DNA of 64,000 bases from Prorocentrum cordatum (lineage: Eukaryota; Sar; Dinophyceae; Prorocentrales; Prorocentraceae). The notes below the pieces were generated by a model that saw only the letters and a list, made by a program, of their open reading frames with translations, had not been told where the DNA came from and ran no database searches. This document shows positions 1 to 64,000 of the stretch, piece by piece. Every line of letters starts with the position of its first letter. Position 1 is the stretch's first letter. The DNA is taken from the NCBI GenBank assembly GCA_963575745.1, contig CAUYUJ010005044.1, positions 1 through 64,000 of the forward strand, read 5' to 3'. The position numbers were made by a program, and so were the translations under genes.

Positions 1-481
1 GCTTCGTGGCCCCATAGGGACCTCCACCGAAGGTTCCAGGTCTACCGTCCGCACGCGCCCCCCCACCCAGTACAGCGTTTCGTGGCCCCATAGGGGGCTC
101 CAGCGAAGGTCCCAGTTGCATCGCCTGCATGCGTCCGCCACCACCCAGCTCAGCCATTGCTCCCTGCGTTTCACCCACCCAGTACAGCGTGCCGTGGCCA
201 GGTCTCAGTGGCACCGCCCGAATGCGTCAGCCACCACCCAGCACAGCCCTTGCTCCCTGCGTTTCGCCCACCCAGTACAGCGTTTCGTGGCCCCATAAGG
301 AGCTCCACCGAAGGTCCCAGTGGCACCGCCCGCATGCGTCAGCCACCACCCAGCACAGCCCTTGCTCCCTGCGTTTCACCCACCCAGTACAGCGCTTCGT
401 GGCCCCATAGGGAGCACCGAAGAAGATATTCATAATTGCGGTACTCACAACTGCATATGGTTGGGTCCTTCGCCAGGCTAA
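1..481. repeat. Satellite family S1, array 1 (truncated by window start)
   Basis: About four diverged units share the core TTCGTGGCCCCATAGGGAG followed by CTCCACCGAAGG and a CCCGCATGCGTC stretch. The array ends at 438-481 with a unique tail containing GGTTGGGTCCTTCGCCAGG. The same core and tail recur at 22,090-23,468 and 25,457-26,702. Open frames across it follow repeat periodicity and are not taken as genes. Confidence 0.85.
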
Positions 482-1590
482 TTTGACTACTTTTGAATAT
501 GCCCGACTTGACCCTACCGTTGCCCCCGAGGCGACGGCCTGTCCGGAGCCTGGGGGGCGCCGGCGCCGCCAGGCCTGCCGGGGGGGGGTCTCCGAGGGCA
601 GCGGTGTTCCAGGCTCCAGTGCGGCCAGCAAGCTGGTGCACGACCAACCTGTCGCGCCCTGCCTGGCAGATATCCCGGCCGCCCTACCTCGCGCGACGTG
701 CCATTACCCGCGACGCGCGGAACTGGCACGGCGAACGCTGCGCGCGGCGCCACCGATCCAGATAAGTCGCTCGATCATGCCGAAACCCTACATGCCGCCA
801 CGCTGGTCCGGCCACGGTGTCACGTGCTCCAGGCTCCCTCCACCCGCCCACCTGGGCAGACGGTCGGGAACTGTTGCTTAGCGTGTCGTGGCGGCGGCCT
901 TGCAACTCGTTCTCGAGCCGACGACAGCTTCCGAACAAGAAGCTTCTGGAGGCAGCGGCGGCGGCCGCGATCGGCCCTTCTTCGGTCATGTTGGGCCAGG
1001 TGGGTGAACCTGGGAGCCGTCTGGGGGCCTCTGGGGCCATCGTGGGCCGCCGCGAAGCCCCGGGCGAGCCCTGGGACCACCTTGACCCGTTTTGGGACCT
1101 TTGGTGCCGTCTTGGGGAAGCGCAGGATCCCCGTGTCGCGGCGGCGATGTCGCTCCGCTCCGCGGGGCGGGAGGCTGAGGGAAACTAGACGTTGGGGCTG
1201 GGGCGTGGACAACGTCTCTCGCGCCATGGCGTGGTGGACCAGAACTAGCGGCGCGACATGCTGAATAAAAGTGCCCAACCGTGTGCGTACGATGAAAGCC
1301 TTGCCGTAAGAAATCGAGAAGCACGATCGACGTCGGACTTCGAACTCCCCTTGGTGTCCCGTGGCATCTGTGGATCCTTACGACCATCGGGGGAACGGAG
1401 CACTCTCTGTCGGGCACCCGCAGCACTGGCTCCCACTCCAGAGGAGGCTGCTCAGCAAGTGGTGTGAGCGCCGCCTCCCGAATAATCTCCAGGCCAGCAC
1501 CTCCAGGCGAGCCTGGCCCAACGAGCAGCGCTGCGCTGGGACCAGCCAGCGCGAGATCCAGCCTGAGAGGGGAAAAGTGTGTTCCTACCT
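482..1590. other. Unassigned GC-rich sequence
   Basis: No recognisable gene. Several overlapping open frames of 100-220 codons exist on both strands, as expected by chance at this GC content, and none shows a domain. Positions about 1000-1115 contain a short run of the CTTGGG-type satellite words seen elsewhere in the window. Confidence 0.5.
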
Positions 1591-1605
1591 GACTGCCAAT
1601 CCGAG

Positions 1606-1743
1606 CACCCCAACCCAACCCGAACACCAAAACTTCAGGTTTGGGGGGTACGGGTTCCATGTGTGTCTTTCCACGTTCCCCGACGTCCCCCCACCACCAG
1701 GAGCAGGAGGCAGCTTCGGGCCTTCGGGTTGGGTCGGGGTGCT
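1606..1743. repeat. Inverted repeat with 22-bp arms
   Basis: AGCACCCCAACCCAACCCGA at 1606 is mirrored as its reverse complement with one mismatch near 1722-1743, separated by about 95 bp. It could form a stem-loop. No element boundaries are evident. Confidence 0.6.
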
Positions 1744-1828
1744 TTGGTGGGCGGTGACTGCCCTCCTCGCTCCGTCAGTGCCGCGCACGGCTCCGTCCGT
1801 GGGGCTCTGGGCCCAGGCCCCTGCGGGA

Positions 1829-2155
1829 GGAGGAGGAGGAGAAGGAGGAGGAGGACGAGGAGGAGGAGGATGAGGAGGAGGAGAAGGAGGGGGGAGGAGG
1901 AGGGGAGGGGGAGGAGGAGGAGGAGGAGGAGGAGGAGGAGGAGGAGGAGGAGGAGGAGGAGGTGGAGGAGGAGGGGGAGGAGGAGGAGGGGGAGGAGGAG
2001 GAGGAGGGAGGAGGAGGAGGAGGGGAGGTGGAGGAGGAGGAGGAGGAGGAGGAGGAGGAGGAGGAGGAGGAGGAGGAGGAGGAGAGAGGAAGAGGAGGAG
2101 GAGGGAGGAGGAGGAGGAGGAGGAGGAGGAGGAGGAGGAGGAGGCGGCGGCGGCG
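1829..2155. repeat. (GGA)n purine tract
   Basis: An almost uninterrupted GGA/GGAGGAGGA tract of about 325 bp, all purine on the plus strand, ending in a short CGG run. Long Glu/Gly/Arg or Ser/Pro open frames across it are repeat translations. Confidence 0.97.
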
Positions 2156-2554
2156 GAGCGGTGTCGGGCCGAAGGTCGATAAAATTCGACTTAAATCAAT
2201 CTTCCGAGAGCAACTCGAGAGATTGCGACCTACCGTGCGTGCCCCTTTGCGGGGGCGATTCGAGAACGGCCACCCCCCCGGGTGGGAGCCCCGATTTGTC
2301 ATCGCTCAACCACGATTGCAACAGCGAGGCACACTAAGTTTGGGACACCAGGACCGAGCGGCAAAGCAAACACCAGGATCAAAAACGTGTGGCAGCTCGC
2401 ACGAGCTCCTTAAAGCTGTACTGCCTGGCAGGAGGAGGAGGAGGAGGGGGAGGTCTCGGAGGAGGAGGAAGACCTGACGTACGGGCGACGGCAGCGACAC
2501 GAGCCTCGAGGTCGCACCCCCCCTCAGTGCGCATCGCCGAGTCCCTCGAGGCAA
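2156..2554. other. Unassigned sequence with short GGA run
   Basis: No gene recognised. A short GGA run lies at about 2430-2470. The open frames here continue from the flanking repeats and carry no motif. Confidence 0.5.
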
Positions 2555-3060
2555 TCGGAGATGGCAAGGCCGCCGATCCGCTCGCAGCAATCGGAGACGA
2601 CAGATCCGCCGATCCAGTCGTGGCAATCGAAGTAGCCAAGGCCACCGATCCCCCCGTGGCAATCGAAGTAGCCAGAGTCGCCGATCCACTCGCAGCAATC
2701 GGAGACGACAAAGTCGCTGATCCACTCGTGGCAGTCGTCGAAGGCAAGGTCCCCGACACAGCCCTGGCCTGGCCCCCGAGACGCTCCCCTCCTTTAATCC
2801 CTTGGGAACCGCCTAGGCGGAGGGGGTCTGCGGTTGCCAGGCCCGATGACGACCCAGCAATCGACCTCCCCCTGGCAATCGGAGTAGGCAAGGCCATTGA
2901 TCCACTCCTGGCCTGGCCCCCGAGACGCTCCCCTCCTTTAATCCCTTGGGAACCGCCTCGGCGGAGGGGGTCTGCGGTTGCCAGGCCCGAAGACGACCCA
3001 GCAGTCGACCTCCCCCTGACAATCGGAGTAGGCAAGGCCGCTGATCCGCTCGCCACGCTC
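2555..3060. repeat. Tandem repeats beside the LINE 3' end
   Basis: At 2555-2760 a 35-45 bp unit containing GGCAATCG and CCGATCC words repeats about six times. At 2764-2907 a 144-bp unit is followed directly by a second copy from 2908, with only a few differences, both containing CCTTTAATCCCTTGGGAACC. They lie just 3' of the minus-strand LINE reading frame and may be its 3' UTR, though no poly(A) or target duplication was found. Confidence 0.8.
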
Positions 3061-3127
3061 GGTGTAGCCGTCCCCGAGCGCCGTCGCCAGCCCGTCCCCC
3101 CTCGAACCCGAGGCGCCAACGCCGAGT

Positions 3128-6100
3128 CTACTGCTCGAAGTTGTCGATCGCCAGCTGGAGGATCCGCTCCGTGTTCGAGCGAGGCGCGACTCCTGGTTTG
3201 TGTTCCCCTCCCAATTGCGTGAGGCGCGCTATGAAGGCCGACGTCAGCGACGAGTCCGCAAACGAGAAGGTGATCTTCGCTTGGCCTTCCTTGTATGCGC
3301 GGGCCACCCCGAAGCCGCGAACCAGAAGACCGAACTCCGTGAGATTCGTGATGCCGTCCAGCTTCTGATGCTGCTCCTGCCACTTCTGCTGGTTGGCCGC
3401 CCCGACCGCCACGCCTGCCTTCGCGATTACCTTGCACACGATGAGGAAAACTTGAACGCAAGCAGGCCCCATGGCGACCTCGGGGAGTGGCTTCGCCTGG
3501 TCCTTGGCGTGCTCCTCCCTCATGGCCGCTGCCTGCTTCGCGTGGGCCCTGCCTGCTGCAGAAAGGTTTGAAATTCCGCTGCGTTCAAGGCCCGAATCTG
3601 GTGCGAGTTCGCCAGCACTCCACGAATCAGGATGGGGAATATCTTGGCCATCACCTGAAGGTCCATCGGCGGCAGCTTGTTGAGAACGTCGGCCTCCAGA
3701 CCATAGGCCTTGCCGAGCTGAGCCGCCACCGCTGCGCCCGCCGACGCCTGTCCGCGCTGCTGGGCGCCTCGAGGCTCGGCGCTGCGTCTGGCCCCGCGTC
3801 CCCCGCCACGCCTGCGGGAAGCGGCTGCCGAGCCAGATCGGTCTGCCCGCCCTCTCGGCTGAGAGCCGCCGCGCTGGGTTGAACGGGAACGAGTTCCTGC
3901 ATCCCGCAAGGCCTCGTCGGAAAGGCGGTGCATCAGAGCGCGACCGAACCGTCGAGTAGAGAGGCTCTCGTGGGGCGTGGGCTTCGCGCAGATGCCGAGA
4001 AAGCTCGTGGAGTGTGCCAAACGGCTGTTCGACGGAGCAACATAAATCCGAAGAGGTTCCACCATGCACCGAGCACACCTTGAGAGACACGAACGGGCAC
4101 TCCAGGGACTCAGGCGGCGCGATGGGGTGCTTGAAGGGGGAGGCCTGGGCGAAGCACCTGCCTGTAAGCGTAGCCTGGACGAGATGTTCCTGGGCAGTCC
4201 TCCGAGTCCGAAACGTCTGAGTGCAGAAACTACATTGGTTCGTGACCGTGGCCGCGTGCAACACCGATCGACACGAGTGGCCTCCCCCGAGAGAGAACCT
4301 CTGATGCGCCAGGAGAGCCCGTCTGGTCTTGAAAACTCGATCGCACTCAGCTCCGTCGGGACCACGAAGATCGCATGTCCATGTAGCCGCAGGCGGCGGT
4401 GGGGCGACTTCGGGCGCCACGGGAACGGCCTCAGCAGGTCCATGCAGTCCAGGAGGAGGAGGAATCGCTACCGTCCGTGCCGCAGCTCGAAGAAAGCCTG
4501 GGGCCAGGGCAAGATACCTCCCACGAAGGTCGTCATGCAGAAAAAGCGCCCGAACATTCAAGCGCCTCCATTGTTCCAAGGACGGGGCCGAAACCAGGAG
4601 CAACTCCTCCAGATCCTTAGCCTCGGAGCGGTCCAGGAGCCTCAAAACATCCTGACCAAACCTGCGAGCGTACGGGTTCACCGTGTTCCCGAGGGTGCCG
4701 TTCTCCGAAACCGTGGGGGCCTCTTCTAGCGGGAGCTGCCCAAACACCGCAGCGATCTCTTGAGGTTGCCGAGAAGGACACACGAGCCAACGACGATACA
4801 TGCGAAGTCGGCGGACACAGAGTTCGACCCCAGACGGCGCCGCCCCCGCTCTGCGCAGGACGACCGCATCGGAGAGGGCCTTATACTTGAGAACCTCGTG
4901 ACCCTCGTCGTCGATAATGGGCATGTCGTCGCCGTCCACTACCGTCGTCTTAGCGCGCGCTTCGCCCCCGAGCAACTTTCGGCCGAACCCGACAAGCACG
5001 CGATCAAGCCGAGACTCCTGGGCCTCTGTCAGGATGAGGGTGGTGAGGCCAGACAAGAGCGCACCCTGCACGACGGCCCCAAATACGGTGCGAGTAAAAC
5101 GCCACACTCTGTTCCGAGACCAGAACCTCCCCATCGAGTAGTACCCCCTCCTGCGCGCCACGATCCGTCTCCTCAACTCTCCTTGAACTCCTCCATTCAC
5201 GGCAGTCTGGATTCCGAGCGCGATGTTATCAAACTGCACCGGCCCTTCCACCTTCACCTGTCCCCCGAAGATCGCAGCAGCATGTGCGTGAGCTCCTCGA
5301 CCGACGAACGACGGGGAAATGCTACGTTTCCCACGGTTGCGCGCGTGCCCACTCTCCCTCAGCGCAGCCGTCAGGCCCCTGTGGGCCGTATTCAAAGTGA
5401 ACTGCGCATTTCCAGCCGTTGTCACCACATGAGTCTTACTGGTATCATCAGCATAGATGCGGCACGAGAGATCCACGGGGCGATGGATAAAAGGCGCCCA
5501 TGCTGTACACAGAGACTCGCTGGGCCACATCACCTGCGCCCAGTCGCGGGGAGGAACGAGGAACGAGAGGTTGATCAAGCCACTCTTGGTACGAGAGAGG
5601 ACGAGGAGGGACATCAGCAGGCCAAACCTGCGAACGCATAAAGTCAAGCCACTTCTGCACAGGCCGTCTAAAGGTGCGTGAAAAAATACTGCCGCTGGAC
5701 TGTCGCCCATGAACGCTCCACAGCGATTGTGCATGGTAAGCTCCCCGTCGGCCCCCGTGATGGTGAAGGTGCTGTATTCATGCCTATGATGGAAGTAGGC
5801 CTGATCAGGCCCCGCGATAGACTCGGCCACCGTGCGCCTAAGTTCAGGAAGCGTAGAACACCCAAAGGCGTTGGACATATCCTCCTTCGAGGTCACCGAA
5901 GAGATCCCCAGACTGCGCAGCCTGCCCAAGAGGGCCTCTTGACAGATCATGGCCCCCTCCCTGTTGCGCCCATGGTGGTACCCGTGTTCGCGGTCTGGGG
6001 CCTCATCGGGGGGACCTTTCAGTAGCTGCGCCTTAAACCAGACGACCCCCATCCGACACAGCCAGTGAATGTACCTGAGGGCCCCGAAGCCTTGCTTGCC

Positions 6101-6511
6101 ATTCTGCTTGCTCAATCCAGTTGCCCGAGAGTGATGCCAGACCAGCGGGGTCCTACCTACCCTCCGGATGTGGTGGAACACCTTCTGGAGCCCCCTGAGC
6201 GTGTGAGCGTTGTCGAACGACTCGGGTGCAGTGCCTAACCCACGGCGATCCCCCGCTGAGCGATGACGAGGCACAAAGGCAGGAACTCGAGAAGGTCCGT
6301 CGCCGTCCTCATCGTCGTTGTCTCTCTTCTTCGGCCGCCGATAGGTGCCGTCGAATCGTCGCTGAGGATGGAGGGCCAATATGAGGACCTCTGAGGGTGC
6401 ACTGTGCAGCGGGGCGGCCTTACGACGGGGGGCCTTCGCCAGCAGCTCAAGAACCTGTTCGAGGTCGGACCGCCCAAGCTCAACGTGCTCGAAGTTATCG
6501 ATGCCGTACAT
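3128..6511 (-). CDS. LINE reverse transcriptase with zinc-finger tail
   Basis: An RNA-dependent DNA polymerase of 1127 open codons. The finger region contains TPLVWHHSRATGLSKQNGK; motif A is DMSNAFG (5860-5880) and motif C is IYADDTSK (YADD at 5445-5456). An apparent 50-60 residue insertion precedes motif C. After the thumb come Cys/His clusters, CDLRGPDGAECDRVF with ALLAHQR, then QCSFCTQTFRTRR with a later His and Cys, resembling the nucleic-acid-binding tails of LINE ORF2 proteins. The frame stays open to 3128, but between about 3960 and 3540 the plausible protein lies in another frame. The last ~130 residues read as a helical domain of unknown function. Confidence 0.85.
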   Translation of the reverse strand: MYGIDNFEHVELGRSDLEQVLELLAKAPRRKAAPLHSAPSEVLILALHPQRRFDGTYRRPKKRDNDDEDGDGPSRVPAFVPRHRSAGDRRGLGTAPESFDNAHTLRGLQKVFHHIRRVGRTPLVWHHSRATGLSKQNGKQGFGALRYIHWLCRMGVVWFKAQLLKGPPDEAPDREHGYHHGRNREGAMICQEALLGRLRSLGISSVTSKEDMSNAFGCSTLPELRRTVAESIAGPDQAYFHHRHEYSTFTITGADGELTMHNRCGAFMGDSPAAVFFHAPLDGLCRSGLTLCVRRFGLLMSLLVLSRTKSGLINLSFLVPPRDWAQVMWPSESLCTAWAPFIHRPVDLSCRIYADDTSKTHVVTTAGNAQFTLNTAHRGLTAALRESGHARNRGKRSISPSFVGRGAHAHAAAIFGGQVKVEGPVQFDNIALGIQTAVNGGVQGELRRRIVARRRGYYSMGRFWSRNRVWRFTRTVFGAVVQGALLSGLTTLILTEAQESRLDRVLVGFGRKLLGGEARAKTTVVDGDDMPIIDDEGHEVLKYKALSDAVVLRRAGAAPSGVELCVRRLRMYRRWLVCPSRQPQEIAAVFGQLPLEEAPTVSENGTLGNTVNPYARRFGQDVLRLLDRSEAKDLEELLLVSAPSLEQWRRLNVRALFLHDDLRGRYLALAPGFLRAAARTVAIPPPPGLHGPAEAVPVAPEVAPPPPAATWTCDLRGPDGAECDRVFKTRRALLAHQRFSLGGGHSCRSVLHAATVTNQCSFCTQTFRTRRTAQEHLVQATLTGRCFAQASPFKHPIAPPESLECPFVSLKVCSVHGGTSSDLCCSVEQPFGTLHELSRHLREAHAPREPLYSTVRSRSDAPPFRRGLAGCRNSFPFNPARRLSAERAGRPIWLGSRFPQAWRGTRGQTQRRASRRPAARTGVGGRSGGGSARQGLWSGGRRSQQAAADGPSGDGQDIPHPDSWSAGELAPDSGLERSGISNLSAAGRAHAKQAAAMREEHAKDQAKPLPEVAMGPACVQVFLIVCKVIAKAGVAVGAANQQKWQEQHQKLDGITNLTEFGLLVRGFGVARAYKEGQAKITFSFADSSLTSAFIARLTQLGGEHKPGVAPRSNTERILQLAIDNFEQ
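3520..3960 (-). pseudogene. Frame-shifted part of the LINE C-terminal helical domain
   Basis: This frame reads Arg/Ser/Gly-rich sequence, then a helical segment with KAYGLEADVLNKLPPMDLQ and IRALNAAEFQTFL. The same domain continues below 3540 in the RT frame (KLDGITNLTEFGLLVRGFGV). I do not recognise the family with confidence. It could be a LINE accessory domain or the start of another element. Confidence 0.5.
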
Positions 6512-7389
6512 GGGGGCCTCGGGGCGACCTCGAGCTGGGCCTTCTGGTACTGCTGAAACTCGATCGGCACAGCCTCGAAAACTCCCTGGGGCCCCGGTTT
6601 GGCAAAGTGCTCCCGAATCTCTGCGATCTTCGGAACGAACTCGTCGACTGTGTTGTACCGCCTACGTTTGGGGCCTCCGCATTTAGCACCAAGTGCATGG
6701 GCCAATCTCCAGACTTCAACATGCTGTCGTTTTTTCCAAGCCGAACCGATCTCCGACACCAGCTGCTCAGTCACGGTTGCCTGGCGGGCCCTCCGCAGCT
6801 GGCGGAGGTGACGGGGGGGCCGAGCCAACTGCATGGACGTCGCGAAGTCGTCGTCGCCGTTGGCCCTGGCCGAGCGCCGCGCCTCGAGGAGGCGACTCCG
6901 CTCTCGGGCATGCTCAGTAGCCTGAGGATCGGCAGCGGCAGCGCGTGAGAAGTGCCCGTCAGCAACCTCGAACACGGTAGTCATCCACCTCTCCCAACCT
7001 AGGTCGGGGGTGGGGGCGTGGAGCAGTAACTCGTGGAAGTCCACCCCCTCGAACTGCGCCTCCAGGTCCGCGACGAAGGCGCCCACTCCTGTGCCTCGAC
7101 GAAGAGCTTCCCCAAGTCTGTCGAAGTCCCACTGCGTGCCATGCTTGGATGCCGCCATGTCGAACACGTAGTTCAAGCGTAAAAGAATGGGCACGTGATC
7201 CTGAAGCCCGTGTTTCTTGACCAGCTTCAGCCGCAAATTGGACGAGCGCATCGCCAGGCAGCGGTCAACCGTGCTCTTCTGCCAGGAATAAATAGCCACG
7301 AAATCAATCTGAGACGATCCCGCGGCTCCGTAGTAGCTGGGTCCCAGGGGGAAATCCGTCGAGGTCACCGCCGCAGCGTGACGCTCCAT
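6235..7389 (-). CDS. LINE endonuclease C-terminal part and linker
   Basis: It continues the domain begun upstream: SSQIDFVAIY matches the (S)xIDYI strand of EEP nucleases, and LQDHVPILL (near 7189-7208) supplies the Asp-His catalytic pair. A long charged linker with no named domain follows. The frame differs from both the endonuclease start and the RT frame, implying an indel on each side. The last ~90 codons, below about 6515, overlap the RT frame and are probably not real protein. Confidence 0.75.
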   Translation of the reverse strand: MERHAAAVTSTDFPLGPSYYGAAGSSQIDFVAIYSWQKSTVDRCLAMRSSNLRLKLVKKHGLQDHVPILLRLNYVFDMAASKHGTQWDFDRLGEALRRGTGVGAFVADLEAQFEGVDFHELLLHAPTPDLGWERWMTTVFEVADGHFSRAAAADPQATEHARERSRLLEARRSARANGDDDFATSMQLARPPRHLRQLRRARQATVTEQLVSEIGSAWKKRQHVEVWRLAHALGAKCGGPKRRRYNTVDEFVPKIAEIREHFAKPGPQGVFEAVPIEFQQYQKAQLEVAPRPPCTASITSSTLSLGGPTSNRFLSCWRRPPVVRPPRCTVHPQRSSYWPSILSDDSTAPIGGRRRETTTMRTATDLLEFLPLCLVIAQRGIAVG

Positions 7390-8062
7390 GACTTCCAGAA
7401 CGCGCGGGCGATGCGACAGCTTCCTGCACGCCGCCCGCCCTCCGACGCCAGCCGAACGAGTCGTTCATGTCGAAGCCCCGCAGAAGGGCGGACCGCTTGC
7501 AAGACCAGGTCAAAGTCTTCTCAAGCCACGAAATCATCGCGTCGACGGTCAATCTGTACAGGCGCTGCGGACCGTCGTCGCTCTCGCGGCCCACTCGCTT
7601 CCCCGACGGCTTCGGAGGGAAGTAGGTCACTGGGATAAGAATGTCGAAGCGGCCAGACCGCAGCCGAAATAACGCAACACGTCCTCGGAGAGAGTCTGGC
7701 ACTGCAGGGGCGTCCACGAGGTGGCGACGTCGAAAAACACGCTTTCGGAGGAGAAGAGTAATGCCACACGATCGATTGACAAACTTGCCTGGTGTGTATC
7801 CGCACCTGAGCGCGAAGTGGTAGCGCAGCGTGGTGAACACAGTGGGTTGGTCTGGTGCCGCCCGCTCGCACGTGCTTGTGAGTGCGATGATGTCCACAGT
7901 GCGCATCTCCTCACTAATATCTTGCAATCTGCCCTCGTCTGCCGCCATGCAGTTCCAATGCACGAGTGTCAGCATAGCAAGAACAAGGCACGCAAAACAC
8001 ATCAACTGAGAGTACAGTGAGTGACAGAGAGCTGGCCGAGTGGGTGGCCGCCAGCTCCGCAC
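7304..8062 (-). CDS. LINE endonuclease, N-terminal part
   Basis: This would nick target DNA to prime reverse transcription. The open frame holds EEP-fold landmarks in order: LTLVHWNCM (start of the fold), DIIALTST, a GRFDILIPVTYFPP strand and FDMNDSFG, the Asp-x-Asn box, near 7465. The protein signal then continues in another frame from about 7480, so this is only the first half of the domain. True translation probably begins at one of several Met residues before LTLVHW. The last ~50 codons are likely out of frame. Confidence 0.75.
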   Translation of the reverse strand: MRSWRPPTRPALCHSLYSQLMCFACLVLAMLTLVHWNCMAADEGRLQDISEEMRTVDIIALTSTCERAAPDQPTVFTTLRYHFALRCGYTPGKFVNRSCGITLLLRKRVFRRRHLVDAPAVPDSLRGRVALFRLRSGRFDILIPVTYFPPKPSGKRVGRESDDGPQRLYRLTVDAMISWLEKTLTWSCKRSALLRGFDMNDSFGWRRRAGGVQEAVASPARSGSHGASRCGGDLDGFPPGTQLLRSRGIVSD

Positions 8063-8130
8063 GGGTACGGTTGGCCGGGGGCCGCATGTACACCAGCCCC
8101 GTGTGCAGGAAAGCCTGGGCGCGGGGGGCT

Positions 8131-8565
8131 AGGAGGAGGAGGAGGAGGAGGAGGAGGAGGAGGGGAGGAGGAGGGGAGGAGGAGGAGGAGGAGGAGGAGG
8201 AGGAGGAGGAGGAGGAGGAGGACCTCCAGGCGGCTGCGCTCCCCGGGGCGTGCCCGCGAGCAGGGGGCCTCGGGACGGGAGGGCGCAGGCTCGGTGGCTC
8301 GTGGCCCTCGTGCTGCGGGGCCAGCGGCGTGCCCGGGCGAGGCATGTCAGCGGGCGGCAGGGAGTAAGCCTCCTCCTCCTCCTCCTCCTCCTCCTCCTCC
8401 CTTTCCTCCTCCTCTCCCCTTCCTCCTCCTCTCCCCTTCCCCTCCTCGTCCCCCTCGTCCCCCTCCTCCTCCTCCTCCCCTCCTCCCTCCTCCTCCTCCT
8501 CCTCCTCCTCCTCCTCCTCCTCCTTCTCCTCCTCCTCCTCCTCCTCCTCCTCCTCCTCCTCCGCC
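8131..8565. repeat. Facing (GGA)n and (CCT)n tracts
   Basis: GGA repeats at 8131-8220 are followed, after 150 bp of GC-rich spacer, by CCT/TCC repeats at 8371-8565. The two tracts are complementary in opposite orientation, so they form a large imperfect inverted repeat capable of hairpin or triplex formation. Confidence 0.95.
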
Positions 8566-9387
8566 CCGCCGCCCGCAACCAGGCTTGCTCTCTGGCTCCC
8601 ACGGGGGGAGGCCCCGTCGCCGCGGCCGCCACTGCAGCACTTGGAGCGAGGCAGGCTGCCGCGGTGAGGCCAGCCTGCTCGGCGGGCGGCAACAGGCCTG
8701 CCAGGCTTACCGCCGGGTGCGCTGAGAAGCAAGGCCGAGCGACCGAGATTGGAGGATGCGGAAGCGCTGAGAGCTGGCTGGTCGCAGGCGGAGCTGCGCA
8801 GTGGGGCAGAGGTGCACGCGCAAAGGCCAAGGCTGACAACCAAACCTCTGCTTGAACAGTGCTGCGCGAGCGAGCGTCGGACGGGCGCTGCTTCCTTCGC
8901 GCCCGAGCGGGAGGGCAGCGCCAGGGTCGCGGGGGACGAACGTTGTCTCCGCGCTCCTTTCTGGCCAGGCGACAAAATGGCGCGGGCGGCCACTCAGAGG
9001 TCCCAGGCCTCCGGCCACTGTTTACACAAATGGCAGCTCGCCGCCAGTGTGGAAACGCATGAAGTCCGAGATTCGCGCCAACGTCGGCTGCGACGCCATG
9101 CCGCGAGCATGCGGTTGTTCGTGTCCAGGTCGGCGCGGTCTTCCTCGCATTCCTCGGAATCGTTCCCTTCCAGCTCGTCCGTGCCCAGATCATTGGCATC
9201 CCCCTCGGGGCCCTCGGCGTGGAACGCGGAGAGGTTGCGATAAAGCGGCGGCGGGCGCCGCGCTGGGATGCCGAACGGGGAGGGTTGTAGCCAGCGCCCC
9301 TGCCCTGCGTGCGTTGTCAGAGGCGCGGTGCGGCTCCAGGCCAGTCCCGTCCACGGCCCGATCTCTGCTGCCCCACATCCCCCTGCA
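8566..9387. other. Unassigned GC-rich sequence
   Basis: No gene, RNA or repeat recognised. Open frames on both strands are of chance length for this composition. Confidence 0.5.
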
Positions 9388-9725
9388 TCTTCATCATCAT
9401 ATTCCTCTTTTGCTTATTCTTACTATTACTATTATTATTATTATGTTTCGTATTCTTCTTATCATTTGTGTTACATCATTAGTAGCATAAGAATTACAAT
9501 CGTTCGTCGTCTTCTTCTTCTTATCATTATTAGTATTGCGATCATTAACAAACTTGTTGTTATCATTATTATTAGTATTCGTATTCTTATTACTACTATT
9601 ATTATTATCGTTACTTTTATGAACATCATAATTATTATTACTATTACTATTGTTATTATTGTTCTTATTATTATTATTATTCGTATTATTATTACATTAC
9701 TAATGTTATTACCAGTGTTGTATTA
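9388..9725. repeat. Degenerate (ATT/CTT)n microsatellite
   Basis: About 330 bp of imperfect TTA, ATT and TTC triplets. It is an AT-rich island within GC-rich surroundings. Confidence 0.95.
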
Positions 9726-10056
9726 GTAAGACTACGAATCGCGCCATTATTGTTGTTGTTATTGGCATTCGTATTCGTATTCGTCTTCTTCTTCTTCCTC
9801 CTCTTAGAACTTCTTACAGCTCGTCCGCGCCAAAGTGATGGATGTCCTCCGCGGGGCCGTCGTCGTGGAAAGCACGAAGGGTTGCGACAGGGCGGTGGTG
9901 GCCGCCCCGCTCGGGGGCCGAGGATGGGGTTGAGGCCGGCGGACGGCCAGTCGGTGCAGCATGGGCGCCTGCTGGCACCCTCTGAGGCCAAGCGTGGCCT
10001 CGGCTTCCTGCCACTCTGGCAGAGGTGCTCACCATCGCTGTTCGCGGCGGGGAGGC
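9726..10056. other. Unassigned spacer with short CTT run
   Basis: No gene recognised. A short TTCTTCTTC run lies near 9785. Confidence 0.5.
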
Positions 10057-10580
10057 TCCTCCTCCTCCTCCTCCTTCTCCTCCTCGTCTTCCTGCTTCTC
10101 ATTCCACTCTTCCTCCTCCTCCTCCACCTCTTCCTCCTCTTCCTTATCCCCCCTTTCCTGTCATTCCTCCTTTCCTTCCTCCTCCTCCTGCTCCCCCCTT
10201 GCCCTCCTCCTCCTCCTCCTTCTCCTCCTCCTCCTCCTTCTCCTCCTCCTCCTCCTCCTCTTCTTCCTGCTCCGACTCCTGCTCCTCCTCTTCCTCCTGC
10301 TCCGACTCCTGCTCCTACTCCTTCCTTCCAACCTCTTCCCTCCCACCCTTCCTTCCCCCCTCCCCTCTTTCCCTCCCCCTCTTCCCTCCTTCCTCCCCTT
10401 CGTGGAGGAGGGGACGGGGGAGGGAGGGAGGAGGAGGGAGGAGAGGGAGGGAGGGAGGGAGGGAGGAGAGGGGGGGAGGGAGGAGGGAGGACGGGAGAGG
10501 GAGGGAGGAGGAGGAGGGAGGAGGGAGGAGAGGGAGGAGGGGGAGGGAGGAGAGGGAGGAGGAGGGAGGAGAGGGAGGGG
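10057..10580. repeat. Pyrimidine tract switching to purine tract
   Basis: About 340 bp of C/T-only CCT/CTT/CCCTTCC repeats (10,057-10,400) switch at about 10,401 to about 175 bp of G/A-only GGAGGGA repeats. The switch point is nearly palindromic, making a long imperfect inverted repeat and strong potential for H-DNA or hairpins. Confidence 0.95.
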
Positions 10581-10660
10581 CCCGCGGGCGCCGCTCGGCG
10601 GCTTGCCGCCTCCATGGCCTTGGAGAACTGCGAGGCCGCCTCCAGGCCATGGGGGGGGGG

Positions 10661-10822
10661 GTCAGCTATGATGGGCCTGTTTTCCACCACCACCACCAGA
10701 AGTTGGAGGGGGAGGGGGTCCTCCTCCTCCACCTCCTCCTCTTCCTCCTCCTCGTACTCCACCTCCTCCCCCCCTCCAGATCATGGTGGTGGTGGTGGTG
10801 GAAAACAAGCCCATCAAGCTAG
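10661..10822. repeat. Inverted repeat (~55-bp arms) around a CCT core
   Basis: The left arm, from AGCTATGATGGGCCTGTTTT with CCACCACCACCACC, is repeated as its reverse complement at about 10,763-10,820 with few mismatches. The intervening ~40 bp is CCT-rich. This is a strong stem-loop or a very short MITE-like unit; no clear flanking duplication was found. Confidence 0.8.
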
Positions 10823-11112
10823 AAACAACAAGGCGGAAACCTACACAGCGACCCCACCCCATTGCGCGACGCGACGCCGGGAATGCAACATCACTCTACA
10901 GCACATACCACACTTTCTGGGCTGCCCTGGATTGTCAACACTACATGCGTGTCTGCACCGGAATACCTCCGTTCAACTACGGAGTGCATCGGGCGGAGTG
11001 CATTGCGTGTATAGTAGCAGAAGCACAAGTAGTACCACTGCTACTAGGGAACATTCGGTGAGGGCCCGGCGGGATTACGATTGAGACTTGAGGGGAGGCG
11101 GGGGGAGATAAC

Positions 11113-11120
<8 letters not shown>
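10823..11120. other. Unassigned spacer
   Basis: No gene or repeat recognised. Confidence 0.5.
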
Positions 11121-11161
<41 letters not shown>

Positions 11162-11170
11162 AGAGACAGG
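11121..11170. repeat. (TA)n(GA)n microsatellite
   Basis: A short TATATA run passes directly into GAGAGA. Confidence 0.95.
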
Positions 11171-11579
11171 GAGAGAGTGTGTTTCTTCTCTCCTTCGCCC
11201 ACCACCTCAAAATCCTCCTCATCCTCGTTCACCTTTCCCTCCCGTTCCGCCTCTCCCCTGCAATAGAACGCAATAGCAGACCCTCTTTATCTCTCTCTAC
11301 TTATGTTACACCAGAGAAAAGCCCAATCACTGGATAATGAGATCGATGGTGAGCTCGATCGTGGGATGACGAAATCGGCCCAGAACCAGCAACCGGGGAC
11401 CCGGGAACCCCAAACCGGGAACCTGGGAACCCAGCCGTTACCGAAATCGGCCCAGGACTTTCGCCAAATCTTTCAATACCCGCTAGGACCCCTTCAGTGC
11501 AAGCACTGATTGGGGAATCTATCTTCCTGTCTAGAAGATCCGAGAAGAAACCGATAGGACAGGTCCGTCACTTCCACCC
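11171..11579. other. Unassigned spacer
   Basis: No gene recognised. Near 11,390-11,450 a short CCGGGAACC word recurs. Confidence 0.5.
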
Positions 11580-11625
11580 CTCTCTCTCTCTTTCTTTCTT
11601 CCTCCCTCCTTATCTCTCGCTCTCG

Positions 11626-11658
<33 letters not shown>

Positions 11659-11705
11659 GCTCTCTCCCTCTTTCTTTCTCTCTCTCTCTCGCTCCTTCTC
11701 TCCGT
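11580..11705. repeat. (CT)n microsatellite
   Basis: Imperfect CTCTCT/TTTC tract of about 125 bp. Confidence 0.95.
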
Positions 11706-11969
11706 CCAACGTAACCAACTCGAAACTCTATCAACAAGAACTGTTTAAAAAAGGCGCAGAGAGAGAAGTGTGCATAATCCCAGAACGTCGACCTCTGAGA
11801 TTTCATTACATGGAACATCTAGGCTCTGGAGGTTTGGGTGTTCAAGGCCTCCCTCCCTCCTCTCCCCTATCTTCCCCCTCCTCCTCTTCCACGCGTCTCT
11901 CCTCATCCGTACCTCTTTTCGCTCCCTGCTGCATATGTTCCTTGCCTCACTAAGAGACACAGCGAGGGA

Positions 11970-12613
<644 letters not shown>

Positions 12614-12769
12614 GTTCTAGCTAGGAGGCGAGCTTGTTGAGTCAACGAAAGTCGCAGGGAAGGGGGCAGGGGGAAGAAGGCCAGAGAGCGCTGAAGGATA
12701 CAAATGCTGGAACCCTCTTGTGATTTTGTGGGGGGCCTCGTCCGGCCGCTCGCTGGGAGTTTGACGTAG

Positions 12770-13224
12770 TTTCTCGGGAGCCTCTGAACCTGTCGGGGGC
12801 CTCCTGGAAGCAGGTTCGAAGCATTTTGGGGGCCGATTTGGGGCTTCTCGGGGCCTCCTTTGGGCCTCTTGGGGGTCTCCTGGGGCCTCTTGAGGGGCCT
12901 CCTTGGGGCCTCCTGGCGGCCTCTTGGGGCGGAAGGCTCGAGCTTGCGGTTCGTGGTCCCCCTCTGGGCCCCCTCTTGGGCCCGTCTTGGGGCCCTCTTG
13001 GGCCATCTTGGGCGCCTCTTGGGCCGTCTTGGGGCCCTCTTGGGCTGTCCTGGGGCCCTCTTGGAAGCTTCTTGGGCCGTCTTGGGGCGGTCTTGGAGGC
13101 CTCTTGGGCCGTCTTGGACGCGGTGAAAGCCCAAGATGCGAACATGCGAAAAATATACGTTTTCCCATAGGAATGGCACGATTTTTGTTTCTTGGACCTC
13201 TTGGGGTGCCTCTCGGAACGTCTT
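12770..13224. repeat. CTTGG satellite (family S2), left of YR element 1
   Basis: Degenerate 15-25 bp units such as GGCCTCTTGGGCCGTCTTGG fill 12,830-13,115. A conserved non-repetitive core follows at about 13,121-13,200 containing TATACGTTTTCCCATAGG. The block stops exactly at 13,224, where the YR retrotransposon begins. The same core recurs beyond the element at 19,915 and 20,258. Confidence 0.9.
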
Positions 13225-13314
13225 TGATTGGTCCATTTTGCCAGTGGCACATGCTGCTTGAGGAAACGAACGAAGCACGGGCAAGCTAGGCTGGCTAGTG
13301 CGACACAGATTTGC
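13225..13314 (-). repeat. Split direct repeat A1 (outer 3' end)
   Basis: 90 bp beginning TGATTGGTCCATTTTGCCAG on the plus strand, identical to 13,421-13,510. Its left edge is the element boundary. Confidence 0.95.
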
Positions 13315-13353
13315 TCCAGGCACGGATTAAAGGAGGCATTGGGCTGGCGAGGG

Positions 13354-13420
13354 CCGAAGAGAAGTGCCTGTGAGATAAACGGCGGCAGACATTCACAATC
13401 ATTCCCGTGCATCACTTACA
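13354..13420 (-). repeat. Split direct repeat B1 (internal)
   Basis: 67 bp identical to 19,611-19,677, separated from A1 by 39 bp and abutting A2 with no gap. Confidence 0.95.
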
Positions 13421-13510
13421 TGATTGGTCCATTTTGCCAGTGGCACATGCTGCTTGAGGAAACGAACGAAGCACGGGCAAGCTAGGCTGGCTAGTGCGAC
13501 ACAGATTTGC
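13421..13510 (-). repeat. Split direct repeat A2 (internal)
   Basis: 90 bp identical to A1. The B1|A2 junction ACTTACA|TGATTGG equals what would form if the element's two outer ends were joined. Confidence 0.95.
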
Positions 13511-13551
13511 CAACCTTCAAAAAGCCCGACCTCAAGCATTGAACTGGGGAG

Positions 13552-14310
13552 TTATATTCCTCGCATGTGTTTCCACCTTCCGATGGACTGCTGGGCTATA
13601 CACGACTTGTGCAGGCTGTCAGCCAAGAGTGCACACAGAGCAGAAGGGTAGGCGTTTTTCATTAGCGTGCAAAACTTGTTGCCAGAAAAACCTGTGAGCT
13701 CCACGTGGGGCTTACGGGAGAAGCTACATATACCTCTGCCAGTGCATACTAGTTTATCAAGACCAGGGTGGGGCGCGCACTTCCAGAACCGAATCCTGGT
13801 TCGAGCTCTGAAGGGGCGCCCACAGGCACAGTAGTCCACAACTTTATCACGCACCTGAGGGAGCTTGGCGAAGGAGCGACGATCAGGGCGAAGCCACAGA
13901 AAGCTCTGCCAGGGATTTTCTTCGGCTCCTGGCACGTTCAGTTTATAGCACAGGCGTTGAATTCGCTGGGACACCCACCCTAGCCTATTGGAGACAGTGA
14001 GGTTTTCGAGGTCCTTGCCCGAAAGACCTGGAAGACCCATGGGACACGAGGGGCTTCTGAGGGCGGAAGGCATCTTGCTGTGCCTAGGGGCCCGTCGGGC
14101 CCTCGAGTACCCACTGCAGGGCGTCCCAAGAAACACGAGCTTTACAAGGCCAGAAGAAATCCAACCTCTCAAAACCTTAAAAACAGCCGGGCGAGTCAGA
14201 TCAAAATGGGCACCGTGGCGAAGATCCCACTCGATGACCGCCTCTCCTCTCTGCCTCAGGTGTTTACTCAATTCCCCACATCCAGAGAAGACTTCTATGC
14301 ATACGCGGGA
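13552..14310 (-). CDS. YR element 1, cytosine-C5-methyltransferase-like domain
   Basis: About 250 residues in the RT frame, starting where the recombinase stops. CIEVFSGCGELSKHL (14,257-14,306) matches the SAM-binding motif I of C5 methyltransferases. VFLGTPCSGYSRARR (about 14,095-14,136) matches motif IV with the Pro-Cys catalytic pair. GAEENPWQSFLW occupies the place of the ENV motif VI, and RARTRIRF could be motif VIII. The target-recognition region is short and motifs IX-X are not evident, so activity is uncertain. It would need a -1 shift from the recombinase, read-on from RT, or its own message. The stop lies 41 bp before repeat A2. Confidence 0.7.
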   Translation of the reverse strand, partial: SRVCIEVFSGCGELSKHLRQRGEAVIEWDLRHGAHFDLTRPAVFKVLRGWISSGLVKLVFLGTPCSGYSRARRAPRHSKMPSALRSPSCPMGLPGLSGKDLENLTVSNRLGWVSQRIQRLCYKLNVPGAEENPWQSFLWLRPDRRSFAKLPQVRDKVVDYCACGRPFRARTRIRFWKCAPHPGLDKLVCTGRGICSFSRKPHVELTGFSGNKFCTLMKNAYPSALCALLADSLHKSCIAQQSIGRWKHMRGI

Positions 14311-15716
14311 CTGGTGCGGCGCGGAGCGAAGTGCAGCACCAAGGACTTGTTGAAGGCGAGCGCGCAGTCCTGTCCTTTGGCTCGCAGGGCCTCGCGCTGC
14401 CTGGACGACAGCTTGCGAAGCTCGAGGGACAGACGGCCATGCTTCTCGTACCTGAGCACTGACTTGAACGTCTTCCATCCCCCGCGCTGCTGGACGCCGC
14501 CTAAGCTTCTGACGCCCATGCTGCGGTCCTGGCTGGCCCCTCCATGCCGGAGGGAGTAGAGGGTGGGCCTGAGTACACCCACATCCAGCGCCTCGATCGC
14601 GCTCTGGAAGTCCTCCGCCAGCTCTGTGTAGCTCAGGCCCAGGAACAGCGCGTCGGGCTCGCGAAGGGCTTGAACGAAGGAGATCGGCTTCACCAGCCAC
14701 TGTTGCCTCTGGAGGTCGAGGGGCACTGAGAGGTCGTACTCGTTGGTCTTTGTGGGGACCTCGTACTCCGATGCTCGCACCACAAAGGTCAGAAAGGCTG
14801 AGGCGCCACCTTCCTCCGGAAGGGGGAGCACCACCTGGCGGGCTCGCAAAGCCAGAACCTCCGACGGGCGCATGTAGGTCTCGAACATTATCACGATGGC
14901 GAGGGCGCTCAACGGTTTTCCAGCTTGGCACAGCCAGGTTGCCGCCGCCAGCATCACGAGGTACGGCACGGGCGGCCTGGACTTGGAGGGCTCCAGCACC
15001 CCCCATCCTCGCAGCGTCTGGTGGGTCAGCGGGAAGACTTCGCGGATACCAGCCGTATGCAGGTGGGGCTCCGCCCACAACAGTGCCGGGGCCAGCCGCT
15101 GCGTCGACGCCTTCGAGCCCCCCCTGTCGTAGATCGACTCGATGTACTCGGCGAGGGTCTCGTCCCAGGTCTGGCGGCTCCAGTCCGGGAGGCAGCCCAG
15201 ACACAGCCAGCGAACCAGACCAAGGACAGCTCCAAGATGCAGCTGCTGCGTGGCGAAGCGCACCTTGGCCGCCGCAAGCCGCGTCTGGCGGGGGCACAGG
15301 CGCCGCCTCCTCTGGTCGAGGTCTCTCTCCCAGGGATCCTGGCCACGCCTTGCGCGCCGCCCAGCCGCGACGAGCCTGCTCCTTGGCCCAGCCAGCGCCG
15401 GGACGCCTGCCGCGCGGGCCTGGCGACGAGGTGAGCGCCACCGCGGCCGCGCCTGCGGGCGGCCCGTAGGGGGGCTGCCATTGCCCCGCGGCTGCTGCAC
15501 CGTCAGGCGCTCCACCGTGCGGCTGCAGGGCGAACGGCTCCTGCGCAAGCTCCGCTCGTGAAGGGCGGAGCGGGGGCGGGGCCGCCTCGCTGGGCTCGCC
15601 GGCGTCGGCAGCTTTGCCTGCAGCGTCGCCACCTCCATTCCGCCCGGCGTCGGCAGCCGCGGGGACCCCGTCGGGGCCGCGAGGCTTGGGCTGAAAGCGA
15701 CGGGAGGGTGCATCAC
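14295..15716 (-). CDS. YR element 1, tyrosine recombinase
   Basis: Integrase of the lambda/Cre class that would insert a circular DNA copy. The first ~130 codons are low-complexity Arg/Pro and may not be translated; convincing protein starts near 15,320 (RLAAAKVRFATQQLHLG). Core-binding helices follow, then catalytic boxes: TYMRPSEVLALR (first Arg, 14,861-14,880), PTKTNEYDLS (beta-hairpin Lys), TLYSLRHGGASQD (second Arg, 14,521-14,552; the usual box-II His is Tyr) and GGWKTFKSVLRYEK with Trp and the nucleophile Tyr (codon 14,448-14,450). It lies +1 relative to the RT frame. Confidence 0.88.
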   Translation of the reverse strand: MMHPPVAFSPSLAAPTGSPRLPTPGGMEVATLQAKLPTPASPARRPRPRSALHERSLRRSRSPCSRTVERLTVQQPRGNGSPPTGRPQARPRWRSPRRQARAAGVPALAGPRSRLVAAGRRARRGQDPWERDLDQRRRRLCPRQTRLAAAKVRFATQQLHLGAVLGLVRWLCLGCLPDWSRQTWDETLAEYIESIYDRGGSKASTQRLAPALLWAEPHLHTAGIREVFPLTHQTLRGWGVLEPSKSRPPVPYLVMLAAATWLCQAGKPLSALAIVIMFETYMRPSEVLALRARQVVLPLPEEGGASAFLTFVVRASEYEVPTKTNEYDLSVPLDLQRQQWLVKPISFVQALREPDALFLGLSYTELAEDFQSAIEALDVGVLRPTLYSLRHGGASQDRSMGVRSLGGVQQRGGWKTFKSVLRYEKHGRLSLELRKLSSRQREALRAKGQDCALAFNKSLVLHFAPRRTSPAYA

Positions 15717-17934
15717 TTGGGTTCCACTCGGACGGAATCCACCTCACCTGGATTTTAAGATCGGCGGCAATACCCACAGCAAGCAGCACACGACAGACTC
15801 CCAGAAGACGATGATTAGCCGCCCGACCCTTTGCAGCCGCAAGGGTGAGAGACATGTTATCGCCCAGAAAAAGCCTGCGGGCGCCGTGCTGGCGCGCATC
15901 TCTGCCGGCCCGCCTCACGGCCCAGGTGAGGGCGGCGCCCTCGAGCCCGTGGATCGCTTCCTTCCGCTTCCACCTTCCGCAGCCTACCACTCGCCAGGTC
16001 CTGGACTGCAGCGTGCTGTGGCTGACCTCCGGAAAGCGGGCGACGCGCCCGACGAGCAGCAGGGCGGGGTCGGGCGCGCAGGCGACCTCGTGCTCGAACG
16101 CCCTCTCGCGAGGCGCGCCCTCGGTCGCGAGCACGCCTCTGAAGCGGGCGCGCTCAGACACCCTCCCCACGCGCTGCACGTCGCCCAGGTCCCACTCGGT
16201 CTCGACGACTCCATACCCCCAAGGGGAGGCGTCGAAGCACGTGACGAGCTCCGACCAGGGCCGTCTGGTGTCCGACCTGAGGCAGGGCAGGAGCGCCTTG
16301 ACCCAGCCCAGCTCGCGGAGGACGCTCTTCCAGAGGGGCTGCCGCTTGGTGTAGGAGGCCTGCACGAACTCGTACGAAGAATGAAGCAAAGCCAGACCTT
16401 CACGCCGCAGCATGAACGCTGCCACGATGTGACCAATCAGGCGCTCCAGCTCCTGGCCCGAGACCTTGACTCTCCGGGAGAGAAGGTGTTCGAGCGCGCC
16501 ATACAGGCGCCACAGACGGCGGCCAGACACCTGCCAGCAGCCTGTGCGAAGGTCAAGCTCGCACCCGAGCAGCTCGCCCACCTCGCTGGCCTGGGGGTCC
16601 AACTCGGACACCACTCCCTTGGCCGCGAGCGCCGCCTTCATGTCATAGGCGGCCTGGGCAGCGCGCTGGGGCGAGGCAGACAGCACGGCGAAATTGTCGA
16701 TATACAAAACCTTGGCGTCCTCCACGCTCAGGTCTATCCCCGGGTGCTTGTCCACGCACCACGGCTGGGACGGCAAAACTGACTTGACGATGTGGAGGTG
16801 AGCCTCCTGGATGAAGTGAACGGCCCAGTTCCAGCCCATCGGCGCGACCTTGAAACGAAAACGGACCTGGCCGCTCTTCCCTGACAACCCACAGGCGTTC
16901 CTGACCTCGAGCGGCAAGAAGCGACTCTGAATAGTCGGCAGGTTGAAGTAGCGCCTACACCAGGGCGGAAGTGAGTATTGATAGAAACAGCAGTCAACGT
17001 CTCCAGAACTCATGCCGATGAAGTTCACCCCCGACGCCTCCAGCGAGGAGAGAGCCTCGCCCGTCGCAAGGGCGGTGTGGTTAGGAACAGTGAAGTGCAT
17101 GTTGGGAGTCCTGGTGTCGCAGATGAGACGCAGCCGCTTATCCTTGCGGGCGACGAAGAACATGCCCGCCTCTTCGAGCACCGGCTCTGAGCTGCACTCG
17201 ATGACCCCCGAGGCGAAGAGCTCGCCCAGCGCGTGGCCATAGTCGTAGCCCAGGCGGCCCAGCTTTGGATCCATGGCGCGAGGAGCACCTGCATCACGAA
17301 TTAGCGCTGCTGCCTCCTCAGGGGAACGCAACAGCCCGCGCCCAGACTCCAGCTTGGATTGCAGATCAGCAGGAAGGACGTCCACGAGGGGGACCTTGCC
17401 AGCACCGATCTTGGGAAGCGAGATGTTCCCCCGCTGGTAGACTGTTCGAGCACCTGCGGCCTCGGCTTCAGAGTAGCCAGGCCTGAGACCCTGCAGCAAC
17501 GACCATGCCGCATGGGGACTTGGACGATCAACGGGCGGAGACCACTTGCCGTAAAGCGAGGCCAGCCGCCGCACGGCCACACGTTGGGCCGCCGTCAGCG
17601 GGGCGTGGCTGGGCACCTGTCGCCCCTGCCCGCCCAGCTCATTGAGGGAGGCGATGCCCTCGAGAAGCCACTGGTCCTGCCGCCTCCTCGTGGCTGATCT
17701 CCGCTTCGCCGATGGAGAGGTGCCCCATGCGCCTTCACCACTGAGCAAGGAACGAAGCTCTGCGCCAACAGGAATCGGCAGAAGGTCTCGATGACGGCCT
17801 CCGACGTCCTCATCTGAAAACATAGCGCCCACGCGGCGCCTCCCCTTGAAAATAGTCGACCGCTCGGGGGCAGGCGGGCGACCAAGCCACTTCTCGAACA
17901 GGATGAGGGCGTCAGGCCCTCTCAGCCACGCCCT
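15691..17934 (-). CDS. YR element 1, reverse transcriptase-RNase H
   Basis: It converts the element RNA to DNA and degrades the template. RT: LRLICDTRTPN finger strand, motif A SSGDVDCCFYQY (about 16,978-17,015), motif B FRFKVAPMGWNWA, and motif C YIDN (16,693-16,704) where YxDD is usual, so the second Asp is Asn. RNase H: TCFDASPWGYG, GLEGAALTWA, LFLGDNMSLTLA and WIPSEWNPSDAPSR carry the D-E-D-D set. The reading frame is open from 19,137 to 13,552, but codons before about 17,934 lie over gag. Past 15,690 it runs through a Pro/Ala/Gly linker and then over the recombinase frame. Confidence 0.9.
17911..17917 (-). other. Candidate +1 frameshift site at the Gag stop
   Basis: The minus strand reads GCC UGA C. 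Skipping the U after GCC reads GAC and enters the RT frame (D-A-L-I-L-F-E-K-W) without loss of sequence. The context resembles antizyme (UCC UGA U) and prfB (CUU UGA C) sites. The RT frame is also open upstream, so other shift points or internal starts are possible. Confidence 0.45.
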
Positions 17935-19231
17935 TCGCCTTGGCCTTTGACCTGGCCTTGGCAGGGGCTCCACTGTCGTCATCTCCTCCACCCGGGCCGA
18001 CACCGCGAGCCAGGATCTTCTCCTCGCGACCCTTGCGGCGCTCCTTGAGCACCGCTGCCTCGGCCTGGAGGCGGTCCGCCACCCAGGTCTGCAGCTCAGG
18101 GCAGACGAGCGCTCCTCCTCTGCCCCGCTCCTGGCCCAGGAAGATCTCGCGCTCATCCAGCCACGCCGAACTCCCTGAGCTGCGCAGCGCACCGCTCTCG
18201 TGCTCGCGCAGCCTGTTGGCGTAGATCTCCTCCCAGAGCTGGTAGCGCCTCGCGACCGTCTCGTACACTGCCAGCTCACCTTCATTAAGCTGGTCCGTCT
18301 GAGCCCCCATCTCGAGGAGCTCCGACAAGAACTGGTGCTCGTCAACGCCTGCATCCGCTGCCGTGAGGTTCTGAGTCTGGCGCCACCACTGGTGCCGCTG
18401 CAAGGGCGTCTGACCGAGTCGCTTGAACTGCTGCACCAGCCACAGGGTCGTGCGGGGGCCCTTGATAGGCCAGTCGGGCATGGCGGTCGAGGACATCCGA
18501 TCCACCGCATCGGCGAAGTCCCTGACGCGGACGCCACGCGCGTCGTACCTGACAGGAAGCGTCCGCAAGTCCTGCTCGGCTGCCGCCCGTGGCGTGGCGG
18601 TGCTCTCCAGCGTCCCCTCTTTGGCCACAGCCAGCACGGTGCCGTCGGTGAGCTCGCAGACGCCACGGTCGCCCAGAACGGCCTCGGGCTGCTGCAGCCC
18701 GACCTCGTCTCCAGGTTTGTAGCCAGCCCGCTCCTCGGCGGCCACCCAGCGAACAGACTTGCCAGCGCCACCAGCGCGAGCAGCGCCGCCCTGAGCGGCC
18801 CCAGGGGCGCCTGGGGGCGGCGGCAGGGGAAGCTGGGCAGCATCCCCGTCGGCGGCGGCGTCGGCGAGGGCGCCAGGCGGGCCCTCTGGGAGCCCCTCGG
18901 CCTCGCGGATCTCCTTGGCCAGCTGACGGCCCTCCCCGAGCAGTCGCGCCTCGTTGCGCCTGAACCTGTCCATGTCCAGGCGCAGGATGTGCCCATTGAG
19001 CTTGGTGGGCAGCCCCCCTCGGGGGCCGATGAGGCAGAGCGCGAGACTCTCCGAGAAGTCCTCCTCATAGATGTCGAAGTGTGGGGTGACCACAATGAAG
19101 CGCGTGTCGGTAACCTTCCCGATGATATATCTTTCATGCCAGTAGTTGTCGTCTCGATCGTAGTAGGCGAGGACCCTGCACCCGATCGATAGGCTCTCCA
19201 ACGCCCTGGCCGTGCGCGCTGCTGACATCAA
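17912..19231 (-). CDS. YR element 1, Gag-like structural protein
   Basis: 439 codons. Residues about 15-60 (GCRVLAYYDRDDNYWHERY then KVTDTRFIVVTPHFDIYEED) read like a small beta-barrel of SH3/Tudor type. A Pro/Ala/Gly linker follows, then a helical region about 215-400 (TTLWLVQQFKRLGQTPLQRH, LYETVARRYQLWEEIYANR-like) and a Lys/Arg/Ala tail suited to nucleic-acid binding. Position before RT suggests a capsid or RNP protein. There is no CCHC knuckle. The frame ends at a UGA in a GCC-UGA-C context that may be bypassed by +1 shifting into RT. Confidence 0.7.
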   Translation of the reverse strand: MMSAARTARALESLSIGCRVLAYYDRDDNYWHERYIIGKVTDTRFIVVTPHFDIYEEDFSESLALCLIGPRGGLPTKLNGHILRLDMDRFRRNEARLLGEGRQLAKEIREAEGLPEGPPGALADAAADGDAAQLPLPPPPGAPGAAQGGAARAGGAGKSVRWVAAEERAGYKPGDEVGLQQPEAVLGDRGVCELTDGTVLAVAKEGTLESTATPRAAAEQDLRTLPVRYDARGVRVRDFADAVDRMSSTAMPDWPIKGPRTTLWLVQQFKRLGQTPLQRHQWWRQTQNLTAADAGVDEHQFLSELLEMGAQTDQLNEGELAVYETVARRYQLWEEIYANRLREHESGALRSSGSSAWLDEREIFLGQERGRGGALVCPELQTWVADRLQAEAAVLKERRKGREEKILARGVGPGGGDDDSGAPAKARSKAKAKGVAERA

Positions 19232-19649
19232 TCGGTTCCGAGGTCACGGGAGCAGAGCGACGGCCGAACACACAGGCGACCTCGCGCAGCACCGCGCCCA
19301 GTACAAGCCCCAACAGCAGCGCCAGGACCACCTCGAGCCCGGTGTGCCCGGGCGGGCAAGGGGCGCAGGCTGGGCAGTCAGGTGCAAAGGCGGGCTGCCC
19401 GTGGAGGTGCTCTGGCCCGCACCTGTCGAGCTGCCCCTTGAGCAGCCCGATCAGCGCCTCGTCTGGCGAGGCCTCGAAGTGGCAGGAGCACTCGCACCCG
19501 TGCCCCTGGCTGGTGCCGCCCAGCCAGGTGCCCAGCGCCTGCCCGCTGATGGCCGCAGCCCACTGCGCGCCAGCGCCGAGGAGCCGCCCTGCCATCAACG
19601 ATGCCTCCTTCCGAAGAGAAGTGCCTGTGAGATAAACGGCGGCAGACAT
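19134..19649 (-). CDS. YR element 1, small leading ORF: Cys-rich, one membrane helix
   Basis: A 171-codon frame starting in the terminal repeat, with an alternative in-frame ATG at about 19,596. The N-terminal half holds clustered cysteines (CECSCHFE, then CGPEHLH and CPACAPCPPG). One strongly hydrophobic segment, LEVVLALLLGLVLGAVL, follows, then basic residues. It overlaps the Gag frame by 98 nt, where the real protein probably ends or shifts +1. I do not recognise the family. Membrane-anchored proteins are not typical of Ngaro elements, so the function is open. Confidence 0.6.
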   Translation of the reverse strand: MSAAVYLTGTSLRKEASLMAGRLLGAGAQWAAAISGQALGTWLGGTSQGHGCECSCHFEASPDEALIGLLKGQLDRCGPEHLHGQPAFAPDCPACAPCPPGHTGLEVVLALLLGLVLGAVLREVACVFGRRSAPVTSEPIDVSSAHGQGVGEPIDRVQGPRLLRSRRQLLA

Positions 19650-19677
19650 TCACAATCATTCCCGTGCATCACTTACA
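19611..19677 (-). repeat. Split direct repeat B2 (outer 5' end)
   Basis: 67 bp identical to B1. In coding orientation the element starts TGTAAGTGATGCACGGG. The first ATG of the small leading ORF (19,649) lies within the repeat. Confidence 0.95.
19625..19676 (-). other. Intron-like segment inside terminal repeat B2
   Basis: Reading the minus strand, GTAAGT lies one base inside the element end and TTTATCTCACAG|G ends 52 nt later. These match canonical donor and acceptor sites. This could be a minimal intron, a trans-splice acceptor or coincidence. Confidence 0.3.
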
Positions 19678-20470
19678 GGGCTGATTTTGGAAGCCTTTTG
19701 GCGCCTCAGGGTGGCGTTTTGGCGCCTCCTGGGATATGTTGGGCCGGAAGCTCGGAATTCGAGAGTGGCTTTCTCCTTCTGGGACCCCTCTCGAAGTCGT
19801 CTTGGGGTTCTCTTGGGCCGTCTTGGGGCCGTCCTGAGCCACTCGTGCGCAGCCTTGGAGCGCTCCCGGAGGCCTCCTAGGCCGTCTTGGAGGCCTCTTG
19901 GGCCGTCTTGGACGCGGTGAAAGCCCAAGATGCGAACATGCGAAAAATATACGTTTTCCCATAGGAATGGCACGATTTTTGTTTCTTGGACCTCTCTTGG
20001 GGTGCCTCTCGGAACGTCTTGGGGTGCTTTTGGGAGCCTTTTGGCGCCTCTTGGCGGCATTTTGGCGCCTCCTGGAGCCTCTTGGGCCGGAAGCTCGGAA
20101 TTCGAGGTTGGCTTTCTCCGTCTGGGACCCCTCTCGAACTCGTCTTGGGGCTCTCTTCGGCCGTCTTGGGGCCGTCCTGGGACACTCGTGCGCAGCCTTG
20201 GAGCGCTCCCGGAGGCCTCGTAGACCGTCTTGGGCGCCTCTTGGGCCGTCTTGGACGCGGTGAAAACCCAAGAGGCGAACATGCGAAAAAAATACGTTTT
20301 CCCATAGGAATGGCACGATTTTTGCTTCTTGGGCCTCTCTTGGGCTGCCTCTCGAAGCGTCTTGGAGGCTTCTGGGACCTTCTTGGTGTCATAATAGGCG
20401 TCTTGGAAGGCATCTGGAGCCATCGGAGCGCGTTTCGAAGCCGCCTGCGAACGATCTTGGACGGCGTCCG
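19678..20470. repeat. S2 satellite, 343-bp higher-order unit
   Basis: It resumes the array interrupted at 13,224. The core CGGTGAAA...TACGTTTTCCCATAGG occurs at 19,915 and again at 20,258, giving a 343-bp period with CTTGGG-type subrepeats between. It includes the uninterrupted version of the YR insertion site at about 20,012-20,030. Confidence 0.9.
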
Positions 20471-20554
20471 GCGGTCCGACGAGCCTCCGGGCCCCCCGGA
20501 GCCCACATTTGCGGTCGGGGTCCCGGCCCCGGGCCCCCGGACCCGGTGCGCCGT

Positions 20555-20710
20555 TATATGTATATATATATATATATATACATATATAGATGCATGTATG
20601 TCTGCCTGCCTGCATGCATGAATGCATGCATGCATGCATGTAGGTATGTGTAGGCATGTGTATGTCTGCATGCATGCATGCATGCATGCATGCATGCATG
20701 CATGCATGCA

Positions 20711-20778
<68 letters not shown>

Positions 20779-20880
20779 GGTCTGTGTGTATGTATGTATG
20801 TATGTATGTATGTATGTATGTATGCATGCATGCATGCATGCATGCATGCATGCATGCATGTATGTATGTATGTATACATC
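20555..20880. repeat. (TA)n, (GCAT)n, (CTGT)n, (GTAT)n microsatellites
   Basis: Adjacent tetranucleotide blocks: GCATGCAT near 20,620-20,710, TGTC 20,711-20,778, TATG 20,785-20,822, GCAT again, then TATG to 20,875. Confidence 0.97.
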
Positions 20881-21400
20881 CATTTCCGAAATCGGACCTC
20901 CGAATCCCAGGCGCCCGGGACCCTCTGGACCCCCCGGATCCGTGGCCCTGGGGACCCCCTGGACGCCCCTGCAGGAGGCCCTCCAAGCGTTCCAGTGCTC
21001 CTGGAAGCCCTTGCTGGGCTTAGGCAACGGGCCCAAATCGGTCAGGAGGGCGGCCGAACGCCCCCCCGAGGGCCCCAAGAGGCCCCAGCCGCCCTCCAGG
21101 CATCACCAGACGCCCGAAGACGACCGAAAGAAGACCCCCAAGAGGCTTCCCAAAGGCAGAAAACAGTGTTCTTCGATGCTTTTTGCATGATCTTGGGAAT
21201 ACCCTGCTCTTCGGTCTTCTGGGCGTCCGAGATCGCCTGGGAGGCTCGAACATCGCCACAAAACCATTTGCAAGGGCTTCCAGGCAGTCCCAGAGAGCCC
21301 CAAGACGGCACAACAGGCTTCCAAGATGGCCTAAGAGAGCCCCATGACGCCCCAAGATGGCCTCAATACGCCCTCCGACATGGAGGAAGGATGCCGAGTA
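20881..21400. repeat. S2-like CCAAGA-type sequence
   Basis: GC-rich with degenerate CCCCCAAGAGG and GGCCCCAAG words in the orientation opposite to 12.8-13.2 kb. Around 21,150-21,230 lies a less repetitive AT-richer core. No gene recognised. Confidence 0.6.
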
Positions 21401-21574
21401 ACATTATTCAGAACGGCGATGCCGGAAAAAGAAGCAATACGCTATTGATAATCTGTCTGTTTGGCCTTCCTGCCATTCCGCCTGTATACCAAACTTCAAG
21501 GACCAAGGTGCATGGCGCGAAGCGCCAATGCGGTCTTGTAAAAAATGTGTGTATGTATATAAAAGGGATATACT

Positions 21575-21644
21575 CAGAGAGGGGGAGAGAGAGAGAGAGA
21601 GAGAGATAGAGGAAGAGAGAGAGAGAGAGAGAACAAACGAGAGA

Positions 21645-21690
<46 letters not shown>

Positions 21691-21735
21691 ACAAGGAATA
21701 GAGAGAGAGAGAGAGATAAGGAGAGAGAGCGGGAG
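21575..21735. repeat. (GA)n microsatellite
   Basis: Imperfect GAGAGA tract of about 150 bp. The preceding 21,400-21,570 holds nothing recognisable. Confidence 0.95.
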
Positions 21736-21902
21736 ATCTATGTCGGTCTACATTACTTCACGCACCGAACTACACCTGCAAACCAACAAGAAAACATTAC
21801 ACCGTAAAGCAAGTAGGAGCACATGCAATTGAAACCACCAAAAACGCCGTACCATTCAAACAATGTGATCTCAATACAACGGAAAGCAGCAAGAAATCAT
21901 GA

Positions 21903-22072
21903 CTGTGATTCCTACTGATTCCTATTGAATCCTAGCGTTTCCTCTCAATTCCTATTGATTCCTGTTGATTACTCTTGATTCTCAACGACTCCTAATGATT
22001 CCTATTGGGTTCGATTGCTTGCTCATGTCTCCTAATGATTCCTATTGGCTCCGATTGTTTCCGACATTTTTT
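21903..22072 (+). repeat. (GATTCCTAxx)n short tandem array
   Basis: About 13 degenerate copies of TGATTCCTATT. The reverse-complement version lies at 24,311-24,425, so the two arrays face each other around the S1 array and the MITE-like unit. Confidence 0.85.
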
Positions 22073-22089
22073 CCCCAACCAACCTGTGT

Positions 22090-23468
22090 TGTTGGGTCCT
22101 CGTTTTGAAGTGACAGCGCCGCGCGTCTCTCTTCCTCCTCCTCCTCCTCCTCCTCCTCCTCCCGCTGCCCTCCCTCCCTCACCCCATCATCAGCATAACC
22201 GTCACCATCATCATCGTCATCATCATCATCACCATCATCATCACCTCACACGGTTCGTGGCCCCATAGGGAGCTCCACCGAAAGCCCCAATGGCTTTGTC
22301 CTCATGCGTCACCTCCACCCAAGTCGGCACACCCTCACACGGTTCGTGGCACCATAGGAAACTCCACCGAACGCCCCAATGGTTGCGTCCTCATGCGTCA
22401 CCACCACCCATTACGGGACACCCCTCACACGGTTCGTGGCCCCATCGGGAGCTCCACCGAAAGCCACAGTGGCTGCGTCCGCATGCGTCACCGCCACCCA
22501 TCACGGCACACCCCTCACACGGTTCGTGGCCCCATAAGGAGCTCCACCGAAGGCTCCAGTGGCAGCGTCCGCATGCGTCACCGCCACCCAGGACAGCGCT
22601 TCGTGGCCCCATAGGGAGCTCCACCGAAGGCTCCAGCGGCAGGGTCCGCATGCGCCGCCGCCACCCAGGGACAGCGTTTCGTGGCCCCATCGGGAGCTCC
22701 ACTCAAGGCTCTAGTGGCAGGGCCCAAATGCGCCACCGCCACACAGGGACAGCGCTTCGTGGCCCCATAAGCAGCTCCACCCAAGGCTCCAGTGGCAGGG
22801 TCCGCATGTGTCACCGCCACCCAGATAGCGTTTCGTGGCCCCATAGGCAGCTCCACCGAAGGCTCCAGTGGCAGGGCCCGCATGCGTCACCCCCACCCGG
22901 GACAGCGTTTCGTGGCCTCATAGGGGGCTCCATCGAAGGCTCCAGTGGCAGGGTCCGCATGCGTCACCGCCACCCAGGACAGCGTTTCGTGGCCCAATAA
23001 GCAGCTCCACCGAAAGCTCCAGTGGCAGGGTCCGCATGCGTCACCGCCACCCAGGAAGGCGTTTCGCGGCCCCATGGGGAATTCCACCGAAGTCTCCAGT
23101 GGCAGGGTCCGCATGCGTCACCGCCACCCAGGGCAGCGCTTCGTGGCCCCATGGGGAGCTCCACCGAAGGCTCCAGTGACAGCGTCCGCATGCGTCACCG
23201 CCACCCCTCACACGGTTCGTGGCCCCATAAGGAGTCCCGCCGAAGGCCCCATTGGGAGGGTCCGCATGCGTCACCGCCACCCAGGACAGCGTTCCGTGGC
23301 CCCATAGGGGGCTCCACCGAAGGCTCCATTGGCAGGGTCCGAATGCGTCCGCGCCGCCGATTTCGGCGCACCCCTCGGACGCTTCGTGGCCCCATAGGGA
23401 GCTCCACCGAACGCGGTACCCACAATGCGGCACTCGCAGTTGCATTGGTTGGGTCCTTCGTCAGGTTA
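22090..23468. repeat. Satellite S1, array 2, with conserved head and tail
   Basis: The head at 22,090-22,112 contains GTTGGGTCCTCGTTTTGAAG, followed by CCT and CAT triplet runs. About fourteen 75-80 bp units of the TTCGTGGCCCCATAGGGAG type follow. The tail at 23,413-23,468 contains TTGGTTGGGTCCTTCG. The head and tail thus share TTGGGTCCT in direct orientation. Confidence 0.9.
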
Positions 23469-23493
23469 TTGTGTAAGACATAAAGAAAAAGAC

Positions 23494-24235
23494 AAGACAC
23501 GAGAGACAGGGTTGGAGGAGGAGGAGGAGGAGGAGGAGGGGGCCTCTTCCGTCGCGCGAAGCTTTTTGTGTCTCCGAGAGAGAGATTCAGAAGGATTACT
23601 TGTTTGTTTCCCGTTGGGTTTGATTTTGTTTTATGCAGAACAGTCGCAGGTTTCCATAGCATTGAACCACGAACCCTGTGACCCTGCCAAAAAAACAACC
23701 AACAACGACAATAACAAAAAGCAGTCAAACACACATTTGAACATACAACAGACATCAACAAGTGTTCGGCATGTGAGATGGGGGGATTTGGGGGGCGCGG
23801 GCCAGACTTCTGCCGGGGTCTCCCGCCTCGGAAACCGAAACCATGCTCTTTGTCGGAAATATCACACATTCTGTTCTTTCGTGATATCACAAATTTCGTG
23901 GTCCAAAACTAACGGGACCTGTGACTGTTATTGAACAACCAACTTCGCCCCTCCTCCCTCTTCTGCCCTCCCCGCTACTTCCCGCTCGGATCTGGAAAAC
24001 ATTTGATTTTTGTTTTGACGTGAGTTGCAAGATGTTTGATGTTGTCTTTTGTTCTTTCTTTGTGATTCCAACAGTTTCGTGGTCCAAGATGAGGGAAACC
24101 TGCGACGATCATTTCGAAACAAATCAAAGCCACTTGGAAATCAATAACCCTTTAGACTCTCTCAAGAAACAAAAAAACTTCGCGCGACGGAAAAGCCCCC
24201 CCGCTCCTCCACCCCTGTCTCTATATCTTTCTCTC
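23494..24235. mobile_element. MITE-like unit with ~75-bp inverted repeats
   Basis: The left end reads GAGACAGGGTTGGAGGAG, a GGA run, then CTTCCGTCGCGCGAAGCTTT to about 23,585. Its reverse complement, with mismatches, lies at about 24,155-24,235 (AACTTCGCGCGACGGAAAAG then CCACCCCTGTCTC). The ~570-bp interior has no transposase but holds a ~55-bp direct duplication around TTTCGTGGTCCAA (23,872 and 24,050). Target duplications are unclear because the flanks are purine-rich. Confidence 0.7.
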
Positions 24236-24310
24236 TTTCTCTATCTCTCTCTCCTTCTATCTCCCTCTCTCTCTCTTCCCCCTCTCTCTGTCTTTCTCGT
24301 TCTCTCTTCA

Positions 24311-24425
24311 TCAATGGGAGTCAATGGGAACCAAGTGGAATCAATTGAAATCAACAGAAAACAATGGGGATCACTAGGAACCACTAGGAATCAATCAGAA
24401 TCGCTGGGAATCGTTCGGGACACAT
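24311..24425 (-). repeat. (GATTCCTAxx)n array, inverted copy
   Basis: Plus strand reads GGAATCAATCAGAATCG-type words, the reverse complement of the array at 21,903-22,072. Confidence 0.8.
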
Positions 24426-24639
24426 GTCTATCAATCATAAGCCATGGGAATCTCGCCGGGAAGACCTCTACGAACGCCTCCGAAACAAGACGGCCTGCGC
24501 CGGGGTGCCGCCCCTCCGTCCGACTGTCCTTACGCACCGCCCCCGCCGTGCCAAAGTGCAGGTGCTACGCGCCAGGACACTTTGGCCAATGCTCTTGGCA
24601 ATCCACTCGTGCATGGACGCTCTCTCCTCTTCCCGCTCC

Positions 24640-25440
24640 AAGGGGGCACCAAGAAGGACCAGAGAGGCCCCCGAGACGGCCTCCGAGGGCGTCAGACAAG
24701 CCGAGAGCCCTTCTAAGACTGCCCAGGAAGCTCCAAAAGGCCCCCACGAGGCCCCCCAAAGGCACCACGAAGACCCCTCTGGAGGCCCTCGGGAGGCCCC
24801 CAGGAGGCCCCAAGAGGTCCCAAGAGTGTCCCAAGAGAGCCACTGGGGGGCCCCACGGGGCCCGCTGAGGGGGCCTCCTGGGACCTCCTGGTGCCTCCTG
24901 GCGCCTCCTGGGGCCTCCTGTGGCCTCCTGGGCGCTCCTGTGGCCTCTTGGCCTCCTGGTGCCCCGTGAGCCTCTCCAGGGACCCCCCGAAACCCTTCCA
25001 GGAGCCCCCGACCTCTTCGGGCCTCGTGGGGTGTCCTGAATGATTCCTGGTGCCTCCTGTTTCTGATGCCTCCCGTGGCGTTCTGGGGTTTCCCGCAGAA
25101 TCACTGGGCCTTCCAAGGCCTCTTGAAGCGTCCTGACGCTTCCGGGGGCCTCATCGAGTAACGCCTGGGGACTTTCAGAAGCTTCCTGGGTGGCTCCTGA
25201 CGCCCCCTGTAGTTTCATGTGGCCTCCCAGAGGGTCTTGTCTGGATTACTAGGCAGCTGTGGGGCCTCCTGGGGCATCCTGCGGGCTCCTGAAGCTTCCT
25301 GTTGCCTCCTGTGGCCTTCTGGGGCAGCACGGGGCATCCTGTAGCCCTCTGGTGCCTCCTGCGCTTGGGGCGTCACAGTGCCTCCTGGACCTTCCTGGAG
25401 CTTCCTGGGGTCCCGGAAGACTCCCGAGGCTTCCTGTAGC
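24640..25440. repeat. S2-like array, C-rich then G/T-rich halves
   Basis: GAGGCCCCCAAGAGG-type units at 24,640-24,850 switch to GGGGCCTCCTGG-type units at 24,860-25,440. The halves are roughly inverted relative to each other. No gene. Confidence 0.8.
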
Positions 25441-25456
25441 TCCCAACCATCCTGTG

Positions 25457-26702
25457 GAGTTGGGTCCTCGCTTTGAAGAGACGGTCCCTGCGTTCCTCCT
25501 CCTCCCTCCTCCCCCTCCTTCCTCCCTGCGTTTCACCCACCCAGTACAGCGCTTCGTGGCCCCATAGGGAGCTCCACACCCCTCACACGTTTCGTGGCCC
25601 CATAGGGAGCTGCACCGAAGGCCCCAGTGCCACCGCCCGCATGCGTCCCCCACACCAATTTCGGAACACCCCTCACGCTTCGTGGCCCCACAAGGAGCTC
25701 CACCGAAGGTCCCAGTGCCACCGCCCGCATGCGTCCCCCACACCCATTTCGGCACACCGCTCACACGTTTCGTGGTCCCAGAGGAAGCTGCACCGAAGGC
25801 CCCAATGCCACCGCCCGCATGCGTCCCCCACGCCCATTTCGGCACACCCCTCACACGTTTCGTGGTCCCATAGGAAGCTCGACAAAGGCGCCAATGCCAC
25901 CACCTGCATGCGTCACCCACACCCATTCCGTTACACCCCTCATACGTTTCGTGGCCCCATACAAAGCCCCACCGGAGGCCCCAATGCCAACGCCCGCATG
26001 CGTCCCCCACACCCATTTCGGCACACCCCTCACACGTTTCGTGGCCCCATAGGGAGCTGCACCAAAGGCCCCAGTGCCACCGCCCGCATGCGTCACCCTC
26101 ACCCACTTGGGCACACCCCTCATACGTTTCGTGGTCCCATAGGGAGCTCCACCGAATGCCCCATTGCCACCGCCCGCATGCGTCACCCACGCCCATTCTG
26201 GCACACCCCTCACGCGTTTCGTGGCCCCAAAGGACGCTCCACAAAAGGCGCCAATACCACTACCTGCGTGCGTCACCCACACCCATTCCGTTACACCTCT
26301 CACACGTTTCGTGGTCCCATACAAAGCCCCACCGGAGGCCCCAATGCCAACGCACGCATGCGTCACCCACACCCATTTCGGCGCACCCCTCACGCGTTTC
26401 ATGGCCCCATAGGGAGCTCCACCGACGGCCCCAGTGGCTGCGTTTGCATGCGCCCACCGCATTCATTTCGGCACACCCCTCACACGCTTCGCGGCCCCAT
26501 AGGGAGCTCCACCGACGGCCCCAGTGGCTGCGTTCGCATGCGCCCACCGCACCTTTTTCGGCACGCCTCTCACGCGTTTCGTGGCCCCATTGGGAATTCC
26601 ACCGACGGCCCCAGCGGCTGCTTTAGCATGCGCCCGCCGGACAAATTTTGGCACCAACGACGGTACTCACAACCGCATGTGGTTGGGTCCTTCGCCAGGC
26701 TA
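25457..26702. repeat. Satellite S1, array 3, with conserved head and tail
   Basis: The head at 25,457-25,490 has GTTGGGTCCTCGCTTTGAAG then CCTCCT. About twelve ~90-bp units with ATTTCGGCACACCCCTCACA and TTCGTGGCCCCATAGGGAG follow. The tail at 26,661-26,702 matches array 1. Repeat-encoded open frames of up to 419 codons run through it on both strands and are not genes. Confidence 0.9.
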
Positions 26703-27480
26703 AGTTTTGAAGCGTCTTTGGGCTTTATGTAGCCCTCCGGGGCCTCCAAGTCCCACTCCAACCTTACTGCACAGAACATGTTGGATACCCCGTGGCCTCA
26801 ATCCGCCACAATGCCTGCACAAAGTTGCCGTGTTAGAACCTGGGCTGGCACGGGAACGGAAAGAGCGGTTCTGTGGAGCGGAAGTGTTACATTGTCTCAA
26901 CTTGTCGTAACCGTTCTTGGAGGCCTCTTGGGGGGGCCGTCCTGGCTCTTGGACCGTCTTGGGGGGCTTGGACCAGCTTGGGGCGCCCGCGGGGCCCTCT
27001 TGGAAACATCCTGTGGCCCCATTGGCGCTCTCCTGGGAGCCTCTTGGGCCTCTGTGGGGCCCTCCTTGGCCCGTCTTGGGGCTGTCGTGGGGCGTCTTGA
27101 AGCTCCGTTGGGATGTTCTCAGGCCCTTTAGGGAGCCTCTGGAGACGTGTTGGGGCGACCTCGGAGGCCCAAAGGGCGTCTTTGGCAGCTCTTGGCCATC
27201 AAAGGCGAACCCCCGAAGCCGTCGAAAGCCTAAGGGAAATCGACTGTTTTTGCCTTTGGAATCCCTCTTGGAGGTCCTCGTGGGGGCCTCTTGGGGCGTC
27301 TGGGGGCTTCTGAGGCCGTCTCGGGGCCACCGTCGCCCCTCCCAGAGCGCTCCTGGGTCGTCTTGGGCCTCTGGGGCGTCTCTCGGACCGTCTTGGAGAT
27401 ATCTGAAGTCGTCTTGGGAGTCTTGTCTCGTGGACCGTCCTGGGCCTAAAAAACCGCCAACATGGCCTCTGGAGGGCGTG
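26703..27480. repeat. S2-like array with central core
   Basis: Spacer to about 26,905, then CTTGGG-type units to 27,180, a core (27,190-27,265, GAAAGCCTAAGGGAAATCG) and more units to 27,450. It has the same unit-core-unit plan as 12.8-13.2 kb but a diverged core. No gene. Confidence 0.7.
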
Positions 27481-27726
27481 TTAGAAAAATCTGCGCGGTC
27501 CACCCCCTCCCGGACCCCCCCATTGGGGCTAAAGCCCTGTGCAGAACTGCTCTCGCTAGCGCTCTTTCCGTCATGCTGCTTTGGTCGCTCTAGGAAGTTT
27601 TTTAATCGTTTCTAGGGCCTACCCCCCCAACGAATCCCTTGAAACTAGCCCCCCTGGCATTCCTTTCGACCTCCAGACGGCCTCATTTCATTTCGGCCTC
27701 CAGACGGCCCCAGGAGGCCCTCATGA

Positions 27727-28371
27727 TACGATCGAAGACGAAGAGGGCGGGTATCGAAGGTTCGGGATATACGTGCTGAGTGGTACGAGAGCAGATGAGA
27801 GCGAACAATATTAAAGTTATTGTTGAATTCTCATTCCTGAAGAACCAAGGTTGTTGATCCCCCTCTGCCCGGTAACCATTGCATTTTTGCATGAAAGTAC
27901 TTCTCCCAGGGTGCACACCCTGTCTTTTACATGGGTAAACTGGGTGTCACCAAACTGGGACACGGGCCCCTGGTTTACAACAGCCAAATCGCGCTCTCGC
28001 GCGGGACTTACTCACACTTTTTGCAGGAGTCGCGTTCTCGCGTGGGACTTCTTCGCAATCTATTCATGCGCCGCGCCCTCGACACGCATGAATCACGCTC
28101 TCGCTGTAGATTTCCGTACGAGTTATTTGGGAATCGCGCTATCGCTCCAGACTTCCTCGCGATTCATGCAGGACGCACGCTTCAGCAACCCGCCTGACCC
28201 TTGTCCCTTCCTGCCATCCGTCCTCTCTTCCACTGCCTTAGGGGCTGCGAGAAATACACGTTGCAGGTAAGAAAAATAAACCCCTAAGGGGGTACGATCG
28301 AAGACGAAGAGGGCGGGTATCGCGGGTTTGGAAATACTTGTTGAATGGCACGCGAACAGATAAGAGCGAAC
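27727..28371. repeat. ~80-bp direct repeats flanking a short tandem array
   Basis: TACGATCGAAGACGAAGAGG and the following ~60 bp occur at 27,727 and 28,293, 566 bp apart. Between them, AATCGCGCTCTCGCGCGGGA-like units recur at about 27,987, 28,029, 28,090 and 28,132. No coding signal; possibly solo terminal repeats. Confidence 0.75.
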
Positions 28372-28382
28372 AGTCTTACCAT

Positions 28383-28477
28383 GATTGTTGTTGTTGCTGA
28401 TGCTGTTATTGCTGCTGTGGTTGATGCTGTTGTTGTTGTGGTTGTGGTTGTGGTTGTGGTTGTGGTTGTTGTTGAAG

Positions 28478-28508
<31 letters not shown>

Positions 28509-28538
28509 CATTGCTGTTGTTGTTGTTGTTGCTGTTGC

Positions 28539-28600
<62 letters not shown>

Positions 28601-28610
28601 GTTGTTGTTG
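28383..28610. repeat. (GTT)n microsatellite
   Basis: About 220 bp of GTT with GTG and GCT variants. Poly-Val/Leu/Asn open frames are repeat translations. Confidence 0.97.
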
Positions 28611-29514
28611 TGTCGGGAGATGTCTGGGTCACCACCTTCTCCTTCCTTCTCCAGCTCATCTGGGCGGCCAATCCCGCCCGCCTCGTCGAATCTCCCGTCG
28701 GTCGCGTTCACCTGCGACGCGAGCAGGCGCGCTTGCGCTGGCGACTGCTGCTGAACTATGTAGCACCCCGCAGTTGCGGACAAGAGCGAGAAGACGGGCG
28801 CGGAGTGGGTCGCGGGGTGGGTCGCGGAAGGTCGGGCGAGGACGACTACAACCCCGAACAACAAACAACACATAACACACAACAAACGACAAGCAACAAT
28901 CCGGGCCACGGCAACCCACTTCGATCACACACCCAGGGGCAACAAATGAACGGTCGGCCGCCTCACTCTGACTTCTGCCGGGCCAATTCCTGCTGCAACT
29001 CCTCCTCCTCCTCATCCTCCTCCTCCTCCTCCTCCTGCTTCTCGATCCTCGAGGATCCAGGTTGTCCCACGTTGTTGGCCTTTGCTGGGCCTCGGGGGAG
29101 CTCCAGGGACCGCCTCCTCCTCCTCGTCATCCTCCTGCTTCGCCTCCCCTGTTATTGTACCTGCGCTTCTCGTCGTCCGCCTCCTACCCATTCCCTGCTG
29201 GAAGCCTCTCCGCCTCCACCTCCACCTTCACTGCCACCAACTGCTCTTGCTCCCCTGCCTCCTGATCACCCATCCTCCTGTGCAATAGCAGCGTTGCCGA
29301 CCGCGGCTGCACGAGATGCTCCGTCATCATATCAGGGGCAAACGCGCGGCCTCCGAACATTGGCTGGCATTTAAGATCTGGCCCCCTCCAGGACATGGAA
29401 TGAGTTCCTGGTGCGGGAGACTAGATCAGGTGAACATTGTTGGTAATGACTTTTGAGTGCACGTCGACAAATCGGAAGCGCGTACGCGCGCAAACGCATG
29501 CGCAGGCACGCCCT
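28611..29514. other. Unassigned sequence with short CTC runs
   Basis: No gene recognised. CTCCTC runs near 29,000-29,030 and elsewhere. Open frames merge into the GTT repeat. Confidence 0.5.
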
Positions 29515-29752
29515 CCTGATGGGGTTCGGGCTCGGGCTCGGTCTCAAGCTCGCGCTTGTGCTCGGGCTCAGGGTCGGGCTCGCGCTCGGGCTTGGGCTCG
29601 CGCTCGCGCGCGAATATTTGCGCGCGCACGCGCGCACGAACGCGCGCGCGCGCGCACGAACGCGCACGAACGCGCACGAACGCGCACGCTCGCGCACGCT
29701 CGCGTACGCTCGCGCACGTGCGCACGCTCACGTACACGCGCACGCGGACTGC
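29515..29752. repeat. Alternating purine-pyrimidine CG-rich tract
   Basis: GCTCGGGCTCG units pass into CGCGCACGAACGCGCACG and CTCGCGCACG units, nearly perfect alternating purine-pyrimidine over about 130 bp, which favours Z-DNA. Confidence 0.9.
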
Positions 29753-29863
29753 CCCCGTTTGAGGGCGAGGCGTGGCTACTATGCTAAGACACCCACCTGT
29801 GAGCCCCGCACCTCACCCCCGACCTTATGGATACTTTCACAGCCCTAAGATGCCCTAAGCGGG

Positions 29864-30115
29864 ATGTGGTTCCAGCGCCCAGTTTTTACGAAGGAGAATG
29901 ATTTTAGCACGTTATGCCGTCAAAAAGGGTGGGTTCCGAACAATGGTGCCCACGGCGTGGGCTGCAGCACCCCGTTTCGACGGGGAAAAGCCGCTCCAGC
30001 AGGTGGCGCCGTCAAGCAGGATGGGTTCCAGCACCCATGCCTTCGAGTGACACTGGCTCCGGCAGCCTGCAGCGTGGGTTCCAGCACCCAGTTCTGACGA
30101 GGGACAGCCGCTCCA
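29864..30115. repeat. Short tandem array, GGTTCCAGCACCC units
   Basis: GGTTCCAGCACCCAGTT-type words recur at about 29,868, 29,932, 30,021 and 30,078 with a diverged ~60-90 bp period, alternating with AGCCGCTCCAGCAG. Confidence 0.75.
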
Positions 30116-32025
30116 GCAGACTGTGCCAACCAGATCAGCGGGCTGCCGTCTGAAAGGATGGCCAGGGCGGCGACCCGCGCCCCAGCCACGAGCCCTCTTA
30201 CAGTCCGCCAAACATGTCACCAGCAAAAGAGTCACCTAACCGTAATCTGGCCATCGCTCGGACGTCCATTCCCTGTGTTTTTTTGTCGGTTTCGTGCGTG
30301 GTTTTTTCCGCCAAATGATCAAGGATGCTCCTCGATGGTCCTCGCCGAAGGAAACATGCACACGTCCGAGCGATGCCAAGTAATTCGGCTCTTGCGGAGA
30401 AGCCATCCCCGCGAAATGGGCGCCCGCGTTGGATTTCGGCGGGGCTATGCTAGCTCCGCGCCCCACGAATCTTCTCTGTCGATCGCTCGCCTCAGGGCCA
30501 GCAAGCTATTCAGCCCGTCTTGGTCTCTCTCCTCCTCCTCATCTTCCCCCCTCCTGCCCAAGCAGAAAACGTGTCATGATCGGAAGGGAGGTTGACATTG
30601 GGACCCAAGGCAAGCGACTGGGATCCCGATGGTGACGGAGGCCTGTCGTGGTGGTCCGAGCTCCCGGCACAAAATCACAAGTTTCGCCAGCAACATGCTT
30701 GAAGGTAGTGAAAATGCTCGGTGCCACTGACAAGCTTAAAGACTGAGCTGAGGCCACTGTACGATATGAATGAAATTCGATGCGACAGAATGCCAGAGCA
30801 GCGTGAGGGGACTAGAAAAGGTGCAACACGGGCGAGTGACATCAACGAGCCAAGCAATCATAGCCATCTGGTTCACCCTCCCCTGATCCTACTTCTGCTC
30901 ATCCTCCCGCTCCTCCTTATTCCTCCTCTCTTTCTGTTCCCTCCCCGTGTATCTCATCTTGAGTTCTACTGACCAAGTGCTACCACTACCATACTGCAGC
31001 TTCGAGAATAGACGGTGTCGTTCATTTGGGGTTCTTGTCATCCTACTCATGTGCAGCTCAACTTGGAACCATCCCAAAGGCACCCGAACATTCCATAGCA
31101 CCCCTTCGCCTCAACCCCGCAGGGCGGGTGCCAGAAACTTCTGTACTCCCATCTGCAATAAGAAGACAAGAGCCACCCATGGATCAATGTCTTGCAGGAC
31201 CACACATACCTAGAAGTCCCACACTCAGACAGCGCGGCAATTTCGGCAATTCAATTGTCTGGGAGGAGGTCCTTTGCCGGTTTGGTTGAACGATGCGGGA
31301 ATCTCTGCTCACGCCTCAGAAGCTCGTCCTGCATGGAAAACATACGCGACCAGTAGCCAGACGACAAGCGGGAAAGCGGCGACCTGAGACTCGTAAGCCC
31401 CCCCTGTCCCTATGTGCCGACACGGCGGCTTCTCCTGCTGCCGTCACTCCGCCTCGTCCTCTCATCTCGTCCTATCTCCTTCCCCCATTGCTATGTTTGC
31501 TCGGACCTAGTTCATTCAGCCAGCAGGCAAGCCAACCAGCGGGCTGAAAAAAGCGGCCGGCCATGTCGGAATGGTGAGCTTCCCAGGCCACGAGACGGAG
31601 CGTCGCCAAAATGGCTCGACTGCACGTTTTCGTGGAGGCCAGAGGCCAAAAATGACAATGCATGCCGTCCCCCCCCTCGACTTTGAAGAATCAAAGGATC
31701 CCGCCCGCCCGCACCGCCGGCCCTGGCCTCCCGCCTGCGCATTCGTCGTCGTCGTCTGCCTGCTTCTCCCCTCCTCGTCCCCTTCCGCGGGGCAGCACAG
31801 CCTGCCCGGGACCAGCGTGGTGGCGCGGACACGAAGGCGCGGTCTCGCTGCTGCCGCCCTGGCCGCCTCCGTGCTTATAGGTTTTCGACAGTCAAAGGAT
31901 CCCTCGGCGCGGCGGATCGCCACGGGAGACGGCGAGTGCGACGTGAGGGCCACTGAAACACACTGCATGGTCAAGAGGACAAGGAAAATGGCTCCTACGT
32001 CGTACGTGGAGACCAGCGAAGATGA
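30116..32025. other. Unassigned sequence
   Basis: No recognised gene, RNA or element. Open frames up to 170 codons lack domains. TCAAAGGATCCC occurs twice (31,691 and 31,890). Confidence 0.5.
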
Positions 32026-32300
32026 TTGCAAACACGCAGGCCGTGCAGACCCCCTCTAGAGGAGCCAAACAAATAAGCATGAACTTGTGAAGGTCCGCGC
32101 GGACTTCTTAATTTCTTGGTTCGGCGCTGGAATCCCCACCCTGGCGCGCCTCCAGCGGCAGGGGCGGCGTCGGAGGCGCCGCCAGAGGGGTCCAGCCTAG
32201 ATCAAAGAAGTCAGCGCGGATCGCCGAAAGTTTATGTTTCTGCCGTTTTTTTTCCTTCTTCGAGAAAAGGACTGCAAACACGCAGGCCGTGCAGGCCCTC
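32026..32300. repeat. Direct repeat pair of ~29 bp
   Basis: TGCAAACACGCAGGCCGTGC occurs at about 32,027 and 32,273. The intervening sequence has no recognised feature. Confidence 0.7.
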
Positions 32301-32729
32301 CGCCGCGCATTCGGCGACCTCAACCACTGGGGCACGGGCCGGCGCGCCTCGGCGCCACGCTCCTGCGGGCGCCAGAGTATCTGCTGGCCGACCGCCATCG
32401 CAGGTCGAAGTGCCGCTCGAGTCCGCCGCCGAGGTCGGAAGGTGGTCGAGTTCTTCTGCGCTCAACGCTCAACGGTGATGACGACGATGACGATGATGCG
32501 TCATCGTCCTCGTCATCGTCGTCGTTATCGTCGGCCCAAGGACACGCTGGAGGTGTCGCAGCCGCTGAGACTGCCCGTGCCGCCGAGTGCGCAACCACGG
32601 CCTCCTCCAAGGTTGATCGCGCAGCAGCCCCTGGAGCTGCTCGTGTTGGAGCCTCTCGGAGCGAACGCGCTGCAGCGCGTGGCGCACCCCGCGAGCGCCG
32701 CACACTGGGCGCCAGTGTTGGTTCCCAGC
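32301..32729. other. Unassigned sequence with short GAT run
   Basis: GATGACGACGATGACG near 32,475 and TCGTCATCG near 32,510 make a small inverted triplet. No gene recognised. Confidence 0.45.
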
Positions 32730-33380
32730 CGATGACTATCTGATGGCGACCTCTGCCCAGGCTGCGTCTCGGGTGCTACTTGCATTGTGGGAGGGTGGGT
32801 GGGGGCGAGCGAGACAGCCTGTGGCGCTCCCGTTGGGAACTTGATTGCTGCTTCTCATCAAGCTACACCCCCTCCCCCACCTGACTGGGGGCGAACCTGG
32901 AACCTGGACAAAATCCCCCCCCCCACCATCCCTTTCGAAAAACAATGCAAAGTGCACGTTACGCCAAAGTATGGATCATGCGCGGGCACCACGCGATCAT
33001 GTCGCATTGTTTTTTGACAGGGACGACGGGGGGGGGGGCGGCGCATTGCCTGCTGCGCGCAGGGCCATCATCACTGACAACAAATCTACTAAATACACGT
33101 TCTGGCAACGATTATGCGCAGGCGCTCCGCGATCATTTTGAAATTTTATTTGACAGGGATGACGGGGGTGCCCTGGCACGCGCGGCGCACTTTGCGGGCG
33201 TCGCTCACCTGGCTGCCGTCTGCATTGATTCCCGATGATGGCCGATGGCGGCCCATGCCTGTGCTGACTCGAGTGCTACTAGTATGGCAGGAGGGCGAAT
33301 GGGAGTGAGCGAGACGGCTGTCTTTTTGGGGGGGTAGCTTGACCCCTCCCCCCTCCCCCCTCCCCTGGGGTCGGGACCAA
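32730..33380. repeat. Diverged ~500-bp duplication with internal inverted repeat
   Basis: GGCTGCGTCTCGGGTGCTAC with the GAGCGAGAC segment (32,760-32,820) resembles 33,260-33,320. Inside, C(n)ACCATCCCTTTCGAAAAACAATGC (32,915-32,948) faces its reverse-complement-like copy GCATTGTTTTTTGACAGGG (33,004-33,038). A third partial copy lies near 33,142. Confidence 0.65.
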
Positions 33381-34279
33381 GGTTTCGCAAGGTGCCGGAG
33401 GATCCTGCTCGCCTAATTCGGATGGCCTCATGAAGGGCCCCAGATAGCACAAGGTGACCTCCAAGATGGCACAATGAAGCTTAGGACGGCCCAATCTGGG
33501 TTTCAACATGCCTCTCGTATGCCCACAGACCACTAAAATCCGGCTTCAAGTGTGCGAGGAGCCTCCCAGCGATACCCCGTAGTCCCAAATCCTTCAAGCA
33601 CGTATGGATTCTAGATGTTGTTTGGTTTGCCGCCTTTTCGACCCAAATGGCTTCTGAAGCCTTAAGATGGCTCCAATACAGTAGGGGCCCGACCACAAGA
33701 AACCTTCCACAAGAAACCCAAACCTGACACCCCAGGACGTCCACTGATTTTTGGTGTGGGAGCGTCACGCCTTCCACAGCAACACCGTCGAAACTCAAGA
33801 AACCCAGGGCACCCTGGAGACAAGCAGGGTGTTTCTTGGCATGGGCCTCCACCGTATCGCCCGATCTGGTCTTGCATGGTCCTGCTAGGGGCCCACCAAG
33901 CTCCAGGACGCCATCCAGAGCAGCCGCGGCCGCCTCGCTGCCTCGGGCTCCGACGGAACAGGGCGACACACACTGCTCGTTGGACGATGCTCACATCTCG
34001 GGGCATGCTCGGGAGGCTTCTGGGCCACGATGGCGCCAGCATGGCCCCGGGTAGCCCAAGATGGCGTCCAAATATTGATACAATATCCGCCGGTCCCCTT
34101 GCGGGGCCATCAGGCTGCGAGGCTCAGGCTTGCTGCTCCCTTCTCCAGTTGCAGGTTCCAGTTCCCATTGTGATAGTTTCGCTATTTGCTTCTTGTTAGA
34201 AAATGTGAAGTCCGCGCGAGGGGGGGAAGCCCCAAACTGCTCGGATACGCCTGGATCGCATGCTCTGAATTCCCGGGGG
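33381..34279. repeat. Degenerate S2-like words, otherwise unassigned
   Basis: CCAAGATGGC and CCCAAGA words occur irregularly at 33,400-33,680. The rest holds no recognised gene. Confidence 0.45.
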
Positions 34280-34480
34280 GGCGTGGGACATGTAAAAATA
34301 CTTGAAAATCGCGCCCCCGAAACCATAATCCTTTGTGAATTACGCAACGCTCGCGTCCCCGAGGCCACGAACCATCGTAAACTACGCAACTGTTGCGCCC
34401 CCGAGGCCATAATCCGTTGTAAAGTACGCAAGATTCGCTTCCCCGAGGCCATAAACCTTTGCAATTTACACCGAATTCGC
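34280..34480 (+). repeat. ~55-bp tandem array (family S3, copy 1)
   Basis: Four units of the form CGCCCCCGAGGCCATAATCC followed by TTGTAAA(T/G)TACGCAA. The same family, better preserved, is at 37,180-37,510. In both places an S2-like array follows immediately. Confidence 0.8.
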
Positions 34481-34489
34481 GTTGCCGAG

Positions 34490-35100
34490 GCCAAGAATGT
34501 TCCAAGGCACCCGAAGATGGTTCCAAGACATCCCAAGAGGGATCCAAACGGCCCTAAGAGCGCTCCAAAAGGCCTCCTGGGAGAGCCCGACGAGACCCAA
34601 ATTGCAGATTTTACGCAGGTGTTTGAAAGATTTTGGCTTTCCCCGAAAGGCCTCCAAGAGGGTCCCAAGACGGCCCAAGAGGGCTCCAAGATGGCCCGAG
34701 AAGCGCTCAAGACTGCCTTTTTCTTTCTTTCTTGCTCACGGGGACCATGTTCGAAGGAGAGCATTGGCCACGCTGCATCTTAACAAACGAGCGAGAATTC
34801 ACAACTGCCCTCGAGGTTGCTCCCTGAGGAGGCTTATCCCTCAAGAGGGGCCCAAGCAGGGGACCAAGAACCGAAAATTCTATATTTGTGCCCTGAGGAG
34901 CCCCCAGGATGTCCCAAGAGGCCGCCAAGAGGCCCCAAGAGGCTCTCAAGACGCGCCCAAGAGGCATCTGAGAGGCCCAAAGATACCTCACGAGGTCCCA
35001 AGAGGCCCCCTAAGAGGCGCCCAAACCGCCTCCAAGAGGCCCCCACGAGAGGCTCCCCACGACACCCCAACACATATACAAGAGGCCTGAGACCCACAAC
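34490..35100. repeat. S2-like CCAAGAGG array around a unique core
   Basis: Units such as GGTCCCAAGACGGCCCAAGA at 34,495-34,720, a core with TTTTTCTTTCTTTCTTGC and a non-repetitive stretch to about 34,840, then more units to about 35,070. Confidence 0.8.
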
Positions 35101-35860
35101 ACAGGCACGGTGGAAGGATGGGCCGAAGGCCACTAGGATAACGCCAACGTCTCAATATGCGCTGATGATTCCTATCCGCCCCCGCACGATGTTCCCAGAT
35201 GCGCCAAGGCAGCGCCGAGACGCACCGACGCGACTCTGATATATCCCACTCTGATGGAGACGGGGCCAGCAGCAGGGTGCGAAGCCCTTACGGATAGCAC
35301 AGTATAGCCTGATATGGCTTCCAATATACGTCCATTGTGAACCAACATCGGCCCACCATGGTTCCATGTGATCTGGATGCTCCCGACGATGCGCCCAATA
35401 TGCCCAAATCCTGCAACAACCTCAGGCGTTTCAGTGAGTTGTGTTGTCTCGCCTTTGCACTCCCGTTGGGCTTCTTAGGCCTCAAGATTATACCATGATC
35501 GCCCAAGAGGCTCCCAAGATGGGCCGATAAAAACTCCAAGACCGTGAGGGTCCCCAGAGTTGTTTTGTGAACCCGCCAGGGCCAGGCAAATTGAGCACAC
35601 CTCAATTTTTGATCGGTGTCCGCCGCGATGGCCCTCAAAGGGACCCAAATAGCGCCTCGAATGCTATCAGAAAGGCTCCAAGTACGTCTCCAGAAGGCAT
35701 CCAGCAGACTCCCAGAGGTCTCTAAGCACGACGCTGTTGGCCTCTTTGCTGAACGATCTGAGTTCGACGTCCCTCCTCTCGACAACTCCCCTTGGCAACC
35801 TTTCTGGATGGGTTAGAGGGGGTACCTACGCGAAGAGTCGAGCCGTTTCTCCCCTCCAGC
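35101..35860. other. Unassigned, with scattered S2-like words
   Basis: No gene recognised. CCCAAGAGG and CTCCAAGA words continue sparsely. Confidence 0.45.
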
Positions 35861-36180
35861 ATCCTCCTCTTCTTCATCCTTCACCCTCCTTCCTCCTCCC
35901 TGCTACCTCCTCCTCCTCCTCCTCCGCCTGCTCCTCAAACCCTGGAAAGTCCCCAATCCACGCAGAATGCTTTGGAACGCCATAGGCTCCTTCAGCATCA
36001 CCAGAACTCGATTGTGCTTTATATTATTAAGTGCATTCTTCCCTCCTCTTTCCTCCTTGCCGCTTCCTATTCCTCCTCCTCCTCCTCCTCTCCTCCACCT
36101 CTCCTCCTCCTTCCTTCCTCCTCCTAATCCCTCCTCTGCCATTCTCTTTCCACTTCCTCCTCCTCGTGCTCCTCCCCCCT
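35861..36180. repeat. (CCT)n-rich pyrimidine tracts
   Basis: Two CCTCCT/CTTCCTCC stretches (about 35,865-35,935 and 36,040-36,180) separated by unique AT-richer sequence. Confidence 0.85.
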
Positions 36181-36407
36181 CCCTGTTCCTACTCGTCCTC
36201 CCTCTCCGACCCCCCGCGGGCAAGCCCGGGGCCTGCCCCAAGCGGTGGTACGCGCGGTTGCTGACCGTCTTGAGGGTCTCCGCGCGCATGGGTGGGAACA
36301 GGGGGGCCGCCAGGGGAAACATGATCGACCCACGAACCCGGAAAGGAATCTAGAAATGCAAGACATGGCAACGTTTCAAAGACACATGATTGGACGACGG
36401 GCAAATG

Positions 36408-37200
36408 CAATGATGAGTGTATCGATCTTGATGTACCGTGCCGAGAGCTGTGCTGTGCTGCGCCGTGCTGAATTGCGATGTGCCATGCCGCGAGTGTGCT
36501 CTATAGCGTCGTGGATCGAGTCCTCCTTTGCATCCGAGTCCTGACCGAACTGATCTGGATCGTAAGCTCGAGCTGCCTGAACACATAGTATCTGCCGCAG
36601 AGCTAATTGACAGGGGGACATACTAGGAGGACGCGCCGCGGAACGTCCCAAGGGACGCGCCAGGCGACGTGTCAGTGGACGTGCCGTGGGGACGCATCGC
36701 GGGACGTGCCAAGGGGACGCGCTACGGAACGTGCCAATGGACGTGCCACGGGACGTACCAAAGGACGCGCCGCGCGACATGCCATGGGGACTCGCCACGG
36801 GACGCGCCACGGAACGTGCCAAGGAACGTGACAAATTGCAATGCTGAATGTATCGATCTTGATGTACCGTGCCGACGGCTGTGCTGTGCCGCGCCGTGCT
36901 GAACTGCGATGTGCCATGCCGCGATTGTGCTCTATAGCGCTGTGGATCGAGTCCTCCTTTGCGTCCGAGTCCTGACCGAACTGATATGGATCTTCAGCTC
37001 GAACTGCCTGAGCACATAGTAGCTGCCCCAATGCGAACTGACAGGGAAACATGCCAGGAGGACGCGCCGCGTACCGTCCCAATGGACGCGCCAGGCGACG
37101 TCCCAGGGAACGTGCCATGGGAACGCACTGCGGGACGTGCCAATGAGACGCGCTACGGAACGTGCCAATGGACGTGCCACGGGACGCGCTCCCAGGGCCA
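36408..37200. repeat. 431-bp tandem duplication containing an 18-bp minisatellite
   Basis: ATCGATCTTGATGTACCGTG occurs at 36,421 and 36,852 (offset 431). Each copy ends in degenerate GGACGTGCCACGGGACGC units (36,630-36,830 and 37,055-37,195). A decoy exon-like open frame is repeated in both copies. Confidence 0.9.
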
Positions 37201-37510
37201 CGATCCCTTTTAAATTACGCTGCGCCCGCGCTCCAAGGGCCACGATCCCTCATAAGTTATACTGGGGTCGCGCTCCCAGGGCCCCGACTCCTTGTAAATT
37301 ACGCTACGTCTGCGCTCCCAGGGCCACGATCCCTCGTAAATTACGCTGCGCCCGCGCTCCCAGGACCGCGATCCCTTGTAAATTACACTGCGTCCGCGCT
37401 CCCAGGGCTACGATCCCTCGTAAATTACACTGCGCCCGCGCTCCCAGGGCCACGATCCCTTGTAAATTACGCTACGTCAGCGCTCCCAGGGCCACGATCC
37501 CTCGTAAGGG
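37180..37510 (+). repeat. ~57-bp tandem array (family S3, copy 2)
   Basis: Six to seven units of GCGCTCCCAGGGCCACGATC followed by CCTTGTAAATTACGCTGCG. It shares its layout and TGTAAATTACGC core with 34,280-34,480. Confidence 0.9.
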
Positions 37511-37720
37511 CTCCTGGGCCCTCCTGTGTCTTCCTTGGACCTCTTGGGCCCTCCTGGGCTCTCCTGGAGCCTCCTGGAGCTTCTCCTGGGCCCTCCTTGG
37601 GCCCCCTGGTGCCTCTTGGAGCCTCCTGGGTCCTCCTGGGCCCTCCTGGGCTCTCCTGGGCCCTCCTGGGCTCTCCTGGGCTCTCCTGGAGCCTCCTGGG
37701 CCCTCCTGGGCGAAGTCAAG
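37511..37720. repeat. S2-like GGGCCCTCCTGGGC array
   Basis: Units of CTCCTGGGCCCTCCTGGGC, 10-12 bp subperiod, directly following the S3 array. Confidence 0.9.
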
Positions 37721-37726
37721 GTCCGA

Positions 37727-38050
37727 AAACACATGGGACTTGCCACATTTCTGAAATTCGGTGCCACCCCTCACGCAGGTCGGCGGGGTCAGGATCCGAA
37801 AACACAGGGGATTTGCCACATTTCTGGAATTCCGTGCCACCCCTCACGCAGATCGGCGGGGTCAGGGTCCAAAAACACATGGGATTTGCCACATTTCTGG
37901 AATTCCGCGCCACCCCTCACGCAAATCGGCGGGGTCAAGGTCAAAAAATACATGGGATTTGACACATTTCTGGTATTCCGTGCTACACCTCACGCAGATC
38001 GGCGGGGTCAGGGTAAAAAAACACATGGGATTTCTGCTATTTCCGAACCT
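37727..38050 (+). repeat. ~72-bp tandem array
   Basis: Four to five units with ACACATGGGATTTGCCACAT and CCACCCCTCACGCAGATCGG. The last unit decays after 38,030. Confidence 0.9.
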
Positions 38051-38975
38051 ATGCAACTTCAAGAATCCCATACTCCGTTCCCAGCGCCGTTCCGGAGGCC
38101 GCGGTACCTCGTTATTTATCGAGCGAACGCGTTTACATTGTTTTTTTATCGTTTAAAGTCGATGTCGGAAAAAAGTGGACTTCACCTGTGAAATATCGAG
38201 GTTTCCTTAAAGGCAGTAAAATTCCAAGAGCACGATCTGCGTGAAGGGTGGCGAAAAATGGCCTTCGTCCTCACAGTTGAAATCCGCCGGCCCCCTTCGA
38301 CCTCGTAATTTATCGCACAAGAATTCTGCTGGCCCCCTTCAAGTAAAAACCGGGGGGAAGACCATCTAAAAGAGAACCCTGGGCCCATGCCCTTTCCGGG
38401 AAAAAAGGCAGGCGTTGGGCGAACTGCTTCTCCTCCTCGTCGTTGCCGTCGTCCTGCTCGTCCTCTTTCCCCTCCCCGTCCTCCTGCAAGTTTGACAGAA
38501 CCTTGGTAATGAGGATTGGACTCTGTGTTACACTGCATAAGCGGACAGCACAAGTTCGCGAGTGCATGTCCTGCGCCGCCGTGAGGCGGTTATAAGCACT
38601 GGCACCAGATGTCGGCAGTTCTCCATGTCGAAACGCCCCGATTATGCCTGATGCTCTCTGGTTCGCCAACTTTCTTTGCATGCTTGCAAACGGTTAAGCC
38701 GAATGGGTAGCGTTCCAATTGAAACACCTACACAATAGAGAGACGCTGGTTGGCTGGTGCCTAGTCCAAAAGACATCGCGTGGGTAACAAAGACTGTAAC
38801 GAATGTGATGCACGGCGTGAATGACAGAACGGTGCAGAAGGTGGCTGGAATCATGGCGGGATCGCTGCACTATTCTTATGTCCCGCACCAGCTCTGTTAA
38901 ACCACCTCGATCGTTCGGGTGCGACAGACCTTAAAGAGGGAAGGGAAAGGGAAATGTTCAAAGGTTAGCTGTCAT
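38051..38975. other. Unassigned sequence
   Basis: No gene, RNA or repeat recognised. Open frames are of chance length. Confidence 0.5.
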
Positions 38976-40701
38976 TCACCTTCCCCTGGTCCTCAAGGAG
39001 GCTGACATTGGCCTTCTATCCTTTTTGTCGCCCCTGCTTGCGTCCATGCGCGTGAGCTCCTCCCCAAAATTACGCTTCCGGACGGACATGCGACCCATGG
39101 CGTCAAGTTCCACGAAGCGATCGTCGTTCCAGGCCCTACACTCACCGTCGATATCACCCCAGGCCCCCATTTTGTTGTCGCGATCGCGCAAGGGCTTCTT
39201 GCACGTGGACTGATCGGTTAAAGCTAACCAGCGCCTCCCAGTGATGAAATAGGGATGTGGGGCGTAGCCCACGTCATGTTACGATCCTCCATCTTCTGCT
39301 CGCGCGCTGCCCCCGAAAAGGAGGTACACAGCCCAATTGATGGCCCACAGGTGATAGTCCCCCCTAGGGATCTGAGCCTGTCAAACGATTTCTCATCCAT
39401 GCAAATGCCCTGGTTAAGGGAATTTCGGAATGCCAATGGTCCAAATTATCGACCCTTCGATTATACATCGGCCTGAAGAAACCTTCCCTGCACGTGGTCA
39501 CAGTCAACTTCGTGCGGTGCCAGGTTAGCGTAGGTGCGTCCACCATCTCGGTCTCGTACGCGTGAGGCATCCTGACGGTGGCATCGAAATTATTGTAGGA
39601 TACCTCCAAGCTGTAAACAATGGCAATGAACTCCAGCGCCAGCTCACGAGTTAAAACCCGAACCGCCACCACGCCCGTTTGAATGACTCCATGATTCCTT
39701 GCGATTGTTGAATCACTGTAAAGCACTTTGATGGCCGATATGGTGGCATTTCCTGGCCACAGCATGCCGAACCAAATCGTGACCATGTCAATGCATCTCC
39801 CCTCCTGGAGCTCGGGCACGTTATTGATGTAGACCTGAATAATTTCGTGAATGTCCCAGTCGTGCACCCGGCGAGAGGCTTGGTCAGGCACTCCGGGCCC
39901 AGGGCGGCCCTCCCTGCCATCGGGGAAGCAGGACTGGATGTCCATCGCGAGCGCTGCCCAATGATCATGTGATCCGTCACAGCAGCGCGCCATTCCCGTG
40001 TGCCTTCGAGGTGAAACTGGGGCCGCATGCAGGAAACGCTGCCGTGCAGCTGCTTGAATCCCTTCCAGCGCAATCTTCGCGGGTGACGGCGTCGCCCAAT
40101 CGGTCTTCCGGACTGTGAGCTTCGCGATTGTTCCAGCCCTGGGTGCGGCTGCCCTGCCACTGCCTCATCTCCGCCGGTAGGTTCAGATGTCCCCCGCGGC
40201 GGCGGGCGGTCATTAGGACCGCGGCGCGGGTGGCCGGGCGGCAGGGCCAAGTCGCGCCCCCTGTCTCAACGAGGCGCTCCTGGGGCTTCGCCGAGAAGTC
40301 AGGGTCGGCAACATCGGCGGCGCGCAAGCGGGCCTGGCGGCCAACCGGACTTGGTGAACGGGGCGGTGAAGGAGGCCCGAGAGGCGGCCTCGAGGGCGGC
40401 GGGCCCGACCTCGAGCCTTGGTTTCCCGCCTTCGTCGCGTCGCCTTCGCGTTCGGGCGTCTCGTCTGGTGCTTCCGCAGGCGATCCCGGCGCCTTCTCCT
40501 CCGTTGCGCGATGCTGGCTGCGACCGATATTGTCAGTGAGGCTCTGATCTCGCCTCGGCGCATGCGCTTTAGGAGGGTTGGCAGAGCCTGACGCACTCGA
40601 GGTGCCCGGTAGGTTGGGCGCTGCGGCCTTGACGGGCGCCGCCCCACCTGGGACCTTGGTTTGAGCTCCCACCCGATTGCCCTCCTGGTCACCAATTGCA
40701 C
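38976..40701 (-). pseudogene. Unidentified broken gene-like region
   Basis: The minus strand reads natural-looking protein in three consecutive frames: a Pro/Arg/Ala-rich N-terminus (40,672-40,000), then 39,993-39,364 with HEIIQVYINNVPELQEGR and ALEFIAIVYSLEVSYNNFD, then 39,436-39,224 and 39,272-38,976 with KMGAWGDIDGECRAWNDDR. Residue composition in these parts is less Arg/Pro-biased than chance frames here, which argues for past coding. I do not recognise a family. It could be a retroelement Gag or a host gene, and at least two frame changes break it. Confidence 0.4.
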
Positions 40702-41496
40702 GGTTAATGGCCCACTAGCGAGGCCATCGCGCGATTACCATTCCAGGAGCTCACAGATGCCAACAATTCAAATGCTTTTCGTCTCATTTCGTCCAACTCT
40801 GGCTCAGAGATTCTTTACACCATCGGGCAAGAACAATCGTTCACGCACCAACGGGACCAGGCCAACGGGGTAATTTTCGAGGCGGCCAATGGAAGCAAAC
40901 ACATCGCTTCTGGGAGTTGCCCGTGGCGGAAGCCCTTAGGTTATCTGACTAACTTTTAATTTCGAACTGATCATGTTGGATGCTGTGCAATAGTGTATGC
41001 CCGAATTCAACAGAGATTACAATGCTTCATTCGCCCCGCTCGAGTTCCAGATGTGACTCGATCACTCGTCTTTGCTGCCTCTTCTTCTTGTCCCCCGGTT
41101 CCTGCCGGCCGCCTTCTGCAAGGCAGGCCTGGCGAGGCGAAAATCTTGATTTTCTTAAATGTTTGATGGCTTTTCGCGTTCTCGCCTTTTCGGGCTCCTG
41201 GCAGGCAAAAGCGGCTTCGGCGGCCTCCGAGATGGCCCCGAGACGCCCCGGAGGCCCCCAGGGGGGCCCCGAAGCGGCCGAACATGCCCCCAAGATGTCT
41301 GCGTGACGTGCGGCGGCTGGAAGTGCTCCATCCATTCCTGGAGGCACCCCTCCCGTCGGTGGCCGTTGTGCAGGTGGAGGGTGAAGCGCGTTGGACCTCC
41401 AGCGGGTCGTGGCATTGTCGGGTTGGGCGTGTTGGGGTCGACTGCTGGTGATTCCACCCATCGCATCTTGTCGTGAGCCGGGTGTCTGTCTTTTTC
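40702..41496. other. Unassigned sequence between gene-like region and LINE 2
   Basis: No firm feature. A few GGCCCC words occur near 41,230-41,280. Part may be the 3' UTR of the minus-strand LINE. Confidence 0.4.
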
Positions 41497-42016
41497 TCAT
41501 GTCGGTGGTGTGTCCGTCTTGTAGCTCGAAATGTGAGCGTAGTCAGGCGATCTGCTGGTTCTGATGCTTGTCCGGTGTGTCACGCGCATGGCCTCGCGGT
41601 TCTCCTCGGTGTCGTCGTCGTTGAGAGGTGGCGCAGCTGTCATCCATAGCACCGCGCATGGTGGGGTCACCTGGAGGTGCTTGATCAGCCTCGCGTAGGT
41701 GTGGCACTGGAAGCTGCGTGTCATGCGCGCTGCGCCCCGTGCCCATTACGCAGGGCGCGCCCCACTCTTGCGGCGCCTGCCGAGGTGGGAGTAGTAGGCG
41801 CCCGCTCTGACTGACAGAAGTCGCCCCACACTGGTAACACATCAAGTTTGGCTTGGGTGGTGGCGGTGGCAAGCTTGTGATTGGTGGCATGTCGGGTGTT
41901 CTGGTGCGGCCCGAGTTCTCGGCGCCAGCATTCCTGGTGCGCTTTGTCCCTCTGCCGTTGTAAATACATGGGCCACTACTGTTTTCACCGTTGCTTTGAA
42001 TCTGTCTGCTCGCCAA
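41497..42016 (-). pseudogene. LINE 2 C-terminal zinc-finger-like remnant
   Basis: MCYQCGATSVSQSGRLL and, in another frame, FQCHTYARLIKHLQVTPPC retain Cys/His spacing like that after the RT of LINE 1. Confidence 0.45.
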
Positions 42017-42519
42017 GTACAGATCGCATCACTTCCCGGGGGTCAGTCGTTGGCGCTGGTCGCTCGTCTGGGCCGAGGTAATCGTACCGCCGCGGCGTGT
42101 CTTGGACGATCGCATCTGTCCAGCTGGCCGGTGGCGCTCCTCGCCCAGGGGCCTGAACAGCAACCGTGTGCGCAGTGGATGCCGCAGCCTCCTCGCCCGT
42201 CTGGCATTTCGTGGGGTGGCCTGCTGGCCTCCCTTAGCACCTGCAAATTGGATGACCTTTCTGCCTTGTCGCTGCCGGCTGGGTGTCCAGTAGCTTGCCT
42301 GTGCTCCTTCATGAGCTCCACGGCCATCGCGTTGCTGTCAGCCTCGGTTAAGTTGCTCCAGGCGCGGTCGTTGCATGATGGCATGGATAGGGCCAGGGGG
42401 GCGTTGTAAAGGACCCTCTTGTATGTCAGGGTGTATTGCCTCTTGACTAGGTGTTCGCGTTGTGAGCCTCTGCTCACCACTGCCTTTTTGGTCCTTGAGC
42501 CTGCGCCAAACCGTAGGGG

Positions 42520-43605
42520 CATAATCATGGTCTTGTCGCGTTGAATCGCACGCCGTATGATCGCACCCTGGATTCTAGTCGCTTCGCGAGCGCGGTCGCC
42601 GTTGTCGTAGCCTGGCTTGGGGGTGCGGTGGCGCATCGGTCGAGTCGTCTACAACAAAAGCGTCTTTCATGCACTCGCTGCTGTCGTGCCTGAAGCTTGA
42701 TTGACGCCCCTCTGAGAAGATGGGCGGCTAGCTGCTGTCGCGGTTGATGCTGTAAAGAGGTCTCGTGCGGGATCATGTCCTCGGACATGGACTAGGTGAT
42801 GCGACAGCGACGTTTGAAGATGAGTCGGACATTTGCACCAGGGGTATGGTGCCTGTTCGTGGCTGCGCAATCGGGTTGGGCCCCCCTGTTGCCGCCCCCA
42901 AATCTGAGTGGGCGTCTCCCAATGAAGCCGAGAGGTGTTCGTCGTCTGATTTCTGGTCGATGTAGGGTGCGCCATGTAGTGAGTCTTCGAGGAGAGGTTG
43001 TCTTGTCTCTCGCATCTCTATGCTGTGCTGTCTAGCAGCTCCAGAAGGTCGCCCTCGCTGGTGGGCAGGTTGTTGAGGAATTCAAGCACCACTGTGTTGA
43101 AGGCGTCCTTGAGGTCGAGGAACAGTAGCACTCGGCTGGTGCCTCGGTTCTGCATCATGTTGATGTAGGTCAACGTGGTAGGTGTCACGCAATCTGTGCT
43201 CTTACTGGTTCTTGCTCCGCTTTGAACATCACGCAGTGGCGTTTTCGGTGGCCTGCTTTAGCTTCGTCATCAGGTACCCGAGGTGATCCTTGATTACTCT
43301 TTTGTTTAGCAAGGCCAGTCTCCTATCTGCGCAATGCTTGCTGTTGGTCGCGTTTTTTGGTGAATGATTCCTGCCGCCCGCCCTTGTGGGAGAGGGGCTC
43401 GACGGTTGCCATGCGTGACTTGGCGATCACCGGCTGGCTTTCGCTCCATGTCTCGACTGGCGGTTCGGCGAATGTCGTCAGTCATGTTGTCGGCCCCCCC
43501 TTGCCTGTTGGGTCTGGCGTCATGGAAACTGGCGGCCAACTCGCTCATGGCGACGATGTTGGCGATCGGGGTGTCGACGTTAAAGCGATGCCTGATGGCC
43601 TCCAT
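42520..43605 (-). pseudogene. LINE 2 reverse transcriptase remnant
   Basis: GGADNMTDDIRR (about 43,470-43,500) resembles the K-A-x-G-x-D-x-I/L segment. RRLALLNKRVIKDHLGYL near 43,270-43,320 resembles the RPI-x-L segment. LLFLDLKDAFNTV (43,091-43,129) is motif A. Downstream, FVVDDST (42,641-42,660) is a possible motif C and RVRSYGVRFN a motif D. Segments are in different frames. Confidence 0.65.
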
Positions 43606-44214
43606 CGTGCGTCGGTCTTTGCGATGTCCTCTGGGTGGCGAATCTTGGCGTGGTCAGCGATGGCGACGTGGGCCAACTCCGCCTCTGCCTGAGTCTCTTC
43701 GCAAGACATTGGCTTGCCGTTGGCGTCAACGGTGAAGCGGTGCTCCATCATCAGTCCTGCAGGACGTCCTCCACATCGAAGCTGACAGTTGTCACATTCC
43801 CGTCCGATGTTAGCATGTTTCGGCGTACTCACTACGGAAACTGTCATTGTCGTCACGCATCGTCGATGCCATTAGTCGCTTTGATGACTGCTGGACGGCG
43901 TTGGTGGTCAGCTGTGGTTCGTCATGCTCCGCTTTGTGACGTGCCACTCGTACTCCTGCGTTGATTAAATTTGTCACGTGGTCAGTTCGTGCATGGCGTG
44001 TCTCTCTGTGATGGTAAGAATTGCGGCTGCGGTCAACTGATGCACAAACTAGGCCGCCTGGATGCGGGCATGCGAGGTATCGGGGTGCGCAATGTCATGC
44101 TCGGCGCGATCTCTGGCGCGCGTCATGTAGGTTATGCGCGGCTTCCGCGCTCTGTGCTTGTAGGCTTTCGCCGCTGCCCCCCTGGCCCTGGTGGAAGCCG
44201 TGGTCTTTGCTGTG

Positions 44215-44700
44215 TTACCCCCAGGGATGTAAATCGATCTGGCTCAATTCTTGTTTGAAGACTTCCTGGTGCTTTGCGTGGGCGATTAGCGTCGGGTTGA
44301 GCCTTGGCGCCGCGTGCTTGGCGTGGGAGATAGCGACGAAGGTCTGCTGCAGAATGGCGGGCAGGTGATCTTCGCCCCCCTCGACCATGTCGATGTCATC
44401 CATGGTCGCGGCGTCCTTCAGAGTGCCACTGTTGCAGCCAATTATTGCGATGCAATCGATTCGCTCCTTTCTTCTGACCTTTCGATGCGTCGACGGCCGT
44501 GAGCTCGAGGGCAGCGAGGCATTCGTGGAAGCGGCGCTTGGCATCGCTCTCCTCGAGCTTCTCGCCGCAGTCGCCTATGGAGTCCGAGGCGACAGCTGCC
44601 TTGGCGTCAATCAAGGAGGTCAACGCTGAACTTCAGCGCCATGCCACTGAGGTCCGCCCCAAAAGCGTTGGTCTATTCGTTTCCCGAGAGGCCGCGTTTG
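44215..44700 (-). pseudogene. LINE 2 endonuclease remnant
   Basis: SIGDCGEKLEESDAKRRFHE (44,396-44,623 frame) resembles the G-D-x-N/helix segment of EEP nucleases. RIDCIAI (about 44,440-44,463) and GGEDHLPAIL (44,357-44,380) match the S/R-x-D-Y-I and S-D-H-x-P boxes, in a neighbouring frame. Confidence 0.6.
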
Positions 44701-47344
44701 GCACGCGCAACTTCCGCCATTCGTCGCAGTCCTGGCCTGGTGCCTATTGTCCTGCGTGCCGGCGAGGTGGGCCCTCATGCCTTCAGATTACCTCGATCCT
44801 TACGATCTCGGATTGCTGCCCCCGCCCTGCGTGGTGGGTTCCTTGAAGCTCCGTGCGTGGAGGATGACCGCCTTGTGGCCGATGTTCGCCATTTTGCTGG
44901 TTCGCCCGCTGTTCGGCCTGGAGTGCTCTGGTGCCGCCTGCGTGGCGCAATCTCGCCGTGGTTGATCATGTCGGGGCACGCTGTCTTGATGTTCTCGTCG
45001 GATCGGTGAGTCCATTCAAAATGCATGTGGTGTGTGGCGTCGGATGCATCTACCTCTGGCGGCTGTGGGCTGCTGCCTTATCTTGAGCCTTGTCGCTTGG
45101 CGACGGAGTCATCAAATTCGTTCCGTGGGTGTCCCGCCCGGGCGCGCGCGTTGTCGGCGCGCATTCGGTCGGCGCAGTTAGTTGGTCGAACTGCTTGGCC
45201 AATATTGCAAATTCACAATTTGCCCGTGCCCTGCGCTGACCCCCTGCCAGCCCTTTGGCATCTGTGGAATCGGCGGGACTGTTGCGGGCACGTCGTTGTA
45301 GACGTGTGCTCGCGAGCACATCCGCGCGCGCCCATTTCTGCGCGCCGCCAGCTCTATGTAGGTAGAAGTTGCGTCTGACTGTCTCGCCGCCATTGCCCCG
45401 ATGCGATTGTGAAAATCGGTTTTCGTCTTGGGAGGTGATGCTGCCCGAGCGTCCCTGGTCGAGCCGGTCTGACGCGCGCCGCCGGTTTTCAGTTGGACCC
45501 GCCTTATCGCCCCATGGCTCCATGGCGGCGCCAGCTCGGGGGCCCAGGCGGCAGCGGGGTGGAATCGTTCGGCGTCGTGCTGGCCGGGGAAATCTACGGT
45601 GAGATGTGGCGGGGGGGCGCGCCTCAGGACCTCGGCGATCGGCTCCGTCAGGGCGGTGGTGGACTGGGCCGCTTCTCTCGTCTGGTGCCCTTGTTCGGCG
45701 GCCCCCTGAATCTGGCCTCCTCGCGCGGGGCGTCGGGCCCCTCCAATCCAGGGTGGGCGTGGGCGGCGAGGGCCGCGATGTCAGGCCCGGGTCCGGTGGC
45801 GCGGGCCAGGGGGGCGGCGTCGCTGCAGAGACCGTGGCCTGCTGCCGTTTCCACAGGTCGGTGCTCGGGCGGTCGTAGAGGTTGGACTCGGCATTCCCCA
45901 TCTTTAACTCGCACTTTTACGCAATGTTGCGCGTGGCTGCCGCCCTGCGCCCGTGTTGGTAGGTCGGCGCCCAGCGGCTCCCTCTACGTTGGTAATGGTA
46001 GCGGATGTGGTCGTCGTGAGTTCAAAACGTCGTTCGTGCATCCACTGCCCTGGATGGGGGCATTGCGCGGCCCTGCGCTCCGCGTGAACGGCGCCATGGC
46101 TGAACCCTGTCTGGGCCGAGAGCCCTGCGCTGGTTGCGGTTTGCCTTGGCCCCGTTGCGGCGGGCCATGCCGGTCTGGGCCGCATTGAAAAGCAAAGCTC
46201 CAGAATCAAAGGCAGGGCGGTCCCAGGAGGGATCCGCGCCGCCGCGCGACCGCCCATCGGTTGCCATTGCAGCGCCCGCCTCCTGAGCTGCATTGTCGCC
46301 GGTCGCAATGCTAGTTGCTGCTTCTGGGTCGCCAAATGCAGGCTGGCGTGGATCGACGGGGTCCACGGTAGCCCTCCGCGTTCTCCGCGCGCTTGAACGC
46401 CGCGTCGCAGACGCCCGACGTTTGCGAGCAGATGGCGCCGGAGTGCCTCTCCCAGGCGCGCCGATGAACATCCTCTGTGGTGAGTTGGCTTTCGGGGGGA
46501 ACTCCTCGGCCCTCGGCGGTTGCGATGCCGTCGCCTCTCTTCGTCCCGCGTCTAGCAACGTGACCTCGTTGGTTAGGTTCCCTGGTGGCGTAGATCCCGG
46601 CGCCCGGGCGCTCTGTGTCGGGCAGTCGCAGTCGATGCTGCCCGATGGGCCTGCGGGGTCTGAAGCGCCGCCGCCGACGCGCCCCGAACTCGCCGCCCTC
46701 GTAGCCGATGGTGAGCCTGCTTCTCCAGAGGTTCTGGTCGGGGTCGAGGGGCGGAAGTGGGGTTGTTTCTCTGGGGTCCGATGTGACGCCACTCCGTGAA
46801 CGTCTGATCCCCATGCCACCTCGCTGGGTGAGCGCGCGCTGGGTCTTTCCTGGTTCCGCGCCCTGTGAGGGAAGAGGCTCGACAGGCGGCATGAACGCCA
46901 GTAGCTCCTCATCGTAAGTATCTGTGTGGTCGGGGCCTATCGATCGCGTCGACCACCTCTGCATTGCCCAATCTCTTTCGTGTTGCGCAAGCCGCGCGGC
47001 GCGCGTAGTGGTACCTTCGTCGCTTCTTCAGCGCGCCACTCGTGCGCCTCCTTCCAGCTGTTCCAGTCCACCTCTTTTTGCTGGTAGATCTGAATCTCGC
47101 GCAGGTGGTGTGCCCAATATGCTCCGTCGTGCCTATTTCCGCGCGTTGGAGTACGGGCTGTAGTTGCCTCTCAGCTTGTAGCGCATTCTGCTGGGCGTGC
47201 TGCTCGTACGTGCTCATGTCGGTCAATGCGTGTCGGAGGCTATGCTCGTGGTGCTGGACCTGTTTCGCATCCCTTACTCGGGCAAGTCGCCCACTGTCGG
47301 TGACACTTTGCTGGTGCTCTTCTGCTCTTCGAAGAGGCTGCCGA

Positions 47345-47960
47345 TCATAGCCTGCATGTGCGTTGTCTTGCCGTGGAGCTTGACGTGGGGCAGTATGCGT
47401 CGGTCCTCGGCATCTCTCCGCGCCCTGTGGAGCTGGGCCTGCTCGTCGGGGTCCCTGAGCCGACGCGCCTCGCTTGTGCGATATGCTGCTCAGCCTCGTT
47501 GGTCATGTCGAAGCATGCTTGCATCTCCATGGCCACCAGTGGATGCTGTTGCGTGGTAGGCTCGCGCGGTCGTTGTTGCTCCCGATGAATTCCAGCCGCG
47601 CAATCCTGAGCTGTCTTTGCAGTGCATCCATCTCGGCGTGATCACGACGTTCTGGGGGATCCCTTGCGGTGGTCCTCATCGCCTCGAGCTCCTCCTCCGT
47701 CCTGTTCAGGGCTGTAGTGCTGCTGGTTCGTGAGAAGTCGTGGTGGTCGGCGCACTGTTCGTTCGTGAGCTTGGCGTTGCCGATGTCGTTCCTCAGTTCG
47801 TCCTGGTAGTGCCAGGCTCGGGCTGCGTCTCGGCGTTGCATTTCTTTTCCCGGCCCTCCCTGGTTGGGTATTCGTTTTGAATCGGGCACTGTGGTCTCCA
47901 TCTCTGCCTCCTTCTCCTCCTCCTCCTCGAGCCTCCGCTCTCCTGCCTTTGCCTCTCGCT
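47345..47960 (-). pseudogene. LINE 2 ORF1-like coiled-coil remnant
   Basis: The frame starting in the monomers reads a charged helical stretch (RIKREAKAGERRLEEEEEK, RNDIGNAKLTNEQ, EMDALQRQLRIARLEFIG). It then changes frame near 47,530, continuing as AMEMQACFDMTNEAEQHI. Heptad-like Leu/Ala spacing suggests a coiled coil, as in many LINE ORF1 proteins. Confidence 0.45.
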
Positions 47961-48068
47961 TTATTCTGTTGCGAATTGAGCGCCGTGGTCGCGTGCTCCT
48001 TCCTCCCTGCGGACCTGTCGCTGCATTCGGGGGCTGCTGGGGAGCCCAGCGGGGCGACGTCCTCCCCA

Positions 48069-48596
48069 GGCTCAAAATAGACCTCCCTATCCCTGGGGGG
48101 CTGCGATCTCTGCAAAACTGTTGCTGCTTTCGAAGCTGCGGGGGGGGGGGGCAGCATAGCGACGTCCTGCCCAGATCCTGGTTGGACCTCGCCATCTCGG
48201 GGGCACTGCGATCTGCGAAACTGTCCCCGCTCTCGAGGGCTACTGGGGGGGCCCGCATAGTGACGTCCTGCCCAGACCGAGGTCCGCCCTCGACGCATCT
48301 GGGGCGCTGCGATCTGCGAAACTGCCGCCGCTGTCGAGGGTTGCTGGGGGAGCGGGGGGGGCAGCATTGCGGCGTCCTACCCAGACTCTGATTAGACCTC
48401 GCCATCGCCGGGAGGCTGCGATCTGTGAAACTGTCTACGCCTTCGAAGGCTGCTAAGAGGGGTAGCATCGCGAGTCCTGCCCGGACTCACATGAGACCTC
48501 GCCATCCCTGGGGGGGTGCGATCCGCGAAACTGTCGCCACTTTCGACGGCTGCTGGGGTGGTCAGCACTGTGGCGTCCTACCCAGCCTCAGATTAC
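48069..48596 (-). repeat. ~100-bp tandem monomers, left block (5' of LINE 2)
   Basis: Five units starting (T)AGACCTCGCCATC, then CTGCGATCTGCGAAACTGTC, TTTCGAGGGCTGCTGGGGG and GACGTCCTGCCCAGACTC, spaced 100-110 bp. On the minus strand they lie immediately upstream of the LINE ORF1-like frame and are interrupted at about 48,597. Confidence 0.85.
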
Positions 48597-51023
48597 ACCT
48601 CGCGAAATGGTCAAGAAATTATGGGTTAAGAAATCCATGGTCTCGCGCCGGCTGGTTTCTTACATCTCATGCAGAAATGTCCAGGGTCTGGCCCAGGGGC
48701 TCGGTACGTGCATGAATACATGCGACCGTGCACGATTGCGCGACGCGCTGCGTATGAGAATGTAATGTGCACGGAGGCTGCGTTGACAAATATGGTGCGC
48801 GCATCTCCGGTCGGTCCTTAATCCGCCTCGTGGGGCCCGCATCCAAGTGGGTCCGAGCCGAATCCAAGTGGGTCCCGAGCCCAACCCAAGTAGGGCCCAG
48901 CCTAATCCAAGTGGGGTCCGAGCCAAATCCAAGTGGGGCCCGAGCCGAATCCAAGTGGGGCCCAAGTGGGGCCCGAGACGAATCCAAGTGGGGCCCAGCC
49001 GAAGCCAAGTGGGGCCCAAGTCGGGCCCGAGCCCGAGCCCAAGCCGAATCCAAGTGGGGCCCGAGTGGGGCCCGAGCCCAACCCAAGTGGGGCCCGAGCC
49101 GAATCCAAGTGGGGCCCAAGTGGAGCCCAAGTGGGGCCCGAGTGGGGCCCCAGCCCAAGCCGAATCCAAGTGGGGGCCAAGTGGGGCCCGAGCCCAACCC
49201 AAGCGGGGCCCAGCCGAATCCAAGTGGGGCCCGAGCCAAAGCCGAGTGGGGCCTAAGTCGGGCCCGAGCCCAAGCCGAATCCAAGTGGGGCCCAAGTGGA
49301 GCCCAAGTGGGGCCCAAGTGGGGCCCGAGCCCAAGCCGAATCCAAGTGGGGCCCAAGTGGGGCCGAGCCCAACCCAAGTGGGGCCCGATCGCAATGCAAG
49401 TGGGGCCCGAGCCCAACCCAAGTGGGGCCCGAGCCGAATCCAAGTGGGGCGCAAGTGGGGCCCGAGCCCAACCCAAGTGGGGTCCAGCCGAATCCAAGTG
49501 GGGCCCAAGTGGAGCCCAAGTGGGACCCGAGTGGGGCGCGAGCCCAAGCCGAATTCAAGTGGGGCGCAAGTGGGGCCCGAGCCCAACCCAAGTGGGGCCC
49601 AGCCGAATCCAAGTGGGGCCCAAGTGGAGCCCAGGTGGGGCCCGAGTGGGGCCCGAGACGAATCCAAGTGGGGCGCAAGTGGGGCCCGAGCCCAACCCAA
49701 GTGGGGCCCATCCGAATCCAAGTGGGGCCCAAGTTGGGCCCAAGCCAAATCCAAGTGGGGCTCAAGTGGGGCCCAAGTGGGGCCCGAGCTCAACCCAAGT
49801 GGGGCCCGAGCCGAATCCAAGTGGAGCCCGGGCCCAACCCAAGTGGGGCCCGAGCCGAATCCAAGTCGGCCAATGTGTGGTCCGAGCCAAATCCAAGTGG
49901 GGCCCAAGTGGGGCCCGAGCCGAATCCAAGTGGGACCCAAGCGGCGCCCAAGTGGGGCCCGAGCCGAATCCAAGTGGGGGCCCAAGTGGGGCCCGGGCTG
50001 AATCCAAGTGGGGCCCAAGCGGGGCCCGATCGCAACCCAAGTGGGGCCCAGCCGAATCCAAGTGGGGCCCCAGTGGAGCCCAGGTGGGGCCCGAGTGGGG
50101 CCCAGCCGAATCCAAGTGGGGCGCAAGTGGGGCCCGAGCCCAACCCAAGTGGGGCCCCGGCCGAAGTGGGGCCCAGCCGAATCCAAGTGGGGCCCAAGTG
50201 GGGCCCGAGCTCAACCTAAGTGGGGCCCAGCCGAATCCAAGTGGGGCCCAAGTGGAGCCCAAGTGGGGCCCAAGTGGGGCCCGAGCCCAAGCCGAATCCA
50301 AGTGGGGCCCAAGTGGGGCCCGAGCCCAACCCAAGTGGGGCCCGATCGCAATCCAAGTGGGGCCCGAGCCCAACCCAAGTGGGGCCCGAGCCGAATCCAA
50401 GTGGGGCGCAGGTGGGGCCCGAGCCCAACCCAAGTGGGGCCCAGCCGAATCCAAGTGGGGCCCCAGTGGAGCCCAGGTGGGGCCCGAGTGGGGCCCAGCC
50501 GAATCCAAGTGGGGCGCAAGTGGGGCCCGAGCCCAACCCAAGTGGGGCCCCAGCCGAAGTGGGGCCCAGCCGAATCCAACTGGGGCCCAAGTGGGGCCCG
50601 AGCTCAACCTAAGTGGGGCCCAAGTGGAGCCCAAGTGGGGCCCAAGTGGGGCCCAAGCCCAAGCGGAATCCAAGTGGGGCCCAAGTGGGGCCCGAGCCCA
50701 ACCCAAGTGGGGCCCGATCGCAATCCAAGTGGGGCCCGAGCCCAACCGAAGTGGGGCCCGAGCCGAATCCAAGTGGGGCCCAAGCGGGGCCCGAGCCAAA
50801 TCCAAGTGGGGCCCAGCCGAATCCAAGTGGGGCCCAAGTGGGGCCCGAGCCAAATCCAAGTGGAGCCCAAGCGGGCGCCCACACGACCCCAGGAAATCAT
50901 CAAGTGCAAGAAATTTCCCCGGGGCCTGGCAAGCGCTGGTGGTTTCTTAAGCCGCGTGTCTAGGACAAGAAATTTCGACTCTGGCTGCAAAGCCGCGTTT
51001 TCTGAAGCATCGAGCGAGGTGTA
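48594..51023. mobile_element. Inverted-repeat unit carrying a GGGGCCC minisatellite, inserted in the monomers
   Basis: It begins TACACCTCGC (48,594-48,603) and ends with its exact reverse complement GCGAGGTGTA (51,014-51,023). Imperfect similarity of the two ends continues inward for about 100 bp (GGTTAAGAAATCC / GGCTTAAGAAACC; TTTCTTACATCTCATG / TTTCTTGCACTTGATG). Monomers lie on both sides. ACCTCGC recurs at 51,025-51,031, so a 7-bp duplication is an alternative boundary. No transposase was seen, so it looks non-autonomous. Confidence 0.6.
48838..50878. repeat. Minisatellite AAGTGGGGCCCGAGCC(GAATCC)
   Basis: About 2 kb of 11-24 bp units: AAGTGGGGCCC joined to GAGCCGAATCC or GAGCCCAACCC modules, around 100 units, with higher-order duplication (50,030-50,330 resembles 50,450-50,680). 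All six frames stay open because units lack stops, giving spurious frames of up to 727 codons. Confidence 0.97.
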
Positions 51024-51024
51024 G

Positions 51025-51767
51025 ACCTCGCCATCTCTGGGGCGCTGCGGTCTGCGAACACGTAGCCATTTTCGAAGGCTGCTAGGGGGGCCCGCGTCGT
51101 GACGCCGCAACCAGACCCAGATTCGCCCTCGCCATCTCTGGGGCGCAACGATCTGCGAACCTGTCGCTGCTTTCCTCGCCATCCGTGGGAGCTGCGATCT
51201 GCGATGCTGTTGCCGATTTCAAGGCTTGTTGGGGGGGCCAGCATAGTGACGTTCTACCCGAAACTCAAATTAAACCTCGCCAGCTCAGGGGCGCTACGAT
51301 TTGTGAAACTGCCGCCGCTTCCGAGGCTGCTGGGGGGACTGGCATAGTGGCGTCCCACCCAGACTCAGATTAGACCTCGCCGTCTCTGGGGCGCTGCGAT
51401 CTGCGAAATTGTCGCTTCTTTCGAGGGCTGCTGGGGGGGAGGCATAATGATGAACTGCCCAGACTCATATTCGACCTCGCCACCTTTGGGGGCTGCGATC
51501 TGCGAAAGTGTCGTCACTTTCGAGGGCTGGTGGGAGGGGCAGTTTAGTGTGGTGCTACACAGATCAGAACGGAAGCTCGCCATGCCTGGGGGGCTGCGAA
51601 TTGCGATCTTGAGGCCACTTTCGAGGGCTGCTGGGGGGTCCAGCTTAGTGCGGTGCTATGCGGATCAGAGCGGGGTCTCTCCATCTCTGGGGGCCTGAGA
51701 TCTGCGAAACTGTCGCCGCTCTCGAGGGCTGCTGGGGGGGGCCCAGCGCAATGTCCTGCGACTCGTG
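51025..51767 (-). repeat. ~100-bp tandem monomers, right block
   Basis: About seven units with starts near 51,025, 51,126 (truncated), 51,175, 51,275, 51,374, 51,474, 51,574 and 51,673; period 99-100 bp. Same family and orientation as 48,069-48,596. Confidence 0.88.
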
Positions 51768-52259
51768 CAGTTCGCGAGTTTCCCGAATGTCGTTCGTAAT
51801 TGCATCAACCTCCTTGCCTCCTGGCCATGCATTGCGCAAGGGTTGGGTAAGTGGTCAGATGAATTTGCTTCTGTGCGCTCTCTTCTGCCGCACATCAGTG
51901 TTTCTGGAGGTCGTGGACATCCTTGTCGGCATCGCTCATGTTATTTTTGATGTCGTGCGCCGTTCTTTGGTTGTCCTCCTTCGGGGTTTTGAATCGCAGA
52001 CCGATGTCCTGCCCTTCGGCCGTCTCCCCAGCCAGTGTTTGCCTTTTGGGAGCCGGTCTGGGCGCCCTTCTCTGTGGTGGCCCTCTCTGGTTTTTCCGCT
52101 TTAGCTTCTGTAGCACCTGTGGTACTGTAGACGTCGTCCCTGGCCTATGCTGATGTAGCGGTGGAGGATGTTGAATTCGCTGATCTTGGTCTCAAACAAA
52201 CTGGTTGGTGTGCCTTTTCATCTCGTTCTGGTGTGCTTTGGTGTGCTTGTGCCTATCTC
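51768..52259. other. Unassigned sequence
   Basis: No gene recognised; frames of 60-150 codons without domains. Confidence 0.5.
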
Positions 52260-52680
52260 GTCCTGGTCTCCTCCTTCTCTTCTTCCTCCTCCTCTTCTTC
52301 CTCCTCCTTCCCCCCTGCACCTCCTCCTCCGCCTCCTCCTTACAATTTTTGTCCTGCGCTTCCTCCTTTTTCCTGCTCCTCCTACTACGCAAGGCCGGAA
52401 CACAGAACTGCCCGCCTGACGCTGGGCACCTGTGCGGCGGTGCAAGTGCCCGCCTGCCTGAGAGAAGCTGGAAGGAAGGATGATGATGAAGAAGAGGAGG
52501 AGGAAGAAGAAGAAGAGGATGAAGAAGAAGAGGAGGAGGAGGATGAAGAAGAGGAGGATGAAGAGGAGGAGGAGGAGGATGAAGAAGAGGAGGATGAAGA
52601 AGAGGAGGATGAAGAAGAAGAGGAGGAGGAAGAAGAGGAGGAGGATGAAGAAGAAGAAGAGGAGGAGGAAGAACAATGTA
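52260..52680. repeat. Facing (CTT/CCT)n and (GAA/GAG)n tracts
   Basis: Pyrimidine repeats at 52,268-52,385 and purine repeats at 52,478-52,675, complementary in inverted orientation across ~90 bp. Confidence 0.92.
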
Positions 52681-52799
52681 AACCCAAGGATCATCAACGA
52701 GATGGCAAGAAGCCCTCCGCTCCAGTTCACTCCTCATCATCGGCCCCATACAGTGGTTCACTTTCACAGAAAGAGATGCCCCGATGGAAGACAACCGTC

Positions 52800-53208
52800 T
52801 GAAAATCTGGAACTGTACCAGAACAGCATTTCTGGGAATTCAATGCCGCGAATGAACGTGACTGTTGCGTCTTGAAGATCCTGAATCGTGCCAGAACGCC
52901 GCTCCTGGGACTTCAACGCCGCGAATCAACGTGACTGTTGCGCCCTGACATTCCGACATCATGCCGAAACACAATCTCTGGGACGTCAACGATCAAAATC
53001 CTTGAAACGGCTACAAACTCTAAAAACGAATGTGCACGGCGCTAAGACGCGAGCCACCTTTTGAAACATGTACCACCCTCCATCCTTAAAGCTCTTGCGA
53101 ACTTGTAAAGCCAATGCGCGCGGCGCTAGGCGAGAGCCACATTTCCCAAACCGCCCGCCGTCCATCCGCGAAACGGCTGCAAACTTTTAAAACGAATGTG
53201 CGTGGCGC
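52800..53208. repeat. Two tandem families, 73-bp then ~85-bp units
   Basis: CCAGAACAGCATTTCTGGGA-type 73-bp units occur at 52,808 and 52,881 with a decayed third. From 52,990, ~83-88 bp units with AAACGGCTGCAAACTTTTAA and GTGCGTGGCGCTAA recur near 52,995, 53,080 and 53,165. Confidence 0.85.
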
Positions 53209-53403
53209 TAAAAAAAATAAGAAAAAGCAAAAAACAAAAATTAAAAATAAAGAAAAATAAAAAAAAAAAGAAAAAAATAAAAGAAATAGAAAAAAAAAAA
53301 CAAAAAAAACAAAACAAAAGGCCAAAAACAAAAAAAACAAAAAAAAAACAAGAATATAAAAAAATAAAAATCAAAATATAAAATAAAAAAAAATAAATCA
53401 AAA

Positions 53404-53439
<36 letters not shown>

Positions 53440-53868
53440 TAAAAAAACAAATGAAAAAAAAAAAAAGAAAAAAACAGTAATAAAAAAAAAAAAAAAACAA
53501 AAAAAATAAAAAAGAAAAAGAAATAAAAAAAAAAAATTGAAAAAAAGAATAATAAAAAAAAAAAAAAAAAACAACAAAAAAATAAAAAGAAAGAAAAAAA
53601 AAATAATAATTAAAGAAAAAAAAAAAAGATAAAAAAATAGAATAACAAAAAATAAAACAATAAAAAAAATAAAAAAAAAACAAAAACAGAGAAAAAACAA
53701 AAAAAAACAACAAAAATTACTAAAAAAAAAAAAAAAAAAGAAAAAAGAAAAATAAGATTAAAATAAGGTAAAAAAAAAATAAACAATAAAAAAAAAACAA
53801 AGTAAAACAAAAAAAAAAAAAATAAAAACTAAACCAAAAAATAAAAAAAAAAAAACAAGACACAAAAA
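53209..53868. repeat. 660-bp A-rich tract inside a tandem-repeat unit
   Basis: Poly(A) interrupted by single C, G or T bases, starting within GGCGCTAA of one ~85-bp unit. The unit resumes afterwards (GCGAGAACCACACTTTAAAA, 53,871-53,940). Poly-Phe/Lys open frames are artefacts of composition. Confidence 0.95.
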
Positions 53869-53940
53869 ACAGCGAGAACCACACTTTAAAAAACGACCAG
53901 GCCCTCCATCCGTGAAGCTGCTGCAGATTTGAAGCTTCAG

Positions 53941-54994
53941 GATCATAAGCGGTGAGGGGATCTAATTCGAAACGCCTGGCCCGACCTTTCGACCGGCCTC
54001 GGGAAGCGACGGCGAGGAGTTCTTCACAGGGGAAAGGAATGGAGGACGAGGAGCTGAAGGGGGAGGGCGGGGCGGGGCCGGCCTACCCAAGCTCTGCCCT
54101 ATCTTTGACGGTCGAACCAGTAAACGTTGTTTGCCTTCCTGGGGTCTCTGGAGGCCTCCAGGCGCCAGGGGTCCGCGGCGGCACTGACAACATATCAGGC
54201 CAAGCGGGCGCCAGGGTGCCTCCACAGAGCTGCGCCCTTGCTGGCTCGCAGATCTTCGGATGAGACGTCTGGGGTCTCTCCGTAGTTGTCCAACAATAGA
54301 GTATGCACGGCCCATGAAACTCATGAGGGCAACGCGGCATGACCTGGCACCTCGCGAACTCATTATTTCCCCATCGTACAGTGATCGTGTTAACGTAGGA
54401 ACGCATACCCAGGACTGCAGGAGCCTTTCTGGCCACGGTTGGCTTTGGCCACAGACAGGTTCCAAATCTAAGGAGCGGCCCGAAGACCCGAGTCAGTTTT
54501 GAGCTCAAAATGATCCTTACATCAGCGTCTTGACTGCATTCGGTTCAGAAAACGGGAGCGACCAGACTAAGCGACGTCAGGAGGATGACGAGCGTGAGGA
54601 GACAAGGGGAAACGAGAGGGCATTACATCCAAAATGCCACGAAAGCATGGGTATCCTGGCTGGCGAACTTGGTGTCGCCCATGGCTTTCTGGCGCGTCGC
54701 GAACACGTGGCTTGTTGCTGCTTCCTCCTATCTTCGTTGCTTGCAGCTGCTGCGGCCGACGTGTCATGCTTGCCCGAACCCCATGGTGTCGACCCTCCGC
54801 TGCCTCATCTCTCTCGTTTCTGCCACTATCAAACGAATAGAAGAGGGAGTGCCACCCTTCCTGTATGAAATCATGCTAGCCAATGTTAGCCATCGTTGAC
54901 CCAAGCCAATGCGTTTCTAGCAGCAACTTTGTTGTGCAACATGTGTTGACTGTCTATATGCTATCGGAGAAAAACCCCAATCATAATCTTGTTC
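53941..54994. other. Unassigned sequence
   Basis: No gene, RNA or repeat recognised. Confidence 0.5.
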
Positions 54995-55240
54995 GGGCTA
55001 CAGGGCTATGGGGCTATAGGGCTATGGGGCAACAGGGCGATTGGGCTATAAGGCTATAGGGCTATAGGGCTATTGGGCTACAGGGCCATATGGCTATCAG
55101 GGCTATAATGCTATAGGGCGATCGAGCACCCGGGCACCCCAGGGCACCTCCAGGCACCCCGGGGCACCCCTGGGCACCCCCGGGCGCCCGGGCACCCAAG
55201 CACCCGGGCACCCCCGGGCACCCCCGGGCACCCGGGCCGG
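54995..55240. repeat. GGGCTATA(G) and GGGCACCCC minisatellites
   Basis: 8-10 bp GGGCTATAG units (54,995-55,120) pass directly into CACCCCGGG units (55,125-55,240). Confidence 0.95.
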
Positions 55241-55379
55241 CCACCGAAATCGGCGGCCCACCTAACGTGTGCTAGGACCCCTATAGAGGCAAGCTCTGGT
55301 TGGGGAATATGTTTATACACACACCATATTCCTATTTATATATTTTTACAGGGCCGGGGACCCCGGAAAAGCGGCACAC

Positions 55380-55842
55380 GGTGCCCCCCCCCCAAACGAA
55401 TTTCGGCCTCCCCGAGCCTTTGGGGCGCCCCTGCAGAGTGCTCCGTGTCTGTCCTGCGAGTGCGACGCGAAACAAAAAGGCCCCACCACGGCCAAAGAGG
55501 GCCCCGAGACGCCCAAAGATCGGCCCAAGACGCCCAATCTGGGCCCAAGACTGCCCAAGACGCGTCCAAAACGCCCCCGGAGACCCCCAAGAGGCCTCCC
55601 AAGAGAGCCCCGAGAGGCTACCACTGTGTTTTTTTTTTTCTGTGTTTTTGGCCTTCTCGCTTTTCCCGCTTCCCGACGCTCCACAATGGCCCAAAAGGCT
55701 CCCTAGATCGCCCCAGTACTGCCCACGAGGCCCCCAAAAAGGCCCCGACACGGTCCAGGAGGGCTCCGAGACCGCCCAAGAGGCGCCCAAGACGGCCCAA
55801 GAGAGCACCTAGACGGCCCCAAGAGAGACTCAAGAGGGCGCC
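55380..55842. repeat. S2-like CCAAGA array, left of YR element 2
   Basis: Units such as GCCCAAGACGCCC and GGCGCCCAAGACGGCCC around a T-rich core (TGTGTTTTTTTTTTTCTG, about 55,626). It stops at 55,842, where the YR element's A1 repeat starts. Confidence 0.85.
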
Positions 55843-55971
55843 GAGAAGTCGCGTCGAGGCTGGGCCCGCGCTAACGCAGGGCACAACCGTCGACTGGCGC
55901 AGGCCCAGGCCAGGCGGTGGGGTGAGCGCGAGTCGGCGTTGCGGAGCCGAGCAACCTCGCCGACGCCTCCC
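55843..55971 (-). repeat. Split direct repeat A1 of YR element 2
   Basis: 129 bp beginning GAGAAGTCGCGTCGAGGC, matching 56,272-56,400 except at two bases. Confidence 0.9.
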
Positions 55972-56271
55972 CCAAGCCTGGCGCTGGGTCAGCCCAGCCT
56001 CGACACAACTAGCAGCCACTGCGACGCCAGTGCGCTCGCGCAGCAGGGTCGGGCGGGTGGGGAAATACGCATCCCGCCAGCGGGACGGCCACGCGTGAGA
56101 CAAATCCCATTCACCTGCGACGAGAACGCGCTCGCGGGCGCGCAGGGTGGGGATCCGCCTCAGCCGTGAATAGCCGTCCGCAGCATTAGAGACAAGCAAG
56201 AAGATAGCCAATAGGGGACACGACGCTCGCGCGACTTCTCCCCGCGCTCAAATGCTGCCCAGAGCGCCCAT

Positions 56272-56400
56272 GAGAAGTCGCGTCGAGGCTGGGCCCGCGC
56301 TAACGCAGGGCACAACCGACGACTGGCGCAGGCCCAGGCCAGGCGGTGGGGTGAGCGCGAGTCGGCGTCGCGGAGCCGAGCAACCTCGCCGACGCCTCCC
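56272..56400 (-). repeat. Split direct repeat A2 of YR element 2
   Basis: Second copy. The B1|A2 junction is GCGCCCAT|GAGAAGTCG. Confidence 0.9.
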
Positions 56401-56599
56401 GATGCATGCTCGGCGGAACGACGCCCAAGCGCGCTCTAAGCAGACCGCAGATGCCTGGTCTGCTTGACTCACGGCCTGGGCGGCCCCTTCACCGCTTCCG
56501 CGGCGATCGGCGCGTCCTGCGCGCCACGCGCCGCCGCGGAGCCCCGACCCCGATGCCTGCAGGGCGGCGCCTCGCCGGAATCGGAGTGCGCGATCTCGG

Positions 56600-57760
56600 C
56601 TTCTGCCGCCAGCACCATGGCTCGCGTCTTTGCGGCCGGGTACCTGTGCGCCGCCAAGCGCCGCGCCCTCGCGATCCAGGCAGCGCGGCCGTGCCCCCTG
56701 TCGGAATGGAGTGCCCGAACGCGGCCACAGATCTCCAACCCCCTTCGAAGAACAGCGCTGCTGGCCCCCCGGTGCGGAGTGCCTGTGTGCGAGAGACACG
56801 AACTGCGCGCGGGCCCTGGGTAGGCAGGGGACGGCAAGAAGGGGAGCCCATGCCTGGTCGGCCCGGCCGCGCCTGAAGCAATGCGTCCCCCACTCCAATG
56901 CCCTATGGAGCCCGAGGTGGGCAGCGGCGAGCTTGACGCAAGCCAGCCCGTCCACGTAAGAGACGCCCGGCAGGAGCTGCTCGCCGGGCCGGAGCGAATG
57001 CCGAATGATGCAGACCGCACACAATCGTTTGCCCTGGAGCTGGCATACGAATACCCTCCAGACCTCGCGATGCGGGGAGCCCGGGGCGCGCCCCGCCGCG
57101 CGCGCGCGCTCGGCCCGCCGGGTCGGGAGCCGCTCTCCCCTTCCGCTGGCGGAATTGCACCTGCACCTGGTGCTTTCCTTCGTCTACGTGGAGCGAGACG
57201 GCACTATGCCCAGGCGCATTCAGCCCCACTACTTCGGAGCCGAAGCGCAAGCAGACCTGCCAGCATATGACGAAAGCGTCGGCCATATCGCCGCGTCCGA
57301 TCTGCCAAACGCCAGGCCCGCGGGCCGGCACGCACGGCAGGCCGCTTAGTTCGAAGAGCGCGCGGCCGCGCCTCGCGCAGCCAATCCGACATCGCGCGCA
57401 CGTTTTCGGCCGTGGCGCGCGCACGAAATCTTTGCGCACCAGGCGGTTCCGCCTGCCGCCGATATCATGGGCTCGCGGCCGACGCGCGCGGCGGCCGTAC
57501 CTTTCGGGCACCGAATACCAGGGTCCGCGTGTCCGCCAAAGACCCTGTGTCTGCGCGGAGCAGATGCAGGACTGAGCGAATGCCCTGCAAATAGTTCGAC
57601 AGGGTCCCCGGGCGGCGACAGAGCGCCACCATCATGTCCCGCGCGATGGCGCACGGCGGCCAGGGCGGGACGCCTGCCGCATCGCACGCCTGGCCGTACA
57701 ACTCCACCGCCGAGGCATACGGGTATGCCGAGAGCTTCCACGCGTGGAATTCTCGCCACA
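56600..57760 (-). pseudogene. YR element 2 tyrosine recombinase, broken
   Basis: Core-binding helices FHAWKLSAYPYASAVELYG and GTLSNYLQGIRSVLHLL (57,760-57,510); DMADAFVICWQVCLRFGSEV with the first catalytic Arg (near 57,220-57,290); WGTHCFRRGRADQA, the H-x-x-R box (56,869-56,893); GGWRSVAAFGHS (56,695-56,745). In that last box the residue expected to be the nucleophile Tyr is Ser (TCC). Boxes are in three frames. Confidence 0.75.
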
Positions 57761-58338
57761 GCGCGGCCATCTGGATGCGGCGCATGCACTCCAGTCCTGC
57801 TCCTGACACCCGCAATTCCTCGGCGCGCCGACGAGGTGTTCCTGGCACCCGCCGCACGCCGATGTCCTGCCTCGCGCGCACCTCCCGCGGAATGCCGCCT
57901 TCGCATATGAATATCGCGGGCGGAGCCTGGAGTTTCGTCAGCTGGCGGATTGCCTCTGCCAGCATCGGCGGCGCTGGTACCTCCGCGCCTCGCGCGGCGC
58001 ACGAGGACGGTGGCGCCGCGCGGTGGTGCCTGCCGTGCCTGCCTTGCCGCTGAGAGCAACGCGAGGGCTTCTTGAGGCGCCAAACCCCCGCCGGGCCGGC
58101 GTTTCGCGCGCAAGCCCGGTGCCGGTGCCGGGCACTTGGCCGCTTTCTCGAGTAACGTTTCCGCCGCCTTCGCGCCCACGGGTCAGCGGGCGGCGGCTGG
58201 CCTTGCTTGCTCCGCCGGATGGGGCGGAGTTGCGCGCGCGCGCTCGACCTGGGAGAGCGATGCCGCTGCATCGTCCTCCCGGGGCCGCTTTGCCTTTTCG
58301 TGGGTCAGCTTACGCGCGTGAGTAATAAGCGCCACGGT

Positions 58339-58446
58339 GAAAAAAACAAAAAAAAAAAAACAAAAAAAAAAAAAAAAACAAAAAAAAATAAAAAAAAAAA
58401 AGAAACAGAAAAAAAAAAAGAACAAAAAAAAAAAAAAAAACAAAAA

Positions 58447-58480
<34 letters not shown>

Positions 58481-58509
58481 AAAAAAAAAGTAAAACAAAA
58501 AAAAAAAAA
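58339..58509. repeat. A-rich tract inside YR element 2
   Basis: About 170 bp of A with isolated C, G, T, between the RNase H and recombinase coding regions. Same texture as 53,209-53,868. Confidence 0.93.
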
Positions 58510-58819
58510 GGCACTCTGACCACTCCCGGAGGCACGGGAACACTTCCCTCGCCTCCTTCGCCGTGAATCCGGACAGGTCGGGGGGATACGCCGCTCCTTC
58601 GGCTGCGAGCAAGGATGTCAGACACTGCAGAGCTTCCGCGCCTACCGGATGCGAATCATTTTCGGGCGTCCACCGCGACGCGTGTGACAAGCACGCAAGC
58701 ATGGCGCCCGCGGGCCCCCTCTCTCGGCGGGCCTGGTCGCCACGCGCTCGCCGCGCAAGCCTTTGCGCCCCCTGCAAATTGCCCTGTGCGACTTGCTGTG
58801 CATGCCCGCGCGAATGCCA

Positions 58820-59400
58820 GGGCGCCGCGCGGGGCCATGGCCACGCCACTCGGGTGAAGCCCTCGCGGTGCATGGCCGCAATCGCGGCCGCCTTCGTTGC
58901 GGGCCGCGTAGGGGCGTCTGCCACGTTGAGCGCGGATGGCACATACCACGCGCTCAGGAGGCACCGCGCGGTCGCTGCTGCGAACCAAATATCTGCCACG
59001 AGCGCGTTATAAACTGCCTGGCGCGAGGTCCCGCGTAGGAGCACCCCGAGCGCGGCCTGGCGCGGTCAGCGGAGCATCGCACGGGCAGCTCGGCGACCCG
59101 CGCCCGGCCGCGCCTTCGAATCGACAAATAACACGATTTCCGCATCGCGCAGCGTCGCGAGCAAATGATGCAATGCGCAAACGGCCGCGACGAGTTCCCA
59201 TGCCGCGACCTTTCGCAACACGGCGGACTGTCCGCCAGGCTACGCGTGGCCGGGGCGCCCCCGCCTGCGTCTTGCGGTGCTTCGTCCACCGCTTGATCGA
59301 CGAAGGCACATCAGCCGCTGCATAGCGCTTACCGCTGGGCCCAATGATGACCCACGCGAGCCTGCGGAGGCGGGGCGGGCCGGGCAATGCGGGCGCCGTT
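58820..59400 (-). pseudogene. YR element 2 RNase H, broken
   Basis: YLVCSDATGG (first Asp), ELVAAVCALHHLLATLRDAE (Glu, near 59,130-59,190), LFVDSKA and YVPSALNVADAPTR (near 58,900) give the D-E-D-D order across frames. Confidence 0.75.
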
Positions 59401-59549
59401 CCAAACAGGCGCGCGCGTGTGTCGCCTGCCGCCGCCCGTCGCGTCGGAACAGACGAGGTAGCGTGGCCGCTCCGGGGTCACCCGCAGGGGCACCGCTCGT
59501 TCCGGCGCGCTCCGGAGGAAGCGCAGCCACCATTCCAATGCCCCGCGGA

Positions 59550-60800
59550 GCCGCGACTTCAACCTCCATCCCCGCTGCTGCGCGTGCCAGAACAGCGGGG
59601 CGAGGTATGCCCGGGCACCTGCCGTCGCTCTCGCGCGCGCGCGTCGCTCGCGCGCGGGAGCTTGGACGTGCCTCTGCCGAACACCGCAGAGGAGCCCCAT
59701 CCGAGTCTGCCGGCAAGTTTTGATGCCGCCGCCGGCGACATTCTCCCTGCCTCCAGCACCCACTCGATCTCTTGGATCCATTTGTGGCGCTTGTCGCCAC
59801 CGATCGCGAATACTAACGAGAGCTCATCGCCCGATCCGCGCACTTCCGCGTCGACGCCGAGCACAGTGGCCCTCGGCTCGGCAACGACGCGTTTGCCGGC
59901 GTCCAGGCGCCAGCCCAAAAGGTCTTCGACGACCGCCCTCAGGACCTCTGCGGCATCGCGGGGGCCGCCCGTGCCGGGCCCCCTGTCCGCGTCGGCCCGG
60001 AACAGATCGTCCACGAATCGGCCCGAAGCGAGCGAGAACTGCTTGGCAAGGATGGCCTGCCGCGCTCGCGGGGCGCTCGCCGTGCCGCCGCGGCGCTCGC
60101 GCCTCGCGCCTGGAGCGCCGCCCCAACGCGGTCCCAAGCGTATCCGCTGCCCACGGCGCCGAAGGGGCAGCTCAAGAGTTGCAGACAGTATCCCTCGCGG
60201 GCTCCCTTGGCCCATACCGAATGGGCCAACGGGAGGTCGGCGCCTCGCACGGGCAACGTTTTGTAAGCACCGATGAAATCTTCTTTGCTCAGCACCGGCG
60301 TGCCGGCCGCGGCCGCGATCCGCGCCAGCTCGACCAGAACATCGAGAGAATCCACCCTGCGCGCGGTCGCGGCGACACGGGAGAGCGGACAGCGCGCGCG
60401 AGTGGCGGGGGGGGGGGGAAAGGGCCCGCCTGCACCTCTCGGCTGCGGCGGCGCAGTCATTAACGCCCGTGGCAGTGAAATCGTCGATCGCGCGTACCTG
60501 GACGCGTTGGCTCCCGGCGCGGCGCCCAGGAGAGGGGACGGTGCATGCCGCGGCGAATGCGCCATTCCTTGCGTATCCATTCTTCCAACTTCCAGCGCCA
60601 TCCCTCGTCTACAGGGAATCGCGGGTTTAACACCGCCCCGCGTGGCAGGTCGGACAACCGGACCCACGCTGCCTGTCCCGCGGCCACCTGCACGCTCGCG
60701 GACGTCGCAGCATGGGCGACTGTCCCCGCTGGCTTGCGCGGCGCGCGCCTCTTCGTATGCTTTATCATGTAAAATCTGGGTGACTTCCGCGTCGGCCCCC
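59550..60800 (-). pseudogene. YR element 2 reverse transcriptase, broken
   Basis: AIDDFTATGVNDCAAAAE finger strand (near 60,460), SKEDFIGAYKTLPV motif A (near 60,270), SCPFGAVGSGYAWDRVG motif B, then in another frame GRFVDDLFRAD motif C (near 60,005), EPRATVLGVD and SPAAASKLAGRLGWG thumb. Motif C keeps both Asp residues (FVDD), unlike YIDN in YR element 1. Confidence 0.8.
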
Positions 60801-63700
60801 AGATCCCGAGACACGCGCTCGAGGGTGGCGGCGTTCAAAGTGTCCGCTCGGCTGCGCAACTCGGATGGGCATTCGGCCCCCTTGGGGGTCACGGGCGCGT
60901 TCATGCCCGAGCGCGGCAGGACCCCCACTAGCGGGAAGCCCCGCTCCAAGTCACGCGTCAAATTCTCGTCGGACGCCTCAAGCTCGGAGCCGCGCCCCGC
61001 TGTCGCGCGCGCGCGCGCTGCGTCGCTGGTCACCCCTGCAGCTTGCATCATTTCGGCCAAAAGCAACAAGTTCTTGTCAGGCCCAAGGACGGAGCGCACA
61101 TGCCATGGTAACTTCGCATAGCGTGCCTCGCCCGACCGCGCTCTCCGCCGGTGCTTCGCGGTGGCGGCGTGCCGGGCGGCGCCTTCCATTCTGAAGCCGT
61201 CACACGTTTGCGCTCTCGCCAAAATTGCAACGCCGCCTCGCGCCTCTTCTTGCAAGAGCGCGTCGCTCGTCTGGCTCGCCGCCACCGCCGCATCGCGCTC
61301 AGGTCCCGCAAGCGGCGCTATCTCGCGGACTCGCGGCAAGTGTGCCGCCCAGGCGGCGTGGCAAAGAGGGCTCATGCCCGCCCTCTTGTCTTCGTCGTCG
61401 AGCAACGCATCCACGGCGGCTTTGATCTGCGCGCGCGCGCTTCGCGGCTCCGCCCCCGTAGAGTGGCGGGCAAGGGCCTCTTCAAATGCGCAGCCGGTAT
61501 CGTGGATTTGCTGGGGGCAAAGGTCGCCGCCCCCGCCTTCGGCGCCGTCGTCGGAATCAACATCCGCGTCCTGCGCTGCGCTCGCCGCGGGCGGGGCGGT
61601 CTCGCGCGCGGCGCACTGGCGGCGCCTCCTGCCCCTCGGGCGACGGCCCGCGCCACGCTGCGCCCTCGCCGCTGTCGGCAGGGTGCAATGGGGAGGCCCC
61701 GTCGTCTGCATCACTGGCTGGTGCGGCGCCCCCGCGGGGGGCGCGCGCGCGCGCGCGCGGAGCGCGCCTCGGGCGGGCGAATAATTAGCATGCACAGCGC
61801 CGGCGCCCTGGCTTCACCACCGCCAGGACTCCTTTCGCTCAGGCTTGTGCCACGAGCTCCCCGCGTCCTTGGGAGCCCCTCCCTTGCCGGCCTTTCCGCT
61901 CCCCTTCTTGCTGAAGGTATCGCGGCGGGGGCTGCGCGAGCGCTGGCGGAGGACAGGGCTCACCGGGGTCCGTGGCTTCGCCGCCTCGCGCGCCGCGACG
62001 CGTGCTCGCGCTCGCGGGGCGCGCGCGCGCGGGCTCGCGCCTGGTCGCGCCGGTCGTTGCCGCCATTCTTGCCCCCGCCCTTGGCGAACGCCGCCTGGCG
62101 GTCCGACTGCTGGACTCTCTCCTACAGCGCGCAGCGCGATGCACGATGCCAGGGCGGCGGCCACTCAAAAGCGCTGCGCTACTTGGCGGCGCGCAGAATG
62201 TCCCACGACAACGCAGTGAACGAGGCCGTCGCATCCTCGTCGCCGTGTTCCAGGTCTTTCGCCACTTTCTGGCGGAGAAGCAAATCGTACGTGTAGGAAA
62301 CCTGGACGCGGCGCGGGCTCCCGCGCGCGGCCCCCTGGGCATCGGGCCCGCCGCTCCGCGGACGCGCCTTGGCGCCCCCGTGCTCCTCGCTCACGCGCGC
62401 GAGCTGGTACATGTATCCCAATAGCACGACGGGATCAAACACTTTGGACAGGATGCAGCGAAGCCCCCACTCCATTACGTGGGCCTCACGCCACGGGGCG
62501 CGCGTGGGCGCGCGCGCTGCGCTGCGTCGCGCGCGACCTGGAAGTGCGCATAACCGAGAAAATCCATTCGGTCCAGGGCCGCACCCGCGCGGGTCGCCGC
62601 GGTGACGGCCGACGCGCGATCGCGCCACGAGCCCGCCCCCGCTGGTACCGAGTCCAGCTTCGGCATTCGCGCCCATTGGGGCTTGCAGTGGTCCTGCGCG
62701 CGGAGCAATCGGCGAAACGGAAGCTTGTCATTGCGCGTGCCGCCGAGCAGGGAGCCTGCAGGCTCTCGCCCTCGGCGCTCCCAATGTAGTTATGAGCGGC
62801 CATGGGACTGGGCTGTCCGGCCCGCGGCCGCGAATTTGCGCATCGACTCCTCGGTCGGCAATCCCTCACGGGGGAACTTGCCGAGCCAGACCTCGCGCAC
62901 ACGGTCCTGCCGAGGCGCGCATCCCCGAACAATGCCGCCCGCGCATGCGAAAACGCGGCGCGCCTCCATGGCGAACGCCAGCGGCTTCTCCCGCTTTTCT
63001 TCGAGCAATTCCTTGCTGGCCTTCACGTATTCTTCCATTGCCGCCGCAATCCGCGTCGTCTCCTCCGCGGGCTTGGCGGCCGCCTCCGCCGGGGCCGATT
63101 GCTGACCCTCCTGGCGGCACGCCGCGCGGCGGCCCACGTCCTCGCGCACCAACGGGGCGGGGGCCTTCCGCCCGAAGGCTTCCATCGCTCGCGACTGTGT
63201 CCGCAGCGCCATATTGATGCGGCACGGCTTAATCGCGAAATCGCGCCACTCCGCGGAAGAATCGCCCGCAAACGGCTTCGCGCCTGGCTTCAGGGCCGCA
63301 ATCAACATATCGCGCATGCCGCATCCGAGTAATCAATCGGGCGGACCGCCCCGATCGCTTCGGCCATCAGGCGCGCGACCGTGGTGCACAGCACCAGCTC
63401 GGGAGCTGGCGATGCGCCCCCCTCCGCCGCGTTGGCCGCTGCGACGAAGAGGACCCAATCGGCCTTGCGCGCCGCTGCGAGTGGGCTCATGCCCGCGGTA
63501 GACGCACGGAGACGCGCGCGCGCGCCCTGATGGCATTTTTTGTCGGTGCCGAATGCGCCAGCAGGCAGATCGCCAAGCAACTCAACGATGTCTGAGCGAG
63601 CCAGCGCCATGGATGCTGCGCGCGCGTCGGAAAGCGCCGCGCACGTATCCCCCGCGGCGTCCTTATCGCGCGCTGGCGGTTGCACACGACATAACCCGCA
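60800..63700 (-). pseudogene. YR element 2 Gag-like region, broken
   Basis: Alanine-rich helical protein signal moves between frames: 63,620-63,302 (ARSDIVELLGDLPAGAFG), 63,317-62,790 (RIAAAMEEYVKASKELLEEK), 62,480-62,179 (ILSKVFDPVVLLGYMYQLAR) and 61,795-60,800 (NLTRDLERGFPLVGVLPRSG near the RT). No named domain. Identity rests on position. Confidence 0.45.
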
Positions 63701-63999
63701 GGCATCCAGCGCAAGAGGGCAGGCAAACGCACGCCGCAGGCATACTGCGCACCGGGGCTGACAGGCAGCATCCGCAGGCATACTGCGCACTGGGCCGGCA
63801 TACGGCAACCGCAGGCGTACTGCGTACAAGGGCCGGCATACGGCACACACTTGCAGGCATACTGCAACGCACGCAGGCATACTGCGCTATGGGGGGGGGG
63901 GGCCGGCATACGGCACTCGCAGGCGTACTGCGCTTAATGGCCGGCATGCGGCGCCCACTTGCAGGCATGCAGCCGCACGCGCAGGCATACTGCGGAGAG
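63700..63999. repeat. GCAGGCATACTGCGC tandem array
   Basis: About 14 units of 17-24 bp alternating CGCAGGCATACTGCGC and GGCCGGCATACGGC, continuing to the window edge. The second type is near-palindromic. Confidence 0.9.
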
Positions 64000-64000
64000 G

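Follow-up and report, generated by a model that had tools for sequence, protein, structure and literature searches.

A tyrosine-recombinase retrotransposon of Prorocentrum cordatum with its recombinase gene nested in the pol frame and a predicted compact C5 cytosine methyltransferase domain

Retrotransposons that carry cytosine methylases are already known in related algae (PMC5890265). In Symbiodinium, SymbioDIRS-Dnmt3 (de Mendoza et al. 2018) has repeats in the order A-coding-B-A-B and a DNA methyltransferase (DNMT) in its Pol polyprotein, and de novo CG methylation was demonstrated for it in yeast (PMC5890265). The sequence-only reading of the locus described here had taken the combination of a cytosine methyltransferase with a split-direct-repeat element as one not known before; the Symbiodinium element is a published precedent. 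Both are dinoflagellate tyrosine recombinase (YR) retrotransposons present in many copies, with a C5 DNMT that is under purifying selection and shares the Pol ORF with RT, and with the YR in an ORF of its own (PMC5890265). However, the SymbioDIRS DNMT is of the Dnmt3 type and detectable with PF00145, whereas the domain studied here, compared with it by description only, is compact, missed by Pfam and has a CCCH set. In addition, our element has its YR gene embedded within the pol ORF, ahead of the methyltransferase, and the passages of PMC5890265 describe no such nesting.

Other known systems share some of these properties. DIRS1-like elements have a pol made of RT, RNase H and methyltransferase, produce no target duplication and may have a YR ORF overlapping pol (PMC3266345), and our element resembles them in these respects, its RNase H being a candidate by motif. 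They differ in having inverted terminal repeats and ICRs (PMC3266345) and in their Dam-like methyltransferase (PMC5890265); our element has no terminal inverted repeats, and its domain has a predicted C5 fold and does not fit the adenine, Dam-like type. Ngaro and VIPER have the split direct repeats A1 ... B1-A2-B2, with a reverse-transcription model that includes inter-repeat annealing, but they have no methyltransferase (PMC3266345), and the passages on them mention no C5 methyltransferase. SymbioLINE-Dnmt and KnitGypsy-Dnmt3 are likewise retrotransposon-captured cytosine methyltransferases, but reside in LINE and Gypsy elements with other integration machinery and other DNMT types (PMC5890265). 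In the open-licence PMC literature, we found no published description of the Prorocentrum element and none pairing Prorocentrum with DIRS.

The window, by which we mean the whole 64,000-nucleotide stretch of Prorocentrum cordatum DNA that was analysed, contains a complete YR retrotransposon of 6453 bp at 13225-19677 on the minus strand. The left terminal repeat A1 (19611..19677), which is the 5′ end, and its internal copy A2 (13354..13420) are identical over 67 bp. The right repeat is present as an internal copy B1 (13421..13510) and as the terminal copy B2 (13225..13314), the 3′ end, identical over 90 bp. All four are on the minus strand, and neither pair extends further. B1 directly adjoins A2, so that the two together spell the circle junction, and a 39-bp spacer (13315-13353) separates A2 from B2. 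This A1-ORFs-B1-A2-B2 arrangement of split direct repeats is the PAT-like/Ngaro-like plan, and no terminal inverted repeat was present among the eight inverted pairs of at least 20 nt found.

The insertion is flanked by a host repeat of 343-bp period (19678..20320, plus strand), of which 19994-20320 serves as the empty site. The joined flanks match this neighbouring repeat copy at 93% over 427 columns, with two gap columns ∼25 bp from the junction (by eye) and no bases duplicated or lost at the junction itself. Positions 13225 and 19677 are therefore the true ends, and for the window insertion, the one read from this empty site, we directly observed the lack of target duplication. L047 and L048, two further copies in the genome, share the length of exactly 6453 bp and have different flanks. 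When seven sibling stretches were searched for repeats, the B pair was found in all seven and the A pair in five. Rfam at the gathering score gave no match in the window.

Next, we examined the ORFs, which were called mechanically using bacterial start rules and are all on the minus strand. ORF0 (19134..19649) encodes a small Cys-containing protein with one hydrophobic, transmembrane-like 19-mer, and relatives of it stand upstream of Gag in 18 of the 20 fetched copies. The Gag-like ORF (17912..19231, 439 aa) is named from its position and matches none of the Pfam families; it was matched upstream of RT in all 20 fetched copies. The pol frame (13552..19137) is open for 1861 aa, its portion upstream of ∼17910 overlapping Gag, and holds RT-RNase H (∼17910-15700), then a linker over the YR, with the methyltransferase last. 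The RT matches Pfam RVT_1 weakly in the window (E 0.014, below the Pfam cut-off), and RVT_1 was matched by five of the nine aligned copies, the window included (best E 2e-4). The element is thus predicted from these matches to encode an RT, as expected for the order DIRS. The RNase H motifs were recognised by eye only, none of the nine aligned copies, the window included, having a Pfam RNase H match. The YR ORF (14295..15716, 473 aa) lies in the +1 frame, nested inside the pol frame. Its Pfam match in the window is weak (Phage_integrase, E 0.016), and the structural matches of its AF2 model (pLDDT 82) include Cre, XerA, lambda Int and other tyrosine recombinases, so the protein is, as modelled, a tyrosine recombinase, which also agrees with the order DIRS. 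The initial description of an intact-looking split-direct-repeat YR retrotransposon thus stands in its repeats, boundaries and domain order. It had overlooked that RT and methyltransferase share a frame, with the YR nested between them in another.

The C-terminal domain of the pol frame (13552..14310, minus strand, 252 aa) is predicted to have a compact C5 cytosine methyltransferase fold: the model reached pLDDT 93, and all 50 Foldseek matches listed were C5 enzymes. The fold search therefore places the domain inside the C5 methyltransferases, and not outside the SAM-dependent methyltransferases. The FSGCGEL, GTPCSGYS and EENP boxes, on which the C5 assignment had been based, are present. What that assignment had missed is that the domain does not belong to the Dnmt3 type recognised by PF00145. 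At E<=10, the window domain has no Pfam match and none of 34 family members matches PF00145; among 73 relatives, one PF00145 match was observed (E 0.093). With such figures, the target base is not readable from a close homologue. No NCBIfam family matches the window domain, and the NCBIfam Dcm model matches one of the 73 relatives (E 0.054). The same genome has 129 PF00145 matches among those listed, none of them, by eye, at the listed places of the family. A profile search of PDB sequences gave nine matches at E<=10, all non-significant, three of them C5 enzymes. The region expected for the target-recognition domain is short, a feature that might equally fit an enzyme acting on RNA.

We then counted residues over 73 aligned relatives, taken from 122 sequences; their correspondence to those of C5 enzymes is by motif order and fold. 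The PC Cys of motif IV (C65) is kept in 72/72 relatives with a letter and in 39/40 of the genome's own copies, and the ENP Glu of motif VI (E131) in 72/73 and 37/40, respectively. The motif IV PC and motif VI EN(V/P) catalytic residues thus appear from the alignment to be retained. The first Gly of motif I is kept in 58/58 relatives with a letter, the second in 40/58. Of the motif VIII arginines, R170 is present in 40/40 and R172 in 37/40 of the genome's copies, R172 falling to 34/73 across the family. A CCCH set is invariant: C161 in 73/73, and C189, C195 and H202 in 72/72 each.

Such a domain may methylate RNA, either the element RNA or a primer tRNA, for instance stabilising the template or blocking RNA restriction. 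The compact domain leaves little space for target recognition, the best PDB profile match is the non-significant one to DNMT2 (E 0.13), whose motifs I and IV are in register, and for SymbioLINE-Dnmt the possibility of RNA methylation is brought up by de Mendoza et al. (PMC5890265). We regard an RNA target as unlikely, but it is the alternative that survives best. A second possibility is that the C5 fold serves as a nucleic-acid-binding or structural module, with CCCH as a zinc site and catalysis secondary. The CCCH residues are conserved like the catalytic ones and the motif VIII arginine is kept in fewer than half of the relatives, but a binding module would not need the PC Cys, ENP Glu and motif I Gly that are retained, which makes this reading quite improbable. 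It is also rather improbable that the element is simply the Prorocentrum member of SymbioDIRS-Dnmt3. The repeat plan, the DNMT in the RT ORF and the YR in a separate ORF are all alike; however, the DNMTs of SymbioDIRS were identified through PF00145 and group with Dnmt3 (PMC5890265), whereas the window domain escapes PF00145 in a genome where that profile finds many other matches.

The methyltransferase family has at least 153 matches listed in the genome. The domain, whole or in part, follows 91 of the 93 nearest recombinase pieces among those listed. For 75 this was established by list comparison, which used 102 of the 153 methyltransferase places, and for 16 of the other 18 by fetching downstream DNA, several of these late finds being short remnants. 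As 90 of 170,764 first-look recombinase candidates were scored, these counts cover the nearest relatives. Only two of the 93 lacked any trace in the ∼1.1 kb fetched downstream (C4327 and C15150, of which C15150 is itself short), and among these nearest relatives the idea of siblings without the domain was rejected.

The dN/dS of the domain was 0.141 among 13 copies of the window family (A; 78 pairs), 0.097 among 17 copies of family B (136 pairs) and 0.087 between A and B (17 pairs), where that of RT was 0.157 (two pairs). In the small groups C and D, values of 0.19 and 0.26 indicate weaker constraint. Constraint on the YR is weak (0.32-0.51, with 1.4 in D from three pairs). From the larger comparisons (0.09-0.14), the domain is thus estimated to be under purifying selection; both this and its regular presence in siblings had been proposed as checks on the original claim, and both agree with it. 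Distances of RT and methyltransferase correlate over 12 copies (r 0.984; 0/2000 permutations). Fold, conservation and dN/dS led us to reject the idea that the motifs arose by chance in a GC-rich frame. We also considered a viral origin: one profile scan of viral_contigs gave 49 pattern matches, among which tblastn found no relative, a weak test with a single pattern, and the idea was dropped.

The nesting itself was directly observed. RT and methyltransferase share one frame, with the YR in +1, in 21/21 copies. Across the YR, the pol frame of 10 representatives (of the 21 copies, near-duplicates avoided and pieces <250 nt dropped) has 0 stops vs 41.9 expected, whereas the same frame relation elsewhere gives 199 vs 225 in RT and 109 vs 122 in the methyltransferase. 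The first 20 copies had been picked largely for long open frames, a choice biased towards pol frames free of stops, but the openness holds on retesting with the 30 best matches chosen by similarity alone (pieces <240 nt dropped). In these, which represent two families and not 30 independent cases, we observed 3 pol-frame stops over the YR vs 170.7 expected, 3 stops in the YR's own frame, and 409 vs 407.4 in a control region. Thus the pol frame is kept stop-free across the nested YR. Indels shifted the frame relation of YR to methyltransferase in 6/35 YR pieces of the 30 copies, and the linker is poorly conserved as protein.

Other signals of double coding are mixed. A codon position 2 rate equal to or above that of position 1 was seen between close families and absent in three deeper pairs; 6 of the 17 B copies were dropped from this comparison, having no long YR match. 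A dS in the YR below that of the methyltransferase would agree with double coding, but dS is low in RT too, where no second gene overlaps; the reduction is therefore ambiguous, and we dropped it as proof. Outside proteins gave a mixed picture of the linker frame. Of the 24 in which the domain is preceded by 50 aa or more, P0021 (E 5e-13), P0045 (3e-5), P0086 (3e-4) and P0057 (4e-4) have their best match in the pol-frame linker, P0033 (1e-33) and P0108 (1e-15) match the YR frame, and the others show no clear preference. As a control frame reaches E 0.001, only the lowest E values mean much, and these relatives were not relied on as proof of nesting. That ribosomes shift +1 into the YR and back, making an RT-RH-YR-MT polyprotein with the open pol frame incidental, is very improbable: the domains are collinear, and in P0108 and P0033 (relatives or gene models) the YR and methyltransferase frames coincide, but incidental openness would hardly be maintained with stops as few as in the YR's own frame, P0126 seems to switch frame within the alignment like a broken copy, and predicted introns are probably what links the RT and YR frames in P0122 and P0128, two Prorocentrum models.

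Taken as a whole, the locus is best explained, with a probability of roughly 55%, as a young, complete copy of an element on the PAT/Ngaro plan, with a nested YR and a C5 methyltransferase acting on the element's own cDNA. The pol protein would run from RT and RNase H through the poorly conserved linker to the compact methyltransferase. As to expression, we infer that the recombinase would be made from the second gene inside the pol ORF, by frameshift or by translation starting internally close to where RNase H ends. Once the RNA has been reverse-transcribed, a circle would be templated by the B1-A2 junction, and the recombinase would insert it without target duplication. The methyltransferase is in the same protein as RT, and its most likely substrate would be cytosines in newly made element cDNA; that the target is DNA and not RNA is likewise inferred, with the de novo CG methylation by SymbioDIRS-Dnmt3 in yeast as a precedent (PMC5890265). 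The presumed benefit is that methylated extrachromosomal DNA would resemble host DNA, if the host is heavily methylated as reported for Symbiodinium, and may thereby escape degradation or recognition. The self-silencing or protection suggested earlier is better put in this form, self-silencing being without direct support. CpG is mildly depleted in the element (o/e 0.87 vs 0.91 for the window), and C-to-T at CpG exceeds that at other C/G sites 1.7-fold only (14 and 21 events); such decay is weak as proof of self-methylation and was not used.

A more far-reaching reading, which we hold tentatively and at somewhat less than even odds, is that a compact zinc-site class of C5 DNA methyltransferases, missed by Pfam-based surveys and previously undescribed, has spread with dinoflagellate YR retrotransposons whose genome is forked: one long pol ORF would contain a complete recombinase gene, catalytic domain included, in +1. 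The alternative-frame reading of the YR would then be a tether of the methylase to RT, and the cDNA would be methylated during synthesis.

Two aspects of this element are new. One is a predicted compact C5 family with an invariant CCCH set, missed by PF00145 and set apart from SymbioDIRS by description; the other is the recombinase gene nested +1 within the pol ORF, after RNase H and before the methyltransferase. Together with the Dam-like enzymes of DIRS1 and the Dnmt3 of SymbioDIRS, the compact C5 domain is apparently a third route to a methyltransferase in YR retrotransposons, which argues that methylation of cDNA is useful to elements integrating via a DNA circle. It also suggests that PF00145-based DNMT counts overlook this family, whose listed matches number at least 153, in a 4-Gb bloom-forming dinoflagellate. 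Finally, the nested recombinase is a long example of a catalytic enzyme encoded within a eukaryotic gene in a second frame, and its many natural copies lend themselves to tests of double-coding evolution.

The element, a tyrosine-recombinase (YR) retrotransposon, lies on the minus strand at 13225–19677, with exact ends and a length of 6453 bp. Its split direct repeats, also on the minus strand, are A1 (19611–19677) and A2 (13354–13420), identical over 67 bp, and B1 (13421–13510) and B2 (13225–13314), identical over 90 bp; neither identity extends further. As B1 directly adjoins A2, the internal B1–A2 block has the sequence expected where the two ends join upon circularization. Both flanks are parts of a host repeat (12884–13224 and 19678–20400), which has a 343-bp period and degenerate CTTGGG-type subrepeats. 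When joined and compared with a neighbouring repeat copy, which serves as the empty site, the flanks matched at 93% over 427 columns, with two gap columns placed by eye ∼25 bp from the junction, and neither target duplication nor loss was seen at this junction. The siblings L047 and L048 are also 6453 bp long and have flanks different from those in the window. Because four window-family copies are 98.8–99.3% identical (6095 aligned bases), the family appears to have been active recently.

The minus-strand gene order is ORF0, a Gag-like ORF, reverse transcriptase (RT), RNase H, YR and a C5-cytosine-methyltransferase-like (MT) domain (13552–14310, 252 aa). Pfam matches in the window were weak (RT, E 0.014; YR, E 0.016). 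The identity of YR was secured by structure: an AF2 model from 12 sequences (pLDDT 82, pTM 0.66) had Cre, XerA and integron and phage integrases as its best PDB matches. RVT_1 matched five of nine aligned copies, including that of the window (best E 2e-4), and RNase H was assigned by our reading of its motifs, without a search match. The usual RT active-site box is YxDD; here (RT at 15801–17910, minus; RT residues 403–406) it is YIDN, with Y, I and N invariant in all nine aligned copies. ORF0 (19134–19649, minus), upstream of Gag, has Cys motifs and a transmembrane-like segment, which would be surprising for a YR retrotransposon if the protein is indeed membrane-bound. Its relatives were present in 18 of 20 fetched copies, and 15 of 19 open stretches examined contained a 19-mer with a mean hydropathy of at least 2.0. 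Elsewhere in the window (3128–6511, minus), a 1127-aa open frame gave weak matches to C2H2 zinc fingers that did not reach the cut-off (E 2.6e-4).

RT and MT share the pol frame (13552–19137), and the YR ORF (14295–15716) lies between them in the +1 frame; this held in all 21 copies, with MT identity down to 44%, and in 20 of them the RT frame was stop-free across the entire RT–MT interval (1.0–1.5 kb). We estimated the expected stops by shuffling synonymous codons of YR in 10 representatives, and observed none in the pol frame over YR against 41.9 expected. Equivalent frame relations gave 199 stops versus 225 expected over RT, 109 versus 122 over MT and 56 versus 75 over Gag, and the other alternative frame over YR gave 75 versus 78. 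As these copies had been chosen partly for long open frames, the same test was then applied to the 30 top matches by similarity alone, 13 from the window family (A) and 17 from a second family (B). The pol frame over YR then had three stops against 170.7 expected, equal to the three in YR's own frame, while the MT control had 409 against 407.4; indels altered the frame relation to MT in 6 of 35 YR pieces.

The second codon position of YR corresponds to the third in the pol frame; it changed more than position 1 both between A and B (0.217 versus 0.196) and within B (0.123 versus 0.095), opposite to the pattern in MT (0.129 versus 0.187, A and B). In three deeper pairs, unlike the close families, position 1 was the faster. 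Since amino-acid conservation of the linker is low (54% versus 70% for YR, A and B), the pol frame over YR is maintained as an open frame and not as a fold. Our reading is that the same DNA would encode one RT–RNase H–linker–MT protein and a separately expressed YR, which may be produced through frameshifting or internal initiation. YR and MT stand in a single frame in two outside sequences, P0108 and P0033, the latter a gene model that may contain a predicted intron. Among NCBI-sourced P. cordatum proteins, P0122, P0123, P0128 and P0033 are retrotransposon pieces annotated as host 'unnamed protein product'; in P0122 and P0128, the RT and YR frames are merged in one gene model, probably by predicted introns.

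Purifying selection on the MT domain, a check named in the sequence-only reading, was evident in the larger sets (dN/dS 0.087–0.141): 0.141 within 13 A copies (78 pairs), 0.097 within 17 B copies (136 pairs) and 0.087 for the window copy against B (17 pairs). RT gave 0.157 between A and B (2 pairs). Values for MT in the small groups C and D were 0.192 (21 pairs) and 0.262 (3 pairs; RT in D, 0.201). YR was less constrained than MT (0.32–0.51 in large sets, 1.4 in D). RT and MT distances correlated over 12 copies, several of them close relatives (r 0.984; 0 of 2000 permutations). The genome searched comprised 4.13 Gb in 21,875 contigs; the published P. cordatum assembly has 4.15 Gbp, 22,724 scaffolds and 59.7% GC (PMC10666404). 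The same reading had proposed looking for the domain in sibling copies, and it was found, in full or in part, beside most of the 93 YR pieces listed (90 of 170,764 candidates scored): an MT piece lay downstream of 75 (comparison with 102 of 153 MT places), and 16 of the remaining 18 had part of the domain. Together, the dN/dS values, the distance correlation and this linkage point to MT being an old, vertically inherited component of this element clade, among the nearest YR relatives. Third-position GC was lower in the MT region (0.55–0.62) than in Gag, RT and YR (0.67–0.89) in all 12 representatives. Separately, the PF00145 cytosine-methyltransferase matches listed in the genome number 129; many lie in repeated open frames of 380–480 aa, which makes them look like another repeat family that carries a DNMT, as SymbioLINE-Dnmt does.

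The replication route of PAT/Ngaro elements (PMC6681497) is the basis of the analogy used here. By this analogy, the transcript would be reverse transcribed, form a circle via B1–A2 and be inserted by YR. Direct support in this element comes from the repeat arrangement and the clean target site. Because MT shares a frame with RT, the element cDNA would be the obvious substrate of its predicted activity. No strong compositional mark of self-methylation was found. The analogous domain of SymbioDIRS-Dnmt3 from Symbiodinium performs de novo CG methylation in yeast; the same study proposes that methylated cDNA may escape recognition as exogenous DNA (PMC5890265).

That same source already describes a C5 MT in a split-direct-repeat element, a combination for which the sequence-only reading named no precedent. 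DIRS1, too, may have overlapping pol and YR ORFs, but there the shared stretch does not include the catalytic domain of YR (PMC3266345). The present element differs from SymbioDIRS-Dnmt3 in its enzyme class and in the recombinase nested in the pol frame. It is therefore a variant of known elements, and these two features are what is new here.
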